Assembly (NCBI GenBank): GCA_944390795.1
Contig: CALXRI010000009.1
Location: 1-64,000 of the forward strand
Source of the DNA: an uncultured Victivallales bacterium
Lineage (GTDB): Bacteria; Verrucomicrobiota; Lentisphaeria; Victivallales; UBA1829
Direction of reading: 5' to 3'
Length of the DNA stretch: 64,000 nucleotides
The notes beneath the pieces were generated by a model that was not told where the DNA came from, ran no database searches, and saw nothing but the letters and a program-made list of their open reading frames with translations. This document shows positions 1-64,000 of the stretch, in pieces; position 1 is the stretch's first letter; each line of letters opens with the position of its first letter. The translations under genes were made by a program, and so were the position numbers.

Positions 1-397
1 TCTCCTTAATCAAATCTTCACACGCATGCGCGTACATATATGAAAAAGTTTTTCCGAAAAAGCGTCCGAAACGTCCGAGCAGCCTCAAAATGCCAAATTT
101 CATCCGTCCGAGATCCGTCCGGGAAACGTCCGGAACTGTCCGAAGGGCAGGAAAGTCCAGAAGAACCGTATGGATAGAGCCATGTGATCCGATGCCGGCA
201 GGAAAACTCCCCTTGAAAAAACGCCCCTTGGAGCTAGATTCAAAAAGTGCGGGACGAATGTGTGACGAATGTTTCCTTTTTACCCTCGAAAAACAGCGGA
301 AAAAGAGGAAAAAAATCGGAAAGGAGATCAGACGGAAACCAAATCAAGCGGTTTTTACAAGTCATTCATCTGGAAGGATTTAGGGTGTACAAAAAAA
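1..397. other. Gene-free left edge
   Basis: No open frame here has a credible ribosome binding site or a recognisable product. The stretch holds the GTCCG box array (53-142), then a purine-rich segment (about 290-340) leading to a T7 run on the minus strand directly after the tRNA 3' end (391-397). It may be the far end of an element whose remainder lies to the left, but nothing inside the window shows that. Confidence 0.5.
53..142. repeat. Helically spaced GTCCG box array
   Basis: GTCCG occurs at 64, 73, 106, 117, 128 and 138, preceded by a TCCG at 53. The intervals are 9, 33 (three times 11), 11, 11 and 10 bases, about one DNA turn each, so the boxes lie on one face of the helix. A period of 11 does not fit a coding repeat. 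Iteron-like or regulator-binding use is inference. Confidence 0.5.
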
Positions 398-473
398 TGG
401 TGCGCCCACAAGGACTCGAACCTTGGACCCAATGATTAAGAGTCATTTGCTCTACCAACTGAGCTATGGGCGC
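398..473 (-). tRNA. tRNA-Lys (anticodon CTT)
   Basis: The minus strand folds as a complete cloverleaf: acceptor stem GCGCCCA (467-473) with TGGGCGC, D arm GCTC-AGTTGGTA-GAGC, anticodon stem AATGA/TCATT with loop CTCTTAA, and T arm CAAGG-TTCGAGT-CCTTG. The anticodon CTT lies at 438-440 and reads AAG (Lys). The 3' CCA is encoded (398-400), after discriminator A. A T7 run follows immediately on the transcribed strand. Confidence 0.97.
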
Positions 474-499
474 ATGGCTTAACTCAAACCAGTGACTTT

Positions 500-527
500 A
501 ATATATCCGCCTTACTGAAAAAAACAA
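500..527 (-). promoter_or_regulatory. Candidate sigma-70 promoter of tRNA-Lys
   Basis: On the minus strand TTGTTT (522-527) and TATATT (500-505) are separated by 16 bases. Transcription would start near 493, about 20 bases before the tRNA 5' end. Confidence 0.55.
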
Positions 528-726
528 GTCTTCTTCTAAAAAAAATATACTTTATTTTTCATATCGCACCATAACATGAGACTTTTACTCATCCAGAGCA
601 ATGTCATGCAGAAATTCAGCACTGACAGCATCTTCCTCCAAACAGTCTTGACCTGTCTTTGGGAACTCCTCAAGAAAAACTTCTTCAGAAAAGGCTTTAT
701 CGCTTGATCTTTTTTTGAAAAACAGC

Positions 727-755
727 TTGCAAAAGCCGTTTAGTAAGACTAATGT
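727..755 (+). promoter_or_regulatory. Candidate promoter of the isomerase gene at 792
   Basis: TTGCAA (727-732), a 17-base spacer and TAATGT (750-755). The -35 is good and the -10 is weak. A strong ribosome binding site (GGAG, 779-782) follows before the ATG. Confidence 0.4.
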
Positions 756-791
756 AAAACAACAGCACATGTAAAAAAGGAGTTTTCAACA

Positions 792-1658
792 ATGAAAATA
801 GGCGTGATCGTAGAATCATTCCGCGAACCGTTGTATACAGCGTTCGAATCCGCAGCTAAAATCGGAGCGCAGGGTGTCCAGATGTATGCGGTCTGCAAGG
901 ATCACAACCTGATCACCATGACAAAAGAGGAACGAGCAGCTCTGAAAAAACGTCTTGATGAGCTGGGACTCAAGGTCTCCGCCATCTGCGGTGATCTCGG
1001 CGGACACGGTTTTCAGGATGCAGCGGGAAATCCTGAGCGCGTTCATCTCAGCAAACAGATTATCGACATCTGCGCAGATTTTGATACGAAAGTCATGACA
1101 ACTCACATCGGCGTTGTCCCGACCCGTGAGGAATCTCCGGTTTATCAGACCATGCTTGCCGCGGCAAGAGAAGTCGCCGCATATGCCGCGTCGCACGGCG
1201 TGACGCTTGCAATTGAAACCGGTCCGGAGCCGGCCGACAGACTCCGGAAATTCATCGAGAACGCCGGAGGAAAAGGAATCGGCGTGAATTTCGACCCGGC
1301 AAATCTGGCAATGGTCCTGAATGTCAATCCCGCTGAAGCGGTTCCCGTTCTCGCAAAATACATCGTTCATACCCATGCGAAAGACGGTCTGCATCTGCGC
1401 GACTGCAATCCGGCAGATGTTTACGGTTCCATGGACACCTACGATCTGACCCCCCCGGAGCAGCAGAGCAAGGGCGACGGCCCCGTCTTCCGGGAAGTCG
1501 CTCTCGGGCAGGGACAGGTGAACTGGAAGGAATACATAGACGCCTTGAAGGCGATCGGCTATGACGGATTCCTGACGATTGAACGGGAAGTCGGAGACAA
1601 TCCGAAGGCCGACATCACCATGGCGGTCGACTTCCTCAAAGCTCACGGCATCTGCTGA
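792..1658 (+). CDS. Sugar phosphate isomerase/epimerase (xylose isomerase-like TIM barrel)
   Basis: A 288-residue protein of the AP-endonuclease-2/xylose isomerase-like TIM barrel family, which isomerises or epimerises sugars at a divalent metal in the cytoplasm. The usual metal ligands can be read in order: E142 in LAIETGPEP, D168 in NFDPAN, H195 in VHTHAKDG, and a C-terminal Glu in TIEREVGD. The length is typical. GGAG lies nine bases before the ATG. The gene stands alone, convergent with the MFS gene, with its own promoter. The substrate cannot be read from the sequence; inosose or ketose substrates are common in this family and fit the other sugar genes nearby. Confidence 0.85.
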   Translation: MKIGVIVESFREPLYTAFESAAKIGAQGVQMYAVCKDHNLITMTKEERAALKKRLDELGLKVSAICGDLGGHGFQDAAGNPERVHLSKQIIDICADFDTKVMTTHIGVVPTREESPVYQTMLAAAREVAAYAASHGVTLAIETGPEPADRLRKFIENAGGKGIGVNFDPANLAMVLNVNPAEAVPVLAKYIVHTHAKDGLHLRDCNPADVYGSMDTYDLTPPEQQSKGDGPVFREVALGQGQVNWKEYIDALKAIGYDGFLTIEREVGDNPKADITMAVDFLKAHGIC

Positions 1659-1844
1659 GATTTCACCATATACAAAGGCACGGCCCGGGAGGAAAAGCAT
1701 CGTTCCCGTCGCCGGATTCAACAGGTCCCTTTCGGCGGTTCCGCGGACTCTTCCCGCGGCGCCGTCTTTTCGTCAGCCCCGGAGAACAGCTGCAGTTTTA
1801 CTGCGTGCAATCGCCCGTTGCCGATTGGACATCCCCGCCCGCAG

Positions 1845-3041
1845 TCAGAGACGACGATAGCGCCAGGTTGCCGCAACCTGATAGAGAACGGCAAGAAAAA
1901 TGAGAACCGCTCCAATCAGAAACGGAGACGCACTGTTTCCCGTCGCATCCGCAAGAATACCGGCTCCCAGCGGAGCAAATACGGACGTGATTCCGACAAT
2001 CACTTCATTTACCGCGACATAACGATGGCTCTTCGCCGGATTCGCCAGGGAGTGATAGGAGAAAAAGAAGCAGAACCCGCCGGAATAACATCCGTAGAGA
2101 AGACCGGCGACAAGATAGACCGGATAGGATTGCGTAAAAGCGAAAAGAAGCAGCGCGCAGAAGCCGCAGAGGGCGGCAACGGCAATCGGAAGCGGATGAT
2201 ACATCCAGCGGCGGCTTTTCCAGAGGCTCAGGGCAAGAAACGCCTGTACATAGCTCACTGCGGCAAGAATGATTCCCTGCTGCGCCGTGGACATCTCCAG
2301 GAGATTGCAGCGATAGGGAATCTGCGTGCGCAGCATTGCGATTGTGATAAATCCAGTTCCGGCCACAATCCAGCCGAGATATGCCAGATCCGGGAGCTTT
2401 TCCGGCGGCCCGGAAATTTCGCCGGCGCCTGCCGTATCTTCATGAGGAACTGCGACGGAATCATGATCCGCATTCTTTCTCCGGATGAAACAGTGGAGAA
2501 ACCAGACAAAGCAACTGACGATCAGAACCAGAAGAATATTGATTTTATAACAGGTTCTCCATCCGGTTTCCGGAGAAAGCATTCCCCAGATCAGGGCGGC
2601 GATGAAAGGCCCGGAGGCAAATCCGAAACTCCAGGAAAATGTGTAGAATGCCGCAGTTCTCTGCACGGCTCCCGGAGAGGATTCATTGCCGTCCAGCATC
2701 TTCACGATCACCTGGAACGGCGCAAAAAACATCGCCGTGCCGATCCCGGATCCGAACAGCCATACATACTGCATGTTCATTCCCGGAAACAGAAGAAAAC
2801 CGATCATGGAGAGAGCCAGAATCCCCTCCCCCGCAAGAATGAATTTCGTCGCGTTCTCTTTCTGCTGAACAACACCCAGAAGAGCGGAAACAATCGCGTA
2901 GACGAAGGCCCAGACCGCCATTGTCCCCGCAATGGCAAAGGAATCCGCGCCACTGACTGCGAGCCGGCGCATCGTGATAAAGAAGAAGAGCCCCATGATG
3001 ATATTCATCACACAAGGAAGAAGATAAAAAATAATTCTCAT
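1845..3041 (-). CDS. MFS transporter
   Basis: A 398-residue integral membrane protein with about 12 hydrophobic segments. The N-terminus begins directly with a membrane helix (IIFYLLPCVMNIIMGLFFF), with no signal peptide. The central cytoplasmic loop (around residues 185-215, ending near EKLPDLAYL) is charged, as expected between the two six-helix halves of the major facilitator superfamily. Substrate unknown; sugar or sugar-derivative uptake is only suggested by the neighbours. The gene is transcribed divergently from the hydrolase gene at 3427 and convergently with the isomerase gene. AGGAAAAACAG precedes the ATG. An import or export direction cannot be told. Confidence 0.8.
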   Translation of the reverse strand: MRIIFYLLPCVMNIIMGLFFFITMRRLAVSGADSFAIAGTMAVWAFVYAIVSALLGVVQQKENATKFILAGEGILALSMIGFLLFPGMNMQYVWLFGSGIGTAMFFAPFQVIVKMLDGNESSPGAVQRTAAFYTFSWSFGFASGPFIAALIWGMLSPETGWRTCYKINILLVLIVSCFVWFLHCFIRRKNADHDSVAVPHEDTAGAGEISGPPEKLPDLAYLGWIVAGTGFITIAMLRTQIPYRCNLLEMSTAQQGIILAAVSYVQAFLALSLWKSRRWMYHPLPIAVAALCGFCALLLFAFTQSYPVYLVAGLLYGCYSGGFCFFFSYHSLANPAKSHRYVAVNEVIVGITSVFAPLGAGILADATGNSASPFLIGAVLIFLAVLYQVAATWRYRRL

Positions 3042-3076
3042 CTGTTTTTCCTGCTTTCCTGACTTTGCAAGCTTTT

Positions 3077-3104
3077 AAGTTACCGCAGAAATTTGCTTTT
3101 TCAA
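3077..3104 (-). promoter_or_regulatory. Candidate promoter of the MFS gene
   Basis: On the minus strand TTGAAA (3099-3104), a 16-base spacer and TAACTT (3077-3082), about 36 bases before the start codon. The -10 is weak. Confidence 0.35.
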
Positions 3105-3192
3105 GCATCCGCCCGATTCAAAAAAACACTTTCAACTCCCGCCGGTCCGTATCCGGGATCTTCCACACAGGGAAAAATGCAGTGCCCTCCTG

Positions 3193-3202
3193 CCCCCCCC
3201 CC
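3193..3202. repeat. Poly-C tract, ten C
   Basis: Ten consecutive C between two divergent genes. Tracts of this length can change length by slipped-strand replication. It lies about 57 bases upstream of the -35 at 3260. Confidence 0.8.
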
Positions 3203-3259
3203 GCCGGTCTGTTTTTCCGCTTTTCCATTTGAATCATCAGGACCAAATGTGTTTCCACC

Positions 3260-3288
3260 TTGACAGCATCACATCCAAAGGATATAAT
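3260..3288 (+). promoter_or_regulatory. Consensus sigma-70 promoter for the alpha/beta hydrolase
   Basis: TTGACA (3260-3265), exactly 17 bases, TATAAT (3283-3288): a full match to the vegetative consensus. The start codon at 3427 is about 130 bases after the expected start of transcription. Confidence 0.75.
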
Positions 3289-3426
3289 ATCGCCTGTATG
3301 CGGCACGGCAGTCCGGACTCAGGTTCCCGCGGCAGGGAAAACCGGATTTCGCCGGGGAAAGATTTTATGAAAAATCCAGCGCCGGCAGAAAACATGGAAC
3401 GGAAAAACGGATAAAAGGATTGCGGT

Positions 3427-4167
3427 ATGAATTCTGAAAATCTTGCGCAAAAACTCGGCATGACACAGAAAACGTTTCATTCCACGGACGGAGGAGTGCT
3501 GAACTACTGCTTCCGAAGAACCGGAAATCCCGCCGATCCGGCAGAACCCGCCCTCATGATGTTTCTGCATGGCGCGGGCGAGCGCGGGAAGGAAAATTAC
3601 CGCCAGCTCGTGCACTGCGCCGCGGATCTTGTAAATTTCTGCGAGTCGGAACAGATCAAAGCGGTTCTTCTCTTCCCGCAGTGTCCGGAGGGACGGATGT
3701 GGATTCAGGCGGCATGGTCACTGCCGGAACATGCAATGAGCGAGTGTCCGACGCCGGAACTGAAACGTGCCCTCGAGCTGCTGGAAGCAACTCTCGCAGC
3801 GGAAAACTGCGATCCGGACCGGGTTTACATCAGCGGAATTTCCATGGGTTCGTTCGGAACATGGGATGCGCTCTCCCGGCGTCCCGATCTGTTCGCCGGA
3901 GCCATTGCAATCTGCGGAGGCGGCGATGTGAAGCAGGCGTCAAAGCTCACGGAAATTCCGATCCGCGTCTTTCACGGAGATCAGGACGGAGCCGTTATGG
4001 TAAAACGTTCCCGGGACATGGTGAATGCAATCCGGGCGGCCGGCGGAACAAAGATCTTTTATACGGAATATCCCGGAATCAATCACGATTCCTGGACACG
4101 GACCTATGCGGATCATGAAAATCTGCGCTGGCTCTTCTCGCAGCGGAAAGAACAAAAACCGTATTGA
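3427..4167 (+). CDS. Alpha/beta hydrolase, esterase/prolyl-oligopeptidase-like
   Basis: A 246-residue serine hydrolase. The oxyanion region FLHGAGERG (47-55) is followed by the nucleophile elbow G-I-S139-M-G; the likely acid is D187 in FHGDQDGAV and the base H220 in GINHDSW. The layout matches the 'predicted peptidase'/phospholipase-carboxylesterase group often found with carbohydrate catabolism genes. There is no signal peptide, so it is cytoplasmic as written. AGG lies eight bases before the ATG. It is monocistronic and convergent with the PocR-AraC gene, with a structured repeat in the gap. The natural ester is unknown; deacetylation of sugars is a reasonable guess. Confidence 0.8.
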   Translation: MNSENLAQKLGMTQKTFHSTDGGVLNYCFRRTGNPADPAEPALMMFLHGAGERGKENYRQLVHCAADLVNFCESEQIKAVLLFPQCPEGRMWIQAAWSLPEHAMSECPTPELKRALELLEATLAAENCDPDRVYISGISMGSFGTWDALSRRPDLFAGAIAICGGGDVKQASKLTEIPIRVFHGDQDGAVMVKRSRDMVNAIRAAGGTKIFYTEYPGINHDSWTRTYADHENLRWLFSQRKEQKPY

Positions 4168-4170
4168 TGA

Positions 4171-4309
4171 AAAATCAGGGCATCCTGCGATGCTCTGTAT
4201 CGCAAAACTGCTTCGTGCTTTCCTCTCAGTCCTGCCGCGCTCCGGCTGCGCAAGCCGGTCGCCGCAGGCGAAATCTCCGATACCGCGCATGCCTGCATCG
4301 CGGTAATTC
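4171..4309 (-). repeat. Dispersed structured repeat, copy A
   Basis: On the minus strand this segment aligns nearly without gaps (one 3-base difference) to 13981-14122. The core 4187-4301 is bounded by short inverted repeats (GCGATGC at 4187-4193, GCATCGC at 4295-4301 as read on the plus strand). An inner hairpin at 4242-4258 pairs CCGGCT with AGCCGG around a five-base loop. The copy starts at the stop codon of the PocR-AraC gene, in the same orientation, and fills the gap to the convergent hydrolase gene. Confidence 0.8.
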
Positions 4310-5159
4310 ATTGCAGACGCCGGAATCCGCCCGGTGTCATGCCCCGGTATTTGCGGTAAAGGCGCGAAAAATAATACCGGTCATGGATGCCGACCTGTTC
4401 GGCGGCTTCTCCGATGGAAAGTTCGCTGTGCTCCCTCAGAAGGCGTTCCGCGCGTGCCAGGCGTTTCTCAATGAGAAGCCTCTTGAAACTCGTGCCGGAG
4501 TGTTTCTGAAGAAAATGCGAAATTGTGGAAACGCTCCTCCCGACGTGGCGCGCGACCGTCGAAATTTTCAGCGGCGAAGTCAGGTTGTCCTCAATGCAGC
4601 GGACAATGGAGCGGTAGAGACGGTCACCGCCCGTCGTGACCAGTTCGCGCCGGACGATATAGTCGACAAGCAGCTCCATGAGCCCCGTCAGATTCTCCAT
4701 TCCCTCCTCGGAAAGATAAGGCAGCTCATGGAATGCTTTTTTCAGCTCGGAAAGTTCGGATCGGGTCCGGGCTTTCTCCGCCAGGTCGCCGGGGAGCGCC
4801 TCCGTGCTCCGGAACTGTCCGAACATGACATAGCCAAGCAGTTTGCCTTCGGAAATCACAGGCATGATCGCCTCCCACAGACGCGCATGGCAGAGATAGG
4901 ACTGGCAGCGCCCGGTTTTCCGGCTCAAAGCCTGTTTCTCCCTATCCAGGCGGAGACAGCGTTCCAGAGAAAAAAAACGGTTCTGCATCAGCTGGCAGAA
5001 GCGGCAGTTGCCTTCGCTGCGCCCCTGCCGCAGCACCTGCCCCTGCGGACCGTAGAACATCACGTGCACATGCATCACGGAGGCGAAATTGTCCAGAAGT
5101 TTCTGCACCTCGTCATGAAGGATCAGGTCAAGGGAAAAATCATGATTCGCCTCCGTCAC
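4308..5159 (-). CDS. PocR-domain AraC family transcriptional regulator
   Basis: A 283-residue one-component regulator. Residues about 10-160 form a PocR-type ligand-binding domain (LILHDEVQKLLDNF start, Cys-rich CRFCQLM and CQSYLCHARLW, then GKLLGYVMFGQFRS). Residues about 180-283 form the double helix-turn-helix of the AraC family, ending EQVGIHDRYYFSRLYRKYRGMTPG as in AraC, split by a few substitutions. The start codon is GTG, set by GGAGG seven bases upstream. It is divergent from the Gfo/Idh-isomerase pair at 5309-7221, which it probably activates in response to a small molecule (PocR senses 1,2-propanediol in Salmonella; the ligand here is unknown). Confidence 0.87.
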   Translation of the reverse strand: MTEANHDFSLDLILHDEVQKLLDNFASVMHVHVMFYGPQGQVLRQGRSEGNCRFCQLMQNRFFSLERCLRLDREKQALSRKTGRCQSYLCHARLWEAIMPVISEGKLLGYVMFGQFRSTEALPGDLAEKARTRSELSELKKAFHELPYLSEEGMENLTGLMELLVDYIVRRELVTTGGDRLYRSIVRCIEDNLTSPLKISTVARHVGRSVSTISHFLQKHSGTSFKRLLIEKRLARAERLLREHSELSIGEAAEQVGIHDRYYFSRLYRKYRGMTPGGFRRLQ

Positions 5160-5228
5160 GAAAGACCTCCTTTGTAAAAAACAATCCTGATTTTTGCATA
5201 AAAGTCCATTTATTTGCCATTTAATCTA

Positions 5229-5257
5229 TTTACGAAACGGGTTTTTTCAAGTATAAT
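5229..5257 (+). promoter_or_regulatory. Promoter of the Gfo/Idh-isomerase operon
   Basis: TTTACG (5229-5234), 17 bases, TATAAT (5252-5257). The -10 is perfect and the -35 poor, as expected where an AraC-type activator helps. The divergent regulator gene starts about 70 bases upstream of the -35. Confidence 0.6.
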
Positions 5258-5308
5258 TACGGGCAGTCGGAAAAACTTTGCGGAAAATCCAAATACAGGA
5301 GAAGGATC

Positions 5309-6349
5309 ATGGACAAAGTCAGAATCGGACTCATCGGACTGGGCTTCATGGGAAGCACGCATTTCAGAATCTATGAAGCGATGAAGGACGCGCAGATCGT
5401 CGCGCTCGCGGACGTCGATCCCGTCAAGCGCAGAGGAGATATTTCCAAGGTCGTCGGCAACATCGGCAACGCCGACAACTCCCGGCCGCTGAACATGGAG
5501 GGAATCCGGACCTACGAGTCCGGCTTCGACCTCATCAACGATCCCGCGGTGGACGTGGTCGACATCTGCTGCCCGACACCCGACCACGCCCCCTACATCG
5601 TCGCCGCGCTCAAGGCCGGCAAACACGTCTTCGCGGAAAAACCCTTCGCGCGGAATCTGGAGCAGGCAAAGGAAATCGCAGAGGCCTACCGGAACGCGAA
5701 GACCTTCCTGAACTTCGGCATGTGCGTCCGCGCATGGCCGGAATACCGCTACACCTATGAACAGTTCAAGGCGGGAAAATACGGCAGACTCCTTTCCGCG
5801 ACCTTCCGGCGCCTTTCCCCGGACATCGCGGGGAACGCATGGCAGAACTGGTTCATGGACGGCAAGCGGTCCGGCGGCGCGCTGCTTGACATGCACCTGC
5901 ACGACACGGACGCGGTCCGCTACTTCTTCGGCCGTCCGAAAGCCGTCACCTCCGTCGGCGTGACCGGCGGCGTCAGCAACGGCGGCGTCGATCATGTGAT
6001 CTCCTTCTACCATTATGACGACGGAACGGTGGTGGAAGCGGAAGGCTGCTGGATGGCGCCGAACACCACGCCCTTTGAAATGACCTTCCAGATCATCTGC
6101 GAAAAGGCGACGGTCCGCCTGATGGCGGAGGGTTTCAAAGTCTACTGGAAGGACGGCAGAATCGAAACGCCTCAAGTAGAGGCGACGACCGGATGGCACG
6201 TCGAGCTCGCCTATTTCGTCGACTGTGTCAAAAACGGCATCAGGCCCGACAGGTATCAGGACTTCGAATCCGTGCTCGACGGCTTCAAGATCAATGTCGC
6301 CGAACAGGAATCCGTGGACAGCGGAAAACGTGTTGAAATCAACTACTGA
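5309..6349 (+). CDS. Gfo/Idh/MocA family oxidoreductase
   Basis: A 346-residue NAD(P)-dependent sugar or inositol dehydrogenase. The N-terminal Rossmann fold has the fingerprint GLIGLGFMGSTH; the family EKP motif appears as FAEKPFARN near residue 110, and the C-terminal substrate-binding domain carries the GGGALLDMHLHDTD-type segment with its conserved Asp and His. GGAGAAGG precedes the ATG. It is the first gene of a two-gene operon with a TIM-barrel isomerase 14 bases downstream. This pairing usually means oxidation of a cyclitol or sugar to a keto form followed by isomerisation. No secretion signal is visible. The exact substrate is unknown. Confidence 0.87.
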   Translation: MDKVRIGLIGLGFMGSTHFRIYEAMKDAQIVALADVDPVKRRGDISKVVGNIGNADNSRPLNMEGIRTYESGFDLINDPAVDVVDICCPTPDHAPYIVAALKAGKHVFAEKPFARNLEQAKEIAEAYRNAKTFLNFGMCVRAWPEYRYTYEQFKAGKYGRLLSATFRRLSPDIAGNAWQNWFMDGKRSGGALLDMHLHDTDAVRYFFGRPKAVTSVGVTGGVSNGGVDHVISFYHYDDGTVVEAEGCWMAPNTTPFEMTFQIICEKATVRLMAEGFKVYWKDGRIETPQVEATTGWHVELAYFVDCVKNGIRPDRYQDFESVLDGFKINVAEQESVDSGKRVEINY

Positions 6350-6363
6350 GGAGCCGTAGAATC

Positions 6364-7221
6364 ATGTACAAGGCATTGAATTACTGGGTGTTCGGAGGAT
6401 TTGACGGACAGAAGACCCCGTATGAGTTCATCGACTGGGCGGCGGAAAAAGGTCTGGACGGCGTCGAACTGACTGTCGGAGACGCTCTTTCTCCTGACAT
6501 CACCGAAGCGGAATGCAGAAAAATTGCCGCATACGCCGCGGAACGGAACATCGGACTGCGCACCCTCGCAAGCGGCGCGGGCTGGGGCTGCTATCTCGGC
6601 GCGGCGGATGACACCGAACGGCAGAACGCCCTTGCGTTCGTCCGGAAATATCTTCAGATCGCCGCATGGATCGGAGCCGAGACCATTCTGGTCGTTCCCG
6701 GCGCAACCCGCGTGGCATGGGATCCGGGCAGACCTGTGCTGAGCTACAAAACCGTATGGGAGCAGACCGTGAAATCGGTAAGGGAACTTGTTCCCGTCGC
6801 GGAATCGCTGAAAGTCAATCTCGCGCTGGAAAACGTCTGGAACCGTTTCCTGATCTCTCCGATGGAATGGAAACTTTTCCTGGATCAGTTCGATTCGGAG
6901 TATGTGGGCCTTTATTTCGACGTCGGCAACGCCTGTCTGAACTGCCGTCCGCAGGACTTCCCGGAGATTCTCGGCAGCCGCATCAAGGCGGTGCACCTCA
7001 AGAACTTCGAGGAAACCGACTGCGCTGGCGGACTCCACAACTTCGGCGACGACCTGTTCAAGGGCGAAGTCGATTTCAAAGCTGTCTTCGCGGAGCTGGA
7101 CAAAATCGGCTACAAGGGACCGTTCACCGTGGAAATGATCCCGTTCTGCCGTCTGCCCGATCTGGTGCTTCCGGATCAGGCGCTGGCAGACAAAATGGCG
7201 CTTCAGCTTGCCTCGCTGTAA
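6364..7221 (+). CDS. Sugar phosphate isomerase/epimerase
   Basis: A 285-residue xylose-isomerase-like TIM barrel. The four metal-site residues are visible as Glu in LALENVW, Asp in YFDVGN, His in AVHLKNF and Glu in FTVEMIPF. It is the second gene of the operon that begins with the Gfo/Idh oxidoreductase (14-base gap, GAGGAG ribosome site), and is closed by a strong hairpin terminator at 7240-7277. It probably acts on the keto-sugar product of that enzyme. It differs clearly in sequence from the isomerase at 792, so the two are not a recent duplication. Confidence 0.86.
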   Translation: MYKALNYWVFGGFDGQKTPYEFIDWAAEKGLDGVELTVGDALSPDITEAECRKIAAYAAERNIGLRTLASGAGWGCYLGAADDTERQNALAFVRKYLQIAAWIGAETILVVPGATRVAWDPGRPVLSYKTVWEQTVKSVRELVPVAESLKVNLALENVWNRFLISPMEWKLFLDQFDSEYVGLYFDVGNACLNCRPQDFPEILGSRIKAVHLKNFEETDCAGGLHNFGDDLFKGEVDFKAVFAELDKIGYKGPFTVEMIPFCRLPDLVLPDQALADKMALQLASL

Positions 7222-7239
7222 CACGCATCCGTCTGCTCT

Positions 7240-7277
7240 CCCCGGCCGTGCATGCTTCCGCACCGCCGGGGATTTTT
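7240..7277 (+). terminator. Intrinsic terminator of the Gfo/Idh-isomerase operon
   Basis: CCCCGGC (7240-7246) pairs with GCCGGGG (7265-7271), with an inner GTGC/GCAC stem, and is followed by ATTTTT (7272-7277). It separates the operon from the convergent dehydrogenase gene. Confidence 0.85.
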
Positions 7278-7299
7278 CTGCGCTTCCGTCTGAAGCGCA

Positions 7300-8271
7300 T
7301 CAGGTTTTTGAAGTCAGAAGCATCGACTCGGCAACTTCATACAGGCAGGGTTCCCCCGAGGCGAAACGGCGGTATTCCTCAATCATGTATTCGGACATGC
7401 GGTGCACCTCGTCGTTCATGGAGCCCGCGATGTGCGGCGTAAGCTTCACATTGGGAAGCGTATAAAGCTTTGAACCGGCCGGCGGCGGCTCCGGATACGT
7501 CACGTCCAGCAGTGCGGTCAGATCGGAACGCTCCTCCAGAACCTGAATCATTTCCGGCTCGTTGACCTGCCGTCCGCGCCCGGTATTGATGAAAACGGCC
7601 CCTTCGCGCATGGAACGGAACAGATCTCCGTTCAGGACACCGACGTTGTCGTCGCGGTCCGGCAGATGGTTGCTGACCACCATCGCCGTGCGGAACACCT
7701 CCTCCAGGGACACCGTGCGCTTTTCCCTGCGGGAGGGAACCACAACCACGTTGACGCGGTATGCCTGCAGAAGCTTCTGCACCGTGTTCGAGATCGCTCC
7801 CGCCCCGATCAATGCGACGGTTTCGCCGTAAACGCCCCGTCCTGCCAGTTTGTGATTGAAGTATTCCGGAGCCGTCAGACTGCGCGAGGTGCGGAAGTAT
7901 CCCTTCAATCCGAGAATGATCTGGGCGACGCAGAATTCCGCCACGGGAATCGCGTTGGCGCACCAGGCGCTGAACACGCGGATTCCGCGTGCAAACAGCG
8001 GACGGGCGAAGTAGTCCGTTGCGCCCGCCGCATAGAACACGGCCTTCAGCGCGGGCATGCGTTCAAGAAGCGCGTCATCAAGCTGCACCATTCCCCAGGT
8101 GGAGAAAAGCACTTCGACATCGGCGAGCTTGCCGCTTTCCACATCCTCCGCGCTGTAAATTCCGGGCAGGAAATCGGTGATCGAGGCGATTTCCTGAATC
8201 TGCACGGGGGTGTAGACATAATCAATCTGCGAGGGATTCGCACTGAGAATCGCACTTTTGTATTTTTTCAT
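7300..8271 (-). CDS. D-isomer-specific 2-hydroxyacid dehydrogenase
   Basis: A 323-residue NAD-dependent dehydrogenase that interconverts 2-hydroxy and 2-keto acids. The catalytic domain is split around a Rossmann domain with VALIGAGAIS. The catalytic Arg lies in INTGRGRQVNE and the catalytic His in LTPHIAGS, with a Glu between (TYPEPPP). The start at 8271 is chosen because its ATG overlaps the stop codon of the ThuA-like gene (ATGA); an upstream frame extension of 45 codons lies inside that gene and is not expected to be translated. It forms a translationally coupled pair with the ThuA-like protein. The acid substrate is unknown. Confidence 0.87.
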   Translation of the reverse strand: MKKYKSAILSANPSQIDYVYTPVQIQEIASITDFLPGIYSAEDVESGKLADVEVLFSTWGMVQLDDALLERMPALKAVFYAAGATDYFARPLFARGIRVFSAWCANAIPVAEFCVAQIILGLKGYFRTSRSLTAPEYFNHKLAGRGVYGETVALIGAGAISNTVQKLLQAYRVNVVVVPSRREKRTVSLEEVFRTAMVVSNHLPDRDDNVGVLNGDLFRSMREGAVFINTGRGRQVNEPEMIQVLEERSDLTALLDVTYPEPPPAGSKLYTLPNVKLTPHIAGSMNDEVHRMSEYMIEEYRRFASGEPCLYEVAESMLLTSKT

Positions 8272-8936
8272 TTTCCCTTCTCCAGAAGATAATTGACGAT
8301 TGTCGCGACATTGGCGATCATGTCCGGATGCGATGTCACCGGCGGATAATGCCCCGGAATGAAACTGACCAGTTTCCCGCCCCACGGCGTGAGCGCCTCG
8401 CAGCACTGGACAAACGTCCCCTCCTCGATATGCGTTTCCATCAGGCGCATGCAGGGACAGGTGTTCTCCAGATTGGTATAGATTTCATCCTCGGGCAGAT
8501 CCATTTCGCGCAGCTTCCGCGCGAGCGCGTGCCGCGTCACGGAACGTTTCACGAAACAGGGTTTCTTCGGATGCGTGGAAGCGGGCGTTCCGTCCGGATC
8601 GTTCGGGCGGACCCAGCGTTCTCCGACCAGCGGACGCCACCAGTCCCACATCCAGAACGCCGCGCTTGAGCCGTGCAGCAGCAGGGCGCTGCCTCCGCGT
8701 TCCAGATAACGGCGGACCCGTTTTTCCGCCTCCGCGCCGGGATGCGGCTGTCCGCAGGTTGCACCGATCATGTTCAGGATCATCAGTTCGCAGTCCCGGT
8801 CCCAGTCTCCGTGTTCCAGCACATCCCACTCATTCTCGTAAAATGCGGTTTTGCTCTTCAGTTCCTCAGGCAGATGTTCGAAGATGACTCTGCCCGGATG
8901 CGCATCGTAATGATCGTCCGCGAAAAAATATATCAT
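8268..8936 (-). CDS. ThuA-like domain protein
   Basis: A 222-residue protein of the ThuA-like/type 1 glutamine-amidotransferase-like fold. It opens MIYFFADDHYDAHPG, with the EYLERGGSALLLHGSSAAFW-type segment (here RYLERGGSALLLHGSS, about residues 77-92) that marks the family. ThuA in Sinorhizobium takes part in trehalose catabolism by forming keto-trehalose; many relatives sit beside Gfo/Idh dehydrogenases, so sugar metabolism is likely. GGAGG lies four bases before the ATG. It is first of a pair with the D-2-hydroxyacid dehydrogenase (4-base overlap), about 80 bases after the Old Yellow Enzyme gene, so it may also be read from the upstream redox operon. Confidence 0.72.
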   Translation of the reverse strand: MIYFFADDHYDAHPGRVIFEHLPEELKSKTAFYENEWDVLEHGDWDRDCELMILNMIGATCGQPHPGAEAEKRVRRYLERGGSALLLHGSSAAFWMWDWWRPLVGERWVRPNDPDGTPASTHPKKPCFVKRSVTRHALARKLREMDLPEDEIYTNLENTCPCMRLMETHIEEGTFVQCCEALTPWGGKLVSFIPGHYPPVTSHPDMIANVATIVNYLLEKGK

Positions 8937-9018
8937 AAAACCTCCTGGAAAATTGAATTGCGGTTCAGGAAAGATAGTGCGGGTTTTCCATTAAACAAGC
9001 GTTTTCCCCGGAAAAAAA

Positions 9019-10461
9019 TCATCCTCTCGCCGCTTTCTTGATCTCGCGTAGCCGCGCGGCCTCAGGAAGACGCTTGTAAAAACTGTCGAGCGGATAGCAG
9101 CCGGAAATCATGCCGTTGCGCGGCGCGCTCGTGCAGTCGCCGAACGTCCGGCAGATCCGGCAGCGGTCGAGGCTCTTTCCGTTCAGGGAGTCCGCGCACA
9201 TCTCCGGATAGGAGAGCACCATCCGCCCGATTCCGGCGAAATCGGTCTCTCCATGCGCCACGGCGTATTCGGCCGCATTCGGCAGATACTCCTGCAGACA
9301 GGTGTAGCCGGAACCGACCACAAGCATCTCCGGACACCGTTTCTTGAGCTCCCGGACCGCCTTCAGGTGACGCGAGACGTTGTAGAGCGGATGCTCCGGC
9401 ATCAGATAGCCGTCGGACACGGGATAATACGCGGGACGCTGCATGTGGACGTTGTAGTAGGGACTTCCGATCGTCGCGCAGATGAGCTCCACGCCGTACT
9501 CCTCCATCATTTTCACGAAGCGGACCGTTTCCGCAAGTTCCGGGTCCATCTCCATACCGGAGCCGTCGCCGCCGAACGCGTAGGGATACGGTCCGCTCCA
9601 CTCCATCGGACGTCCGACGCCGTCGGGACCTTTGACGAACGGCAGGATGTCAAAGAGGCTGACACGCGCGGAGAGCGCAAGCCCCGGCGCCGCCTTCCGG
9701 ATGCTCTCGGCGATCTCGCGGAAGAAGCGGGTGCGGTTTTCAAACGAACCGCCGTACGGGCCGGGACGGTCGTACGCGGTCAGGAATTCGTGCCCGAGGT
9801 AGCCGTGCGCATGCTTGATGTCGACAAAATCGAATCCGGCCTTCTGCGCGATCACGGCGGCGTCGGCAAAATGGCGGACGATGTCGCGGACTTCGGCGTC
9901 GCTGACGACATTCGAGGCGTCATTGCCGAATTTTTTGTCCAGCAGCGGATGGGAATACGCCGTTTTCGATTCCAGAACATCGGCCTTGTTCGGATGGGAA
10001 TAGCGTCCGGAATGCGTCAGCTGCAGTCCGATCATCAGATCGTCGTTCCGTCCGAACCTGTCCTTGTGCGCCCGACGCATTTCCGCGCAGATCGCAGTCA
10101 GGGCTTCGGCTGTGTGCGGCGCGACCAGAAGCTGCCGCGGATTGCTCCTTCCGGAGTGCATGACGGCGGCCGCCTCGGTGCCGTACAGGAGCTTTGCGCC
10201 GCTGACGGCGAAATTGAGCCAGCGCCGATGCGTGAATTCGCTCGGAGTTCCGTCCGCCATGCAGTCCCAGCCCTCCATCGGGAGAATCGCCCAGCGGTTG
10301 CCGACCGTGCGTCCGCAGCAGGAAATCTTCTGTGCGAGCGCACTGGATCCGTCCGCCGGAACAGCGGGCGCGAGATTGATTTCGATGTGTTCGCCTTTCA
10401 GGTAGGAAGAGAACTCTTCCACCGTCTTGAATTCCGTCACTTTGCGGTAGGTGTTTGCCAT
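9019..10461 (-). CDS. NADH:flavin oxidoreductase, Old Yellow Enzyme family
   Basis: A 480-residue FMN TIM-barrel oxidoreductase that reduces activated C=C bonds. Recognisable parts are the HSGRYSHPNK loop (HAGR region of the family), DFVDIKHAHGYL with the catalytic His pair, and FLTAYDRPGPYGGSFENRTRF, the hallmark of the 2,4-dienoyl-CoA-reductase-like branch, split here. The C-terminus has clustered Cys (CRICRTFGDC, then a Cys in SGCYPLD), which may hold an iron-sulfur cluster, although the second FAD/NAD domain of dienoyl-CoA reductase is absent. It is the last gene of a four-gene operon (SDR, flavoprotein, XRE-cupin, this one), two bases after its neighbour's stop codon. Substrate unknown. 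Confidence 0.85.
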   Translation of the reverse strand: MANTYRKVTEFKTVEEFSSYLKGEHIEINLAPAVPADGSSALAQKISCCGRTVGNRWAILPMEGWDCMADGTPSEFTHRRWLNFAVSGAKLLYGTEAAAVMHSGRSNPRQLLVAPHTAEALTAICAEMRRAHKDRFGRNDDLMIGLQLTHSGRYSHPNKADVLESKTAYSHPLLDKKFGNDASNVVSDAEVRDIVRHFADAAVIAQKAGFDFVDIKHAHGYLGHEFLTAYDRPGPYGGSFENRTRFFREIAESIRKAAPGLALSARVSLFDILPFVKGPDGVGRPMEWSGPYPYAFGGDGSGMEMDPELAETVRFVKMMEEYGVELICATIGSPYYNVHMQRPAYYPVSDGYLMPEHPLYNVSRHLKAVRELKKRCPEMLVVGSGYTCLQEYLPNAAEYAVAHGETDFAGIGRMVLSYPEMCADSLNGKSLDRCRICRTFGDCTSAPRNGMISGCYPLDSFYKRLPEAARLREIKKAARG

Positions 10462-10463
10462 AA

Positions 10464-11000
10464 TCAGAACCTCTTTCCCTTGTGCAGATGCACGATGATG
10501 AGTTCAGTATCTTCAAGTGTTTCATAGGTATGCGGCAGAAGCGCGTCGAACTGGACCGACATGCCGCGTGTCAGATCGCAGGATTCGTTCGGCAGCGAAA
10601 CGCGCAGATGGCCCCTCAGCACCCAGCAGAGTTCGTAATCGTCCCGGTGAAGTTCGGGCGTGGAGAGTTTCGCGCCTTTCTTCGCGGCGGCGTGCATGCA
10701 GCGCATGTTCCCGTAGTTCACGCGGTCAAATTCGAAATCGCCGGATCGATAGCGTTCGGCGGTCACACGGTGCGACGTCCGGTTCTCCGCCAGGGAAATG
10801 AGATCGGAAAGCGTCAGTCCGAACACCCGCGCGATCCGGTAAAGCGTCTCCATTTCCGCCGTGTTCTGGTTGCGCTCGAGCTTCGAAATCACGCTTGCGG
10901 CAACACCGCTCCGGACGGAAAGATCCGCAATGCTCATATTTTCGCGCCTGCGCAGTTCCCGCAGAATCCCGAAGTCGCAGATCAGTTCCCGGGAGGTCAT
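10464..11000 (-). CDS. XRE family regulator with cupin domain
   Basis: A 178-residue one-component regulator. Residues about 12-66 are a helix-turn-helix of the XRE/Cro type (ADLSVRSGVAASVISKLERN), and residues about 100-178 a cupin ligand pocket (ELHRDDYELCWVLRGHLRVSL, then PHTYETLEDTELIIVHLH). The start at 11000 is chosen because its ATG overlaps the stop of the flavoprotein gene (ATGA). The gene lies inside the operon rather than at its edge, so it is made together with the enzymes and probably provides feedback by binding a pathway small molecule. No operator could be assigned with confidence. Confidence 0.86.
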   Translation of the reverse strand: MTSRELICDFGILRELRRRENMSIADLSVRSGVAASVISKLERNQNTAEMETLYRIARVFGLTLSDLISLAENRTSHRVTAERYRSGDFEFDRVNYGNMRCMHAAAKKGAKLSTPELHRDDYELCWVLRGHLRVSLPNESCDLTRGMSVQFDALLPHTYETLEDTELIIVHLHKGKRF

Positions 11001-12916
11001 GAGACAGCTCCTCCGTAGATTCCGCCTGCGCGGAAGTCGCTCCATACCGTTTCAAACCATCCGTCCGTCTCCGGAACCGGACGGCAGGCCGTCCATGAGA
11101 TTTCCGGATACCCGGATGCGCCGCGCCCGCAGATCATAAGCTGATCCCGGAAGGCGGTCTTTTCTTCGGCCATGCGCCACTTCGCATCCAGCGCGGGATG
11201 GATCTCGCGCCCGTCCTCCGAAAGCACGATCGAACCGCCGCGGGAACCGATGTAGTCGATCTGCATCAGGATGCATTCGAGATAATAGATGTGCGCGGTG
11301 CAGAGCTGGCGGTTGCGGAGCGCTTCGCAGAGTGACTGCGCATCCAGATTGCCGAGTCCGTCGCCGTTCAGCGCGGCGGCCTGCTGATACGCCTCGTCCA
11401 GCGCGGCCGTCACGTTTTCCGCGGAACGCACGAATGCGCCGGCGCGGCTCATGCGGCGCTGGATTGCGGCGCGCCCGCTTCTCCAGTCCAGAACGGCGGG
11501 AATCGCACGCTGCGTCCGCAGAAACGCAAGCTCCTTTTCCAGAAGGGTGTCGAACTGATCCGCCGGAAATGTGCTTTCCCGGTAGTTCGCCCCGATGAAT
11601 TCCGAAGCGCGGAATGCGCCGACCTGTCCGGCATTCAGCGCGGTCCCGCCGGGACGCGTCACGCCGTGGGAACCGTTCACTTCCCCCACCGGGAACAGGT
11701 GCTGCAGATTGACCGACTCCCACCAGAGGTTTCCGGCGAGTCCGCCGTTGTTGTGCTGGGCGCAGACCGCGATTTCCAGCATCTCCGATTCCAGACCGAT
11801 CCCGTGCTTCCGGTAAAGCTCGATCGCGGGCGCGTTCAGAATCGCAAGGCGTTTCAGCGGCGAATCCGCCAGTGCGCCGGAACGTTCCAGATACGTGCGC
11901 GTCTCCTCATTCAGCGTCTGAAAATCCAGATCGGACGGATCCGTGCGGTAGTCGAGCCAGACCCGCCGTCCGCGCTCGACCGTTTCGATGTAGGTGAAGA
12001 TGTCGATCAGCGAGGAGCCCGGCACATGGCCCGCGGCGAACGGCCATTGATATCCCTTGAGGAAAACGGCGTCGTACATCCCGGCGGGCGTCGCGAAATA
12101 TTCGCGCAGGAACTCCCGTTCGTCTCCGCCGTTCCGGTCCGTGGAGACAAAACGCGGCAGAACCTGCATATAGCTTCCCGACACATTCCAGCGGAACTTG
12201 ACCGAAGCGAGCCCGAACTGCGATTCGGCGAGATTGCATGCCTTCGCCCCGGCCTCCAGCGCCAGTCCGATCGCCCCCGTGTGCACTTTGGGGTAAACGC
12301 TCGTCTCATACAGTCCGCCGGGGCCGCCGACGGCGAAAACAATGTTCTCCGCCTGCACACATTCAAACTCTCCGTTGTCGCCGTTGACGAAAATGGCGCC
12401 GACGGTGCGTGTGCCTTCGGCGTCGGTCAGGAGCCTGACCGCCACGCGGTGTTCATAAACGGGAACCGCGCGGCGCTTGAGTTCGGCAGTCAAGGCAAGA
12501 CACATGTCGCGGGAGGTATAGGGTCCGCAGCTGGTCGCGCGGCGCTTCGGATCGTGATCCGTCTTGTAGCCGATGTACTGGCCGAAGGAATCGTGCGGGA
12601 ACGGCACGCCGAGCGTGACAAGATGCCCGAACGCAAGCGGGGAAAGCGCCGCTTCGACAAGCGCGATGTCTCCGTGGACGGCGCCTCCGGCGGCAAGATC
12701 GCGCGCCATCAGGACCGGCGAATCGGGTTCCGTCCCGTACATGCCGAGCTTGTAATAGGTCTGCTTGTCGCTCCCCGTGTTGATCGAGGTCCCCATCCGG
12801 AGCCCCTCGGTAAAAACGACGGTGTCCGCAACGCCGAGTGCGTGGAGCCGCACCGCGGCGGCCAGTCCGGAAGCGCCGCTGCCGATCACAAGCGTGTTGA
12901 CTCTGAGCGTTTCCAT
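10997..12916 (-). CDS. FAD-dependent oxidoreductase, fumarate reductase/SdhA-like flavoprotein
   Basis: A 639-residue flavoprotein of the FAD_binding_2 family. The dinucleotide fold is VIGSGASGLAAAVRLHALG at residues 10-28. The substrate region carries HTGAIGLALEAGAKACNLAESQFG split as usual, and the C-terminal part has the SdhA/FrdA/NadB signature LFPVGEVNGSHGVTRPGGTALN. It is longer than NadB and closer in size to fumarate or APS reductase A subunits, but no iron-sulfur or membrane partner is encoded here. It is second in the operon SDR, this gene, XRE-cupin, OYE (gap of nine bases, then a 4-base overlap). It probably dehydrogenates or reduces the same compound as the OYE. Electron partner unknown. 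Confidence 0.8.
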   Translation of the reverse strand: METLRVNTLVIGSGASGLAAAVRLHALGVADTVVFTEGLRMGTSINTGSDKQTYYKLGMYGTEPDSPVLMARDLAAGGAVHGDIALVEAALSPLAFGHLVTLGVPFPHDSFGQYIGYKTDHDPKRRATSCGPYTSRDMCLALTAELKRRAVPVYEHRVAVRLLTDAEGTRTVGAIFVNGDNGEFECVQAENIVFAVGGPGGLYETSVYPKVHTGAIGLALEAGAKACNLAESQFGLASVKFRWNVSGSYMQVLPRFVSTDRNGGDEREFLREYFATPAGMYDAVFLKGYQWPFAAGHVPGSSLIDIFTYIETVERGRRVWLDYRTDPSDLDFQTLNEETRTYLERSGALADSPLKRLAILNAPAIELYRKHGIGLESEMLEIAVCAQHNNGGLAGNLWWESVNLQHLFPVGEVNGSHGVTRPGGTALNAGQVGAFRASEFIGANYRESTFPADQFDTLLEKELAFLRTQRAIPAVLDWRSGRAAIQRRMSRAGAFVRSAENVTAALDEAYQQAAALNGDGLGNLDAQSLCEALRNRQLCTAHIYYLECILMQIDYIGSRGGSIVLSEDGREIHPALDAKWRMAEEKTAFRDQLMICGRGASGYPEISWTACRPVPETDGWFETVWSDFRAGGIYGGAVS

Positions 12917-12925
12917 AAACTCACC

Positions 12926-13696
12926 TCAGAAGCGTTCGATCGTCAGACCGCCGTCAATGTTGATGACCTGCCCGGTGGAGTATCCGAGCGACCCGGAAAC
13001 GAGCATTGCGACGGCGCGCCCGACATCGGCGGGTTCGCCCCAGCGTTTCTGGAGCGTCAGGCCGTCGGCGATCATCTTGTCGTATTTCGCGGCGACACAG
13101 CTTGTCATGTCGCTGCGGATCACGCCGGGGCGCAGTTCGTAGACGCAGATCCCAAGATCGGCAAGGCGCACCGCCCAGAGTTTGGTCGCCATCGCGACGC
13201 CCGCCTTGGAGAGACAGTATTCGCCGCGGTTGATGCTCGCATAGTCCGCCGAAACGGAACCGGTGTTGATGATGCAGCGGAATCTTCCGCTCCGGTTTCC
13301 GATCATGCGTTTCGCCGCCGCCTGCGTCAGGAAGAAGGGACCGCGCAGATTGATCCCGAGCACGCGGTTGAAGCTCTCCTCGCTCATCTCCAGCAGATCG
13401 GCGCGGACGTCCGGCGCGACGCCGGCATTGTTCACCAGCACGTCAAGCGCGCCGAAATCCGATTCGAATGCATCCAGCATCGCCTCCCGGTCGGCAGCGG
13501 AGGATACGTCGCAGCGGTAATAAGCGAATTTTCCCGGATGATTTTTCCGGAGTTCCGCGAGAAATTCCGCGCAGGAATCCGCTTCCGCGCGCCCGCAGAA
13601 GGCCACATTGCGTCCCGCTTCGGCAAGCGCTCTCACAATTCCGGCGCCGATCCCGCGCGCCCCGCCCGTCACCAGCACATTGCTTGATTCCATCAT
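12926..13696 (-). CDS. SDR family oxidoreductase
   Basis: A 256-residue classical short-chain dehydrogenase. The NAD(P) motif is GGARGIGAG near residue 11, then NNAGVAP, the catalytic Ser in INTGSVSAD and the Tyr-Lys pair in YCLSKAG. The C-terminal VNIDGGLTI ending is typical of 3-ketoacyl-reductase-like and sugar dehydrogenases. It begins with two adjacent ATG codons; GGAG lies eight bases before the first. It is the first gene of the redox operon, with an AT-rich upstream region holding an inverted repeat at 13728-13748. It would supply or remove a ketone for the OYE and flavoprotein steps; this is inference. Confidence 0.87.
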   Translation of the reverse strand: MMESSNVLVTGGARGIGAGIVRALAEAGRNVAFCGRAEADSCAEFLAELRKNHPGKFAYYRCDVSSAADREAMLDAFESDFGALDVLVNNAGVAPDVRADLLEMSEESFNRVLGINLRGPFFLTQAAAKRMIGNRSGRFRCIINTGSVSADYASINRGEYCLSKAGVAMATKLWAVRLADLGICVYELRPGVIRSDMTSCVAAKYDKMIADGLTLQKRWGEPADVGRAVAMLVSGSLGYSTGQVINIDGGLTIERF

Positions 13697-13727
13697 TTGA
13701 CAATCTCCTTTAAAAATTCTTACAGCA

Positions 13728-13748
13728 TATATTTAATAATAAAATATA
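13728..13748. promoter_or_regulatory. AT-rich inverted repeat upstream of the redox operon
   Basis: TATATTT (13728-13734) and AAATATA (13742-13748) are exact inverted copies around seven bases, about 30 bases before the SDR start. TTGAAA and TATTTT on the minus strand nearby could be the promoter. A regulator site is possible but not shown, because AT-rich DNA gives such repeats by chance. Confidence 0.3.
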
Positions 13749-13980
13749 GTTTTAGAGAAATATTTCAAGGGGTTCTTCTGATATTTTGCATTTTTTCCGG
13801 CGGATGTGAACCTCCGCCGTTCCACGATGAAAAACCGCTGTCTGCCCCGACTTTCCCTCCTGCCGCTCCGGAGACCGCATGATCCGGCAGTTTGCGGCGT
13901 TTTTTCTCCGAAACTCCGGGTTCGCGGTTATCCGGAAGACACCATATGTTTTGCAGCGCTTATTCTGAAGACGGCAAGAC

Positions 13981-14122
13981 AAATTCCCGCGATGCAAGCA
14001 TGCGCGGTATCAGGGATTTCGTCTGCCCCGACCGGTTTGCGCAGCTGGACCGCACCAGGACTCCCTGGAGAGCGCGAAGCAATTTCCGGCAATGCGGCGC
14101 ATCGCACTATCAACCTGATTTT
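13981..14122 (+). repeat. Dispersed structured repeat, copy B
   Basis: Aligns along its whole length with the minus-strand copy at 4171-4309. The core 13989-14105 has the same ends, GCGATGC and GCATCGC. The inner hairpin at 14032-14048 reads CCGGTT-TGCGC-AGCTGG; compared with copy A two stem pairs become G-U wobbles, so the stem is kept. A further 15-base inverted partner of its left end (14 of 15 matching) lies at 14203-14217 in the end of the IclR gene. Confidence 0.8.
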
Positions 14123-14174
14123 CTTGAATAAAATCAGCGGCAACCCTCACGCCGTATGCCATAACGGCATCGGC
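14115..14174 (-). terminator. Two hairpins downstream of the IclR gene
   Basis: GCCG-T-ATGCC (14151-14160) pairs with GGCAT-CGGC (14166-14174) with one bulge. CTGATTTT (14115-14122) pairs exactly with AAAATCAG (14130-14137). They lie just after the IclR stop codon on the minus strand and may end its transcript, although no clear T tract follows the first. Confidence 0.4.
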
Positions 14175-14196
14175 GGACGGCACTGCTGGAGCAATG

Positions 14197-14937
14197 TCAG
14201 AGCATCGCGGCAATTTCACGGGCCGCATCCCGGAGGAGAGATGCGTAGGAAAGCGTCTGCTCGCGCAGGTACAGCTCCGAACCTGAAACGCTGAGTGCGC
14301 AGAGAGCGGAAGCGTCCGGCAGCGTCACAGGCGCGGCAACGCAATACACGCCGCGCTCGTGTTCGCAGTCATCCACGGCGTACCCCTGCCGCCGGATTCC
14401 CGCAAGCTCTTTTTCCAGCGCGTCCGCATCGGTGATCGTGTTCTCCGTAAACGCCGTAAATTCAATTGAGCGGATGACGGCGCCCCGCTCCCGTTCGGGA
14501 AGAAAAGCCAGCATGGCCTTCCCGACACCGGTGCAGTAGAGCGGGCTGCTCTTCCCGATCATCGACCCCATCCGGACGGACCGGACTCCTTCCACCTTGT
14601 CGATATAGACCACCCGCGCATTTTCCATCCGTGCGAGATGCACGGTCTCATGCGTCCGTTCGGCCAGCGCGGCAAGGACCGGGTGCGCAATCCGGATCAG
14701 CGGATTCTGATTCGCCGCCAGACTGCCCAGGCGCGAGATCGCCGCCCCGAGACAGTAGCGCTGTTCCTGCTTCACCAGATACCCGCGTTCCGTCAGAAAC
14801 TTCAGCATCCGGAACACGGTGCTCAGCGGAATCCGTGTCATCCCGCTGATCTCGCGCCCCTTCAGTCCGTCACGGCTGGAGGCGATCAGCTCCAGAATCT
14901 CAAAGATTTTCGCAAAACTTTTTTCTCCGTCTTTCAT
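14197..14937 (-). CDS. IclR family transcriptional regulator of the galactonate operon
   Basis: A 246-residue regulator: an N-terminal winged helix (about 8-65; EISGMTRIPLSTVFRMLKFL is the recognition region) and a C-terminal IclR ligand domain (about 75-246) with YCTGVGKAMLAFL and DDCEHERGVYCVAAPV. It is divergent from the D-galactonate operon, with a 20-base palindrome in the shared promoter region, so it most likely represses that operon and perhaps itself until galactonate or a pathway intermediate binds. An AGGAC lies only two bases before the ATG, so translation may be weak. A GntR-type DgoR does this job in E. coli; here the family is different. Confidence 0.88.
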   Translation of the reverse strand: MKDGEKSFAKIFEILELIASSRDGLKGREISGMTRIPLSTVFRMLKFLTERGYLVKQEQRYCLGAAISRLGSLAANQNPLIRIAHPVLAALAERTHETVHLARMENARVVYIDKVEGVRSVRMGSMIGKSSPLYCTGVGKAMLAFLPERERGAVIRSIEFTAFTENTITDADALEKELAGIRRQGYAVDDCEHERGVYCVAAPVTLPDASALCALSVSGSELYLREQTLSYASLLRDAAREIAAML

Positions 14938-14975
14938 GTCCTGAAAATCCTTTCCGCGGAAAAAAGAAATTCCGC

Positions 14976-15012
14976 TTGCAATTTCATCGAAGACAATATA
15001 TAGTTATATTGT
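14976..15012 (+). promoter_or_regulatory. Galactonate operon promoter with overlapping operator palindrome
   Basis: TTGCAA (14976-14981), 17 bases, TATAGT (14999-15004). A perfect inverted repeat, ACAATATA (14993-15000), TAGT, TATATTGT (15005-15012), covers the -10 box. A repressor bound here would block RNA polymerase directly. It lies 56 bases from the start of the divergent iclR-type gene. Confidence 0.75.
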
Positions 15013-15065
15013 AAGAATTCAATCTCATATTATAAGAAAAAATATATTTTTCAGGAGTAATCATC

Positions 15066-16169
15066 ATGGAACCCGGAAAAACCACTGCCTGTTTCGGTGA
15101 AGTCATGCTCCGGCTGGGAGCGCCGGGGAAGCTGCGTCTTGCCCAGAGCCTGCCGGGAATGCTGGAAGCCACGTTCGGGGGGGGAGAGGCCAATGTCTGC
15201 GCCTCGCTTGCCATGCTCGGGAGCAAAAGCCGCTATCTGAGTGCGCTGCCGGACAATCCGGTCAGCCGCGCCTTCGCCGCGCAGCTCCGCGGCATCGGCG
15301 CCGACACGGATCACATTCTTTATACGCAGGGGGGGCGCATGGGAATCTACTTCGTGGAGCATGGCGCAGCGCAGCGTCCCTCGAATGTCATCTACGACCG
15401 CGCGCACTCGGTCATTGCCGAATCCGGACCGGAATGCTATGACTTCAAGTCCATGCTGTCCGGATGCGGACACCTGCATATCACGGGCATCACACCGTCC
15501 CTGAGCGAAAAGGCGTATCTGTCAACCCTGCGCCTTGCGGAAAAAGCCGCGGAGATGGGAATCTCCGTCTCCTGCGATCTGAATTTCCGGAAGAAACTCT
15601 GGAGATGGAAGGAGGGAATGGCGCCCGGGGATCTGGCGGCGGCGTGCATGGGAAAAATCGTCGCCTGCGCAAATCTCATCATCGGCAACGAGGAGGACGC
15701 CGCGGATGTCTTCGGCATCCATGCGGACGGAACGGCGGTGGAAAGCGGGAAACTGAACATTCCGGGCTACGCCGCGGTTGCGGCCCGTCTTTCCGGCAGA
15801 TTTCCGAAGGCGGAATTCATTGCGCTCACCCTGCGCGAAAGCATCTCCGCGGATCACAACAACTGGGGCGGGATGCTGTTCGAATGCAGAACAGGAAAAG
15901 CGTATCTGGCGCCGCTCAACGCCGCCGGACAGTACACGCCGTATGAGATCCGCGACATCGTGGACCGCTTCGGAGGCGGCGACTCCTTCAGCGCGGGACT
16001 GATCCACGCGCTTGGCACCCCCGAATATTCCGCCCCGGAAACGGCCATCCGCTTTGCAATCGCGGCGAGCTGTCTGAAACACACGGTCAAAGGCGACTAC
16101 AACTATGCGACATGCGCGGAAGTCGTCTCCCTGATGAACGGCAGCGCATCCGGCAGGGTCAGACGCTGA
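15066..16169 (+). CDS. kdgK: PfkB family sugar kinase, 2-keto-3-deoxygluconate/galactonate kinase
   Basis: A 367-residue ribokinase-fold kinase. Residues about 34-42 hold the substrate motif FGGGEANVC; the ATP/anion-hole motif DRFGGGDSFSAG carries the catalytic base D306. The sequence CFGEVMLRLGAPG at the start and CDLNFRKKLW in the middle are typical of KDG kinases. AGGAG precedes the ATG. It is first of the operon with galactonate dehydratase and the DgoA-type aldolase, so it should phosphorylate 2-keto-3-deoxygalactonate, a job done in E. coli by the unrelated DgoK. It contains runs of eight G (15177-15184) and seven G inside the frame, possible slippage points. kdgK is the closest symbol; dgoK by function. 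Confidence 0.85.
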   Translation: MEPGKTTACFGEVMLRLGAPGKLRLAQSLPGMLEATFGGGEANVCASLAMLGSKSRYLSALPDNPVSRAFAAQLRGIGADTDHILYTQGGRMGIYFVEHGAAQRPSNVIYDRAHSVIAESGPECYDFKSMLSGCGHLHITGITPSLSEKAYLSTLRLAEKAAEMGISVSCDLNFRKKLWRWKEGMAPGDLAAACMGKIVACANLIIGNEEDAADVFGIHADGTAVESGKLNIPGYAAVAARLSGRFPKAEFIALTLRESISADHNNWGGMLFECRTGKAYLAPLNAAGQYTPYEIRDIVDRFGGGDSFSAGLIHALGTPEYSAPETAIRFAIAASCLKHTVKGDYNYATCAEVVSLMNGSASGRVRR

Positions 16170-16181
16170 AGGAGAAGCGGA

Positions 16182-17345
16182 ATGAAAATCACAAAAATCG
16201 AACCGCTTCTGGTCGGCGCGCCCACTCCGGGCGTGGGCCTGCTTTCCAGCCGGAACTATCTCTTCATCCGCGTTCATACCGACGAGGGCATCTCGGGACT
16301 CGGCGAGGCCACGCTGGAAAGCCATGACAATGCAGTGCTCGGGGCGCTCAAGGACATCGAAACCCTGGTCCTCGGCGAAGATCCGGCACGGATAGAGCAT
16401 CTGACGCAGAAAATGCTCAGACAGCTCTTCTGGAAGGGCGGCGTCATCAAGGGCAGCGCCATTGCCGGCGTGGAACTGGCGCTGTGGGACATTCTCGGCA
16501 AAAGCCTCGGACAGCCCGTCTACAAGCTGCTCGGAGGCGCCTGCCGGGATAAAATCCGGGTCTATGTCAACGGATGGAGCGGCGGCTCCCTCGACCCGGC
16601 CGTCATCCGGGAAAAACTGCATTCGGCAATGGAGGCGGGATATGACGCGTTCAAATTCAGTCTTGCCCGGCCGGTCTGGCCGCTCAGCGATCTTGCCGGA
16701 CTCCGCCGAATCGCAAAGGCCGCGGAAACCATCCGGGAAACCGCCGGACCCGACGCCATGCTCATGTTTGACGGACACGGGCGTTACGACGCGGATTTCG
16801 CCATCCGGGTCGCCGGAATTCTGCGCTCGCTGGATTTCGCATTTTTCGAAGAACCCTGCCAGCCGGAAGACGAGGAAGGGCTGGCGAAAGTGGCGCGCCA
16901 TGCGGATCTTCCGGTCGCGGCCGGAGAACGTCTCGCCTTCCTGCCGGAATTCAAACGTCTGCTGGTTCGCGGATGCGCAAGCGTCGTTCAGCCGGATATC
17001 GGGCACTGCTGCGGGTTCGGCACCGCGCTCAAGGCCGCCCGGCTCGCCGAGGCGTTCAACGCGTTCGTCGCCCCGCACGGACCGATGAGCCCGGTCATCA
17101 CGACCATCTCGCTGCACCTTGACGCCGTCATACCGAACTTTCTGATCCAGGAACGGCTTTTCCTGAACGACTGGAGAAACGAGGTCATCCGGGAACCCCT
17201 GCGGGTGGAAGACGGTTTCCTCACGCTGAATGACAGGCCGGGATGGGGCATTGAACTCAATGACGACGTATGCGCGGCCCATCCGGCAGTGCGTCCCCAT
17301 ACCCCCCAGCTCTACCGCCCGGACGGGGCGGTCTGCGACTGGTGA
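16182..17345 (+). CDS. dgoD: D-galactonate dehydratase
   Basis: A 387-residue enolase-superfamily dehydratase converting D-galactonate to 2-keto-3-deoxygalactonate. The Mg ligands are D197, E223 and E249, and the catalytic His are H199 (in FDGHGRYD) and H299 (in APHGPMSP). From memory, E. coli DgoD uses D183, H185, E209, E235 and H285, so all five are shifted by exactly 14, which argues strongly for this activity over other acid-sugar dehydratases. GGAG lies seven bases before the ATG, 12 bases after the kinase stop. A hairpin at 17357-17382 separates it from the aldolase gene. Confidence 0.88.
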   Translation: MKITKIEPLLVGAPTPGVGLLSSRNYLFIRVHTDEGISGLGEATLESHDNAVLGALKDIETLVLGEDPARIEHLTQKMLRQLFWKGGVIKGSAIAGVELALWDILGKSLGQPVYKLLGGACRDKIRVYVNGWSGGSLDPAVIREKLHSAMEAGYDAFKFSLARPVWPLSDLAGLRRIAKAAETIRETAGPDAMLMFDGHGRYDADFAIRVAGILRSLDFAFFEEPCQPEDEEGLAKVARHADLPVAAGERLAFLPEFKRLLVRGCASVVQPDIGHCCGFGTALKAARLAEAFNAFVAPHGPMSPVITTISLHLDAVIPNFLIQERLFLNDWRNEVIREPLRVEDGFLTLNDRPGWGIELNDDVCAAHPAVRPHTPQLYRPDGAVCDW

Positions 17346-17356
17346 TTCAGGAAACG

Positions 17357-17382
17357 GCCTCCCCTCACCCCGTGAAAGAGGC
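17357..17382 (+). promoter_or_regulatory. Intercistronic hairpin in the galactonate operon
   Basis: GCCTC (17357-17361) pairs with GAGGC (17378-17382) and inside it TCAC pairs with GTGA around CCC. No T run follows, so it is more likely an RNA-stabilising or attenuating structure between dgoD and dgoA than a full terminator. Confidence 0.5.
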
Positions 17383-17410
17383 GGGATAATGAAAAAAAGG
17401 AACTGAAACG

Positions 17411-18019
17411 ATGAGTTTTGAAGCTCTGCTGAGACAATGCCCACTGATTGCAATTCTGCGCGGAATCCGGCCGGGAGAGGTGCAAGCGGTCTGCGACGCC
17501 CTGTATGAATCCGGCATCCTGCTTCTGGAAATCCCCCTGAATTCGCCGTCCGCTCTCCGGAGCATCGGAATTGCGGCGCGCCATGTGAAGTCCCGCCAGC
17601 TCGCCGGAGCCGGAACCGTGCTGACGCCGGAAGAAGCCGCATCCGTCCGTGACGCGGGCGGGGAGTTCATCATTTCCCCGAACACCGACCCGGAGGTGAT
17701 CCGGGCTTCCAAACGCCTCGGCATGATCTCCATTCCCGGTTTCCTGACGCCGAGCGAAGCCTTCTGCGCAATCCGCGCGGGAGCCGACTATCTGAAACTG
17801 TTTCCCGCCGGCAGCTTCGGCCCCGGTTATGTCAAGGATCTGAAAGCCGTCGTCAAACATCCGATCCTCGCCGTCGGCGGGATCAACCGGGAGAATCTCC
17901 GCTCCTATCTGGACGTCTGCACGGGCGCCGGAATCGGCAGCGCGCTTTACAAGGCGGGAAAAAGCGCGGATGCGGTACGGGCGGATGCGCAGGCGTTCCT
18001 GCAGGCATCCGTCCGCTGA
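17411..18019 (+). CDS. dgoA: 2-dehydro-3-deoxy-6-phosphogalactonate aldolase
   Basis: A 202-residue class I aldolase of the KDPG/KHG family, cleaving the 6-phospho keto-deoxy acid to pyruvate and glyceraldehyde 3-phosphate. The start PLIAILRGI and the motif EIPLNSP with E40 match DgoA better than Eda; the Schiff-base lysine is K129 in DYLKLFPAG, followed by FGPGYVKDLKAV and AVGGI. AGGA lies about ten bases before the ATG. It is third and last in the galactonate operon and completes the De Ley-Doudoroff route. It is convergent with the Gfo/Idh gene at 18067, 47 bases away. Confidence 0.9.
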   Translation: MSFEALLRQCPLIAILRGIRPGEVQAVCDALYESGILLLEIPLNSPSALRSIGIAARHVKSRQLAGAGTVLTPEEAASVRDAGGEFIISPNTDPEVIRASKRLGMISIPGFLTPSEAFCAIRAGADYLKLFPAGSFGPGYVKDLKAVVKHPILAVGGINRENLRSYLDVCTGAGIGSALYKAGKSADAVRADAQAFLQASVR

Positions 18020-18066
18020 CGGGAAAAACAGCCTGACGGCCAGAAAGGTGTTTCCGTTCCGCGGAA

Positions 18067-19056
18067 TTACGCGCAATCGGCGGCTTTCTGAATCTCCAGC
18101 GTCCGCCGCGTGCTCTGAAGAACGACCTGTGTCGTCAGATCAACCGGATCGCCGGCGATGTCGCGCAGAAAACTTTCCAGATAATCCATCGGCGCCTGCG
18201 CGGGCGGAGCAATCAGCGTGACATCTTTTCTGCTCTTCAGATAAGCCTTCACGTGCTTGTCCGAGCAGTTGAATTCGATCATGCCGCCGGTTCCCCAGAT
18301 GTCGAATCTCCAGTAGGTGGGCATGGAGAAGCCGATGGAATCCGGCGCGGAGTAGGAGACGTCTCCGAGCACGCCGCAGCCGTTGCTCAAGGTGAGCATG
18401 AACTGGGCGGCGTCGTTGAAGCAGTCGCATCCGGAGTCGAACGCCTGCCAGGTGCGCGCGGCGACAGTGCCGCTGATTTCCAGACCGGTCAGCCAGGGAA
18501 TGATGTCAACGGCATGACTGGCAATGTCATTGATTGTTCCGCCGTGTTTTCCGGGCTCGAAATACCATGCGGGACGGCTGCCGCGCATCAGGGGATGCTG
18601 ACCGCCGAACTGAATCTGCGTGATTTTTCCGAGCGTGCCGCCGCGGATCAGCTCCCGCGCCGTCGCGAAATTCGGGACGGAGCGCAGTTCATACATGCAT
18701 CCGACCTTGCATCCGGAGGTTTCCGCGAGATGTCCGATCTCGTCCAGTTCCGCAAGGGAAGTGCAGAGCGGCTTGTCGGCGATCACATGCTTCCCGGCCT
18801 TCAGCGCACGGACGGCAAGACTGCCGCGTTTCGCATAATAGTCTCCGATTGCGACAATGTCACAGTCCGCATGGCGCAGCATTTCATCGAAATCCCGGTC
18901 GGTCAGCTTGATATCGGGACGGGTCGGAAGCAGGGAAGCCGTCTCGTCCTCCTCGCACACGGCGGTCAGCTCCAGGGCGGGATTCCGGAGAACTTTGTCA
19001 TAAAGGGAAAAGATGTGTCCGTGCCGGAATCCTGCAAAAGCGATTTTCAGTTTCAT
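18067..19056 (-). CDS. Gfo/Idh/MocA family oxidoreductase
   Basis: A 329-residue NAD(P)-dependent dehydrogenase. The nucleotide site is somewhat divergent at the start (IAFAGFRHGH, where the family has GxGxxG), but the DKPL motif replaces EKP at about residue 97, and the C-terminal domain has GGTINDIASHAVDIIPWL with the conserved Asp and His. Its ATG overlaps the stop of the upstream Gfo/Idh gene (ATGA), so the two are translated together. The altered fingerprint suggests a changed cofactor grip or a non-classical member. Substrate unknown; both lie divergent from an AraC regulator. Confidence 0.83.
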   Translation of the reverse strand: MKLKIAFAGFRHGHIFSLYDKVLRNPALELTAVCEEDETASLLPTRPDIKLTDRDFDEMLRHADCDIVAIGDYYAKRGSLAVRALKAGKHVIADKPLCTSLAELDEIGHLAETSGCKVGCMYELRSVPNFATARELIRGGTLGKITQIQFGGQHPLMRGSRPAWYFEPGKHGGTINDIASHAVDIIPWLTGLEISGTVAARTWQAFDSGCDCFNDAAQFMLTLSNGCGVLGDVSYSAPDSIGFSMPTYWRFDIWGTGGMIEFNCSDKHVKAYLKSRKDVTLIAPPAQAPMDYLESFLRDIAGDPVDLTTQVVLQSTRRTLEIQKAADCA

Positions 19057-20168
19057 TTCTGTTTTCCTTTTCTGCTGTTTGCAATCAGTTTCTCAAGTTC
19101 GGCGTCAAATTCCTCCGCCTTCAGAGGCAGAGAGACGGAAGATCCCTTCAGCTGGGAAAGCAGCATCGCGTTGCCGAGCTCCAGGCTGTTGATCCCCTCC
19201 GCAGCGGGAGCATAGAGCGGCGTATCATGCAGAATCGCCTCGGCGAAGTTTTCGATGATGTCGCGATGCATCGTCGGATTCGTGCCGTTCACGGGGATGT
19301 CGATGTTCCAGCGGTCCGGAAAACTCATGGTGGTCTTCGAAGTCCGGCAGAACTCAGACATCGGAATTTCATTGCGGAGGAACGAGAGCTTCCCGTTTTC
19401 AAGGACCAGGCGTCCGCGCTCCGCGGCAATTTCCAGACGGTTTGTCCCGGGAGCCTCTCCGGTGGAGGTCACAAACACACCGGTTTTCCCGTCCGGATAT
19501 TCGAAAATCGCGCTGACCTCGTCCTCGACCTCGATATCGTGGTATTTCCCGAAGAAGACCTTCGCGGTCACGGTCGCCGGCATGCCGAAAAACCACTGCA
19601 TCAGATCAAGCTGATGAGGACACTGGTTCAGGAGTACGCCGCCGCCCTCGCCCGCCCAAGTCGCGCGCCATATGCCGGAATTGTAATAAGTCTGAGTGCG
19701 GAACCAGTCTGTAATGATCCAGTTGACCCGGCGGATCGCGCCGAGTTCTCCGGAATCGATCAGCTGCTTGATCTTGATGTTCGTCGGAATTCTGCGCAGG
19801 CAGAACATCGCGCTGAGTTTGAGTTCAGGATGCGCCTTTGCGGCGGCGACGAGCCGCGCCGCTTCGGATTTCTGCACGGCAACCGGCTTTTCGACAAGGA
19901 CATGGAGACCGCGCTCCAGCGCGCGCAGGGCCAGCGGCACATGCGAATAGTGCGGCGTGGAAATGATGACGGCATCCACTTTTCCGGATTCGAAAAGAGC
20001 CTCGCTGTCGGAAAACAGTTCCGCCCCGCTCTCCTTCTGACGCTCCAGCGCTTGCGGATCGATATCGCAAAGAGCCGTGAGTTTGCAGTTTTTCAGCTGG
20101 CCGACGCTTCTGACGTGAGCGCTTCCCATCACACCGACGCCGATAATTCCGATTCTGACCACAGACAT
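19053..20168 (-). CDS. Gfo/Idh/MocA family oxidoreductase
   Basis: A 371-residue dehydrogenase with a full nucleotide fingerprint, RIGIIGVGVMGSAHV, the EKP motif in VLVEKPVAV near residue 95, and the substrate-domain motif GGGVLLNQCPHQLDLMQW, split in two by one turn, with the expected His and Asp. Start 20168 is preferred over an ATG five codons upstream because AAGGAAA lies eight bases before it. It is first of a two-gene operon, divergent from the AraC regulator at 20274, with overlapping promoters. Pairs of Gfo/Idh enzymes often oxidise and later reduce the same sugar; that is inference here. Confidence 0.87.
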   Translation of the reverse strand: MSVVRIGIIGVGVMGSAHVRSVGQLKNCKLTALCDIDPQALERQKESGAELFSDSEALFESGKVDAVIISTPHYSHVPLALRALERGLHVLVEKPVAVQKSEAARLVAAAKAHPELKLSAMFCLRRIPTNIKIKQLIDSGELGAIRRVNWIITDWFRTQTYYNSGIWRATWAGEGGGVLLNQCPHQLDLMQWFFGMPATVTAKVFFGKYHDIEVEDEVSAIFEYPDGKTGVFVTSTGEAPGTNRLEIAAERGRLVLENGKLSFLRNEIPMSEFCRTSKTTMSFPDRWNIDIPVNGTNPTMHRDIIENFAEAILHDTPLYAPAAEGINSLELGNAMLLSQLKGSSVSLPLKAEEFDAELEKLIANSRKGKQK

Positions 20169-20191
20169 TTTCTTTTCCTTCATTTTCGGTT

Positions 20192-20244
20192 TTGCCTTTT
20201 TCAGGCCATCTGTTATATTATACTGTAAAAAAAAGTTAAAACAA
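20192..20244. promoter_or_regulatory. Overlapping divergent promoters
   Basis: Plus strand: TTGCCT (20192-20197), 16 bases, TATATT (20214-20219) toward the AraC gene. Minus strand: TTGTTT (20239-20244), 16 bases, TATAAT (20217-20222) toward the Gfo/Idh pair. The -10 boxes share bases, so the two directions should compete, which gives the AraC protein a simple switch. Confidence 0.5.
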
Positions 20245-20273
20245 CAACCGCAAAGCTCTTTTTTTTAACAGAT

Positions 20274-21146
20274 ATGCTCAAAAAACTGATTCGGGAGTCG
20301 AAAAAGCTGAAATCCGTTTCCCGCCTGTTCGTGGACCGTCCGAACGGGTATGATTTCGATCTTCCGGACAACATCCTGCTTTTCACCCGGGGAGGGCTTT
20401 CCCGCGCGGCCGCCCAGGGAGCCATCCACCACCGCCATCTCCTGAACCTGAATCTCGGCGCTCCGTGCGAGCTGCTTCTGGACGGACACCGCTTCCACCT
20501 GGAAACAGGCGGCATGTTCCTGATCTATCCCTATGAAAACCACCTGTTCATGCACACGGATGAACAGGTGTTCCGGCTGATGATTACATTTGAAGTCAAA
20601 CGCAGCGACATTCTTCCGGAACGGCGTTCCTGCGCCGCGCTGAACGAGGATTCCGCCCGTCTGGCCTTCGAACTGCTCAGGGCCTACCGGAACAACGCGG
20701 AAAAATGGGATCAGACTCTGCTGCTCACGCTTCTTCTGAGCCGCTTCCGCCAGGATACGCAGAAAGACGCCGCGGCACCGCCAATCCCGGAGGAAGGCGG
20801 CTCGCTCGCCCCGCGGATCGTCCGGCACATTACAAACCACCTGGACGGAGAACTGGGGCTGGAACATCTTTCGAAACTCTTTCACATCTCCCGCAGTCAT
20901 CTGCGCCGCAGATTCCAGGAAGAGACCGGAATCAGTCTCGGAGCCTATATCCGCCGGAGCCGGATCACCCGGGCGATGTATTACCTGTGCCGGGAGGAAA
21001 GAAACATCGGTGAAATCGCCGAACTCTGCGGCTACTCCTCCATTCAGGCGTTCAGCCGCGCATTTCGGAAGGAGGCGGGAACCACCCCGCTTGCCCACCG
21101 GGCGAAACAGATTGCGCTGCGGAAAATCCGCATGCTGAAATCCTGA
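20274..21146 (+). CDS. AraC family transcriptional regulator
   Basis: A 290-residue regulator with an N-terminal cupin-like sensing domain (about 20-130; LLLDGHRFHLETGGMFLIYPYENH, broken here into its parts by charged residues) and a C-terminal AraC double helix-turn-helix (about 185-285), with ISRSHLRRRFQEETG and a second helix ending FSRAFRKEAGTTPL. No clear Shine-Dalgarno sequence lies before the ATG (only TTTTTTTAACAGAT), so expression may be low. It is divergent from the two Gfo/Idh genes, which are its likely targets. The inducer is probably a sugar. Confidence 0.86.
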   Translation: MLKKLIRESKKLKSVSRLFVDRPNGYDFDLPDNILLFTRGGLSRAAAQGAIHHRHLLNLNLGAPCELLLDGHRFHLETGGMFLIYPYENHLFMHTDEQVFRLMITFEVKRSDILPERRSCAALNEDSARLAFELLRAYRNNAEKWDQTLLLTLLLSRFRQDTQKDAAAPPIPEEGGSLAPRIVRHITNHLDGELGLEHLSKLFHISRSHLRRRFQEETGISLGAYIRRSRITRAMYYLCREERNIGEIAELCGYSSIQAFSRAFRKEAGTTPLAHRAKQIALRKIRMLKS

Positions 21147-21343
21147 CAGGTCCGTCTCCGGGGCGTTCCCTCCGCACCGGGGAGCAAATCCGGATGATCC
21201 GCACTGCCGGAACCAGGATTTTTCATGCGGAACTGTTCCAGGAAACGGCTGAGAAAAGCATTTTTTTTTCGTCTCTTCTGGCTATTTTTCAAAGTTGTGG
21301 TAAATTACCGTCCGGGAGCATAACATTCAAGAAGGAGGATCCT

Positions 21344-22939
21344 ATGGGAACGGAATGGATTGACAGGTGTCACAAGTATACCTTCATCGACGGGGAAAGC
21401 GGATTTCAGATCAACTTCGCGGGAATGAACTTTGAAGACAGGGACATCGACGAACTCGGAGAACGTTTCGGCTCGGTAAATGTCGAAATGCAGAAAATCG
21501 AGCAGGGCGAGATCAAGAATCCGGATGAAAACCGGAAAGTCACACATTTCACGGACCGCTCCATCTACACAGGTTCCCCGATCTACAACGAGGTCGAGGA
21601 CTTCGTTGCGAAAATCCGTTCCGGTGAAATCAAAGGATCGACCGGCAAACCCTTCGACGCGGCGATCATCAACGGAATCGGCGGTTCCGCACTCGGGCCC
21701 CAGCTGCTGCAGATGGCAATCAACGGCCCTTACTGGAACGAACTCTCCACCGAAAAACGCGATCATTATCTGCGCATCTACTTCCTCGACAACACCGACA
21801 CTGCGGGGCTGTATGACGCGCTTCAGGTATGCGACCTGGAGACCACGCTCGTGGTCAACGTATCGAAATCCGGCGGCACGCAGGAAACCAAAAACAACAT
21901 GATCGTCTGCATGGAGCAGTATGCAGCCCGGAAAATCGACTTCGCAAAACATGCCTGCGCAATCACCATGCGCGGAAGCGAACTCGACGGCCTTGCGCGC
22001 GGCGGCGCCTGGCTCAAGGTCTTTGAAATGGCGGAATCCATCGGCGGACGCACCAGCGAAACCAGCATTGTCGGACATCTCCCCGCCGCTCTTGCGGGCA
22101 TCGACTTCAAGGGGCTTCTCTTCGGCGCATGCCACATGGACAAGCTCACGCGCAATCCCCGGCTTTCCCACAACCCCGCCTACATGCTCTCGGCGATGTG
22201 GTATCTGGCGGGCAACGGGAAAGGCGACCGCAACATGGTCATCGTCCCGTATTCCGACCGTCTGATCCTGCTTTCGCGTTATCTGCAGCAGCTGGTCATG
22301 GAAAGCCTCGGCAAGGAAAAGGACCTTGACGGCAACACCGTCCATCAGGGCCTGAACGTCTTCGGGAACAAGGGCGGCACAGACGCCCATGCCTTCATCC
22401 AGCAGCTCAACGACGGACGTGACGATTTCTTCGTGACCTTCATTGAAGTGCTCGAGGACAAGATGAGCGCGCCGATCAGCGGTTCCATTGCCATGGGCGA
22501 CTACCTTCACGGTTTCATGGCGGGACTCTCCAACGCGCTGCGCAGCAAGAAACGCCAGGTCATCGAAATGCGGATCAACAAGGTGGACACCTTCAACGTC
22601 GGCATGCTGATCGCCCTCTATGAACGCGCCGTCGCCGCCTATGCGGAACTGATTCACATCAACGCGTTCCATCAGCCCGGCGTGCAGGCATACAAACTTG
22701 CAAGCAAGGGCGTCATCCGCCTCATGACCGACGTCGAAGCGAAACTTCCCGCGCTTGCGCCGTTTACCGGAACAGCCGCCGAATACGCATCAAAACTCAG
22801 CCTTTCCGACAGCGAATACGAACTGGAAGGCATTCTGGCGAAACTCGCCGCGAACAATGACCGCCGCAATCTGGCGTTCAATCTCCGCCGCGAATGGAAC
22901 AAGGACAAAGGCTGGGAATACACCGTTTCGGCAAAATAA
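21344..22939 (+). CDS. pgi: Glucose-6-phosphate isomerase
   Basis: A 531-residue cytoplasmic enzyme interconverting glucose 6-phosphate and fructose 6-phosphate. SIS-domain motifs are clear: INGIGGSALGP (phosphate site), NVSKSGGTQET, and the C-terminal INAFHQPGVQAYK. The start is fixed by GAAGGAGG five bases before the ATG; the frame is open for 50 codons upstream but includes no other good site. The length fits the long bacterial form. It stands after the AraC gene with its own leader, and a hairpin follows at 22994-23026. Housekeeping glycolysis. Confidence 0.93.
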   Translation: MGTEWIDRCHKYTFIDGESGFQINFAGMNFEDRDIDELGERFGSVNVEMQKIEQGEIKNPDENRKVTHFTDRSIYTGSPIYNEVEDFVAKIRSGEIKGSTGKPFDAAIINGIGGSALGPQLLQMAINGPYWNELSTEKRDHYLRIYFLDNTDTAGLYDALQVCDLETTLVVNVSKSGGTQETKNNMIVCMEQYAARKIDFAKHACAITMRGSELDGLARGGAWLKVFEMAESIGGRTSETSIVGHLPAALAGIDFKGLLFGACHMDKLTRNPRLSHNPAYMLSAMWYLAGNGKGDRNMVIVPYSDRLILLSRYLQQLVMESLGKEKDLDGNTVHQGLNVFGNKGGTDAHAFIQQLNDGRDDFFVTFIEVLEDKMSAPISGSIAMGDYLHGFMAGLSNALRSKKRQVIEMRINKVDTFNVGMLIALYERAVAAYAELIHINAFHQPGVQAYKLASKGVIRLMTDVEAKLPALAPFTGTAAEYASKLSLSDSEYELEGILAKLAANNDRRNLAFNLRREWNKDKGWEYTVSAK

Positions 22940-22993
22940 TCCTTTTCCGGCGGAGCACTTCGGAAGGGGAAAAGACAGGATATACGCAGAGAT

Positions 22994-23026
22994 ACGCCTT
23001 TCCAGGTTCCTTACCTGGCGGGGCGT
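22994..23026 (+). terminator. Hairpin between pgi and the radical SAM gene
   Basis: ACGCC (22994-22998) pairs with GGCGT (23022-23026) and, inside it, CCAGG (23002-23006) with CCTGG (23014-23018) around seven bases. No T tract follows. It could end pgi transcripts partly or shape the leader of the next gene. Confidence 0.4.
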
Positions 23027-23048
23027 TTCCGCTGAAAGGCAGAGCAGC

Positions 23049-24026
23049 ATGACAGAATCCCTGCCGGAGGATCTCCGCGCGGTCGCGGAGGTTTATCCGG
23101 TCAAAACAACCGCACACTACCGTTCGCTGATCCGCGAACCGGGCGATCCGATCTGGCGCCAGTGCATGCCGTCGCAGGAGGAGCTTGCACCGCTTCAGGA
23201 GACGCTTCCCGACGACGGACTCGGTGAAATTCCGCAGAGCCCCTGCCCGCGCCTGATCCACCGTTATGCGGACCGCGCCGTTCTCCTTTCGACCAACCGG
23301 TGTTTCGCACTCTGTCGCTTCTGCTTCCGGAAACGGCTCTGGAAAGAGCCGCCCTTCATCGTCTCCGACGAGGAGCTTGAGACGATCGATGCCTACCTGC
23401 GGGACCATCCGGAAATTCAGGACATCCTGATTTCCGGCGGCGATCCGCTCACCATTCCCGACGGACGTTTCTTTTCGATCGTGGAACGTCTCGCCGTGAT
23501 TCCCTCGCTTTCGATCATCCGGATCTGTTCGCGCGCGCCGGTGTTCGAACCCGCCCGGATTACGGACGCATTCGCCGAACGGCTCGGAAAATGCGAAAAG
23601 ACCTGGTTCATGACCCACTTCAATCATCCGCGCGAACTTACACCCGCTTCGCTTGAAGCGTGCCGGAAACTGCGCGCAAACGGCATTCCCGTCCTGAACC
23701 AGACCGTTCTTCTCAAAGGGGTCAACGACGATCCCGTGCTTCTCGCGGCTTTCTTTCATGAGCTTGCCGCCCGCAGGATCATTCCGCACTATCTCTTTCA
23801 CATTGATCCGGTCCGCGGCGCCGCGCATTTCGCGACCGGCATGAAAAAGGGACTGGAAATCATGGAATATTTCCGGAAACATCTCTCCTCCGTGGCAACG
23901 CCCGTGTTTGCGCTTGACCTGCCGGAAGGCGGCGGAAAAGTGCATCTGTTCCCCGACTATTCCGCGGGCGAGCCGCAGATCTTCCGCAGTCTGGACGGGC
24001 GGAAGATCCGGCATCCGCTGGCATGA
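23049..24026 (+). CDS. KamA family radical SAM protein (lysine 2,3-aminomutase/EpmB-like)
   Basis: A 325-residue radical SAM enzyme. The cluster motif is C85-x3-C89-x2-C92 in NRCFALCRFCFRK, preceded by HRYADRAVLLSTN. The PLP lysine of the family is kept as K297 in LPEGGGKVHLFP. The short length and the RCFALCRFCFRKRLW wording are closest to EpmB, which makes beta-lysine for elongation factor P, rather than the larger catabolic lysine aminomutases. No epmA partner or efp gene lies in the window, so the role stays open. AAAGG lies about ten bases before the ATG. The next gene, a protein kinase, starts 18 bases later. Confidence 0.83.
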   Translation: MTESLPEDLRAVAEVYPVKTTAHYRSLIREPGDPIWRQCMPSQEELAPLQETLPDDGLGEIPQSPCPRLIHRYADRAVLLSTNRCFALCRFCFRKRLWKEPPFIVSDEELETIDAYLRDHPEIQDILISGGDPLTIPDGRFFSIVERLAVIPSLSIIRICSRAPVFEPARITDAFAERLGKCEKTWFMTHFNHPRELTPASLEACRKLRANGIPVLNQTVLLKGVNDDPVLLAAFFHELAARRIIPHYLFHIDPVRGAAHFATGMKKGLEIMEYFRKHLSSVATPVFALDLPEGGGKVHLFPDYSAGEPQIFRSLDGRKIRHPLA

Positions 24027-24044
24027 GGGAAAGGGAGAGCGCGC

Positions 24045-26330
24045 ATGAAAAATCCGGCGGATCAGCAGGAAAACGGCACGGGGAACAAAACCATCCGTCT
24101 GGAAACGCCTGTGGAAAAAACCCGGCGCACCATCCGGGTGACAACACCGTTCCAGACGCGCATTTTCCCCAAGAAACGCGATCTTGACGATCTGCTCGTC
24201 TCGCGGAAGCTCTCCATTTACACTTCGACCGCACTGGACACCTCGCCGGAACTGGCGGCGCCGCTTTCCGAACTGGACGGCGAATACACCATTCTTGAAA
24301 CCTTTGCGGAAGGCGGACAGGCGACGATCTCCGTGGCGCGCGACCGGAACCTGGAACGCATCGTCGCTGTGAAGTCCCTGAAAAAAGAACTGAAAAACCG
24401 GAAACGAATCGAGCAGTCCTTCATCACCGAGGCGAAAGTCACCGCCCAGCTGGACCATCCCGCGATCATCCCCATCTACGGACTGAACCGGGATGAGGAA
24501 GACGGCATCCATCTGGTCATGAAGCTGGTGAATGGAAAAACGCTCCGCGAATACCTCCGGAACGTGGTTCTGAATTACCGTATGAAGGGAATCGGCGCAT
24601 TCGACGAGGAGGCCGCGCTCGGCAAACGGCTCGAAATTTTTCTCCATGTCTGCGACGCCATCGCCTATGCGCATCACAGGGACATCATCCATCGCGACCT
24701 GAAACCCGAAAACATCATGCTCGGCGAATATATGGAAGTCTACGTGATGGACTGGGGAATCGCAAAGAAGATCCATCTCCCGCCGGATGCCCCGGTCCGG
24801 AAGGCCGACATCTCCGGAACACCGCGCTATTTCTCCCCGGAGGCGCTGCGCGGGGAGGAGTGCGACGAAAGATCCGACATCTTCACGCTCGGACTGATTC
24901 TGCAGGAAATCGTGACGCTCCAGTTCGCCGTGGCGGGAGGAGAGAACCATGAGGTCATGCGGAATATCGTCAACGGCCGTCTTGCACCGATCCGGCACCT
25001 GTTCGGCAGGAAAATAGATTCCGGGCTCAAGGCAATCATCCGCAAGGCGCTCGCAGTCAATCCGGACGACCGCTACGCCTCCGTCACGGAACTATCCGAA
25101 GACATCCGGCGCCACCGGAACGGACTGTCCATCTCCGCGCGTCCCGACGACATCTTCATGAAAAGCGCCCGCTTCGCCGCCAGGCATCTCCGCTCCATGC
25201 TGATGATCCTGCTGGTCTTCATGCTCGGCGCCGTTTCACTTGGAGCCTACTCCGTCTACGACCGCCTCCGAATCGCCAATGAAATGAGCCTGCGGAGTTC
25301 CGCCATGAACGCCGTCTACGGAAAAACCGCCGCAGCCGCCGCGGCATTCGACATGACCGCGCTTCATATGCAGGATCTTCTCTGTGCCGTGTCACAGGCG
25401 GCAGGCCATCTGCTCGGCGAAAGAACAGGAAGGGCGCAGTCTCATTCCGACGCGTTCTATCCCTACCGTCCCGGAGGAGGAAAACCCGATGAACTGCCGC
25501 CGGATCTGGTCTATTCCGCTTTTCACAAACGGAGAACCACCTTTTCACATGGGGTCTACAAAATCGCACCGGGCGCGGATCTCACGGAAGTGCGGAAGTT
25601 TCTCTCGTGCATGACGCCGATTCTGTCAAATATGCTTCATGCCGTTCTCGAAAGCCGTCCCGGCATCCATCTGACGCCGCAGAATCTGGAAGAGCAGAAG
25701 AAGGAATGGCTGGAACATGGGCTGCCCGTCAAAGCGGTATTCGCGGCATCAAAGCACGGTGTCACAATGCTCTTTCCCTGGAGAGACACCTACACGGAAG
25801 GCTATGATCCGCGCAACCGCCCCTGGTACCGGCGCGCGCTGCAGAATCCGGGTCCGGTCTGGGGACGGCCTTATGTGGATGAGGATTCCGCCTCGGGGCT
25901 TTCGATTCCCTGTTCCATGCAGATCCGCGACATTCAGGGAAATTTTCACGGGGTCGCAGGTCTGGATCTCTCGTTCAACAAACTCACAGGCAATCTGCTG
26001 TCCTCGGGCAACACAGGCGCCTTTGTTCTGGAAAAGGCCGTCATGAATCCGGAAGGCCGGGTTGTTCTGTCCGCCTCCTCGGAATATTTCAACCGGACAT
26101 TCGACCCGGAAGGACATGAGGATCCGGAACTTGCCCTGCCGCTGTTCCGCGATGAGACCGTCCGCAGCAGGATCCTCGGAGAGCAACAGGGATTCGGACT
26201 CTTTGTAAATCCGGAGAACGGCAGGGAGGTGCTCTATTCCTTCGCCCGGCTGAAAATCTTCAAGCTCTACTACGTGGAGGTCATAGACTTTTCCCGTCTG
26301 CTGCGGCAGTCCGCCGAAAAAAAGCAGTGA
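24045..26330 (+). CDS. Transmembrane Ser/Thr protein kinase with C-terminal Cache-like sensor
   Basis: A 761-residue membrane kinase. Residues about 80-360 are a Hanks-type kinase domain: glycine loop FAEGGQATIS (87-96), K110 in VAVKSL, H216-R-D218 in HRDLKPEN, D236 in DWG (instead of DFG, as in many bacterial kinases) and GTPRYFSPEAL. A basic stretch leads into one membrane helix (about 385-404). Residues about 405-761 look like an extracytoplasmic double-Cache/PDC domain, with DPRNRPWYRRAL and a following VAGLDLSFNKL segment typical of it. So the kinase is inside and the sensor outside, at the C-terminus. An N-terminal tail of 75 residues is rich in Thr and may be phosphorylated. Confidence 0.88.
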   Translation: MKNPADQQENGTGNKTIRLETPVEKTRRTIRVTTPFQTRIFPKKRDLDDLLVSRKLSIYTSTALDTSPELAAPLSELDGEYTILETFAEGGQATISVARDRNLERIVAVKSLKKELKNRKRIEQSFITEAKVTAQLDHPAIIPIYGLNRDEEDGIHLVMKLVNGKTLREYLRNVVLNYRMKGIGAFDEEAALGKRLEIFLHVCDAIAYAHHRDIIHRDLKPENIMLGEYMEVYVMDWGIAKKIHLPPDAPVRKADISGTPRYFSPEALRGEECDERSDIFTLGLILQEIVTLQFAVAGGENHEVMRNIVNGRLAPIRHLFGRKIDSGLKAIIRKALAVNPDDRYASVTELSEDIRRHRNGLSISARPDDIFMKSARFAARHLRSMLMILLVFMLGAVSLGAYSVYDRLRIANEMSLRSSAMNAVYGKTAAAAAAFDMTALHMQDLLCAVSQAAGHLLGERTGRAQSHSDAFYPYRPGGGKPDELPPDLVYSAFHKRRTTFSHGVYKIAPGADLTEVRKFLSCMTPILSNMLHAVLESRPGIHLTPQNLEEQKKEWLEHGLPVKAVFAASKHGVTMLFPWRDTYTEGYDPRNRPWYRRALQNPGPVWGRPYVDEDSASGLSIPCSMQIRDIQGNFHGVAGLDLSFNKLTGNLLSSGNTGAFVLEKAVMNPEGRVVLSASSEYFNRTFDPEGHEDPELALPLFRDETVRSRILGEQQGFGLFVNPENGREVLYSFARLKIFKLYYVEVIDFSRLLRQSAEKKQ

Positions 26331-26369
26331 ACCGGAGAATCCCGCCCTCCCGTTCGGACGGCGGACATG

Positions 26370-26942
26370 TCATAATCCCGGAAGCAGTCTGTTGAGACGG
26401 AGTGTTTCGGAAATCCGTTCAACCGGCAGACCGATCACATTGTCCACGGAGCCTTCGACCCTGTCGATGAGCAGCGGGGCCTGTTCCTGCGCAGCGTAAG
26501 CGCCGGCCTTGTCCATGACATTGACCAGCTCCATATAGCGGCGGACGGTACCGATGTCAATCCGCTTGAAAAACACGCAACTGACATCCGCGAAGCAGAT
26601 GCGGATCTCCCGCGAACGGCAGATCATGGAAACCCCCGTCACGACATTGTGAGAACGGCCGGACATGCGCAGCAGCATCTGCTCGGCATCTTCGCGCCCG
26701 GACGGTTTCCCGAGAATCGCATGGTCCAGCTCGATCACCGTATCCGCCCCGATGACGAGATCACCGGGAAAGCGTTCCGACGCAGCCGCCGCTTTCCGTT
26801 CCGCATTGGAAAGGGCAACCGCGCGGAAGTCTACGCCGTGATTCAGCTCCTCCGCATCCGGCACGAACACACGGAACGGAATATGATATCTTTCCAGCAA
26901 ATCCCGCCTGCGCGGGGATGCCGATGCCAGAATTATTTCCAT
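26370..26942 (-). CDS. maf: Maf-like nucleotide pyrophosphatase
   Basis: A 190-residue Maf/Ham1-superfamily protein. The opening ILASASPRRRDLL and the catalytic GADTVIELD are diagnostic, followed by SGREDAEQMLLRMSGRSHNVVTG. Family members hydrolyse non-canonical nucleoside triphosphates such as dTTP/UTP analogues or 5-methyl-UTP, limiting their use in nucleic acids, or act in septum control. GGGAG lies before the ATG. It is convergent with the kinase gene and divergent from the chromate transporter pair. Which Maf subfamily it belongs to is not certain from the residues I can see. Confidence 0.9.
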   Translation of the reverse strand: MEIILASASPRRRDLLERYHIPFRVFVPDAEELNHGVDFRAVALSNAERKAAAASERFPGDLVIGADTVIELDHAILGKPSGREDAEQMLLRMSGRSHNVVTGVSMICRSREIRICFADVSCVFFKRIDIGTVRRYMELVNVMDKAGAYAAQEQAPLLIDRVEGSVDNVIGLPVERISETLRLNRLLPGL

Positions 26943-27060
26943 TTCTCAAATCTCCCGGAGCTTACCAATATCACGTCTTTTCCCGAAATCAAATCCTCCA
27001 TTGTTTGAAAAAGAAACAGTTCGCGTTTAAATTACAGGGCCATCAAACGGAGAGGAAATC

Positions 27061-27654
27061 ATGGATCCTCAGGAAACATCCATCAGCTACGGGAAAAAAT
27101 TGTGGCTGCTGTTTTACACATTCGCGAAAATCGCCGCGCTCGTCGTCGGAGGCGGCTATGCGATCCTGCCTGTCGTAGAGGAAACCTTCAGTCGGAAAAA
27201 CAAGCTGATTTCGGGCGAGGAACTCCTTGATATGATGGCGCTGGTCCAGACCATCCCCGGCATCATCGCGGCAAATTCGGCAATCTACGTCGGAATGAAA
27301 ATCGCCGGAATCGGCGGCGTTCTCGCGGCGGTGTTCGGCGTCTGCCTTCCTTCCGTCACGGTCATTATCATCATCGCGGCGTTCTTCCCGCATCTGAAAC
27401 CGGAAAACCCTTATCTTCTCGGCGCGTTCGTCGGTGTGCGCGCCTGCATTACCGGACTCATTATCGTAACCGCGGTGCGCCTTGCGAAAAAAACGATCCG
27501 GGGCTGGTTTGAAATCATCTGCGTGACGGCATTCCTGATTCTGGCGCTGTTCAAGCTGAATCCCGTTTACATCATCGTGCTCTCCATGCCGCTCGGCATT
27601 CTCTATACGCTCTACTGCACCTGGAGAATCAAACGCAGCGGGGTGTCCGGATGA
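27061..27654 (+). CDS. Chromate transporter family, N-terminal half protein
   Basis: A 197-residue membrane protein holding one CHR domain. The motifs VVGGGYAILPVVEETF and VQTIPGIIAANSAIYVG, followed by a hydrophobic block, are those of ChrA. About six membrane helices. In this short-chain form two separate proteins make the transporter that fused ChrA proteins carry on one chain. Its stop overlaps the start of the second half (ATGA). GGAGAGGAAATC precedes the ATG. Chromate efflux is the tested role of some members; many short-chain pairs have no tested substrate. Confidence 0.87.
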   Translation: MDPQETSISYGKKLWLLFYTFAKIAALVVGGGYAILPVVEETFSRKNKLISGEELLDMMALVQTIPGIIAANSAIYVGMKIAGIGGVLAAVFGVCLPSVTVIIIIAAFFPHLKPENPYLLGAFVGVRACITGLIIVTAVRLAKKTIRGWFEIICVTAFLILALFKLNPVYIIVLSMPLGILYTLYCTWRIKRSGVSG

Positions 27655-28250
27655 GCCTTTTCACACTGTTCTGGACCTTCTTCAAATTCGGGCTGGTCAG
27701 CTTCGGCGGCGGCTATGTTCTCGTTCCGCTGCTGATCGCGGAATTTGTCGACCGGCGCGGAATCATTTCGACGGACGCGTTCGGAAACCTGGTGTCGATC
27801 GCCCAGGTGACGCCGGGACCGATCGGGATCAATTCGGCAACCTATGTCGGTTTCACACAGGGCGGCTTCTGGGGCGCGGTCATCGCCAGCATCGGACTGG
27901 TCATGCCCTCCATCCTCATCGGCTCCGCGGCCGTCTATTACATCAACAAGTGGAAGGAGAAACTGCTGGTCAAAGGGATTTTGAAGGGAGTTCGCTCCGC
28001 GGCGCTCGCCATGTTGTTCTACGCGGTTGTGATTTTCCTCGGAATGTCCGTTTTCACACAGGCAATCCCGTTCCGGAGTCTCTGGAACCTGATCACGTTC
28101 CACGCGCCCGATTTTCCGGCAGGATTCGCTTTTTCCCTTCCGGCGTTCCTGATCTGCGGGGCCACCGTGATCCTGATTGCGAAAACCAAACTGTCCATGA
28201 CGATTCTGATCGTATTGTCCGCCATTGCCGGCGCACTGATCTGCCGCTGA
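27651..28250 (+). CDS. Chromate transporter family, C-terminal half protein
   Basis: A 199-residue membrane protein, the partner of the gene before it (4-base ATGA overlap, translational coupling). It repeats the CHR motif set: LVSFGGGYVLVPLLIAEF and VTPGPIGINSATYVGF. A charged loop (NKWKEKLLVKG) separates the first block from the last helices. The two halves differ enough to be an old split rather than a frameshift. A hairpin follows the stop codon at 28250-28286. Substrate as uncertain as for its partner. Confidence 0.87.
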   Translation: MSLFTLFWTFFKFGLVSFGGGYVLVPLLIAEFVDRRGIISTDAFGNLVSIAQVTPGPIGINSATYVGFTQGGFWGAVIASIGLVMPSILIGSAAVYYINKWKEKLLVKGILKGVRSAALAMLFYAVVIFLGMSVFTQAIPFRSLWNLITFHAPDFPAGFAFSLPAFLICGATVILIAKTKLSMTILIVLSAIAGALICR

Positions 28251-28286
28251 GCTTCATCCGGTCTCGATGCAGAGACCCGGAAAGCT
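28250..28286 (+). terminator. Hairpin after the chromate transporter pair
   Basis: AGCTT/AAGCT outer pairing and CCGGTCTC/GAGACC-CGG inner pairing around GATGCA. It lies immediately after the stop codon. The T tract is missing, so termination strength is uncertain. Confidence 0.4.
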
Positions 28287-28405
28287 TCGCGCGGAAAGAA
28301 ACCTGCTCTCCGCCGACCGTTTTTCAAGAGATGGAAAATGCAGACCGACAGGAAAACAGGCTTCCGCGCCGCAGATTCGACTCTGACGGACGGAAAATAT
28401 TCTTT

Positions 28406-28681
28406 TCAGAGGAATCGGCGGTCTGGCGGGGGAAAAGGAGCTTCCTCCGGTTGCGCCTTGAATCCCGGCTGCTGCCGCATCCAGTTGTCCACCAGAGGTT
28501 CCAGAATGAAATCCTCCAGCGCGGCATTCATCCCGAATCCATGGTTGCAGAACGGGCAGAAAGGGTAGGATTCAATATCCGCACGGCAAAGAGTCTCGCG
28601 GCATTTCGGGCAGATCAGACGGCGATCCAGGGAAATCATCCCCGGATTGTCAATCATCTGAAACTGATATTCGGATTTCAT
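28406..28681 (-). CDS. Small zinc-ribbon protein
   Basis: A 91-residue protein with two Cys pairs, CPKC (about 25-28) and CPFC (about 42-45), in the order CxxC-x13-CxxC, a classic zinc ribbon. Start 28681 is chosen because GGAG lies about seven bases upstream; the open frame extends further but without a site. The rest is acidic and proline-rich at the end (PPPDRR). It lies 109 bases after the extended SDR gene on the same strand. I do not recognise the family; nucleic-acid or protein contact through the ribbon is only a guess. Confidence 0.65.
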   Translation of the reverse strand: MKSEYQFQMIDNPGMISLDRRLICPKCRETLCRADIESYPFCPFCNHGFGMNAALEDFILEPLVDNWMRQQPGFKAQPEEAPFPPPDRRFL

Positions 28682-28790
28682 CGCATTTCTCCGCGCTGCA
28701 CTTCCCATGTTGAAAACGGAAAGTGTAAAAAACTCCGGCATGCTCTTTCCAAGCAGGCACCGGAGCAAAACAAATTTTCCGGAACAGGAA

Positions 28791-29900
28791 TTATTCCGCG
28801 ACAAGCCCTGGGACAGTCTGCCGGTAATAGGACCTCGCCATCTTCTTCAGGAAGTCGATATCCAGCTTCCAGGCAAGCGCCTCCGCGCCGAGCACCGCTT
28901 TGACCTGCGTGTTGTCAAATGTGATCTGGGAAGCGAAGTAGGGCATCAGGTCTTCGATCATTTTCTGAACCATCTTCTCTTCCTTCGTCTGATTCTCGAC
29001 ATGATCGAGCACCTGAAGTCCATCGGCCTGCAGAACAGCGGAAACAGCGATATTGATATCGTCCGTGGAAACCGGGCTTTCTCCGGTGATATGATAGCAC
29101 TTGTTTTCCACCGGAAGGGTGAAAATCGTCGAAATCGCTTTCTGGACATAATCAATCGGAACAAAGTAAATCTTGTCCGATTTTTCGGATTCCAGACGGA
29201 GACTGAGTTTGATCGGAGCATTCTGAGGAATGTGGTTCCGGATGCAGTGATGACGTTTCACGCTGCCGAGAAACTCCAGAATACGATAAAAAGCAAGCGG
29301 CTTCCGAATCAGTCCGTCGGAAAGTCTGCCGACAATGATGGACGGCCGGTAGATCGTGTAGGGAATGCCGCACTGCTGAACCAGTTTTTCCGCTTCAAAC
29401 TTGCTTCTCTCATAGGAATTGACCCAGTCCGTGGCGGGAAGCGCTCCCTCCAGAACCACGCCGTTGGTCTTTCCCGCGACATAAGCGGTACTGACATAGT
29501 GAAGCGCCTTGACTTTCAGCTGACGGGCAAGAGCGAGGGCATTTTTGGTGCCTTCCAGATTGGTCGCATAGGTTTTTCCTTCCGGGTCCTTTCCGAGATT
29601 CACGTCGGCCGCGCAATGGAAAAACACATCATAGGGGCCCTTCCGCACGATTTCCTCGACAGGAAAGTTCTTCACATCGCCGCTGATGACTTCGATCCGT
29701 TCCAGCATGTTCCCGACCAGCTCGGGAGTCCCGTCGAAAGCACACTGATCTTCAATAACCTGCTTGACGCGTTCCTGGGCAGTCTGACCGCGGCCGCTTC
29801 TGCAGACCGCAACAATCCGAATATCATCCCTGTTGCGAAGTGTCGCGGTCACAAAAGACGCACCCACCAGTCCGGTGATACCTGTCAGTAATAATTTCAA
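28791..29900 (-). CDS. Extended SDR, thioester-reductase-like NAD-dependent epimerase/dehydratase
   Basis: A 369-residue extended short-chain dehydrogenase. The nucleotide motif is TGITGLVGASF at residues 6-16, followed by FFHCAADVNL, and the catalytic Tyr-Lys pair in VSTAYVAGK. The segment YERSKFEAEKLVQ and YRPSIIVG place it near the male-sterility/thioester-reductase group, which reduces fatty acyl thioesters, or near NAD-dependent sugar epimerases. The start codon is TTG, supported by AGGAG eight bases upstream. Alone on its strand apart from the zinc-ribbon gene downstream. Which substrate it uses is not determined. Confidence 0.8.
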   Translation of the reverse strand: MKLLLTGITGLVGASFVTATLRNRDDIRIVAVCRSGRGQTAQERVKQVIEDQCAFDGTPELVGNMLERIEVISGDVKNFPVEEIVRKGPYDVFFHCAADVNLGKDPEGKTYATNLEGTKNALALARQLKVKALHYVSTAYVAGKTNGVVLEGALPATDWVNSYERSKFEAEKLVQQCGIPYTIYRPSIIVGRLSDGLIRKPLAFYRILEFLGSVKRHHCIRNHIPQNAPIKLSLRLESEKSDKIYFVPIDYVQKAISTIFTLPVENKCYHITGESPVSTDDINIAVSAVLQADGLQVLDHVENQTKEEKMVQKMIEDLMPYFASQITFDNTQVKAVLGAEALAWKLDIDFLKKMARSYYRQTVPGLVAE

Positions 29901-30182
29901 GACTCAACTCCTGTTCATGCATTAACAATTCAAAATCCCGACAGACTGTTTCAAAAACAAAACAGTGTATGTAACTAATCAATATAGCATATCCGGAACG
30001 ATTTGCAACAACGGATCCGTTTTTTTTCCGGATAAACAGAAGGATTTGGATCTGCAACGGACAAAAAGCATTCCCGGAATGAACGCGTCTCCGGAAATTG
30101 CCCGGAAAAACGGGAGGAGGAAGCGTCCGCCAGTTTTTCTCCCGTATTCTGTGCACGCCGTTTCAAGTATTTGCGGGAACAG

Positions 30183-32447
30183 TTATTTCCGGCATTCCGG
30201 GTAGTTCATCCGGAGGTCCAGCATTCCGATTCTGGTGCAGTCATCCAGCGCAGCCGTCAAATCCGCCGGATTGTCATTTCCGGGGAAGTCCTTTGGAAAG
30301 CCGTTGGGTGCAATCTGATTGCAGACGAGTCCCGGCGGGAGAACCAGGCGGACGTCGTAATAAAACGGGCAGACCAGATTGAGCACGCTTTCATTTCCCT
30401 GATTCAGAACAATCGAACGGGAGGTCTTCGCATGCGCCTTATGGAACTGCGCAGCAAGCAGATTGAGGGAACCTTTGTAATCCTCGAAGGAAATCAGTTT
30501 GTGTGCAATGTCACCGCTCTTTTTTTCCGCCTGATTCATCGCACGTGCGAACTTCGGCAGGCCCACTGTAACCCGCCCCACCGGATAATCCCTTCCTCCG
30601 CTCAGGGAGAGGAGAATGTCATATCCCTGTTCCAGGTAGAAATCCGGCAGCACGAAGGAAGCGTTCTTGCGAACCTGAAGCGGGTGATCCGCATGCGTCG
30701 CAAGCCGGACCATTCCGCCGAGAAATCCTTTTCCGGTCACACCGTCCACCGTGATGGACCCCTCATGGCAGACGCCGCCGAGCACGATGCCGTCTCCGGC
30801 GTTTTCATAGCGCTGGTTGCCTTCCAGATATTGCAGGTTGACCGCGTCATGTTCCCGGAGATTCCGGAACAGGATTCCCTGCCGCTCCGCAAAACCGGGC
30901 GGCTGGTATTTCCCGTAGACAAAGACGCCGTTGTAGCGAATGGAGGTTTCGCGCTCTCCGCCTTCCTGCAGAATGTTCGCGCCTTTTCCGCCCTTCCAGG
31001 GCGCGGCGTGGTTTGCCAGGGTCTCCCGGCTGCAGACCCGGAAATTTTCCAGAACAATATTGCGCGGATTCCGGACCACCAGCGCATGCTCCTGCTCCTT
31101 TCCGTTCCAGACGATGACGGAATGCACCCCGGAACCGCCGATGAAGTAATCGGAGCCTTCAATGACAATGCTTTCAGACAACAGGTAATTCCCCGTCGGG
31201 AAATAGGCGATTGCATCCTTTCCATGCGCCCGGGCGGCCGCAATAACGCGGCGAACGGCTTCCGTGTCATCGCTTCTTCCGTCGCCTTTCGCACCGAAAT
31301 CCCGCCGGACGTCAAAGACTTTTCCCGGAATGCGTGAGGTTTTTACAAGGAAGTTCGCTGTTTCCGGAAGATTGATCGCGGGCAGTTTCCCTGCGGGAAT
31401 CTCCCATGCCTTTTTCCGCCCGGCGGGAAGCGCACGCTTGAAGAGAGCGGCATCCCCGTGTCCGTTTCCGGAAAGCGCCATGAAAGGCGTCTCCTGCCGG
31501 AATATGAATTTTCCCGTTCCTCCGGGAAGAAACGTGTTGTTGAAGGCCAGAAGCGAGCCGCTCCATTGAATTGCGCCCTCTCCGGAGCTCCAGGAGGAGA
31601 CGGTGCAGTTCTCCATGGTCAGAGGGGAGACTCCGCCTTCGCCGCGGAGAAATGCGCCGGAACCGGACGAGACGCAGCGACGGATGCTGCATCCGTGTTC
31701 CGGCCTCTCCGCGATAATGTCCACGCTATTTTTCTCAAAACGGGAATCCAGCATGTAGAAATTGCCCCGCCGGCAGTAAATGCCGCTGGAGCGGTTGTTG
31801 AGGAACAGACATCCCTTGAAGGCGAAATCGTAATCGTTGAAGCTGGTGAATTCCACGCCGGTCCCGGCATTGTCGAAGATGCAGTTCTCGAAGGCCGGCT
31901 CGGAATCGGAACGCAGATCCATCCGGTTGTTCTCGCAGAGAATGCCGCAGGCGCGGAAATTGCGGAAGGCCAGAAAAGAGTACCGGACCTGCGTTTCGAA
32001 TTTGCATTCCTGATCGTTCCACATGCCGATTGAAGCTTTTCCTTTTCCGTCGAACACGATTCCCGTATATCTGGCGAGGCTCAAACCCGAATCGCGCACC
32101 ATCCGTCCGCCCATCGGACCGTTCCATACCAGACGGGTGGCTTCCCCGTGTCCGATGACCGATACCCCGGTCAGGCGTTTTTCATTCCGCCAGTTCAAGG
32201 TTTCCGAAATCAGATACTCTCCCGGCGGCAGATAAATCGTGACGCCGTTCTCCAGTCCGGAAAAGGCCTTCCGGAGAGCGGCCGTGTCATCCGTTCTTCC
32301 ATCGCCTTTCGCACCGAAATCCCGGACATTGATCCAGTCCGACCTTTGTTCCCAGTTCAATACGGGAAGTTCCCGGAACGTGTCCGCCCGTCCCGCCGCG
32401 CTGAACAGCAGCGCAAGGAAAAGCGCCGCGTATTTGCCGATCGTCAT
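30183..32447 (-). CDS. Secreted double beta-helix enzyme (pectate-lyase-3 modules, GH55-like layout)
   Basis: A 754-residue exported protein. Residues 1-21 are a signal peptide ending near AAGRAD. Two Pectate_lyase_3 modules begin with the same motif, VRDFGAKGDGRTDDTAAL (about 40) and RRDFGAKGDGRSDDTEAV (about 378), each followed by right-handed beta-helix repeats (DNAGTGVEF, NNRSSGIYCRRGNF). Two such modules in one chain of this size is the layout of GH55 exo-beta-1,3-glucanases, although other beta-helix lyases and epimerases share the module. It is last in the operon led by the GntR-GH38 gene, 15 bases after the pseudopilin gene. Catalytic residues were not identified. Confidence 0.78.
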   Translation of the reverse strand: MTIGKYAALFLALLFSAAGRADTFRELPVLNWEQRSDWINVRDFGAKGDGRTDDTAALRKAFSGLENGVTIYLPPGEYLISETLNWRNEKRLTGVSVIGHGEATRLVWNGPMGGRMVRDSGLSLARYTGIVFDGKGKASIGMWNDQECKFETQVRYSFLAFRNFRACGILCENNRMDLRSDSEPAFENCIFDNAGTGVEFTSFNDYDFAFKGCLFLNNRSSGIYCRRGNFYMLDSRFEKNSVDIIAERPEHGCSIRRCVSSGSGAFLRGEGGVSPLTMENCTVSSWSSGEGAIQWSGSLLAFNNTFLPGGTGKFIFRQETPFMALSGNGHGDAALFKRALPAGRKKAWEIPAGKLPAINLPETANFLVKTSRIPGKVFDVRRDFGAKGDGRSDDTEAVRRVIAAARAHGKDAIAYFPTGNYLLSESIVIEGSDYFIGGSGVHSVIVWNGKEQEHALVVRNPRNIVLENFRVCSRETLANHAAPWKGGKGANILQEGGERETSIRYNGVFVYGKYQPPGFAERQGILFRNLREHDAVNLQYLEGNQRYENAGDGIVLGGVCHEGSITVDGVTGKGFLGGMVRLATHADHPLQVRKNASFVLPDFYLEQGYDILLSLSGGRDYPVGRVTVGLPKFARAMNQAEKKSGDIAHKLISFEDYKGSLNLLAAQFHKAHAKTSRSIVLNQGNESVLNLVCPFYYDVRLVLPPGLVCNQIAPNGFPKDFPGNDNPADLTAALDDCTRIGMLDLRMNYPECRK

Positions 32448-32462
32448 TTGAAGTTCTCCGTG

Positions 32463-33245
32463 TTACTGACTCGGATCCGCGAGCCATTTTTCCTTGTTGT
32501 TATTGTAATCCGCTCCGAATCTGGAGTAGGGCCTGCATTCGATGTGTCCGTCCGCGAAGGAGAAATTGGCGCTGATCCCGGGATGCCGGAAACGGGCCAT
32601 TTCACTGCTGTGATCAAAACGCCCAAATCCGTTTCCTATCAGAATTGGATCTGCAAAAGCATAAAGAAGTGCAGGGTGTTTGAAGCGGGCAATCGGCATC
32701 CCCTCGTACTGCATGGTATAGCGCTGCGAGGAGACGCCTCCGGAAGACCGATAATTGACCGCATATCCGAAATCGCGAACGCCGTCGCACCCCCAGATTC
32801 TGACGCTTTTCTGTGTAATCATGCGTGACTGCCCCCGGTCATAATAATAGCGCAACTGATAAAACACGGAGAGCGTTTTCCTGTCCCCGTTGCTGTTGGA
32901 GGCGTGATAACCGTCGTTGGTCAGATAGTCGTTCAGAAGCTCATACCAGTTGTAAGGCGTGTCCGGACCGGTGGAATAGAAGAACAGATCCTTCACCCGG
33001 TAAGGCGGCGTGAAATCCCTGCTGTCCGAATAGTAAAGCGCGGCAAGGGTGTTGATCTGCTTCAGATTGGACGTGCAGCTGATCCGTTTCGCAACCTCCC
33101 GCGCCTTGCCGAGTGCAGGCAGCAGAAGCGCCGCCAGAACGGCGATGATCGCAATCACAACCAGGAGTTCAACCAATGTAAATTTGAATCCGTCGGATCT
33201 GCAGGGAGAAAGGCCGTTCCGGTGCGCCGAAAACTGTTTCCGCAT
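32463..33245 (-). CDS. Type II secretion-like pseudopilin with prepilin leader
   Basis: A 260-residue protein with a type IV prepilin N-terminus: the cleavage/methylation motif [19 protein letters not shown] near residues 22-40 (Glu at +5), then a globular part opening [18 protein letters not shown] and closing with the FADGHIECR ending typical of the Planctomycete/Lentisphaera group (H-x9-DG type). Start 33245 is favoured because GGAG lies six bases upstream; ATG codons also occur two and four codons earlier. These proteins are abundant in Victivallis and may display or secrete polysaccharide-binding fibres. It sits inside the glycosidase operon, 38 bases after the LamG-like gene. Confidence 0.85.
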
Positions 33246-33283
33246 TTTCATCTCCATTTCCGAATTTCATGATGAGCTGTTCT

Positions 33284-34087
33284 TCAGAATCCGGGAAAAA
33301 CAGGTGGAATCTGATTGTAAATGACAAATCTGCCGACACGTCTCTCCAAGCCCCCGAGACCGGGCGCGGAAATCGTCGTGAAGGAATGAAAAACTGGCCT
33401 GCACTGGAATCCCCCTGCCAGCTTTTCCGGGGGAAGTTCGGCCGTCATGCGCAGGAGCGGTTTCGCGGAGGCATATGCAATCTCCGCGCCGTTCTCCGCG
33501 GCATAAAGCGAAATGACAAGCTTCTTCTCCTGCGTTGTTTCGAAGAGAAGGGCGAAATGGTAAAGGACATCCGGCCGCAGAGCATAATTGACGGATTTCC
33601 GCAGCATCTTCGTCATTCTTCCGTTTTCCTTGAAAACCGGATCGGAACAGAGGAGATCCAGCCAGAGTTCGCTGCTCCGGTTCTTTTTGTTTCCGGAATT
33701 GTAAAGCGCCAGACGCATCCCGTCTTTCGGCGAACCGAAGTCAATGACCCGGAAAACTCCGATGGGAGAGTTCGCGTCGATCGCACGGTTGTAACGGACA
33801 AAGAAATCGATTGCTCCATTAATGGTTCCGTTCCGCACCATGCCGTCGGGAGAATTGCCCGGAGAAAGGAAACGGATCCGAAAACCGCCGCGACCCGTAT
33901 TTTCATTCGTGATCCGGGTCAGAAACGCATTGTTTTCCACAATGTTTTCCACGGCCCCCGATTTGATGACCGCCACGGTTCCGCCGACCGCATTGATCTG
34001 TCCATTCCGGAAATCCAGGCGGAAAATCTCATTCCCGTGCATCAGAGCGCAGAAAAAGACCGTAATGAACATCAGCAGAGTTTTCAT
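33284..34087 (-). CDS. Secreted LamG/concanavalin-like protein
   Basis: A 267-residue exported protein. The signal peptide is residues 1-19 (MKTLLMFITVFFCALMHGN, cut near GN-E). The mature part is beta-rich with alternating aromatic and polar residues (FRLDFRNGQ, GAIDFFVRYNRAI, YHFALLFETTQEKKLVISLYA), the pattern of a LamG/concanavalin-like jelly roll that binds or cleaves glycans. No clear catalytic Glu motif is visible. GGAGGG precedes the ATG. It is second in the operon, 21 bases after the GntR-GH38 gene. Family membership is a fold guess only. Confidence 0.6.
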   Translation of the reverse strand: MKTLLMFITVFFCALMHGNEIFRLDFRNGQINAVGGTVAVIKSGAVENIVENNAFLTRITNENTGRGGFRIRFLSPGNSPDGMVRNGTINGAIDFFVRYNRAIDANSPIGVFRVIDFGSPKDGMRLALYNSGNKKNRSSELWLDLLCSDPVFKENGRMTKMLRKSVNYALRPDVLYHFALLFETTQEKKLVISLYAAENGAEIAYASAKPLLRMTAELPPEKLAGGFQCRPVFHSFTTISAPGLGGLERRVGRFVIYNQIPPVFPGF

Positions 34088-34108
34088 TTTCCCTCCAGCG
34101 TTGAAGTT

Positions 34109-36760
34109 TTATGAGATGGTGCAGTAAAAAGTCCGGATTTCAAAGGGGCGGAATGCGATCCTCGTTTCAGAAACGCGGACGGGGTCCGCACCGGAAAAAC
34201 CGGTTTCGAAAACGGCGGACACAAAATCCGCTTTCCGCAGCGACGCGGCGGTTGCGCTCCCGGCGGATTCATAGAAACGCACCAGAAAACCGTCCCGGAA
34301 TCTGTGCATGCCGGACAACACAAGATTGGGTGCGTCCCAGTCCAGCAGCGGTCCTTCGCGCATGACAGGGGCCGTGACACGCGGAGGCCGGTTGAGAATC
34401 TCCCCCAGTTCCACGGCTTTTCCCATCTCCAGCGGAGAGTGGGCGCGGAATGCGAATTCATATTCATGATGCCCGTTTTCATAACTGCCTTCCTGCGGAA
34501 CCATGCATCCGTCCTTGATGTCCGTTCCGCTCCGCAGGAGACTGACGAGAATCTCTCCGTTGACAAGCTGGTGTCCCGGCGTCCCCGTATTGGCGAGCGT
34601 CAGTCCCTTCCGGTGATCGCTGTAGTTCACCCAGTTGAGGGCGGGCCAGTCGCCGCGCGCCGAAACATAGTCGGCCTCCGACTCCAGTTTCCTCATCAGG
34701 CTCTCATTCTCCTGCCGCACCTCGAAATAGGGTTTTCGGATCACGCAGCCGAACGGAACCGCGTAGGTTTCAGACGCATACGCCATCTTCAGATTCAGCG
34801 GGAAACGGATGCTGATCTTCGTATTGCATCCCGTCCAGTCCAGCGAAAGCTTCAGCAGAAAATAGTCCAAACATTTCGGGAAAAGATACTCTTTGCGGAA
34901 CGCCAGGGCGCCGAATCCCGGCCAGTGGGAGCCGAGGTTTCCGGCTTCGGGCTGTTTCGGCAGCACGGTTCCCTCCGTAACGGCCTTGAAAAAAATCTCT
35001 CCCTCGGTAATGTCCACGACCTTTTCGCGCTGAAATTCCCGTCCCTGATAATAGTCCATGAATTTTTCCGTCCACATGGTCCCGTAATCGGAACGGATCA
35101 GAATTTCTCCGAAATTTTCCCGCGCGAAAACATTTTCCCCGTGCAGACTGCGGATCACGGGAAAGGGCGTGGAAAAATCAGCTTCATAACAATCCGTCCG
35201 GAAACGGGGAGTGCACGGCTTCACCGGGGACGGTTTCCGGTGCGCGGCATGGAAATTCCTCGCTCCGCATGCGGGAAGTTCCGCCGTGAAATAACAGTTT
35301 CCTCCCTCCTCCTGTGCGGGAACGCCTTCCGGCGCGACGGTTCCGGATACCAGGCGAAGCCCGCTGGAACCGCCGAAACTGCAGACGCTGAAATCCGCTC
35401 CACGGGGAATGTCGAACGCCCGTTCCGCCGTCCGGATGACACGATCCAGTTTCCGCATGATTTCCCGGTTCGCCGCATCGGTATGGCAGCCGCACGCCGC
35501 ATCATGGAACTGTGCGGAAATCAGATCGTTCCAGAGCGTTTCCCGGTCTTCCCCTCCGCCGGAAAGCACATCCGTGATCTCGGCGGAAATCAGCAGATTT
35601 TCCGCCTTGCGGAGCGCCTGTTTTACGGAAATGCGCGTCGTATAGCACCCTGAAAAGGTCGGATTGAACTCCCCGTGAAACACGGGAAGAGAATCCTCCG
35701 CAGTCTGCTGAAAATAATCGAGGGTGCTTCCGAATTCCACAAGACGTCCGGGCATCCGGTTGACCGTGTCAACGATCCAGAACAAATCCTCTTCAATGCG
35801 CCCCTCCTCTGTGACATAATGAACCAGCGCGCGGCCTTCCAGATACTTCAGCGAAGCGACGCTCCGTGCAAGCTGATTCTCATAATCCCGGAGAACCGGC
35901 ACGTTCCCTGCGTATCCCAGATGCGTGATCTCGGCTGTGCTGTGCGCGACGGTGATTCCCGTTCCGTCCGGACCGCGCCAGAAAAACGGCCCGTTGGACG
36001 GAATGGAGCGGGGACAGTTCGCCATCCGTCCCGGCAGCAGATAACGGTAGCCGCATTTGACGAGGATCTGGGGAAGCTGCGCGCACATGCCGAAGGCGTC
36101 TGTCATGCAGGCGATCTGCGGAACTTCTCCGAAGGCTTCCCGGTAAAAGTTCCTCCCGAGAAGCAGGTTGCGGACGATGGACTCCCCGGAAACGAGATTC
36201 AGATCGGGAATGCAGATCCCGCCGAAATATTCAAAGCGTCCCTCCTGCCGGAGTTTCTGAAAACGGGAAAGATCCTCCGGATGCTTCCGGAGATGCACAC
36301 GCAGAATTTCCGCCTGTTCGATTCCGAAATGGAACCGGCTGTATTTCTCCGCAAGGCGCAGGAGATTCCGAATCTGCTCCTCGCGTATCGTCTCATACTC
36401 CTCATAGGAATGGCGCCAGACAAGGTCGGAATGGTGCAGGGCGGAGAGATAGATGCGCCCTTCAGTATCTTTTTGTATTTTATTTATCTTTTCATCCCGG
36501 GAAAGATTCGTCCGGACATAAAAGCCGCTTGCGCCGCGGCATTCGACAAAACCGTTGTCCATCAATTCCCGCATGGCGTTCTGAATCACGGAAAGGCTGA
36601 CGTCAAAATGAGCGGACATGTCGCGGACGGTCGCAAGTCTCGCACCAGGCTCAAGAATGCCGCGCCGGATCTTTTCCGTAATTTCATTGACAACCTGCTG
36701 CCGCTTTGTCGGCGAATTGGTCAGACTCATGACGACTCCCGGAGTTGTTTCTTCTTTCAT
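34109..36760 (-). CDS. GntR DNA-binding domain fused to GH38 alpha-mannosidase
   Basis: An 883-residue single chain. Residues about 16-84 are a GntR winged helix (KRQQVVNEITEKIRRGILEPG, split at the usual turn, then DMSAHFDVSLSVIQNAMRELMDNGF). From residue 100 on it is a GH38 glycosidase: H110 and D112 in HHSDLVW, D186 region IPDLNL, nucleophile D221 in MTDAFGMCAQLP, and H419 in QFHDAACG. The four zinc residues of GH38 (His, Asp, Asp, His) are thus present. No signal peptide, so it acts in the cytoplasm. The joint lies in one frame with no stop. ATG 36760 has AAGGGAAGGA next to it; an ATG 11 codons later is also possible. It heads the operon and has a consensus promoter. Confidence 0.88.
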   Translation of the reverse strand: MKEETTPGVVMSLTNSPTKRQQVVNEITEKIRRGILEPGARLATVRDMSAHFDVSLSVIQNAMRELMDNGFVECRGASGFYVRTNLSRDEKINKIQKDTEGRIYLSALHHSDLVWRHSYEEYETIREEQIRNLLRLAEKYSRFHFGIEQAEILRVHLRKHPEDLSRFQKLRQEGRFEYFGGICIPDLNLVSGESIVRNLLLGRNFYREAFGEVPQIACMTDAFGMCAQLPQILVKCGYRYLLPGRMANCPRSIPSNGPFFWRGPDGTGITVAHSTAEITHLGYAGNVPVLRDYENQLARSVASLKYLEGRALVHYVTEEGRIEEDLFWIVDTVNRMPGRLVEFGSTLDYFQQTAEDSLPVFHGEFNPTFSGCYTTRISVKQALRKAENLLISAEITDVLSGGGEDRETLWNDLISAQFHDAACGCHTDAANREIMRKLDRVIRTAERAFDIPRGADFSVCSFGGSSGLRLVSGTVAPEGVPAQEEGGNCYFTAELPACGARNFHAAHRKPSPVKPCTPRFRTDCYEADFSTPFPVIRSLHGENVFARENFGEILIRSDYGTMWTEKFMDYYQGREFQREKVVDITEGEIFFKAVTEGTVLPKQPEAGNLGSHWPGFGALAFRKEYLFPKCLDYFLLKLSLDWTGCNTKISIRFPLNLKMAYASETYAVPFGCVIRKPYFEVRQENESLMRKLESEADYVSARGDWPALNWVNYSDHRKGLTLANTGTPGHQLVNGEILVSLLRSGTDIKDGCMVPQEGSYENGHHEYEFAFRAHSPLEMGKAVELGEILNRPPRVTAPVMREGPLLDWDAPNLVLSGMHRFRDGFLVRFYESAGSATAASLRKADFVSAVFETGFSGADPVRVSETRIAFRPFEIRTFYCTIS

Positions 36761-36772
36761 TCCTTCCCTTTT

Positions 36773-36801
36773 ATTATAAACGGAAAAAGCGCTTCTGTCA
36801 A
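36773..36801 (-). promoter_or_regulatory. Consensus promoter of the GntR-GH38 operon with spacer palindrome
   Basis: On the minus strand TTGACA (36796-36801), exactly 17 bases, TATAAT (36773-36778). The spacer holds the palindrome AAGCGCTT (36787-36794). A protein bound there would compete with RNA polymerase. The GntR domain of the gene just downstream is the natural candidate. Confidence 0.75.
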
Positions 36802-36816
36802 TGCGGGAACCTTTAA

Positions 36817-36836
36817 AAATACAAAAAAATACAAAA
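36817..36836. repeat. Tandem 10-base repeat upstream of the GntR-GH38 promoter
   Basis: AAATACAAAA occurs twice in tandem (36817-36826 and 36827-36836), one helical turn apart, 16 bases upstream of the -35. It may be an A-tract bend, an UP-like element or a binding site. Confidence 0.45.
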
Positions 36837-36929
36837 GAAATGCGGATCCCTTCCAAGAAGATGAACTGATGCCGACAGACGCACAGCGCTTTTTCTTTGA
36901 CGCTCGGGGAATCCAAAAAGGAGTCTGAC

Positions 36930-38243
36930 ATGGGACTGAAGTTCAATCCGAAACAGCGCGAGGGCTGGAAACTGCTGATTTCCCCTGAAAAAACGCGGAT
37001 CCTGTTTGACGGCGGATCCCGCTCCGGGAAAACCGCCCTGATCGCGGAATACCTGATCCGCCGCGCCCTGCAGTATCCGGGCTCGCGGCAGCTCGCGGCA
37101 CGGAAATGCCGCGCACACGTGAAGACATCGCTCTGGAACGACACGCTCAAATCTTATGTTTCGCGCCATCTGCCGCACGGCTTCTGCCGTTTTCAGGAAA
37201 GCGAACTTGCGATTCTGCTTCCCAACGGCTCGTCCATTCTCGCGGGCGGGCTGGACGATGCGGAACGGACGGAGAAAATCCTCGGAAACGAGTACATCAC
37301 GGTCTTCATCAACGAAGCCACGCAAATCTCCTTCCAGACCATGCAGATGGCATTGACACGCCTCGCCCAGCGCGTCCGGGACCGGAAAGGACGCATTGCC
37401 GTGCCGAAGCTGATCCTGGACTGCAACCCGCGCGGACCGCGCCACTGGCTCCATGCGGCAGGCGTCCGGCATGTCGATCCGGAAACGGGCGAGACGCTTC
37501 CCGACGCCGCGCGATGGGCACGCCTGAACTGGTCGGCGTATGACAACATGGAGAATCTGCCGCGGGAGTATCTCTATGCGCTGGAATCCCTTCCGGAAGT
37601 CATGCGCGAACGCATGCTCAACGGCGTCTGGCGCGGCAACGAGGGCGCGGTCTATTCCGAATTCGATGAGGATGTCCACGTCGTGGAACCGTTTGAAATC
37701 CCCGGATCCTGGAGGCGCCTCCGCAGCATCGACTTCGGCTATACGAACCCGTTCGTCTGTCTCTGGGGCGCGCTGGACTCCGATGGAAGACTCTACATCT
37801 ACCGCGAGCATTACAAGGCGGGCGTCCGCACCGCGGAACACGCCGAAACAATTCTGAAACTCTCGGGCGACGAACGCTACTGCGCCACCGTCGCGGACCA
37901 TGACGCCGCCGAACGCGCCGAACTGGAGTCGCGCGGAATCCGCACCGAAGCGGCAGTCAAAAACGTCGCGGGCGGAATCCAGAGCGTCAAAAACCGTCTG
38001 GCCGTCTGCGCGGACGATCGTCCGCGCCTGTATTTCTTCCGGACGCTCCGCAACCTTCTTTCCGAAATTTACGACTACCGCTGGCTTCCCGCGCGCGACG
38101 GCGGAAATGCCAGGGAGGAACCGCTCAAGCAGAACGATCACACGATGGACGCGCTGCGCTACATGGTCGTCGCCGCGGAACATATGGAAAAACACAGTTT
38201 CAGAAGCGCCAGCATCCCGGTAACCCCGCACAGCAGCCGGTAA
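36930..38243 (+). CDS. Orphan phage-type terminase large subunit
   Basis: A 437-residue TerL-like protein. The ATPase half has Walker A GGSRSGKT (K34) and Walker B YITVFINEA (E129). The RNase H-like nuclease half has D268 in SIDFGYTN, D323/D325 in VADHD and D403/D407 in QNDHTMDALRY, so both activities look intact. The start at 36930 is set by AAAGGAG seven bases upstream. No small terminase, portal, capsid, tail or integrase gene lies within the flanking 30 kb, and both neighbours are ordinary chromosomal genes. It may be a remnant, or a captured motor with a cellular role; cannot be told here. Confidence 0.88.
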   Translation: MGLKFNPKQREGWKLLISPEKTRILFDGGSRSGKTALIAEYLIRRALQYPGSRQLAARKCRAHVKTSLWNDTLKSYVSRHLPHGFCRFQESELAILLPNGSSILAGGLDDAERTEKILGNEYITVFINEATQISFQTMQMALTRLAQRVRDRKGRIAVPKLILDCNPRGPRHWLHAAGVRHVDPETGETLPDAARWARLNWSAYDNMENLPREYLYALESLPEVMRERMLNGVWRGNEGAVYSEFDEDVHVVEPFEIPGSWRRLRSIDFGYTNPFVCLWGALDSDGRLYIYREHYKAGVRTAEHAETILKLSGDERYCATVADHDAAERAELESRGIRTEAAVKNVAGGIQSVKNRLAVCADDRPRLYFFRTLRNLLSEIYDYRWLPARDGGNAREEPLKQNDHTMDALRYMVVAAEHMEKHSFRSASIPVTPHSSR

Positions 38244-38249
38244 GCGGAT

Positions 38250-40079
38250 TCAGCGGCTGCCCGGATATCCGCCGGAACCGCCGTACTTGACCGGAATATC
38301 CCACGGAGCCCGGTCATACTGCGGATTTTTCAGAATGACCGCAAGAAGGGCCGGCGTGACATTCTGAATCTTCATCCTTCTGCGCAGCTCCTCTTCAATG
38401 CCCGGAATCCGCTCCGGGTGCCCGGAAAGCCGGGAGATCACCGCCAGATTGTAGACGGGGATCATGCTCAGCGGATAATTCTCCGCCTCCTTCAGGTAGG
38501 CGTCGAAGGCCTCGTCGTAACGCCCCAGCTTCATCAGTGCGCCGCCCCGGTATCCGTGCAGATGCGCGTAATTCCCGATATAGGACCCGGCAAGAGCGTC
38601 CGCAGCGGCAAGCGCGAGCGCCGGAGCGCCGAGCTTGTCCGCTGCGATCATCAGCGCATAGTTCGCCTTGTATTCATGCGGACCGAAGCGGAGACTCCGG
38701 CGGATGCGGGCGAGTTTTTCCGAACGGGTCATGCCCGGGGCGCGGATCGCCTCCGCCGTGAAGGACGCATATGCCGAACGGCTGACGGAAAGCCCCGTCC
38801 AGCACAGGATCAGAATCCCCGCCGGAACGGCAAACGCATAAAATGCCCAAGCGTGTTCCAGCTCTCCTGCCGGAGCGTCCTCCCCGAGCGTCTCCCGCCA
38901 GAGAAGCCCGAGCAGGAAAAAGGCGGTCAGATTCAGCGGCCACGCAACGAAGATCAGGTCGAGCTGCGCGTGAAAGAGAAGACAGAGAAAGGCGAAGAGA
39001 AACGCTTTTCTTCCGCCGGAAAGTTCCGCCATTCCCCGCCGGAACAGCGTGAAGAGCGGATACAGCAGAAGCCATGCCCACGCGATCCAGCCGGCAATGC
39101 CGAAGGAGGCGGCCATGAACAGAATGTCGTTGTGCGGATGATTGGTTCTCGTCGCATTCCGCATCCGGGTGAAATAGTCCTCCGGCTTGAAACGGACAAA
39201 TTCGTCCTCAAACGAAACGCCGCCGACACCGAATGCCGGATTTTCCGCAATCAGCCAGAGTGTCGCCTTGTAAAAGACCAGACGGTCCTCCTGCTGCGCG
39301 ATTCTGCGGACAAGTCCCGACGCAGGCCCGAGCGCGGCAAGCAGGGCGCAGAGAACCGCCCCCAGAAACACATAGCGGAAAATGCGCCGTCCGCGCGGAC
39401 GCAGATGCAGATAAAGAAACACAAGTCCGGTCAGTCCCAATGCCAGCGAAGCGCCGCGCGAGGCGCACGCGGCGAACATCCCGATCCCGTATGCCGAAAG
39501 AACGCCGAGGAGCGGATACGCCAGCAGAACGGGAATCCGCGCACGCCGGGTCAGCAGCATCAGTTCCCGAAGCAGAAAGATCAGCGTGACCAGAAGCAGC
39601 ATCGCGTTCCAGTTGGTATTTCCCGTGATTCCGAAAACCAGTCTGCCGGAATGGAACTGAATCCCGGATACGATCAGATCCGCAAGGCCGAGCAGCGCAA
39701 GAAAGCGGGGCAGAAAAAGCAGAAAAACATCGGCATACACATACGCCGTCAGCGGCAGGAGAATCCAGGCCAGACTTTCCCCGAGCGCCTCAAAGGGATA
39801 ACGCCCGTTCAGCAGAAAATGACCGGAGGCGATGCAGAAAAAAACGCCGAGCGCAAGAAGGGCTCCCCGTTTCATGGCGCTGAGCGCGGCAACAGTCCTC
39901 CGGAAATCAAACAGCAGAAACGCCAGCGCGAGAAACGCACAGCTTCCTGCGGAAAATGCCTGCATCTCGCGCATCCGCGCAGGATGGAGGAAGAGATCCG
40001 GATTGCAGCAGAGTGCCGCGGCCGCCAGCAACAGCGGCACATGCCAGGCTTTTCTGATGAAATCCGCAACCGACGCCAT
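38250..40079 (-). CDS. O-antigen ligase-like membrane protein with TPR tail
   Basis: A 609-residue membrane protein with about 12 helices. The ligase-type core includes CASRGASLALGL and the periplasmic loop ending NHPHNDILFMAASFG, with the His of the Wzy_C family. After the last helix (GILILCWTGLSV) the C-terminal 150 residues form tetratricopeptide repeats (GGALMKLGRYDEAFDAYLKEA). It would join or polymerise glycan chains on the periplasmic side. Start 40079 (MASVADF) is chosen from GGGGA nine bases upstream, not the longer frame. It is convergent with the terminase gene (six bases apart). Confidence 0.85.
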   Translation of the reverse strand: MASVADFIRKAWHVPLLLAAAALCCNPDLFLHPARMREMQAFSAGSCAFLALAFLLFDFRRTVAALSAMKRGALLALGVFFCIASGHFLLNGRYPFEALGESLAWILLPLTAYVYADVFLLFLPRFLALLGLADLIVSGIQFHSGRLVFGITGNTNWNAMLLLVTLIFLLRELMLLTRRARIPVLLAYPLLGVLSAYGIGMFAACASRGASLALGLTGLVFLYLHLRPRGRRIFRYVFLGAVLCALLAALGPASGLVRRIAQQEDRLVFYKATLWLIAENPAFGVGGVSFEDEFVRFKPEDYFTRMRNATRTNHPHNDILFMAASFGIAGWIAWAWLLLYPLFTLFRRGMAELSGGRKAFLFAFLCLLFHAQLDLIFVAWPLNLTAFFLLGLLWRETLGEDAPAGELEHAWAFYAFAVPAGILILCWTGLSVSRSAYASFTAEAIRAPGMTRSEKLARIRRSLRFGPHEYKANYALMIAADKLGAPALALAAADALAGSYIGNYAHLHGYRGGALMKLGRYDEAFDAYLKEAENYPLSMIPVYNLAVISRLSGHPERIPGIEEELRRRMKIQNVTPALLAVILKNPQYDRAPWDIPVKYGGSGGYPGSR

Positions 40080-40202
40080 GAGACATTTCCCCGCAAATGA
40101 AAAACAGTTTTTCCGAAGACAGGGATACTTTAGCGTCGCAACTCCGCTTTTCAAGAGAAAATGCGGGGAAAAAGGAATCTCCGCGGAATACTCCGGGACA
40201 GA

Positions 40203-40226
40203 AGCTCCGGGAGCATCCCCGGAGCT
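40203..40226 (-). terminator. Hairpin at the MarC stop codon
   Basis: AGCTCCGGG (40203-40211) pairs exactly with CCCGGAGCT (40218-40226) around six bases. It touches the MarC stop codon. The T tract on the minus strand is poor, so it may be a partial terminator. Confidence 0.45.
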
Positions 40227-40849
40227 CAGGGAACAAGAAAACTGCGGATGCCTGTGAAGATCATCTGCGAAGCCATCGCGGCGAGAATCAGTCCCGTCAC
40301 CTTGCTCAGGATCACGATGACATGGCGTCCGAGCTTCTGTTCAATCCAGGTAGCGACGAACAGAATCGTCGTCAGACAGAGCAGCGCAAGCGCGAGAGCT
40401 CCCGCGCTCAGCAGATGCGTTTTCACTGTCGACGCGTCCGCTCCGATCACCAGCAGGGCCGCGATCGTGCCCGGCCCAACGGTCACGGGAATCGCCAGCG
40501 GCACAACCGCGATATTGGAGATTTTCGCCTCGGAATCGTCATCCGGTTCGGCGACGACCGGTTTCTTGTCCTCCACTTTTCCGTTGACAAGGCCGACGGC
40601 GGACAGAAAAAGAAGCGTGCCGCCGCCGATCCGGAACGCGTCCAGCGTGATGTCGAATGCCTCAAAAATCCACTTCCCGAAGAACAGCAGGATCATGCAG
40701 CTGAAAAAGGCCGCAATCCCGATGCGGAGCGCAAGCAGGCGCTTCTGCCGGATTGCCCAGTCCTGCGTCATGGCCAGGAACATGGATAGCACGAAAAAGG
40801 GCGTCAGAAGAAAAAGAAACTTGAGAAAGTTGTTGAAAAAATAAGCCAT
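40226..40849 (-). CDS. MarC family integral membrane protein
   Basis: A 207-residue protein with six hydrophobic segments and the family signature AVVPLAIPVTVGPGTIAALLV. A charged loop (EDKKPVVAEPDDDSEAK, residues about 97-113) separates the halves. The start at 40849 follows GGGAGGAAATC; six extra codons upstream are not needed. MarC was once linked to multiple antibiotic resistance in E. coli, but no clear transport role has been shown for the family. It stands alone, divergent from srkA. Confidence 0.9.
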   Translation of the reverse strand: MAYFFNNFLKFLFLLTPFFVLSMFLAMTQDWAIRQKRLLALRIGIAAFFSCMILLFFGKWIFEAFDITLDAFRIGGGTLLFLSAVGLVNGKVEDKKPVVAEPDDDSEAKISNIAVVPLAIPVTVGPGTIAALLVIGADASTVKTHLLSAGALALALLCLTTILFVATWIEQKLGRHVIVILSKVTGLILAAMASQMIFTGIRSFLVP

Positions 40850-41070
40850 GATTTCCTCCCGGTGCACTTCCGCTGCCGGCGCCGTTCCGCGGCGCCCGTC
40901 CTAATATTATACAGGCCTTTTGAAAAAAAGCAATTATCATCCGCGCAGGATTTGTTTTTCCGGCGAAAAGGCGGTATGTTTCACGAAACGGGAAAAATTC
41001 TGTCTCCGGAAAGGTTTCCCATTCTCCGGAACAGATCCGTTTCAGGTCGCGGGAAAAGGAGGCGCGGCGG

Positions 41071-42054
41071 ATGCGCGGAGAATTCGATCGTTTCACACCG
41101 GAGCGGTTTCTGCCCGACGTCGAGAAAATGCTCGGGGCGAAACTGAACGGCTACGCATGCGCGTTCACCAGCTATGTCAACCGCGTCTATGAGCTGGAAA
41201 CGGACTCCGGGGACCGGATCGTGGCAAAATTCTACCGTCCGGGCCGGTGGACACGGGAAGCGATTCTTGATGAGCACGATTTCGTATTCGACTGCGCGGA
41301 CCGCGACGTGAACGTGGTTGTTCCTTATGAACTGACGGACGGATCAACGCTCGGCTTCTGCGGGGAAATTCCGTTCGCGGTCTATCCGAAGAAACGCGGG
41401 CGGGAATCAGACTTTGAAACCGCCGAATCCCTTCACAGAGTCGGCGCACTGCTCGGGATGATCCATTCCGCGGGCGCGGCGCATCCGGCGGAACACCGGA
41501 TGCTCCTGACGCCGGAGGAGTTCGCATCCCGGTCGCTGCACCGCCTGTTCGATTCCGGCGCCGTGCATCCAGCCTGCGGACGCGAACTGGAAACCATCTG
41601 TCTTGACATCATGGATGAAGCGGAACGGGTGCTTCCGCATCCGGAAACCTTCCTCCGGATTCACGGAGATTTTCACCGTGCGAACGTGCTGGACCGCGGC
41701 GACGAGGGACTCCTCGCGATTGATTTCGACGACATGCTGAACGGCCCCGCGGTTCAGGACCTCTGGCTGCTCCTGCCGGACACCCCTTCGAAAAGCCGGC
41801 GGGAACTGGACGCGCTGCTCGGCGGCTACACTCTGTTCATGGAGTTCGACGAAGCGACACTGCGCGCGGCGGAATCGCTCCGCGCCATGCGGATGATCCA
41901 TTTCCTCTCCTGGTGCGCGATTCAGACCGGCGACCGCAACTTCCGCGCAACCTTTCCCGACTGGGGCTCGGAATCCTTCTGGAGGCGCGAACTCGGGGAT
42001 CTCAGACAACAGCTCGCAGTCATCCGCAGCGAACGGCGGAATTTCCGTCTGTAA
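41071..42054 (+). CDS. srkA: SrkA-like stress response kinase
   Basis: A 327-residue protein of the aminoglycoside phosphotransferase/YihE fold. The nucleotide lysine lies in IVAKFYRPGRW, the catalytic Asp in RIHGDFHRANVL and the metal Asp in AIDFDDM. FYRPGRWTREAILDEHDF and the GMIHSAG segment match SrkA (YihE), a Ser/Thr kinase that protects E. coli from toxin-linked death. GGAGG lies eight bases before the ATG. The cluster gene at 42073 starts 18 bases after its stop, so srkA may be the first gene of the long FHA-MoxR transcript. Confidence 0.85.
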   Translation: MRGEFDRFTPERFLPDVEKMLGAKLNGYACAFTSYVNRVYELETDSGDRIVAKFYRPGRWTREAILDEHDFVFDCADRDVNVVVPYELTDGSTLGFCGEIPFAVYPKKRGRESDFETAESLHRVGALLGMIHSAGAAHPAEHRMLLTPEEFASRSLHRLFDSGAVHPACGRELETICLDIMDEAERVLPHPETFLRIHGDFHRANVLDRGDEGLLAIDFDDMLNGPAVQDLWLLLPDTPSKSRRELDALLGGYTLFMEFDEATLRAAESLRAMRMIHFLSWCAIQTGDRNFRATFPDWGSESFWRRELGDLRQQLAVIRSERRNFRL

Positions 42055-42072
42055 CCGGAGGAGAACGGAACC

Positions 42073-43602
42073 TTGCACGGCGGCAGCATCAGAAATCTGT
42101 ATGAGAAACTTGATCCCGGGCTGAGGCTTGCCCTGCTCACCGCCGGTGCGCTGGCGGCTTTCGCGTTTGCCGTTTTTCTGCTTCTGCGGATTTCCTCCTG
42201 GCATGCATCCTACTTCCGGAATCTGGCGCTGCTCCGCAGTCCTCTCCCGGTCGCGGAGGAACACCATGCGGCCGCGCCGCAGAAACAGTCCGGAACGGCG
42301 AAGGAAGAGGAAACGGAGTCCACATCCATGGGTGCGGCCGCCGTGCCGGGCAATGCGCGCAGGGTCTGGAACTGGCCGGACGACTTGTCGCTGGCGAAAA
42401 AAGCGCTCGCGGAATTCAGAAGCGCACGGAAATGGGACACGGCGCTCAGCATCGGAGCGAATCTCGGACGCGATACCGTTTTCCGGGACGAGGTGTTCCA
42501 GCTGGTGGAACAGTCTTATCTCGCCCATGCGGGGAACGCAGCCGCGGAGGAGAAAAAGGAGATGCGCCTCCAGCATGCGGAAGACACGCTGTTTAACCTT
42601 GCCGCGTTTCTCGTGAATTTCCGCATCCGTCTGGAGGAAAGCGTCAAGGTCTCCTCCATTGCGGAAATCATGACGGAATCTTATTTCAAGTCCGTTTCCG
42701 ATCCTTTTGTGAAGTGGCTGGCGGATTCCCCCGAGCTGCGCACCAGGCGGGTTCCGATCCGTTACGGGAACGATGCGGACGCCGAGTTCCGCACCCTGAT
42801 CGGGAACGATCTGTCCAGCACGGGCCGCTACATGAAAACCCGCTGGGACATGTTCACGGCGGCTCTCGCGAAACGGCCTGAACTCGCCGCCGCGCTCCAC
42901 GCGGCGCCCGCGACGGGGCGGCAGCGCGCACTGATGGAGGACTTTTCCTCGAAAAAACGCAAAACCGTCTCCTGCGGAGAATATCATTCCCTTCCGCGCC
43001 TCTGGCGCTGGTTCTTCGGAAAGGCGGCAGTCGCGGCGTTCGGCCCCGGCGCAAAGACGGAAACCCTGGCAAAAGTCTTCTCCGGCAATGTGGACGGACT
43101 CGAATGGATGGACGCTCTCAAAAAAGGCGGACGGCTCTCTCCGTCCGTCCGGGCTTTCTTCCGGAGCCGTCCGGAATGGCTTGCCTCCATGAATGCGCGG
43201 AACTATGACGAGGCGGTCGCGCGCTTCCGGAACGACGCCCGGACAATCCTGCCCGGAGGAGAGGACCCCGCGCTTGAAAACGATCTGAAATCCATGGCGG
43301 AACTTGAAAAATCCCTGATGAAGCAATATTTTTCAGACAGCGCGTGGGCGGCGGCCGCCGCCCGCAGGACGGAAACAAGAGCATCCGCAAGACTGGAGAC
43401 AAAAGACTTTCTCGATATCGTGAAGACGCTTCTGAAAAACATCCCGGACGCGGAAGTCAGCGCAGAACGCAAAAAAGCATTTCTTGCGCTCTGCCGCCTG
43501 AACCGCGGCGCAAACGGACGGAATGTCCATCTGCTTGCCGGAACAACCAATGAATCATTAATCGAACATCATATCCCCGCGGAGGAACTGAACAATGAAT
43601 GA
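42073..43602 (+). CDS. Membrane-anchored protein of unknown function, FHA-MoxR cluster
   Basis: A 509-residue protein that I cannot assign. It has one membrane helix (about 18-39, LALLTAGALAAFAFAVFLLL), a low-complexity linker (about 60-95, with EEETEST), then a mostly helical domain rich in Ala, Arg and Glu. No enzyme motif was found. The start codon is TTG, with GGAGGAG ten or so bases upstream. Its last eight bases overlap the FHA-MoxR gene, so the two are co-translated, which ties it to that ATPase rather than to srkA. It could be a scaffold or target of the MoxR machine. Confidence 0.7.
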   Translation: MHGGSIRNLYEKLDPGLRLALLTAGALAAFAFAVFLLLRISSWHASYFRNLALLRSPLPVAEEHHAAAPQKQSGTAKEEETESTSMGAAAVPGNARRVWNWPDDLSLAKKALAEFRSARKWDTALSIGANLGRDTVFRDEVFQLVEQSYLAHAGNAAAEEKKEMRLQHAEDTLFNLAAFLVNFRIRLEESVKVSSIAEIMTESYFKSVSDPFVKWLADSPELRTRRVPIRYGNDADAEFRTLIGNDLSSTGRYMKTRWDMFTAALAKRPELAAALHAAPATGRQRALMEDFSSKKRKTVSCGEYHSLPRLWRWFFGKAAVAAFGPGAKTETLAKVFSGNVDGLEWMDALKKGGRLSPSVRAFFRSRPEWLASMNARNYDEAVARFRNDARTILPGGEDPALENDLKSMAELEKSLMKQYFSDSAWAAAAARRTETRASARLETKDFLDIVKTLLKNIPDAEVSAERKKAFLALCRLNRGANGRNVHLLAGTTNESLIEHHIPAEELNNE

Positions 43603-44962
43603 GGAAAACGGAACTCCCCCCGTGACGCTGCTGAAGGTGTATTCCAAGGAGGGGACTCTGATCTCCACGCTGGAGCTGAAGGACGAAAACTACGTCATCG
43701 GGCGCGGCGAGGACTGCGACATTCAGTGCGAAGGCGCGGCCAATCTCTCCCGCCGCCATGCGGAGCTCGCCATCCGCGACGGCGAGGCGTTCATCAAGGA
43801 TCTGAACAGCACGGTCGGCGTGATGGTCAACAGCAAGGTTGTTCAGAGCTCTCCGCTGGTCACAGGCGACGTGATCCAGCTCGGCATGATGAAGTTCGTC
43901 ATCGAACTGCCGCCGAAGCGGAAGAAAGCCGATGCGGCAAAGTCAATCGTGCTGAGCAGCGTGGCGGAGGACGCAGCGGATCACATGGAGCAGGATCTTG
44001 CGACGCTCTCCGGCCGCTGCGCGGAAATCCGCGCGGAGGTCGGAAAGATCGTCGTCGGACAGACGGAAACCGTGGAGGGAATTCTCACGGCGCTCCTCTG
44101 CCAGGGACATTGCCTCCTGATCGGCGTGCCCGGACTGGCCAAGACGGTCATGGTCTGCACCTTCGCAAAGATTCTCGGACTCGACACCCGGCGGATTCAG
44201 TTCACGCCCGACCTCATGCCGTCGGACATCATCGGAAGCGAGATTCTCAAAAGAAACAACGACGGCTTTCCCGAACTGCAGTTCAATCAGGGGCCGATTT
44301 TCACGCAGCTGCTTCTTGCGGACGAAATCAACCGCACGCCGCCCAAGACGCAGGCGGCTCTCCTGGAAGCCATGCAGGAACGCCAGGTGACGATCGCCAT
44401 GAAATCCTTCCAGCTTCCCCTTCCCTTCTGCGTCATCGCGACCCAGAACCCGATCGAACAGGAGGGCACTTATCCGCTGCCGGAGGCGCAGCAGGACCGC
44501 TTCATGCTCTGCCTGTATCTGGACTATCCCTCCCGGAACGAGGAACTGGAGATCATGGCCCGCACAACGGCAAGCCGGAACGTCGAATGCTCCCGGATCA
44601 TCGAGCAGAACGAGATCATCCGCTTCCAGCGGATCGTCCAGAACATCGGCGTGCCGGAGGAGCAGATCGGGCTTGCGGTCGGCATCATCCGCGCCACGCG
44701 CCCGGATTCGCCCGAGGCGAAGGCGGCCGGAGTCGCACCCTTCATCGACTGGGGAGCCGGGCCGCGCGCCGGACAGGCGCTCATCAAAGGCGCGAAAGCC
44801 GTTGCCGCGATGGACGGGCGCCCCGCTGTCGCACCGGAAGACATTCTCCATCTCGTGACGCCGGTTCTGCGCCACAGGATTTCCTGCAACTACAAGGCTC
44901 GGGCGGAAGGAATCACCGAAACGGAAATCATCCGCAGAATTCTGGAAAAGACGGGAAAATAA
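43595..44962 (+). CDS. FHA domain fused to MoxR family AAA ATPase
   Basis: A 455-residue protein. Residues about 15-105 are an FHA domain: VIGRGEDCDIQC, then NLSRRHAEL and DLNSTVGVMVN, with the residues that read phosphothreonine. Residues about 130-455 are a MoxR-type AAA ATPase: Walker A IGVPGLAKT, Walker B LLADEINR, and TQNPIEQEGTYPLPEAQQDRF holding sensor and Arg finger parts. MoxR proteins alone are about 320 residues, so the FHA is an added module. MoxR acts as a chaperone for vWA proteins, here the DUF58 and vWA genes just downstream. The Ser/Thr kinase at 24045 could supply the signal; inference. Confidence 0.9.
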   Translation: MNEENGTPPVTLLKVYSKEGTLISTLELKDENYVIGRGEDCDIQCEGAANLSRRHAELAIRDGEAFIKDLNSTVGVMVNSKVVQSSPLVTGDVIQLGMMKFVIELPPKRKKADAAKSIVLSSVAEDAADHMEQDLATLSGRCAEIRAEVGKIVVGQTETVEGILTALLCQGHCLLIGVPGLAKTVMVCTFAKILGLDTRRIQFTPDLMPSDIIGSEILKRNNDGFPELQFNQGPIFTQLLLADEINRTPPKTQAALLEAMQERQVTIAMKSFQLPLPFCVIATQNPIEQEGTYPLPEAQQDRFMLCLYLDYPSRNEELEIMARTTASRNVECSRIIEQNEIIRFQRIVQNIGVPEEQIGLAVGIIRATRPDSPEAKAAGVAPFIDWGAGPRAGQALIKGAKAVAAMDGRPAVAPEDILHLVTPVLRHRISCNYKARAEGITETEIIRRILEKTGK

Positions 44963-44987
44963 GAACCAGCCGGAGACACGGGGCCGC

Positions 44988-47240
44988 ATGGGAAGATACG
45001 GGAAAACGATTCTGAGTCTGCTGGCGCTGCTTGCCGCCGCGCTTCCGCTCCGGGGAGAGTTCGTGCTGAATCAGGAGATTGTGGACGCCGAGGCGGAAAA
45101 GATCGTTGCGAACCTGAGGAAGGTGCAGCGGACGGACGGTTCTTTCCAGTACGGGGGCCAGTACAAGGTCGGAACGACCGCGCTTGTAATCTACGCGATG
45201 GCCTCCGCCGGTTACGATGAGAACGACCGGACCGTCGCCGACGGCGTGGCTTTTCTTCTGAAAAACCAGTCGCGCTCCACCTACGAGGAGGGACTCGTCA
45301 TTTGCGCGCTCCGGCGTCTCGCGGACAGGAAGTACACGGAACGGATCCGCAAAGCGTTCCTGTATCTTGTGGCGACTCAGGTTCCCGTCGGCGGATGGGG
45401 ATACGGCGACAACCTCCGGCTGCAGCCGGACTATGCGGACGAGTCGTGCAGCCAGTATGCCGTTCTCGGACTCTCATCGGCAAAGGACATCGGACTGAAA
45501 ATTCCGGAAAAAACCGTCAAGGCGGCCCTGGCCTTCTACGCAGGAAGACAGAATCCGGACGGCGGTTGGCCCTACGTCCGCGGAACGTCCACATTTTCCA
45601 TGACCTCCGCAAGCCTCTCCAGTCTGCGTCTGCTCGGACTGAAGCTGGAACTTCCGGTTCCGGGACGCTGCGGCGCCTACCGGATGAATCCGGGAATGCG
45701 GAGGGCATACGAATGGCTGGATCGGAACACGCGGGACTTCCTGCGCTCCTTTCACGCCAGGGGCATGAACGGCTATTACGCGCTCTACGCCTTTGAACGG
45801 GTCTGCATCCTGAACGGCCTCAAGGAGATGGGCGGAGTGGACTGGTACCGGGAGGGGTGCGTCAACATCCTCCGCAACGGGAACTGGCGCAATGACATCA
45901 TCAGCAGCTGTTTCGTGCTTCTGTTCATCGCGAGAAACGCCGCGCCCTATGCCGTCACGAAATGGAAATGGAACGGGCGCTGGAACCCGGACAAATACGA
46001 CGTCGCCAACTGGACGAAACATGTTGCGGAACTGCTCGGCAGGCCGCTTGACTATCAGATCGCCGAACTGGGCACGCCGGAAGGAAATCCCGGACGTTCC
46101 AGCATGATTTTCGTCTCCGGGCACGGAAGATTCCAGGCGACGGAACGGGAACTGGCGGAACTCCGGAAATATCTTGCCGACGGCGGAATTCTCGTTGCGG
46201 AGGCCTGCTGCGGCGACCGGACCTTCCGGGAGACCTTCGCCGCCGTCATGGAGCAACGCCTGGATCCGGAGCGTCCGCGGAAGTTCTCGCCGCTGCATCC
46301 GGCGCATCCGCTGTTCCAAAGCTATTACAAACTGAATCCGGAAACTCTCAGGATCCGTGCGCTCAAACGCGGCTGCGGCTCCTCGCAGGTTCTGCTTCTT
46401 TCCACGGAAATCTCCTGCGCCCTGAACGGCGACCGGACGGATCCGGCCAGACGGAAGGAAGCCTTTCAGACGGCCGCGAATCTCCTGACCTACGCGCTCC
46501 GGAAAAGAAAGCCGAAAGCAAAATTCGAGAAAGTCTCCTACCCGGAACCCGGGGTCGACGCCCTGCTCGACCGGACGCGGAAAACCGGAAACGGCGCGGC
46601 ATACAATTATCAGGCCCCGCTCGGCAGAATCCGGCACGGGGGAGTATGGGACACCGATCCGGGATTTTCAAAGCGCCTCATGCAGACGTTCTCCGCCAAT
46701 CCCGGACTCCCAGTGTTCGACACGGAACTTCCCGTCGACCCGGAAAGCGACGACATTTTCGCCTGTCCCATGCTTCTCATGACCGGACACGGCGCGCCCG
46801 TTCTGACGGAAAAGGCTGTCGCCAACCTGAAACGCTATCTGGCGAACGGCGGAAAAATCATCGTCGAAGCCTGCTGCGGCGACGCACTGTTCCAGGAAGC
46901 GGCCCGAAGTCTCCTGCCCGCGCTCGACAACGGCCGGAAACCGCTGATCGTCTCCGCCGACGACCCGGTCTACCGCACCCCGTATCCGATATCCGCCTCC
47001 TCCGCGGAAACCACCCAGGCGTGGAAGACGAATTTCGGCGGCGCCATGCCGGCGATTTACGGCATCCGGAATCCGGACGGGGGATGGAGTCTGCTCTATT
47101 TCCCCTACGACGTGACATGCGCGCTCGACGGCGACCTGGAGGAGAACATTCCCGCGCTGAAGGAAAAGTCCGCTGCGGAAATCCTCGCCAACGCCATCGC
47201 CGCAATGCTGACGCCGAAGGCGGAGGAGGTGCGCCCGTGA
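44988..47240 (+). CDS. Prenyltransferase/squalene-cyclase-repeat protein with two DUF4159 domains
   Basis: A 750-residue exported protein. Signal peptide about residues 1-22 (LLALLAAALPLRGEF). Residues about 30-300 are alpha/alpha-barrel repeats as in squalene-hopene cyclase and prenyltransferases (GSFQYGGQYKVGTTALVIYAM, NPDGGWPYVRGTSTF), with no visible cyclase DxDD motif. Two DUF4159 modules follow: MIFVSGHGRFQATERELAEL near 365 and LLMTGHGAPVLTEKAVANL near 598, both running into EACCGD. The DUF4159 fold resembles a ThuA/glutamine amidotransferase-like domain. Its stop overlaps the DUF58 start (GTGA). Function unknown; the same neighbours recur in Planctomycetes. Confidence 0.82.
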   Translation: MGRYGKTILSLLALLAAALPLRGEFVLNQEIVDAEAEKIVANLRKVQRTDGSFQYGGQYKVGTTALVIYAMASAGYDENDRTVADGVAFLLKNQSRSTYEEGLVICALRRLADRKYTERIRKAFLYLVATQVPVGGWGYGDNLRLQPDYADESCSQYAVLGLSSAKDIGLKIPEKTVKAALAFYAGRQNPDGGWPYVRGTSTFSMTSASLSSLRLLGLKLELPVPGRCGAYRMNPGMRRAYEWLDRNTRDFLRSFHARGMNGYYALYAFERVCILNGLKEMGGVDWYREGCVNILRNGNWRNDIISSCFVLLFIARNAAPYAVTKWKWNGRWNPDKYDVANWTKHVAELLGRPLDYQIAELGTPEGNPGRSSMIFVSGHGRFQATERELAELRKYLADGGILVAEACCGDRTFRETFAAVMEQRLDPERPRKFSPLHPAHPLFQSYYKLNPETLRIRALKRGCGSSQVLLLSTEISCALNGDRTDPARRKEAFQTAANLLTYALRKRKPKAKFEKVSYPEPGVDALLDRTRKTGNGAAYNYQAPLGRIRHGGVWDTDPGFSKRLMQTFSANPGLPVFDTELPVDPESDDIFACPMLLMTGHGAPVLTEKAVANLKRYLANGGKIIVEACCGDALFQEAARSLLPALDNGRKPLIVSADDPVYRTPYPISASSAETTQAWKTNFGGAMPAIYGIRNPDGGWSLLYFPYDVTCALDGDLEENIPALKEKSAAEILANAIAAMLTPKAEEVRP

Positions 47241-48133
47241 ACACGGAAATCCGATGGAGTCCGGAAGCGCTCAAGGCGCTGGGAAGGCTGGATCTGATTG
47301 CAAAAGAGGTCATCGACGGCATCCGGCAGGGACTTCACCGCTCCATCCGGCGCGGATTCAGCGCGGAATTCTTCGACTACCGCGCCTACGAACAGTCCGA
47401 CGACGCGGCGAAGATCGACTGGCGCCTCTACGCGCGCACCGGCAAATTCTTCGTCAAACGCTTCGAAGCGGAAACAAGCCTTGAATGCACCATTCTGCTG
47501 GATGTTTCCAACTCCATGCGCTGGCGCTGGGAGAACACCCTCAGCAAGCAGGAATATGCAGCCATTCTGGCGGCTTCGCTCGGGCTGCTTCTCGCAGGCC
47601 AGCGCGACCTTGTCGGACTGCACACCTTCGGCATGAAGCCGAACCGGCATCTTCCCGCGAAATCCACCCGCCGCCACATTGAGGAATTCTTCAGCGTCCT
47701 CGCCGCTCCGGGCGAACCGGCGGAAAGCGCGGGGGAACTGCTCGAGCTCGCGCGTTCAACCGGCGCGCTCCGCTCGCACAAGGGCATGCAGATCCTCATC
47801 AGCGACCTGGAAATCCCGGAAGAGGATCTGCGCAGAAGCATTTCGCTTCTCCGCGCATCCGGAAGCGAACTGATCGTCTTCCAGCTGCTCGACCGTGCGG
47901 AAATCGACCTGCCCTTTTCCGGCGCGACGCATCTCAGGGATTCCGAAACCGGTGCGCTCATCCGGTTCGATCCGGCCTTCCGGCAACGCGGAAAGGAGAT
48001 CGTGAAGGCGTTCCGGAGGAAGGCGGAAGCCGTCTGCAGGGAATACGGCGCGCTCGCGATTCCGATCGACACGGCGTTTTCGCCGGTCGAGGCGATTCTT
48101 GAAATGAGCCGGCGCAGAAAGGGGATGTTCTGA
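47237..48133 (+). CDS. DUF58 family protein
   Basis: A 298-residue protein with the DUF58 signature: GFSAEFFDYRAYEQSDDAAKIDWRLYART, broken by one insertion, and LLDVSNSMRW, a MIDAS-like DxSxS metal site of a von Willebrand A fold. There is no membrane helix in this version, unlike some DUF58 proteins. The GTG start overlaps the stop of the DUF4159 gene, and its own stop overlaps the next ATG by one base. It is the standard partner of MoxR, and probably passes MoxR action to the membrane vWA proteins that follow. Confidence 0.9.
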   Translation: MNTEIRWSPEALKALGRLDLIAKEVIDGIRQGLHRSIRRGFSAEFFDYRAYEQSDDAAKIDWRLYARTGKFFVKRFEAETSLECTILLDVSNSMRWRWENTLSKQEYAAILAASLGLLLAGQRDLVGLHTFGMKPNRHLPAKSTRRHIEEFFSVLAAPGEPAESAGELLELARSTGALRSHKGMQILISDLEIPEEDLRRSISLLRASGSELIVFQLLDRAEIDLPFSGATHLRDSETGALIRFDPAFRQRGKEIVKAFRRKAEAVCREYGALAIPIDTAFSPVEAILEMSRRRKGMF

Positions 48134-50220
48134 TGATCTCGTTTCTCCATCCGTGGGCATTGGCCGGCGTCATTGCAGTCGCTGTTCCTGTCGCGATCCA
48201 TCTGATCCGCGAACGGAGGAGGATTGTCTCAGTGCCGTCCCTTCTGCTGTTCACGAACATGAAGCGGATCACCTCCCGAAGAAAGCTGGAGGAACTGTTC
48301 CTGCTGTGTCTGCGCTGTCTTGCAGTTCTTCTGACCGCGCTTCTTCTCGCCGCACCCTGTGTCAGACGTCCGGCGGACGCATCCGGCGCGGGAATGAACG
48401 CCCGGGGAATCGCGCTGGGAATTCTGCTGGACGATTCTCCTCTTTCAGAGGCGACAATTCAAGGCCGTCGCGCATTCGACATGATGAAAGGGAATGCGCG
48501 CCGGCGCATCCGTGCGCTTTCTCCGGACAGCGTCGTCCTGATCGGCTCTGCCGCAGCAGGATCGGTCTCCGCGCCGCTCACCCCGAAAGCCGCGGAAAAA
48601 ATCCTGGAAGCAATGGAACCCCTTCCCCATTCCGGCAGTCTCGCGCGCGCCGCCTCGGAACTGGCCGAGGCGTTCCGCGCACGCAAGGGAACCTTCCACG
48701 CCGCGGTGCTGGTGGAGGCTCTGCCCTTCGCGGAGACATGGCGTTCCTTCCGCCCGGACGATCTCGGGCTGCCGCTCCGCCTGTTTCACACGGACGCCGA
48801 ACTCATGCATGCCACGCCCGATCCTTTCATGGAATCCGCACAGGCTGTGAAAGGCGGCGGAATTGAAATCGTTCCCGGTTGCCGCATGGCGTTTCCACTC
48901 GGAACCGAACTGGAAATCCGCTCCGCGCAGTCGGGAACCGCGCGGACGCTGACGCTTCCCGCGCCCATCCCGGGGAAGAACAGGATTCTTGTCGAACCAT
49001 CCGGATTCCGGAAAAACGAAGCTCTGCGGCTGACTCTCCGGACAGACGGCATTCCCGGAGGCGCACTTGCCCGCTGGAACCTTTCCCCGGGAGACCGCAG
49101 AGGAAACTCGGAACGCTCCTCCGTGATTCTGCTGCATGACGGAACAGCGGAAACGGCCGCCCCGGTCCTGGCCTTTCATGCCGCGCTCACGCTTGCCGAT
49201 GCGGAACTTTCCGTCCGCGCAGTCGATCTCCGGAAACCCGGTGTGCTCAAGGAACTGAAATCTCCGCCGCAGTGCCTCATTCTTCCGACCGTGAAGAGCA
49301 TCCCGCCGGAAGTTCAGGAACAGCTGGGAGAAATCCTGTCGGAGGGTTCCAGCCTGATGATCTTTGCGCAGAATCGGGTCCCGGCGTTTCCCGGCCTGCC
49401 GCCGGAACTCCGGATGCAATGGAGAAAGCCCATCCGCTCCGCGGCGGGATTCGATCTTTCCGTCGCGCAGAATGCCGAAGCGCGCAATCTTTTTTTCTCC
49501 CTTTACGCAAAAGGACTTTCCGCACTCCGTCTCACGGAACTCACCGCGGTTCTTCCCGAGGAGGGAGATGTCATGCTCCTGCACCATGCAGCATTGCCGG
49601 TATTGAGCATCCGGCCCGTCGGCGGAGCGGGCAACCTGATTCTCTGGGGTGTTTCGACGCATCCCCTGCCGCCGGCGCTGACGGCATTTCCCCTTTTCCC
49701 GGAGCTGCTCCGGACCGCCGTCCTTTATGGAAGCCGGAAGAGTGCGGATTCCCTGTTCGCGGGAGATACCATGAACCCGGCGGAAATCGTCGGAACGGCC
49801 TCGGGGACGGCGGAACTGCGCGGACTGGGACAAACTGCACGGACACGCCGTATCCGCTGGACACCCGGACAGCCTGCGGAAATCTACCTGCCGCAAAGCG
49901 GATTCCATCTTCTCACATTCACAGGACCCGGCCGGAAAACGGAGCAGAAGATTCTGGGTGTCAATCTCCGGCGACGGAACACCGGACTGATCCCGCCGCT
50001 GGAACGGGAACATCTTCCGGAAAGCGTCGCGCCGGAAGAAGGATTGAAGATTTCGACACTCACAGGGGACGGGTCCGGCAATCTGACCGTCACGGACGGA
50101 GAAATGCAGAGGATTCCGCTTGACATGCCGCTGACGCTGGCGCTGACTGCCGTCCTGATTCTGGAAACCGTCTGCTCCATGCTGAGTTCCCGCAGAAGAA
50201 GGGAGACGGAACAATGCTGA
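48133..50220 (+). CDS. BatA-like N-terminal membrane domain protein with vWA-like region
   Basis: A 695-residue membrane protein. The opening FLHPWALAGVIAVAVPVAIHLIRERRR and the second helix (CLAVLLTALLLAAPCV, about 56-75) form the BatA N-terminal domain. A degenerate vWA-like stretch follows (GILLDDSPLSEA), where the MIDAS DxSxS pattern is not kept. The large middle is periplasmic and beta-rich; a final helix (about 665-685) anchors the C-terminus. It overlaps the next gene by seven bases. In Bacteroides the Bat operon was linked to oxygen tolerance; here the role is not known. Confidence 0.84.
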   Translation: MISFLHPWALAGVIAVAVPVAIHLIRERRRIVSVPSLLLFTNMKRITSRRKLEELFLLCLRCLAVLLTALLLAAPCVRRPADASGAGMNARGIALGILLDDSPLSEATIQGRRAFDMMKGNARRRIRALSPDSVVLIGSAAAGSVSAPLTPKAAEKILEAMEPLPHSGSLARAASELAEAFRARKGTFHAAVLVEALPFAETWRSFRPDDLGLPLRLFHTDAELMHATPDPFMESAQAVKGGGIEIVPGCRMAFPLGTELEIRSAQSGTARTLTLPAPIPGKNRILVEPSGFRKNEALRLTLRTDGIPGGALARWNLSPGDRRGNSERSSVILLHDGTAETAAPVLAFHAALTLADAELSVRAVDLRKPGVLKELKSPPQCLILPTVKSIPPEVQEQLGEILSEGSSLMIFAQNRVPAFPGLPPELRMQWRKPIRSAAGFDLSVAQNAEARNLFFSLYAKGLSALRLTELTAVLPEEGDVMLLHHAALPVLSIRPVGGAGNLILWGVSTHPLPPALTAFPLFPELLRTAVLYGSRKSADSLFAGDTMNPAEIVGTASGTAELRGLGQTARTRRIRWTPGQPAEIYLPQSGFHLLTFTGPGRKTEQKILGVNLRRRNTGLIPPLEREHLPESVAPEEGLKISTLTGDGSGNLTVTDGEMQRIPLDMPLTLALTAVLILETVCSMLSSRRRRETEQC

Positions 50221-52286
50221 ACATGCCACCCGCAATGCCCGCGATATTCGCCGGACTTCTGTTCACGGTTCTGCTGATCTGCGGAATTGCCGAATTCCGC
50301 AGAGCGCCGCGGGGACGCCTGCTGCTTTATTTCGTTCTGCGCATGGGAGCATTTCTTCTGCTCGCCCTGATTCTGACATCTTCCGGCACGCTCCGCTGGG
50401 AGAGAACGCGCATCCCGCTGGAGGTCATCCTGCTCCGGGACGTTTCCGACAGCATGAGGATCCAGCAGGAATCCGTGCGCCGTGAATTTCAGGCAGTCCA
50501 TGACGAAACTCTGCGCGCGCTCAACGCTGTCCCGGGAATCCGGATCACGGAGCTGGTCTTTGCCGCAGAAACCGCGCCGGCGCGGAAAAGCCGCGTCCTG
50601 CCGGGCGGATCGACCGCTCTCGGCGACGCGCTGGCATCCCTGGCGCGCCGATACGCGGGGGCGCGGATTTTCCTCCTCAGCGACGGCCGCTCCAACAGCG
50701 GCGTGCATCCCGCCGCGGCCGCGGCGTTTCTGAAAAGCCAGGGCGCCGTTCTCAACGTGCTTCTGCCCGGGCGGACCGGAGAGGAACAATACCCCTCCAT
50801 CGTCTTCGAATCCGCCGCCGCGCCGGACTCCTTCCGCTCCGGGCAGCCGCCGCTTTTCCGCGCCATGCTCCTTCTTTCCGGCATCCCGGAGGGAAAAAGC
50901 GGAACGCTGCACGCGGAGCTTCGGATTGACGGGAAACCGGCGGGAGAGATCCGGAGGAATGCGGACAGCCCGGATGTCGAACTGCGCTTCAATCCGGATG
51001 CCGCCGTCCTTCCCGCCTCCGGCTGGCATGAATTTGAAATCCGCGCGGAACTCCGCGTGCCGGACGCCGCGCCCCTCCGGACCGTCTTCCGGGATGTTTT
51101 CGAAGTCCCCGCCGAAAACGCCGCAATGCTCCTCTGGAACAGAATGGATCCGGAACTGAGCGCGCTGCTGCCTCTTCTGCGCGAACGCTACCGCCCGTTC
51201 CATTTCGCCTATGCTTCCGTGTTCGCAGGGGAATCCGCAAAAGAACAGGAAAAACGGATCGATTCCCTCCGGCTCCTGATGCTCGGCCCGGTGCTCCCGG
51301 ACGCACTTTCCGCCGGCATCCGGAAACGGATTGCGGCCAGACTGCATTCCGGAACTCTGACGCTCCTCTTCCTGTCGCCCCGGGTTCTGAACGCATGGAG
51401 CCGCGATCCGGAAATCGGCAGATACGTTCCCGCCGCCGCGGCCTTCACACGCCTTCCGGACGGCACGCGCTACCGTTTCACGGACAGCGGCAGAATGCAT
51501 TCCCTGCCGTTCGCGTCGCTCTGGCGCATGACACCCAAACCGTCGGCGGCGGCAAAACGGCTCCCCGGGGACTGGAACGGCCTGCCGCCCCTGGTTCTTT
51601 CCACGGGCAATGTTTCGGCTTTCGCACCGGCGGGCACCTGGCGCTGGCGCCTTTCCCCGGACCGCTCCCGCGCACTCGCCTACACTCCCTTCTGGACGCA
51701 GATGCTTGGAAGCTGCGACAATTTCGACGGAAGCGATCTGCATTTTTCCATTGTCCGCGCGGACACTCTTCTCAGCAGCGACCTCTACCGTTTCACCGTC
51801 GAGGACTACGGCAGGAAAACTTCCGGAACGGAACTGCGACTGCTCCGCCGTGACACCGGAACCGGAACAATGCGGAAACTTCTTTCCTTCGGACCGGCGG
51901 AGAACCGCGTCTCCTCGGCGCTGCTCCGGATCACGGAACCGGGTGTTCACTGGTTTCAGGCGGAAGACGCGAAATCGAACCGGCGCACAAAACCTGTTCC
52001 CCTTGTTGTGCGCGGAAATGAAAAGGAGCAACGCTTCAGCACGCCGGATACGGAGATGCTGCGCATGCTGGCGGAACTGGGCGGAGGTTCGGCGCTCGGA
52101 CGCGCCGCAGTCCGTTCCGCCGCAGAAAAGCTGGCGGAACTGGCGGAAAAACCTGCATACGTCCACAGCAGGCAGTATCAGGAACCGCCGGCAGGATTCC
52201 GGATGCTCTGCGCCCTGCTCGCCTTTCTCCTTCTTGCCGCGGAATGGCTGCTGAGAAAAAAGGAGTCCTGTCATGCCGGATCATGA
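50214..52286 (+). CDS. Membrane protein with von Willebrand factor A domain
   Basis: A 690-residue protein. Two helices near the start (about 8-25 and 40-60) are followed by a vWA domain with a complete MIDAS DVSDSM at about residue 82, then GGSTALGDALASL and FLLSDGRSNSG. Residues about 190-640 are beta-rich and periplasmic, with a last helix near 665-680 and a basic tail. It lies between the BatA-like gene (7-base overlap) and the DUF4175 gene (14-base overlap), all in one translation-coupled string. The intact MIDAS, in contrast to its neighbour, suggests this is the metal-binding partner for a ligand or for the MoxR complex. Confidence 0.84.
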   Translation: MLNMPPAMPAIFAGLLFTVLLICGIAEFRRAPRGRLLLYFVLRMGAFLLLALILTSSGTLRWERTRIPLEVILLRDVSDSMRIQQESVRREFQAVHDETLRALNAVPGIRITELVFAAETAPARKSRVLPGGSTALGDALASLARRYAGARIFLLSDGRSNSGVHPAAAAAFLKSQGAVLNVLLPGRTGEEQYPSIVFESAAAPDSFRSGQPPLFRAMLLLSGIPEGKSGTLHAELRIDGKPAGEIRRNADSPDVELRFNPDAAVLPASGWHEFEIRAELRVPDAAPLRTVFRDVFEVPAENAAMLLWNRMDPELSALLPLLRERYRPFHFAYASVFAGESAKEQEKRIDSLRLLMLGPVLPDALSAGIRKRIAARLHSGTLTLLFLSPRVLNAWSRDPEIGRYVPAAAAFTRLPDGTRYRFTDSGRMHSLPFASLWRMTPKPSAAAKRLPGDWNGLPPLVLSTGNVSAFAPAGTWRWRLSPDRSRALAYTPFWTQMLGSCDNFDGSDLHFSIVRADTLLSSDLYRFTVEDYGRKTSGTELRLLRRDTGTGTMRKLLSFGPAENRVSSALLRITEPGVHWFQAEDAKSNRRTKPVPLVVRGNEKEQRFSTPDTEMLRMLAELGGGSALGRAAVRSAAEKLAELAEKPAYVHSRQYQEPPAGFRMLCALLAFLLLAAEWLLRKKESCHAGS

Positions 52287-54954
52287 GGAACGGTGCACAC
52301 TGCGGAATCTCCCTTCCGCCTTCTGGAAGGCGGAACGGTTCTTCTGCTGGGGGCGTGCAGTCCGCGCAATGCTGACGCTGTTCTGCGACTTCTCCCTTCT
52401 GCTTGTCATCTGCCGCGCGGCGGATCCCTTCTGCGCAGCCTGGAATGAAATCCTGAAACGTCTTCTCGTCTGGGCGGCGCTACTCGGAATTTTTCTTCAT
52501 GCCGCATGGATCTTTCTTGCGCCATGGATCGGGAAACGCGGAATCCCCGACTTCTTCGCCATGCTGTCGCACGGTTCGGAAAAAGCGCGGAAGATCGCCG
52601 CACCGCTTCTGACTCGCCGGATGCTGGCGGACGACACCGCCGCCGTCATCCGGGTTCTGACCCGTTCCATGGAATACTTCCTGCCGCCAGCCGCACTTTG
52701 CCGTGCGGCGGCTTCCGAAGGCCTCCGTGCGGCGGGGCTTGCCGTCTGCGCCCTGCTTCTTCTGCTGATTCCGCTCGGAAAGGACGGAGGACTTGAGGGA
52801 AAACTCCTGACGCTCCGTTCCTGGCTCATGGGAGCCGGATGGACCAGCAGTATGCCGCTGGAAATCCGCTCTCTCTTCCCGGGGGGAACCATCATCAAGC
52901 CCGGTGCGGAATGGGTTGTGAAGGTGGTATTCAACCGGGAACCGGAGGGGGAATCCCCCTCCGTCCGATGCATCATCGGAAAGGAAACGCAAAGCATCCC
53001 GCTGGTTGCGATTTCCGCACGGGAATATCAGGCGCTCATGGCGCCCTTCTCCGGAGAATGCCGTTATGCGGTCGAAGCGGAAAACCGCCGCACAAGGGAA
53101 TTTACAGTTCTGGCGCAGCCGTCCGCGCCGGTCGTCATCCGCCGCATCTCCCTGCATGCCGCCCCCGGAACGATCAGCCTGCCGCCGGAACGGAAGAAGT
53201 GGACGGTTCCCGCCGGAGCGCGCATCGCGCTTGCGGCGGATGCGCCTGCAAACTGCCTCCGGCTTGAAATTTCCGGTTCCGGCGGACTCCGCAGACAGCT
53301 CCGCAAAGATCCCGCAACCGGATTCTGGAAGACTTCGTTCACCGTTTGGGAGAGCGGCGCCTTCTTCTTCCAGACGCTGGAAACGGACGGCACGCGCGGC
53401 GGATCCGAACTCTACACGCTCGAAATTCAGCAGGACAATCCGCCGTCGGTCAGAATTGCGGCGCCGGCGAATCTCGCGCCGCTGCATCATCCCGGATCCT
53501 TCACGGTGGAAGCGGACGACGACTTCGCGCTCAAAAGCGTCACGCTCCACCTCAACAATCTCAACGGAGGCATTGAAACACTGGAAGGGGCGGCGCTCTC
53601 CGGCACGGAACGGGAATGGAAGGAACCGTTCCGTCTGACCGTTACGAAATCCGCGCGCCTCATCACTTCCGTCATTGCCGTTGCGGCGGAGGCGGAGGAA
53701 AACTCTCCCGTCCGCAGGAACGCCTTCTCGGGCATTCAGTTCCATCCCGTCGTCGTGGAATCCGAATCCGAAATGCTGAACAACCCGCAGGTGATCCGCG
53801 CATTCCGGGAATGGAGAAAAAACCGCAGATACGAGGAGCCGAACAAAAAGATCCCGCCGCCGGAAAGTCCGGACAAACAGAAAGAGCCGGAGCAAAGGCA
53901 GAATACGGAAAAGAATCACAGCGAGTCTCCCGAAGGGAAACAGAAATCCGACGACAGCCGGCAGGGAAAATCCGACTCCGGAAAACAGGACGCAGCGCCG
54001 GAAAAACATCCCGATGAGAGACGGAATGCCGGAAACGGACAGGAAAAAGACAAAAAACAGAATGACCGGAAAGGAGCGGATTCCGGAGAAGAACAGAATG
54101 CCGGAAACGGACAGGAAAAAGGAGAGAAAGGCTCCGCCGGAAAGCAAAACGCAAAACAAGAATCCGCCCAGACAGGAGGAGAACAGGACGGGAATTCCGG
54201 CAAGGAAGCTTCCCGGCAGGAACAGGCTCCATCCGGCGGAAAGGAAAACGGCGATTCCCCCGGAACACCGGGAGGGACCTCTCCCGGAAAAGGAACGGGC
54301 AGCGCACCCGCCGGAGAACAGGGGGAAGGTTCCGAAGGAAAAGATACAGAAGGAAAACAGGGCTCCCCGGACGGAAAGCAGAATGACGGAGGCGGACAGG
54401 AAGCCGGCGCGCACAGAGGCCCGGGCAGAAAACAGAAACAGACGGGAAACGGACAGGCGCAGGCAGGACGGACCAGAGCCCAGGCCGCGGACGGATCGTC
54501 ACAGGGCGGAAACCCTGCGGCCCCGGGCGGAGGCGGAAACACTGCGCTGAATACGGGGCGCAATGCGGAAAATCCGGAAGAGAAAGAAACCTCCTCCCCG
54601 CCGGAAGTCGTCGTCGGCACCGCGCGCCGGGGCGACGGGAAGAAGTCCGGTCCGCAGCAGGAAAAAACGCCTCCGCAAAATGAGCTTCCGCAAAATACGG
54701 AAAAAGACAGACCCTGGTCCATGGAAGACGACAACCGCCTGCATGCGGATCCCTCCGGCGGAAAACGGGAAACGCTCCTTCTGAAGGAAACCGGAATCGA
54801 AGTGGTTCCAGACAGAAAATACACCCAGGATCAGAAGAGCGAACTGGAGCGGGCAATCCGCCGCTACGATGCAGTCCGCGCCCGTCTGAGTGATGCGGAA
54901 CGCCGCACAGCCGATGAATATTACCGCCGTCTCCGGGAAATTCTCAGGCAATGA
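52273..54954 (+). CDS. DUF4175-like membrane protein with low-complexity tail
   Basis: An 893-residue protein. Three to four hydrophobic helices (about 35-55, 63-85, 155-172) come first, as in DUF4175, then a beta-rich periplasmic part (about 200-510). Residues about 535-830 are a long linker rich in Gly, Lys, Gln, Glu and Asn (GNGQEK motifs), followed by a short folded helix pair ending RRTADEYYRRLREIL. The tail contains a 72-base tandem repeat at DNA level. GGAG precedes the ATG, and the gene overlaps its neighbour by 14 bases. It closes the MoxR cluster. A periplasmic spanning role of the linker is inference. Confidence 0.8.
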   Translation: MPDHEERCTLRNLPSAFWKAERFFCWGRAVRAMLTLFCDFSLLLVICRAADPFCAAWNEILKRLLVWAALLGIFLHAAWIFLAPWIGKRGIPDFFAMLSHGSEKARKIAAPLLTRRMLADDTAAVIRVLTRSMEYFLPPAALCRAAASEGLRAAGLAVCALLLLLIPLGKDGGLEGKLLTLRSWLMGAGWTSSMPLEIRSLFPGGTIIKPGAEWVVKVVFNREPEGESPSVRCIIGKETQSIPLVAISAREYQALMAPFSGECRYAVEAENRRTREFTVLAQPSAPVVIRRISLHAAPGTISLPPERKKWTVPAGARIALAADAPANCLRLEISGSGGLRRQLRKDPATGFWKTSFTVWESGAFFFQTLETDGTRGGSELYTLEIQQDNPPSVRIAAPANLAPLHHPGSFTVEADDDFALKSVTLHLNNLNGGIETLEGAALSGTEREWKEPFRLTVTKSARLITSVIAVAAEAEENSPVRRNAFSGIQFHPVVVESESEMLNNPQVIRAFREWRKNRRYEEPNKKIPPPESPDKQKEPEQRQNTEKNHSESPEGKQKSDDSRQGKSDSGKQDAAPEKHPDERRNAGNGQEKDKKQNDRKGADSGEEQNAGNGQEKGEKGSAGKQNAKQESAQTGGEQDGNSGKEASRQEQAPSGGKENGDSPGTPGGTSPGKGTGSAPAGEQGEGSEGKDTEGKQGSPDGKQNDGGGQEAGAHRGPGRKQKQTGNGQAQAGRTRAQAADGSSQGGNPAAPGGGGNTALNTGRNAENPEEKETSSPPEVVVGTARRGDGKKSGPQQEKTPPQNELPQNTEKDRPWSMEDDNRLHADPSGGKRETLLLKETGIEVVPDRKYTQDQKSELERAIRRYDAVRARLSDAERRTADEYYRRLREILRQ
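54024..54121 (+). repeat. Direct repeat in the low-complexity tail (72-base period)
   Basis: A 26-base segment beginning GAATGCCGGAAACGG is identical at 54024-54049 and 54096-54121. The period of 72 is a multiple of three, so the repeat keeps the frame and the tail can grow or shrink by whole units. Confidence 0.8.
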
Positions 54955-54967
54955 ACCTCCCCGGCCG

Positions 54968-55016
54968 GGACATGCGGCGGATCGGGGATTTCCTCTGCGG
55001 CAGCCGGCGGCTTCAG
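54968..55016 (+). repeat. Dispersed structured repeat, partial copy C
   Basis: About 48 bases starting ATGCGGCGGATCGGGG match copies A and B over the inner part (ATGCG..GG.ATC.GGGATTTC..CTGC). A hairpin in the matching place pairs GGCGGCT with AGCCCGCC with one bulged C. It follows the stop of the DUF4175 gene by about 15 bases, in the same orientation, as copy A follows its gene. The outer inverted repeats are not found here. Confidence 0.55.
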
Positions 55017-55022
55017 CCCGCC

Positions 55023-55901
55023 TCAGCCCGCCACGGGGTCCGGACGGCAGAGACGGAACGCCGTCATCGACTCCAGCGCCATCGGGACATTGTGAACGCG
55101 TACAAATTCAATCCCCTGCGCAGCAAGAGAGGCGAGCACACCCGCAGTCGCATAATCCCGCTCCGACGCCGGTTTCCCTGCGCATACACGCGCCAGAAAC
55201 GATTTGCGCGACGGGGCATAGTAAAGCGGCGCCCCGACCTTCTTCCGCAGCTCAGCGGCCCCTCTGACAAGCGCCAGATTCTGTTCCGGCGTCTTGGCAA
55301 ATCCCAGTCCCGGATCCAGCAGAATGGAATCCGGAGAAATTCCCGCCGCAACGGCCCGTTCAAACGCATGATTGAGACAGTCGGCAACCTCGGCGCAGAC
55401 ATCCGAATAACGCAAGTGTTCCGGATTCTGCATCGTCTGCGGCGTTCCGCGCATGTGCATCAGAATCACAGCCGCGTGCGCTCCGGAAACAACGGATGCC
55501 ATCTCCGGATCAAAGGTCATGGCGCTGATGTCGTTGACGATGTCAGCGCCCGCATCCAGCGCCGCCGCCGCAACCGCGGCTTTGCGCGTATCGACGCTGA
55601 TGACGGCATCGCCCCGCGCCTCCTTCAAGGCACGGATCACGGGAACGAGCCGTTCGATTTCAACAGAGACGGGAACTTCTTCCGCCCCGGGACGCGTGGA
55701 TTCGGCTCCGACGTCAATGCCGCAGGCCCCCGCATCAAGCATTGCGAGTGCGCCGCGCACGGCCCGATCCGGATCCAGAAAACGCCCTCCGTCGCTGAAG
55801 GAGTCCGGCGTCACATTCAGGATGCCGAAAAGTGCCGGAATTCCGTCCGCACCGTATTCCAGAATGCGGTCATTCCTCAGTTTCAGGCTTTTCAGGGCCA
55901 T
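55023..55901 (-). CDS. folP: Dihydropteroate synthase
   Basis: A 292-residue TIM-barrel enzyme joining p-aminobenzoate to dihydropterin pyrophosphate in folate synthesis. Motifs: FGILNVTPDSFSDGG (about 25-39), DVGAESTRPGAEEV and the C-terminal GVRVHNVP variant FVRVHNVPMA. The ATG at 55901 lies 32 bases inside the end of gyrA, so the two are read from one message with coupled translation. Sulfonamides target this enzyme in other bacteria. No folK or folB gene lies beside it. It is convergent with the DUF4175 gene, with repeat copy C between them. Confidence 0.93.
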   Translation of the reverse strand: MALKSLKLRNDRILEYGADGIPALFGILNVTPDSFSDGGRFLDPDRAVRGALAMLDAGACGIDVGAESTRPGAEEVPVSVEIERLVPVIRALKEARGDAVISVDTRKAAVAAAALDAGADIVNDISAMTFDPEMASVVSGAHAAVILMHMRGTPQTMQNPEHLRYSDVCAEVADCLNHAFERAVAAGISPDSILLDPGLGFAKTPEQNLALVRGAAELRKKVGAPLYYAPSRKSFLARVCAGKPASERDYATAGVLASLAAQGIEFVRVHNVPMALESMTAFRLCRPDPVAG

Positions 55902-58656
55902 CGGAGTCTCCGTCTTCCGTAAGTTCTTCGGGCGGAACCTCCATCTCCTCGAAATCGTCGTCCTTTTTCCCGAAGGGAATCTGTTCGACGCCCGCGGCGA
56001 CCATCACATTTTCCGCGTCATTTTCCGAAGTATGTTCCTCCGCCTCGACTTCGACCACGATCGTCGCGCCCGTGACCTTGTCCCCTTTGCGGAGATCCAT
56101 GATGCGCACCCCCATCGAGGCGCGTCCGACAATGCGGATCTCATCCACGGGAATGCGCGACACCTGTCCGCGCTCGGTGGTCAGAATCAGCTCGTCGCCG
56201 TGTTTCACGCGAAGCGCCGCGATCACGACCTCGCCGGGGCGGAGATTCAGGTTCTTCACCCCTTTTGCGCCGCGTCTTGTCAGGCGGTAGGTATCGACGT
56301 AACTGCGCTTGCCCATGCCGCCGCTCGTCACGACCAGCAGCTGCGGACGGCCGTCGTCCTCGATCTCCTCTTCGTCACTTCCTTCGGCGCTTTCCGCATC
56401 GTCATCGACGGCCTCCTCTTCGGATTCCGCATCCGGAATGTCCGTTTCGGACGCTTCCGGCTTTTCCATTTCCTCTCCGGAGGGTTCGCCGGGTTCCGCC
56501 GCGGGGATTTCAGAAGCATCAGCCGCAGGCACGACTTCCATGCTGACAATCTCATCGTCGGGCAGCTTGAAGCGGATGCCGGTCACACCTCGTGTGGCGC
56601 GCCCCATCGTGCGGACATCGGTTTCGACAAAACGGCACGCCATGCCTTTTGCAGTGGAGAGAATGATTTCGCTCGCACCGTCGGCAATTTCGGCGCCGAT
56701 CAGGTCGTCGCCTTCCTCGATCACGATGGCGCGCAGTCCGAGATTCCGCAGATGGCGGAACTCGCGGAGCGCGGTCTTCTTGATGACGCCGCGTTTCGTC
56801 GCCATGACAATCGACAGATTCTCCTGGTCGAACATCTCCTTCTGAAGCGTCAGCATTGCGCGGATCTGTTCGCCCGGCTCAATTTTGATGAGATTGACGA
56901 TCGCCTTGCCCTTTCCGGTCCTCGCCCCTTCCGGGATGTCGTAGACGTTCAGCCAGTACATGAAGCCCCGGTCGGTGAAGAAGAAGATCAGGTCGTGGCT
57001 GTCCGCGTTGAACAGATGCTCGACATGATCCTCCTCCTTGGTCTCCATGCCGATGATGCCGACGCCGCCGCGATGCTGCGTGCGGTAGGTGTCCGACGGC
57101 ACGCGCTTGATGTAGCCGGTATTGGAAACGGTAATGACACAGGAGTGGCGCGGGATCAGATCCGCATAGTTGATGTCGCCCTCGTCATAGGTGATCTCGG
57201 TCCGGCGCGGGTCGGCATAGCGGTTTTTCACATCGAGCAGTTCGTCCTTGATGACACCGAGCCGGAGCTCGCGGCTGGCAAGCAGACTGCGCAGGTATTC
57301 GATCAGCTTCATGAGCTCGTCATATTCCTTCTGGAGATCTTCGATCGCCAGTCCTGTCAGCTGATGCAGACGCATGTCGAGAATCGCCGCGACCTGGAGC
57401 TTGCTCAGACCGAACCGGGCCATCAGCGCGGCTCCGGCCTCCTCGCGGGTGCGGGATTCGCGGATGATCTTCACGACTTCGTCAATGTTCTGCACCGCGA
57501 TCAGAAGGCCGCTGACAATGTGAGCGCGCGCCTCGGCCTTGTTCAGTTCGAACTGCGTCCGGCGGGTCACGACTTCAAGACGGTGATCGACGAACGCCTG
57601 AAGCAGCTGCGAAAGATTCATCGTGCGCGGACGGTTGTGATCCACCACCAGAAGCTGGCAGCCGAGGATGCTCTCCATCTGCGTATGCGCGTAGAGCTGG
57701 TTCAGCACGACCGACGCCATCGCGCCGCGCTTGATTTCAATGACAATCCGGATGCCGGTGCGCAGACTGGTCTCGTCGCGCAGGTCGGATATGCCGGTGA
57801 TCTTCTTGTCCTTGACCAGATCGGCGATCTTCTTGACCATCATCTCCTTGTTGACGGCATAGGGAATCTCCTTGACAATGATCATCTCCTTGCCGTTCTG
57901 TTCAACGATGTCGGCCTTCGCCCGGACCTTGATGACACCGTGCCCGGTCTCATACAGACTCCGGATCGGGTCGATGCCGCAGATGACCGCGCCGGTCGGA
58001 AAGTCCGGCCCCGGCAGGAATTTCATCAGATCGCAAACGGTGGCGGACGGATTTTCCAGCAGATGGACGGTCGCGTCGATCACTTCGCCGAGATTGTGCG
58101 GCGGAATGTTCGTCGCCATGCCGACGCCGATGCCCATGCTCCCGTTCACCAGCAGATTCGGAAACTTTGCGGGCAGCACCTCCGGTTCCGTCGTGTTCTC
58201 GTCAAAGGTCGGAATCATTTCGACCGTGTCCTTGTCGATGTCCGCCAGCAGTTCTTCCGTGAAGCGCTCCATGCGGCATTCGGTATAACGGTATGCCGCG
58301 GGCGGATCGCCGTCGATGCTGCCGAAATTGCCCTGTCCGTCGATCAGCGGCATGCGCATGGAAAAATCCTGCGCCATGCGGACAAGAGTATCATAAACCG
58401 ACGAATCGCCGTGGGGATGGTATTTTCCAATCACTTCGCCGACCACGCGGGCGCTTTTCATATGGGGACGCGATTTCGCCAGTCCGAGCTGGCGCATTGC
58501 GTAAAGAATTCTGCGGTTGCAGGGCTTGAGCCCGTCACGCACATCAGGAATGGCTCTGCCGACATTCACGCTCAGGGAGTACTGCAGGTACGCAGTATGC
58601 ATGATGTCTTCAATATTGACGGGAAAATCCCGTTTCTCAATTACGCTGTCACTCAT
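55870..58656 (-). CDS. gyrA: DNA gyrase subunit A
   Basis: A 928-residue gyrase A, longer than the usual 820-880. The catalytic tyrosine is Y124 in AAYRYTECR, and the quinolone region keeps S85 and D89 (GDSSVYD), the sensitive form. The C-terminal wrapping domain starts with the GyrA box variant QHRGGVG. A strongly acidic insert of about 55 residues (coded near 56345-56540) interrupts that domain between two blades, and the C-terminus is acidic too. AGGA lies eight bases before the ATG. Overlaps folP by 32 bases. A promoter with a palindrome lies at 58739-58781. Introduces negative supercoils with GyrB, which is not in the window. Confidence 0.95.
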
Positions 58657-58738
58657 TTTTCATTCCTTGCCTGTCGTTATTTTCAATCTGAATTTTTCCG
58701 ATGAAAAACTGCCGGGGCAACCCCCCGAAAGAGAGGGT

Positions 58739-58781
58739 AATATACACGCTTTTTCCTCGAAACGCAAGGACGCGTACGCGT
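58739..58781 (-). promoter_or_regulatory. gyrA promoter with adjacent palindrome
   Basis: On the minus strand TTGCGT (58762-58767), 17 bases, TATATT (58739-58744). Directly upstream is a perfect 12-base palindrome, ACGCGTACGCGT (58770-58781). The leader then carries a CGGGG/CCCCG hairpin. Regulation by supercoiling or by a dimeric protein is possible. Confidence 0.55.
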
Positions 58782-58817
58782 GCGCGAAGAGATTTTTAGA
58801 GGAAAAAAGCCCGGAAA

Positions 58818-61148
58818 TCAGTTCGGCCCGAAGGAGGCGCCCATGTTGAAATGGAAGCGCAGGGAATTCGATACGCCGTCCTGCTTGTTGATGATCGGAA
58901 ATGCCAGATCGAGCCGGATCGGCGCATTGACGTTCGGCAGCTTGATGCGGAGCCCGTAACCGATGCCCATGTTGACCGTCCGGAACTGGAAGCGTTCCGG
59001 CCCGGCGTCGCCGATATCCACAAAGAACGCGCCGCGCACGATGCTGTAAATCGGATGGGAGAGTTCCGCCGTCACGATATACATGGTCTGCCCGCCGTAG
59101 TTGTCATGACGGTAATCCTCGGGACCGATGCTGCGGTAGGGAAAGCCGCGGACGGAATCGCCGCCGCCGAGGAAATACCGCTCAAACAGCGGAACCATCC
59201 CCGGTTCGCCGATATTGGAGAGGAAACCGACCTTCGCGCCGGCGCTGAAAACAAACCAGTCATTGAAGAACGAATAGTGATACGTTCCCTTGGCTTCCAG
59301 GCGGAGATAGTCGTTGGTCGCTCCGAACGCCTGGGAGGTGAAGGCCGCCAGTCCGCCGATGCTGTAGCCGCGCGTCGGATCGGTGGCGCTGTTGCGCGTA
59401 TCGCGCTCCAGGGAGAGCTGAAGACGACCGACCAGCTCATTTCCCTTGCTCTCCTGGAAACGGTAAGACATTTTCCGTCTCATGTCGTAAATCCGGACCT
59501 GCTCAAAGGTGTAACCGACGGACGCGGTCGTGAAATCGTCGAAGATCCGCTTGGTCAGAGAGGTCGAAAAGCCGATCCGCCGTTCGGACCAGTCGTCATA
59601 ATCCAGATTTCGGACATATCCCGAGATGTCCCAGCGCAGCGGAATGCCGAACAGCCAGGGTTCCGTGAAGTCCAGTTCGAAATTGTAACGCTCAAGCCCC
59701 ATCACGGCAAGAAGGCGCATACGCTGCCCGCCGCCGGTGAAGTAGTTCCACGGATCCAGAATGTCCATGTTGTTGTGTGTGATTTCAAGCATTCCGGACA
59801 GACTGTCGGTATCCGACCAGGATCCGCCGATCTTCGCATCGATGAACCGCTTCTCCTTGAGGGTAATGTCGATATCCTTCGTATCCGGAGTCCCCATTTC
59901 GGACGTTCTGGCGACCGCGTCCACTTTTTCAAAGTAGCCCATGCCCATCAGACGGCTCTTGGCAAGCTTGACCATGTTCTTGTCCACCGGATCGCCGGGA
60001 ATCATCGGAAGTTCGCGCCGGATCACATAATCCTTGGTGTACTTGTTGCCCGAAATCAGGATGTCGTGGATCTTATAAAGCGGGCCTTCCTTGAGCTTAT
60101 AGGCAAGATCGACCGTATGCGTCTTGTAATTCGGAATGCGGATCGGGCTGACGAGAAAATCGGCATACCCGAGACGGCTGTATTTGTTGTCAAGCGCCTC
60201 CGCTCCGTCATTCTCCAGTTTGCTGGAAAACGTCATTCCGGGTTTCAGCGGAATCAGTCCGACAAGTTCCTCGGGCTTGAAACGTTCGGCGCCCTCCACA
60301 TAGACCTTGCCGACTTTGTAGGGCTCGCCTTCCTCCACCGTGAAGGTCACGTCGACAATCTCCGGATTTTCGGGATCCTCGGTGACTTTCACGTCGGTCA
60401 CCTTGAAATCCAGATATCCCTTCTGCCAGTAGAGCTCGCGGAGACGGACGGGATCGCGCCCGAGCTCCTCGCGGTTCAGCAGACCGTAGTCAAAAATCCA
60501 GCTGAACCACGGATGGCTCAGGAAGGAGTGCCGCGTCGCAATCGCGTCATGGAGCTCGCTCTCGGAATAAACGGACGCTCCGGGAAATGTCACCTTTCCG
60601 ACACGCAGACGGAGATTTTCCGTGATGTTGAATACGATTCTGATGTGATTCTCATCGATTTTTTCGATTTTCGGAATGACGATCGCATCGTTCAGCCCTT
60701 TGGAAAGATAGAATTTACGGAGCGCGTCGGCGCTGTTCCGCAGCGCCATGTCATTCAGAGGCACTCCGGTGGCGACGGAAATCTCCTCCGCCAGTTTTTT
60801 CGCGTCATATTTTTTGTTGCCGGTGAAAACAACCTCCCGCACAACCGGTTTGGGTGTGATCTTGAAAATAATTTCAATCTTTCCGTCCGGCGTCTTGCGG
60901 GTTTCCGACGCCACGTCCGAAAACATTCCCATGGCGTGAAGGCGCTTGATGTCGTCATTGACCGTGCGTTCGCTGTACATTCCCCCCTTGCGGCTCTGAA
61001 CATTATAGCGGAGCACATCCTCCCCGAATTTATAGTCCGACCCCTGGTCGAAGGAAACGGAAGCGATTTCCTGGGCCGCGGCAGGACGGCAGAAACAGAA
61101 GGCGCCCAGCACCATTCCCGCCGTCAAGATTACCGTCAATTTGTTCAT
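58818..61148 (-). CDS. bamA: Outer membrane protein assembly factor BamA
   Basis: A 776-residue outer membrane protein. Signal peptide about residues 1-26 (ending PAAAQ). POTRA domains run from about 27 to 400 (EIIFKITPKPVVREVVF, VDVTFTVEEGEPYKVGKVYVEG), about five in all. The rest is a 16-strand beta-barrel with the conserved loop motif VRGFPYRS of BamA. The start at 61148 (MNKLTVIL) is chosen for its signal peptide; the frame begins with a TTG eight codons earlier and has another ATG between. It inserts beta-barrel proteins into the outer membrane, so the organism is diderm. Confidence 0.93.
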   Translation of the reverse strand: MNKLTVILTAGMVLGAFCFCRPAAAQEIASVSFDQGSDYKFGEDVLRYNVQSRKGGMYSERTVNDDIKRLHAMGMFSDVASETRKTPDGKIEIIFKITPKPVVREVVFTGNKKYDAKKLAEEISVATGVPLNDMALRNSADALRKFYLSKGLNDAIVIPKIEKIDENHIRIVFNITENLRLRVGKVTFPGASVYSESELHDAIATRHSFLSHPWFSWIFDYGLLNREELGRDPVRLRELYWQKGYLDFKVTDVKVTEDPENPEIVDVTFTVEEGEPYKVGKVYVEGAERFKPEELVGLIPLKPGMTFSSKLENDGAEALDNKYSRLGYADFLVSPIRIPNYKTHTVDLAYKLKEGPLYKIHDILISGNKYTKDYVIRRELPMIPGDPVDKNMVKLAKSRLMGMGYFEKVDAVARTSEMGTPDTKDIDITLKEKRFIDAKIGGSWSDTDSLSGMLEITHNNMDILDPWNYFTGGGQRMRLLAVMGLERYNFELDFTEPWLFGIPLRWDISGYVRNLDYDDWSERRIGFSTSLTKRIFDDFTTASVGYTFEQVRIYDMRRKMSYRFQESKGNELVGRLQLSLERDTRNSATDPTRGYSIGGLAAFTSQAFGATNDYLRLEAKGTYHYSFFNDWFVFSAGAKVGFLSNIGEPGMVPLFERYFLGGGDSVRGFPYRSIGPEDYRHDNYGGQTMYIVTAELSHPIYSIVRGAFFVDIGDAGPERFQFRTVNMGIGYGLRIKLPNVNAPIRLDLAFPIINKQDGVSNSLRFHFNMGASFGPN

Positions 61149-61224
61149 CAAGCTCATTTCCCAAATTATCAAAAAAAATTAAACATCCGGCAACTATAAT
61201 CCGCCTTCCGGGAAATTTCAAATT

Positions 61225-62811
61225 CTATTTCGGCGAATTTGCGGCCGGGACATCGGAATCCCCGTAACGGTGCTCCATGCTCCGGAACTCCATGAGGGCG
61301 GGAAAGAACTTCAGTTTGACCACGCCGGTCTTTCCGTTGCGGTTCTTCTCCACGATCAGTTCGGCATCCACGCCGACTTTGTTCGCCTCGGGATTCGACT
61401 CCTTCGTATCATCGCGGTTGCGGTGCAGAAACACCACGACGTCCGCGTCCTGTTCAATCGCGCCGGACTCGCGCAGATGGCTCAGTTTCGGTCTGGCATT
61501 CGCAGGGCCGGCGCCTTTCTCCACCTCGCGGTTCAGCTGGGCGAGCACCAGCACCGGAAGCCCGAGATCCTTCGCCAGTTTTTTCAAACCGCCGGAAATC
61601 GCCGCAACTTCCACCTGGCGGCTGTCCTTGCCCGCCGCATCGCCGGATTTCATCAGCTGAAGATAGTCAATCACAATCAGATCAAGTTTGTGAAGATCGT
61701 GCAGTTTCCGAGCCTTGGCGCGGAGTTCGAACACGGAAATCCCCGCGGTCGGGTCGATATACAGCCGGGCATTCTTCAGCGCGATTGCAGCTGCGCTCAG
61801 GCGGGAGGAATCGCCGGGTTTCAGATTCCGGTCCATGATGGACGAGATCGGAACGCGCGACTCGGTGCACAGCAGACGCTGCGCCACCTGTTCCGCACTC
61901 ATCTCCAGACTGAAAAACGCTACCGTTCTGCGCTTTCCGCCGATATCCTTCATCATGATGTTGCGCACGATGTTCAGCGCGATGGCAGTTTTCCCGATGG
62001 ACGGACGGGCGGCGAGAACAAACATTTCCCCGGCTTTCAGGCCGCCTCCGATCAAGGCGTCCAGATCCGGAAACTCGGTTGGAATGCCGGGTTCGACTTC
62101 CCGGTTGTAAACGCGCATGAAGTACTCGAACGTCTCCTGCATCAGGTCGCGGAGACTGCGGACCTCCGGCTGGACAAAACGGTTGCGCACCTTGAAGATT
62201 TCTGATTCGATGGTATCAAGCAGACTCTTGACATCATCCGTGGTGTTGCGGCAGAGATCAACCGCCGCCGTGCAGGTGCGGATCATCTCCCGCAGCATGG
62301 CATAGTCGCGCAGCGTATGGCACCACGTCTCCACATTCGCCGTGCTGACAATGGAGCTCTGGACGTCGAGCAGATACTCCTGTCCGCCGATCGCCTCAAG
62401 TTTCGAATTGCGTCCCAGATAATCGGATACGGAAAGAAGATCGATTCCGATGTTTTTCTCGGCAAGCTCCAGAATCGCCTCGTAAATGACGGCCAGCTTC
62501 GGATCATAGAAGATCATGAGCGCCTGGCTGTGAAACGCGCTTTTCCGGAGAGCGTCCACATCCCCGCTCTTTTTCTTCTGCATCCCCGTTTCAGGCGCGG
62601 AAAGCCCGCCGAGAACCGTGAGAACGGTGGCAATGCAGGAAGGTTCGATCAAAAGGGCGGCAACCACGGCGCGCTCCGTGTCCGGATCCGCAAACGCGGA
62701 AGATGCAGAGGGGACGCCCGCGCCGCGCCTCTGCATTCCCGTTTCGGAAACCTGCGCCTCCGGAGATTCTCCGGCGGCGGGCCCCTCACTATAGTCCTCA
62801 ACGGCCATCAT
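61225..62811 (-). CDS. dnaB: Replicative DNA helicase DnaB
   Basis: A 528-residue hexameric helicase, somewhat longer than the usual 450-470. The N-terminal DnaB domain has an extra 40 residues at the start and a linker with ETGMQKKKSGDVD, whose ETGMQ also occurs near residue 25. The RecA-like half has Walker A ARPSIGKTAIAL, the following FSLEMSAEQVAQRLL and VIDYLQLM. There is no intein. It starts with two ATG codons; the first shares one base with the rplI stop. It is the last gene of the ssb-rpsR-rplI-dnaB cluster. Confidence 0.95.
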   Translation of the reverse strand: MMAVEDYSEGPAAGESPEAQVSETGMQRRGAGVPSASSAFADPDTERAVVAALLIEPSCIATVLTVLGGLSAPETGMQKKKSGDVDALRKSAFHSQALMIFYDPKLAVIYEAILELAEKNIGIDLLSVSDYLGRNSKLEAIGGQEYLLDVQSSIVSTANVETWCHTLRDYAMLREMIRTCTAAVDLCRNTTDDVKSLLDTIESEIFKVRNRFVQPEVRSLRDLMQETFEYFMRVYNREVEPGIPTEFPDLDALIGGGLKAGEMFVLAARPSIGKTAIALNIVRNIMMKDIGGKRRTVAFFSLEMSAEQVAQRLLCTESRVPISSIMDRNLKPGDSSRLSAAAIALKNARLYIDPTAGISVFELRAKARKLHDLHKLDLIVIDYLQLMKSGDAAGKDSRQVEVAAISGGLKKLAKDLGLPVLVLAQLNREVEKGAGPANARPKLSHLRESGAIEQDADVVVFLHRNRDDTKESNPEANKVGVDAELIVEKNRNGKTGVVKLKFFPALMEFRSMEHRYGDSDVPAANSPK

Positions 62812-63263
62812 CAGGCTCTGACGATTACGATTTTACCGTTCGCCACAATGTCCTGATGAAGCTTGATGTTGATCGTGTATTCCCCGAGGGAGCGGATGTG
62901 CTTGTCCATCCGGATGCGCTGATGCTCCACTTTCACACCGTTGACGGCGTAAATCTCCGCGACCATTCTTTCCGTCACGGAACCGAACAGATGGTTGTCG
63001 TCAGAAGCCTGCATCGGTATCTGGATCACCATGCCGGCAATTTTGTCGGCGAGCGCCTGCGCAGCCTCAAGTTCCGCTTTCCGTCTGGCTTCGATTTTCT
63101 CCTTCTGCGCTTCAATCTGCTTGAGAACGACAGGGGAAGCGGGCGCCGCAAGACCTCTCGGAATCAGAAAATTTCTTCCATATCCGGGCGCGACATGCAC
63201 GGAATCACCGGCAAGGCCGAGATCCTCAACATCCTGCAGAAGTACCAATTTCATAGATGCCAT
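62811..63263 (-). CDS. rplI: 50S ribosomal protein L9
   Basis: A 150-residue ribosomal protein. The signature GYGRNFLIPRGLA is complete and is followed by the long connecting helix (QIEAQKEKIEARRKAELEAA) and the C-terminal RNA-binding domain (GSVTERMVAEI). The start at 63263 (MASMKLVLL) is chosen because AAAGG lies nine bases upstream; starting three codons later is possible. Its stop overlaps dnaB by one base. The gene order rpsR-rplI-dnaB is widely conserved. Confidence 0.95.
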   Translation of the reverse strand: MASMKLVLLQDVEDLGLAGDSVHVAPGYGRNFLIPRGLAAPASPVVLKQIEAQKEKIEARRKAELEAAQALADKIAGMVIQIPMQASDDNHLFGSVTERMVAEIYAVNGVKVEHQRIRMDKHIRSLGEYTINIKLHQDIVANGKIVIVRA

Positions 63264-63292
63264 TGTTGTAAGCCTTTCTTCAAAAAGTTTCC

Positions 63293-63529
63293 TCAAAGAA
63301 CAATGCTGATGATTCTGGCGCGCTTGACGGCGACGCTGAGCATTTTCTGATGTTTCAGGCAGGTGCCCGTGATGCGGCGGGGAAGAATACGGCCCTTCTC
63401 CGTCTGGAACTTCTTCAGAAGATCGGCATCCTTGAAGTCGATGAAATTGATCTTGTTCTCGCAAAGTCTGCAGATTTTCGGTTTCGCCATGCGTCTTTTC
63501 ATGCGGCGCTTCTTATTCACCATTGCCAT
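63293..63529 (-). CDS. rpsR: 30S ribosomal protein S18
   Basis: A 78-residue ribosomal protein. The basic start ([10 protein letters not shown]), [16 protein letters not shown] and the ending [27 protein letters not shown], split here, are diagnostic. It keeps Cys pairs (CRLC, and a later Cys), as in zinc-binding S18 forms. AAGGAG lies nine bases before the ATG. Between ssb and rplI. Confidence 0.96.
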
Positions 63530-63569
63530 GACTGAATTCTCCTTAAGGTTGGTTTATTTTCATTGCGTT

Positions 63570-64000
63570 TCAGAAAGGAATGTCGTCATCGACGCCTTCC
63601 ACAGTCTCGAACGGCGGATCGTCCGGAGGCATCTGCGGGACATCCTCCGGCGCAGGCGGCGCAGGCGGTGCAGACTGCTGACGGTACTGCTGCGGACGAC
63701 CCTGCGGGCCTCTCTGCGCCCCGTATCCGCCCTGCGGACCGCCGCCATACCCGTTTTGCGGGCCGCGGTTGTACTGGGAGTAGCCCCCGGGCTGTCCGCC
63801 TTCCGGCGGCATGTCGCCAGCGGGCCGGTCGTCCCTGCGGTCAAGGAACTGCACCCGATCCGCGTTCACGCGAAGGCGCGAGCGCTTTTTCTGAGTCTCA
63901 CGGTCGTCCCATTGATCGTAGACAAGACGTCCTTCAATGAATACGGCGGAACCTTTCTGCAGGAAGCGCGAAGCGGTCTCCGCCTGCTTCCCCCAGACAA
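63570..64000 (-). CDS. ssb: Single-stranded DNA-binding protein, 5' end cut by the window
   Basis: The last 142 codons of SSB. The OB-fold end is readable at the window edge (VWGKQAETASRFLQKGSAVFIEG, split, then LVYDQWDDRETQKKRSRLRV). A Gly/Gln/Pro-rich linker follows, with GGYGAQRG-like units, and the protein ends in the acidic tip DDDIPF that recruits repair and replication proteins. Position before rpsR fits the conserved rpsF-ssb-rpsR order; rpsF should lie to the right of the window. Confidence 0.93.
   Translation of the reverse strand, partial: VWGKQAETASRFLQKGSAVFIEGRLVYDQWDDRETQKKRSRLRVNADRVQFLDRRDDRPAGDMPPEGGQPGGYSQYNRGPQNGYGGGPQGGYGAQRGPQGRPQQYRQQSAPPAPPAPEDVPQMPPDDPPFETVEGVDDDIPF

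Follow-up and report, generated by a model that had tools for sequence, protein, structure and literature searches.

Three copies of a hairpin-rich repeat (A, B and C) lie in the window, i.e. in the whole 64,000-nt stretch of DNA analysed here, and all three sit at or near the 3' end of a gene. The locus raises the question of what this repeat is and what brings it to gene ends. The initial annotation had given the gene-end location as applying to all copies; this holds in the window (3/3), and genome-wide it is only a strong bias.

Copies of the repeat in the window

When the window was searched, copy A on the minus strand and copy B on the plus strand matched each other at 78% identity along 141 bp, the alignment containing a single 3-base gap (E = 1e-26). 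The earlier description of about 140 bp with one 3-base difference was right in length and gap, but not in the bases, about 28 of which differ. The ends GCGATGC/GCATCGC and the inner hairpins, CCGGCT-TGCGC-AGCCGG in A (minus strand) and CCGGTT-TGCGC-AGCTGG in B, were seen as described, and coding sequence was ruled out, as had been supposed, by indels between copies that are not multiples of three. Copy C, a degraded partial match of 38 bp at 79% identity (E = 6e-4), starts with AATGAACCTCCCCGG followed by ATCGGGGATTTC, the same as older full copies, and its AAT lies over the stop codon of an 893-aa ORF; judged by these features it is probably a genuine third member of the family, as claimed.

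Coordinates of the three copies and of their features in the window are given in Table 1. In copy A, T4310 together with GA of the element forms the TGA stop of a PocR/AraC-type gene (4308-5159, minus strand). The left edge of copy B reads GAC instead of AAT and is presumably a decayed AAT. The genes next to the copies are unrelated in kind: an esterase-like hydrolase and the PocR/AraC regulator around A, an IclR regulator beside B, and the 893-aa protein, which has no Pfam match, and a pterin-binding enzyme around C.

Table 1. Positions in the window of copies A, B and C, their hairpins and their AAT triplets
Feature	Position	Strand	Details and basis
Copy A, element body	4169..4309	-	First base G4309, T-tract 4174-4170; match to B, boundaries by analogy with empty sites
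AAT target triplet of copy A	4310..4312	-	Insertion rule from empty sites
H1, left imperfect hairpin of A, CCGCGATGC-AG-GCATGCGCGG	4281..4303	-	Covariation
Core hairpins of A, H2 TCGCC-TGC-GGCGA and H3 CCGGCT-TGCGC-AGCCGG	4241..4273 (approximate limits)	-	
H5, right hairpin of A, GCGATAC-AGA-GCATCGC	4185..4203 (approximate limits)	-	
Copy B, element body, older copy	13981..14126	+	79.7% to young consensus
AAT, right edge of copy B	14127..14129	+	
AAT, left edge of copy C	54950..54952	+	Its T is base 1 of the TGA stop of ORF 52273-54954 (893 aa)
Copy C, degraded, truncated, older type; left end and first half of core	54953..55016	+	

The family has spread recently within one genus

Further copies in the genome had been named beforehand as what such an element should have. 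In the genome that holds the window (G000; 66 contigs, 3.44 Mb), scoring only 40 out of 126 candidates gave at least 49 matches at E <= 1. The core pattern was found 65 times in G000, 84 times in G002 and 118 times in G003, three species of one genus (Victivallales, Lentisphaeria), while the reversed control gave 0. All four genomes of the genus carry full-length or nearly full-length copies, genus g10 has related copies and family f2 has core pieces; when 197 genomes of the class were searched, G123 of family f4 alone gave a match at E <= 1e-8 outside the family. About a dozen copies in G000 are near-identical over 156 bp and have unrelated flanks, the mean identity being 97% for 13 aligned copies and 27% for their 50-bp flanks, indicating that the family moved recently. 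The assemblies of the four genomes in the genus are fragmented (40-250 contigs), and contig ends of G000 (C8, C23, C38, C39, C40, C47, C54 and C5) lie inside or beside copies; with so many contig ends there, the true copy number is probably higher. Literature searches found no report of this repeat family.

Two individual G000 copies were recorded for their surroundings. One with 100% identity to the consensus lies ~105 bases downstream of a tRNA gene (L014, C3:214666-214821), and a young one lies inside or at the end of an open frame adjoining a serine-recombinase match (L008, C56:7096-7242); this frame is possibly a gene interrupted by the element.

Insertion takes place at AAT in one orientation

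Sites filled in one species and empty in another define the insertion rule (element in square brackets). Two G000 copies whose sites are empty in G002 could be read base-exactly: L010, empty TTTTTTTAAAATAAAAAAAGC and filled TTTTTTTAAAAT[AAATTACC...TTTTTTTG]AATAAAAAAAGC, and L029, empty GAAAGAATAAATCC and filled GAAAGAAT[CAATTACC...TTTTTTTTG]AATAAATCC. G002 copies at sites empty in G000 gave L359, empty TTCGAATGAAGC and filled TTCGAAT[AAATTACC...TTTTTTTGA]AATGAAGC, and L149, empty CAAGAAATGAACC and filled CAAGAAAT[AAATTACC...TTTTTTTGA]AATGAACC. A G003 copy, L080, is missing from both G000 and G002 (empty GCCAAATCATAAG; filled GCAAAAT[GAATTACC...TTTTTTTTG]AATCATAAG), and there the stop is supplied by the element itself, one codon early. 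L345 and L216, G002 copies whose sites are empty in G000, fit with some flank divergence, the triplet of L345 being changed in G000. Flanking repeats, for which a check had been proposed, are thus seen as AAT on both sides: the triplet stands once in the empty and twice in the filled sites at L010, L029, L359, L149, L216 and L080, and at L345 with the changed empty triplet. Another G002 copy lies exactly before an older copy, at an AATGAA edge, and G000 has the older copy alone. At L009, L012, L013, L014, L015, L093 and L360 one side was too diverged to define an empty site.

In all clear cases AAT runs in the same sense, never as ATT. The bases after AAT are target-derived, as they were present before insertion in the tested sites; by species this triplet is AAA in G000, often GAA in G002 and mostly CAA in G003. 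A 6-base target duplication, AATAAA, first suggested by G000 copies, was rejected since left and right hexamers differ in G002 and G003; 3 bases (AAT) fit the tested sites. Because a target AAT next to an element ending in AAT would look the same, AAT duplication is used here as a description and not as proof of staggered cuts.

The AAT target often overlaps stop codons, which the element normally rebuilds

The T of AAT is the first base of the stop codon of an upstream frame of at least 100 codons in 38 of 105 distinct insertions, compared with 7 and 9 in the other frames. This holds for insertions of the ATTACC type (24/77; 5 and 5 in the other two frames; p 6e-11) as well as for those of the older type (14/28; 2 and 4; p 2e-7), where a few sites may occur in both lists. 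The first two bases of the element are AA, GA or, once, CA, and after T they normally rebuild TAA or TGA, so that the upstream reading frame still ends. At L359 the stop TGA shares bases with an ATG, possibly the start of the next gene; in the filled site the frame ends in TAA and the ATG is kept. Repeats are common at the gene ends of bacteria and are usually explained there by selection. Here the location follows from the insertion rule itself, in which the AAT target falls on stop codons and the stop is restored by the element; this would give a parasite a concrete and testable route to spread in a dense genome without breaking genes.

Structure of the element

The element proper is ~147 bp long, RAATTACC...TTTTTTTG, between 3-bp AAT repeats; the young consensus is (AAT)AAATTACCGCGATGCAAGCATGCGCGGTATTAGGGATTTCGCCTCCGGCGACCAGCTTGCGCAGCTGGACCGCGGCAGGACTGAGAGTCCTGCACGAAGCAATTTTTGGCGATGCAGAGCATCGCGGTATTAACCTAAATTTTTTTG(AAT), and the older type starts AATGAACYGCCCCGGTGCAGAGCAC. 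Five hairpins are predicted in the strand, in the order left H1 (CCGCGATGC-AA-GCATGCGCGG, with one extra base), core H2 (TCGCC-TCC-GGCGA), H3 (CAGCT-TGCGC-AGCTG) and H4 (GCAGGACT-GAG-AGTCCTGC), and right H5 (GCGATGC-AGA-GCATCGC). Folding of the consensus as DNA gave z = -5.5 and a predicted 11-bp end-to-end stem enclosing H2-H4. An 11-bp inverted repeat, TACCGCGATGC/GCATCGCGGTA, is subterminal, lying about 4 and 20 bases in from the ends; the outermost sequences, AAATTACC and TTTTTTTG, do not repeat each other. Copy A alone, folded as RNA, was only slightly better than shuffles (z -1.9); in the predicted multibranched fold its H5 is the outer partner of H1.

Conservation of the stems, expected from the initial annotation, was borne out by changes on both sides of pairs. 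In 60 diverged copies the named stems carry 53 such changes, compared with 26.3 in shuffles (0/500) and 14-26 when the stems were slid; H1 carries most of them, 7 of the 10 pairs of helix 1 having changed on both sides. When stems were not required, the inner pairs of H2 were kept in 41 of 90 distinct variants, with 14.3 expected and a maximum of 25. Variants of H2 among the collected loci, from a listing that required stems, are TCGTGC..GCACGA, TCGCGC..GCGCGA, TCGCCC..GGGCGA and TCGTCCGC..GCGGACGA. In the G123 copy H1, H2, H3, H5 and a GGGG..TTAACCCC tail are retained although the letters of the stems differ, and in G039 both end hairpins have changed together to CGACCC..GGGTCG. Within the genus H2, H3 and H5 vary little. 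The 3' arm of H4 is gone from about half of the copies (AGTCCTGC to GGAAAGC or GGAGAGC; columns 94-117) but perfect in the young G000 copies, possibly reflecting palindrome repair or subfamily replacement. RNAalifold on the whole alignment gave a weak, different structure of 8 pairs and did not recover the hairpin model, because there are two types of H1, H4 is half lost and the core palindromes can pair in more than one way; the count on the named structure was used in its place. As RNAalifold alone failed on the model, support for the structure is real but moderate, and with this strength the sequences suggest that the stems were kept, by selection or by copying, through compensatory changes, also in the diverged copy of another family. 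Rfam covariance models found only tRNAs at gathering score and nothing credible at E <= 1.

A lone left hairpin, AATAAATTACCTCGATGCAAGCATACGAGGTATTA, stands directly after a terminator-like hairpin in G025, a one-contig, AT-rich genome of another family (L038/L333, C1:1393196-1393230), and its stem change is compensatory. The core H2-H3-H4 is also joined to unrelated palindromes, e.g. to a block CGGCGGCTCTCGAAGCTTCGCTTCTCG before it or, after it, to AATTTGC-AAG-GCAAATT, GGAAGAATGC..GCATTCTTCC or GGTCAAGGGCC..GGCCCTTGGC. These mosaics form tandem units of ~407 bp with ten or so different hairpins, having the core in common with the 150-bp element. Such units lie at L112 (G000 C11:17000-24000), L113, L130 and L131; those of L112 and L113 had no Rfam match.

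Search for the mobilising enzyme

No Y1, reverse-transcriptase, serine-recombinase or IS110 gene was common to G000, G002 and G003, the species with young copies, so that none of them could be named as the mobilising enzyme. Y1 is present as a remnant in G000, as degenerate pieces in G002 and intact in G001, with no match in G003; RVT_1 (reverse transcriptase) was found in G002 only and not in G000, G001 or G003; serine recombinase had no match in G003 and IS110 transposase none in G002. The ends of the element were not found beside the Y1, IS110, serine-recombinase or RT loci fetched, and in G000 and G002 no left end without a core, as expected of an autonomous partner, was noticed except those running off a contig. 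Fragmented metagenome assemblies lose multicopy elements, and a multicopy transposase could therefore be missing from them.

The Y1 remnant in G000 (L072, C3:76606-76746) is of IS200 type and closely similar to the intact transposase of G001; it is not flanked by copies, and neither of the two has similar ends, by which an IS200 origin was rejected. In G024 a Y1 fragment adjoins a left end, the pair resembling two bits of debris, and a comparison with HEARO/IscB led nowhere.

Mobile element or conserved RNA

We conclude, with a probability of roughly three in four, that the repeat is a non-autonomous, gene-free mobile DNA element of ~147 bp that follows an AAT/stop-codon rule and was recently amplified in one genus of Victivallales; this estimate covers mobility and the rule, not the chemistry. 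Copies insert in one orientation at an AAT, with AAT then on both sides and its T often the first base of a stop; the start of the element normally restores the stop after T, and the downstream sequence is kept, even an overlapping ATG. In tandem arrays, a new copy occupies the AAT that borders an older copy. A trans-acting enzyme would recognise the folded ends and move the element; that no gene with matching ends was found speaks against this reading. The competitor outside mobility, a terminator or regulatory RNA that selection keeps at gene ends and that is only incidentally mobile, would account for the compensatory changes, the T-tract at the right end and the position just downstream of genes. 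It is nevertheless highly improbable, given that copies are absent at orthologous sites in sister species, that the neighbouring genes are unrelated in kind, and that the T-tract lies over ten bases from H5, a simple terminator scan of one locus giving no site there.

As to how the mobile element moves, single-strand DNA transfer of the kind that HUH (Y1) transposases carry out is our leading, still tentative, choice, which one-way insertion and the end hairpins would favour over a DDE route. Set against it are H1, which at only 4 bases from the left end is closer than in IS608-type ends, and the subterminal inverted repeat of the two ends, which a DDE enzyme could use as well. An ordinary MITE, for which the DDE transposase of some insertion sequence would have made AAT a 3-bp target-site duplication, would explain the inverted repeat, the exact AAT repeats and the typical size and copy number. 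We consider it unlikely, since the inverted repeats lie inside very ends that do not match, insertions occur strictly in one direction with respect to AAT although the target site of a DDE enzyme is usually symmetric, and no insertion sequence with these ends was found beside the Y1, IS110, serine-recombinase or RT loci. Site-specific integration of a small circle, in which a recombinase of the serine, tyrosine or IS110 type (bridge-RNA) would use a 2-3 bp core within AAT, would suit the one-way insertion and the tandem arrays in which neighbours have a junction in common. It would also suit the species-dependent triplet behind the target, such as a guided enzyme might produce. That route is doubtful too, as G003 lacks a serine-recombinase match and G002 an IS110 match. 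Similarly doubtful is a wider version of our own reading, in which folded mobile DNA throughout the order Victivallales would target the stop codon itself, with restorative ends, species-specific target halves set by a guided recombinase and a core shuffled among palindromic modules, making up a combinatorial intergenic system. Movement of a REP/BIME family by a RAYT, which the palindromic, extragenic, clustered copies and the single stand-alone hairpin unit in G025 might suggest, is very improbable: the repeat bears no GTAG tag, what is copied is a ~147-bp unit of several hairpins, and Y1 is only a remnant in G000, degenerate in G002 and without a match in G003. The initial proposal of an undescribed REP-, BIME- or MITE-like element thus stands as far as a dispersed, non-coding, stem-conserved element is concerned, but true REP/RAYT membership, with no GTAG, a ~147-bp unit, only a Y1 remnant in G000 and no Y1 match in G003, is not supported. 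With cross-species covariation and many polymorphic sites at hand in this family, the search for its mobiliser becomes a direct question.

Comparison with known systems

The closest kinds are MITEs, PATEs and BOX elements, and the repeat agrees with none of their definitions in full. Like IS200/IS605 elements it has hairpins of like sequence at both ends and inserts one-way by a short fixed target (PMC7290912), but it carries no tnpA, has a hairpin almost at its left tip and shows the target sequence also at its right edge. With REP, BIME and REPIN sequences it shares being palindromic, extragenic, foldable as a single strand and clustered in tandem (PMC2817692, PMC3733652, PMC3116915). REPs, however, carry GTAG or CGTC tags, the GTAG ones having RAYTs (PMC3733652), and REPINs are pairs of REPs (PMC3116915), whereas the tags are absent from our consensus and no RAYT was found in the carriers. 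The unit is also much longer than the 20-40 bp of REPs. BOX elements of Streptococcus pneumoniae are likewise modular, combine a conserved core with other modules and have a strong predicted fold (PMC3049150); in our repeat the modules are different palindromes instead of tandem boxB units, and there is AAT/stop-codon targeting. It resembles MITEs in being small, gene-free, folded and intergenic with short direct repeats, and in the target-site duplication (AAT once when empty, twice when filled), but its inverted repeats are not terminal, its AAT target is one-way and no parent IS was found beside the loci fetched. The best match in form is to PATEs, the palindrome-associated transposable elements of Haloquadratum, which are defined by IS605-type ends and the lack of target duplication (PMC3119063). 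The repeat has their near-terminal palindromes (H1/H5) and, like them, no gene. It differs in having ends unlike any Y1/IS605-type loci compared and in being flanked by AAT on both sides, although the same picture would result from a target triplet together with an AAT carried by the element; unlike PATEs, it favours stop codons and conserves several internal hairpins.

Follow-up and report, generated by a model that had tools for sequence, protein, structure and literature searches.

The window analysed here is a 64-kb stretch of DNA (64,000 nucleotides) that forms part of contig 9 of a genome of 3.44 Mb in 66 contigs. On its minus strand, one open frame codes for a GntR winged-helix domain followed by a full GH38 region:

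34109-36730, minus strand: GntR-GH38 fusion coding sequence, open frame of 873 aa from the ATG at 36730
36515-36703, minus strand: GntR winged-helix domain, aa 10-72; PF00392, 44-49 bits; dN/dS of 0.077 against the orthologue
36461-36514, minus strand: flexible linker, aa 73-90; low pLDDT in the structural model; dN/dS of 1.35 against the orthologue
34127-36460, minus strand: GH38 region, aa 91-868, with catalytic, middle, C and C2 domains (PF01074, PF09261, PF07748 and PF17677); fold match 2wyh

A single uninterrupted frame with a GntR domain and a full GH38 enzyme had been reported in the preliminary description, and the Pfam domain search recovered all of these domains in the open frame. 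The five matches exceed their cut-offs: GntR PF00392 with 44.1 bits (cut-off 27) and four GH38-related models, namely GH38N PF01074 (115 bits), Alpha-mann_mid PF09261 (48.5), GH38C PF07748 (26) and GH38C2 PF17677 (24.6). The translation start, formerly placed at the ATG at 36760, had to be moved to 36730, because in a 91%-identical orthologue the loss of a single base between these two ATGs puts the upstream one out of frame, so that only ATG 36730 is conserved. Comparison of the two sequences thus makes ATG 36730 the likely start. The four zinc residues first numbered H110, D112, D221 and H419, which are invariant in 26/26 relatives, accordingly become H100, D102, D211 and H409. No signal peptide is evident in the fusion protein, which is therefore read as cytoplasmic.

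The same architecture was found in other genomes. A scan of 84,980 species genomes, queried with two peptide patterns of this GH38 subfamily, gave 32 loci, and 21 complete GntR-GH38 proteins were identified in about 18 genomes, all assigned to the Lentisphaeria, with 38-91% identity; two are encoded in the present genome, and a few cut or broken ones come in addition to the 21. A search for relatives returned full-length homologues in six other genomes besides the second copy in this one. In the set of 26 relatives, GH38N was detected in all 26 and GntR in 19, which is the number of fused proteins in the set. Between close orthologues, dN/dS amounts to 0.02-0.09 for the GntR part and 0.08-0.17 for the GH38 part; for the linker it reaches 0.24-1.35 wherever a value could be calculated. 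Selection thus maintains the two domains together in a single chain: purifying selection is strong on GntR and GH38, and the linker drifts.

These data bear on the reading that there is no functional fusion at all, the frame being explained by a separate start within the GH38 part, an assembly chimera or a degenerate GntR domain. In its favour, the GntR part of one relative (loci L050 and L072) is broken by several frame changes (8800-9000 in L072, same place in L050) in front of an intact GH38 frame, which is possibly a loss of the regulator part. Against it, the fusion occurs in many independent assemblies, the GntR part is under the selection given above, and a consensus promoter precedes the proposed start; this reading is largely refuted and very improbable. 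Between residues 84 and 105 (preliminary numbering), where a stop or a frameshift would have separated the two parts, the sequence contains neither, and about 20 further proteins encoded in independent assemblies show the same intact fusion. An assembly or frameshift artefact is ruled out by these fused relatives together with selection on the GntR part, and a vestigial GntR domain is ruled out for the fusion protein of the window by its dN/dS. The GntR-GH38 fusion is thus established as real.

Unfused members of this GH38 subfamily come from Clostridia (L066, L073), from Armatimonadota (L080, L083, L084), from a few genomes of the Lentisphaeria or the same order (L074, L093) and from one bacterium that is unclassified (L076). 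To account for the fused state, the tree requires three changes or more, for example a single gain plus two losses. L074 has its unfused GH38 gene in divergent orientation to a gene that matches GntR weakly. An additional, separate GH38 gene is located directly upstream of the fused gene in an orthologous pair of loci (L063 5467-7953 and L082 6408-8894), and in the relative L057 the gene beside a fused gene codes for a GntR protein with a LacI-like sugar-binding domain. The second fusion protein of the present genome is encoded on contig 11 at about 29363-32035 (L012 6864-9536) from a GTG start; it is about 45% identical to that of the window and its GntR match is above the cut-off.

The active-site positions of the GH38 part are the following:

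36425-36433, minus strand: zinc ligands H100 and D102, invariant in 26/26
36098-36100, minus strand: D211, catalytic nucleophile and zinc ligand, invariant in 26/26; by its motif we take it to be the equivalent of D204 of Golgi mannosidase II
35807-35809, minus strand: E308, candidate acid/base at the end of strand 301-307, invariant in 26/26
35504-35506, minus strand: zinc ligand H409, invariant in 26/26

Besides these ligands, W105, R235, D410 and E308 are invariant in the fused and unfused proteins of the 26-protein set. The AlphaFold2 model of the fusion protein has a mean pLDDT of 89, and its best structural match is the S. pyogenes GH38 alpha-mannosidase 2wyh (Z 34.1, rmsd 2.9 over 734 residues), closely followed by Ams1 and Golgi mannosidase II. 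At the sequence level, the solved enzymes most similar to the fusion protein are Ams1 and alpha-mannosidases of bacteria. The whole-enzyme fold (Z 29-34), the zinc ligands and the nucleophile are shared with the enzymes of S. pyogenes (2wyh) and E. faecalis (3lvt/5kbp) and with Ams1 (6lz1). The solved alpha-mannosidases differ from the fusion protein in that they have no DNA-binding domain, are only about 18% identical and carry Asp as acid/base instead of the candidate Glu. In characterised GH38 enzymes, the acid/base is an Asp; in the model, E308 appears to take this place throughout the subfamily, the equivalence being judged by eye from the end of the strand. The conserved residues and the predicted fold together indicate that the GH38 part is probably an active alpha-mannosidase. 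Alternatively, the domain could bind mannoside as a pure sensor whose cleavage activity has been lost. The Glu at the presumed acid/base position is compatible with such a loss, for which the MocR proteins, with an aminotransferase fold kept mainly for sensing, offer a precedent (PMC5320631). Yet none of the four zinc ligands or the other active-site residues varies, and the Glu occurs in unfused relatives too, one of which (L066) lies amid genes resembling those of amino-sugar catabolism, as assigned by inspection of their sequences; a pure sensor is therefore regarded as unlikely.

Upstream of the fusion gene, a promoter and a repeated element were recognised:

36773-36801, minus strand: sigma-70 promoter TTGACA-17-TATAAT, 12/12 matches, kept in the orthologue
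36815-36833, minus strand: putative operator, direct repeat TGTATTTTTTTGTATTTTT with a 10-bp period, about 14 bp upstream of the -35 box

The repeat falls within 36760-36850, the stretch that had been proposed as gel-shift target. When the promoters of the fused genes were compared, short sequences emerged that recur in direct orientation every 10-11 bp (TGTAT-N5/6-TGTAT). In its strict form, ATAC[AG]-N5/6-ATAC[AG] or the complement of this, the pattern matches 7/19 independent fused-gene promoters versus 5/2298 control blocks, and a looser form 11/19 versus 9/2298, with a mean of 0.04 (strict) and 0.19 (looser) matching promoters in dinucleotide shuffles, figures which are post hoc since the pattern was derived from the same promoters. 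Two further related loci, which were examined later and are closely related to each other, have TGTATTATTTTGTAT where the repeat would be expected. Within the genome, a search allowing up to two mismatches gave three occurrences of the window's repeat, and the sole perfect one is 36815-36833. No such repeat was present upstream of eight ordinary GntR genes of this genome, whose starts were guessed automatically; the genome holds 51 GntR-domain matches, mostly in frames of about 340-400 aa. The TGTAT/ATACA repeats in the promoters of fused genes are a new finding of this analysis.

Other candidate elements were discarded or set aside. An inverted-repeat operator, seen by eye as an 11-bp GAAAAAGCGCT / AGCGCTTTTTC pair around the promoter, was dropped because it is absent from the orthologue. 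Similar repeats within L058, L060 and L081 encode a conserved EYKKIR motif and were rejected as operators. At 36464-36482, the linker codons of the fusion gene contain a copy of the repeat with two mismatches, either a second site or chance; a reversed control pattern gives about as many chance matches, and this intragenic site is thus kept only as a lead.

The repeat type varies with the recognition helix of the GntR domain. TGTAT/ATACA repeats were found in 12/15 groups with a Gln-type helix (SxSV[IV]Q), the other three having no clear repeat, and in 0/4 groups of the Tyr and His types (Fisher p 0.009, with groups counted by hand and a post hoc pattern). The contig-11 paralogue has a Tyr-type helix, and its promoter carries three copies of AAGAAACAA at 10-bp steps between the -10 box and the start codon, an arrangement unique in the genome. 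The promoters of the window's fusion gene and of the paralogue each have their own unique repeat. On these grounds, the GntR part very probably binds the putative operator repeats and autoregulates its own operon.

The fusion gene is followed on the same strand by three closely spaced genes, with gaps of 21, 38 and 15 bases along the operon:

33284-34087, minus strand: second operon gene, separated from the fusion gene by 21 bp; 267 aa without a Pfam match, N-terminus resembling a signal peptide
32463-33245, minus strand: third operon gene, DUF1559 / N-methyl pseudopilin-like (PF07596)
30183-32447, minus strand: fourth operon gene, secreted pectate-lyase / rhamnogalacturonase-like beta-helix protein of 754 aa (PF12708, 113.9 bits)

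In many relatives, genes for pseudopilin-like and large secreted proteins also lie downstream of the fused gene; some of these downstream genes give DUF4838, GH42-like or carbohydrate-binding matches and others no Pfam match. The proposal that the fusion gene heads an operon for glycan degradation is borne out insofar as secreted proteins follow it, some of them glycan-active, but these partners do not point to mannose. The link of the operon to glycan use is good; what connects it with mannose specifically is the GH38 domain.

Autoregulation could also serve to set the level of the enzyme, the GntR part controlling dosage while its DNA binding is indifferent to any ligand. This would agree with the fact that the gene's own promoter is the only convincing target in this genome and with a linker that is flexible and unconserved. 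However, GntR proteins usually respond to a ligand at their C-terminal domain, and the gene heads an operon with other proteins too, so that dosage control without sensing is considered improbable. The best explanation, in which we have moderate confidence, is a self-regulating one-component GntR regulator with a catalytically intact alpha-mannosidase as its sensor, in other words a trigger enzyme made by fusion. There are strong grounds to expect that its GntR domain binds the direct repeats spaced by 10 bp (TGTAT in one orientation, ATACA in the reverse) in the promoter that drives its own operon. The GH38 domain, judging by its conserved residues and fold, should bind zinc and an imported alpha-mannoside, which it would very probably cleave. 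An occupied active site might then act through the linker, which is flexible, to move the pair of GntR domains and so change the transcription of the downstream secreted glycan-active proteins. Because such a sensor would destroy its own ligand, the signal would reset once the glycan has been consumed. That mannoside controls the DNA binding of the fusion protein is rated as somewhat more likely than not.

The sign of this control may differ among members, as the position of the repeat differs between branches. The repeat of the window, like that of several relatives, starts upstream of a near-consensus promoter, 32-34 bases before its -35 box; in the branch of the window, it precedes the probable transcription start by about 60 bp. 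In the clade formed by L067, L068, L069, L071 and L075, it is found near the start codon in the opposite orientation, downstream of the -10 box wherever the promoter is clear. A position some 60 bp upstream of the start is typical of activators, and one between the -10 box and the start codon of repressors.

Several known systems resemble parts of this design. FarR of E. coli is the same protein as MngR, the regulator of mngAB, and MngB is a GH38 enzyme; regulator and GH38 enzyme, which are neighbours in E. coli, thus appear here as one protein. FarR is a GntR regulator with the direct-repeat operator TGTATTAWTT (PMC4494728), which is close to the repeats found here and to the TGTATTATTTTGTAT of the two loci examined later. 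Unlike the fusion protein, it has a sensor of the HutC type (chorismate-lyase fold), and the GH38 enzyme forms no part of it. The C-terminal domain is what divides GntR regulators into subfamilies (FadR, HutC, MocR, YtrA, AraR and PlmA), and GH38 is absent from these six types (PMC4494728). AraR-type regulators likewise join GntR to a sugar-recognising domain, but theirs is a LacI-like, non-enzymatic one. The entire C-terminal part of the fusion protein is GH38, with no Pfam match to a UTRA or periplasmic-binding-protein domain, the marks of HutC and AraR. MocR proteins, which often have direct-repeat operators and often repress themselves (PMC5320631), are the closest known design: MocR, GabR and PdxR share with the fusion protein a GntR winged helix joined to a large C-terminal domain of enzyme fold, direct repeats and frequent autoregulation (PMC5320631). 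Their C-terminal domain is however a fold-type-I aminotransferase and not a GH38, so that the fusion protein does not belong to the MocR subfamily, and the sequence and spacing of the repeats differ. Like the trigger enzymes BirA and PutA, which have their own DNA-binding domain, the fusion protein would be an enzyme that binds DNA and controls its own pathway; no glycosidase example of this kind was found in the literature searched. Literature on GntR with glycoside hydrolase, alpha-mannosidase or Lentisphaerae gave no description of the GntR-GH38 pairing either, in agreement with the preliminary description.

If ligand control is real, a glycosidase would itself be the transcription factor of its operon and would constitute a natural mannoside-responsive switch. 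As the repeats are specific, the model is open to testing with short DNA and the purified protein. Thanks to its unfused sister proteins, the family would also be a clear case in which to study the recruitment of an enzyme as sensor. More tentatively, the fused proteins may form a family of glycosidase-sensor transcription factors in which the substrate sets the state of the promoter, hydrolysis ends the signal and the operator diversifies alongside the recognition helix.

Elsewhere in the window, a PBSX-type phage terminase large subunit gene (36930-38243, plus strand; PF04466, PF03237) is divergent from the fusion gene; no other phage gene was recognised among the scanned neighbours, and L056 has the same terminase gene at the orthologous place. 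A Ser/Thr protein kinase with a Cache sensor domain is encoded at 24045-26330 on the plus strand.
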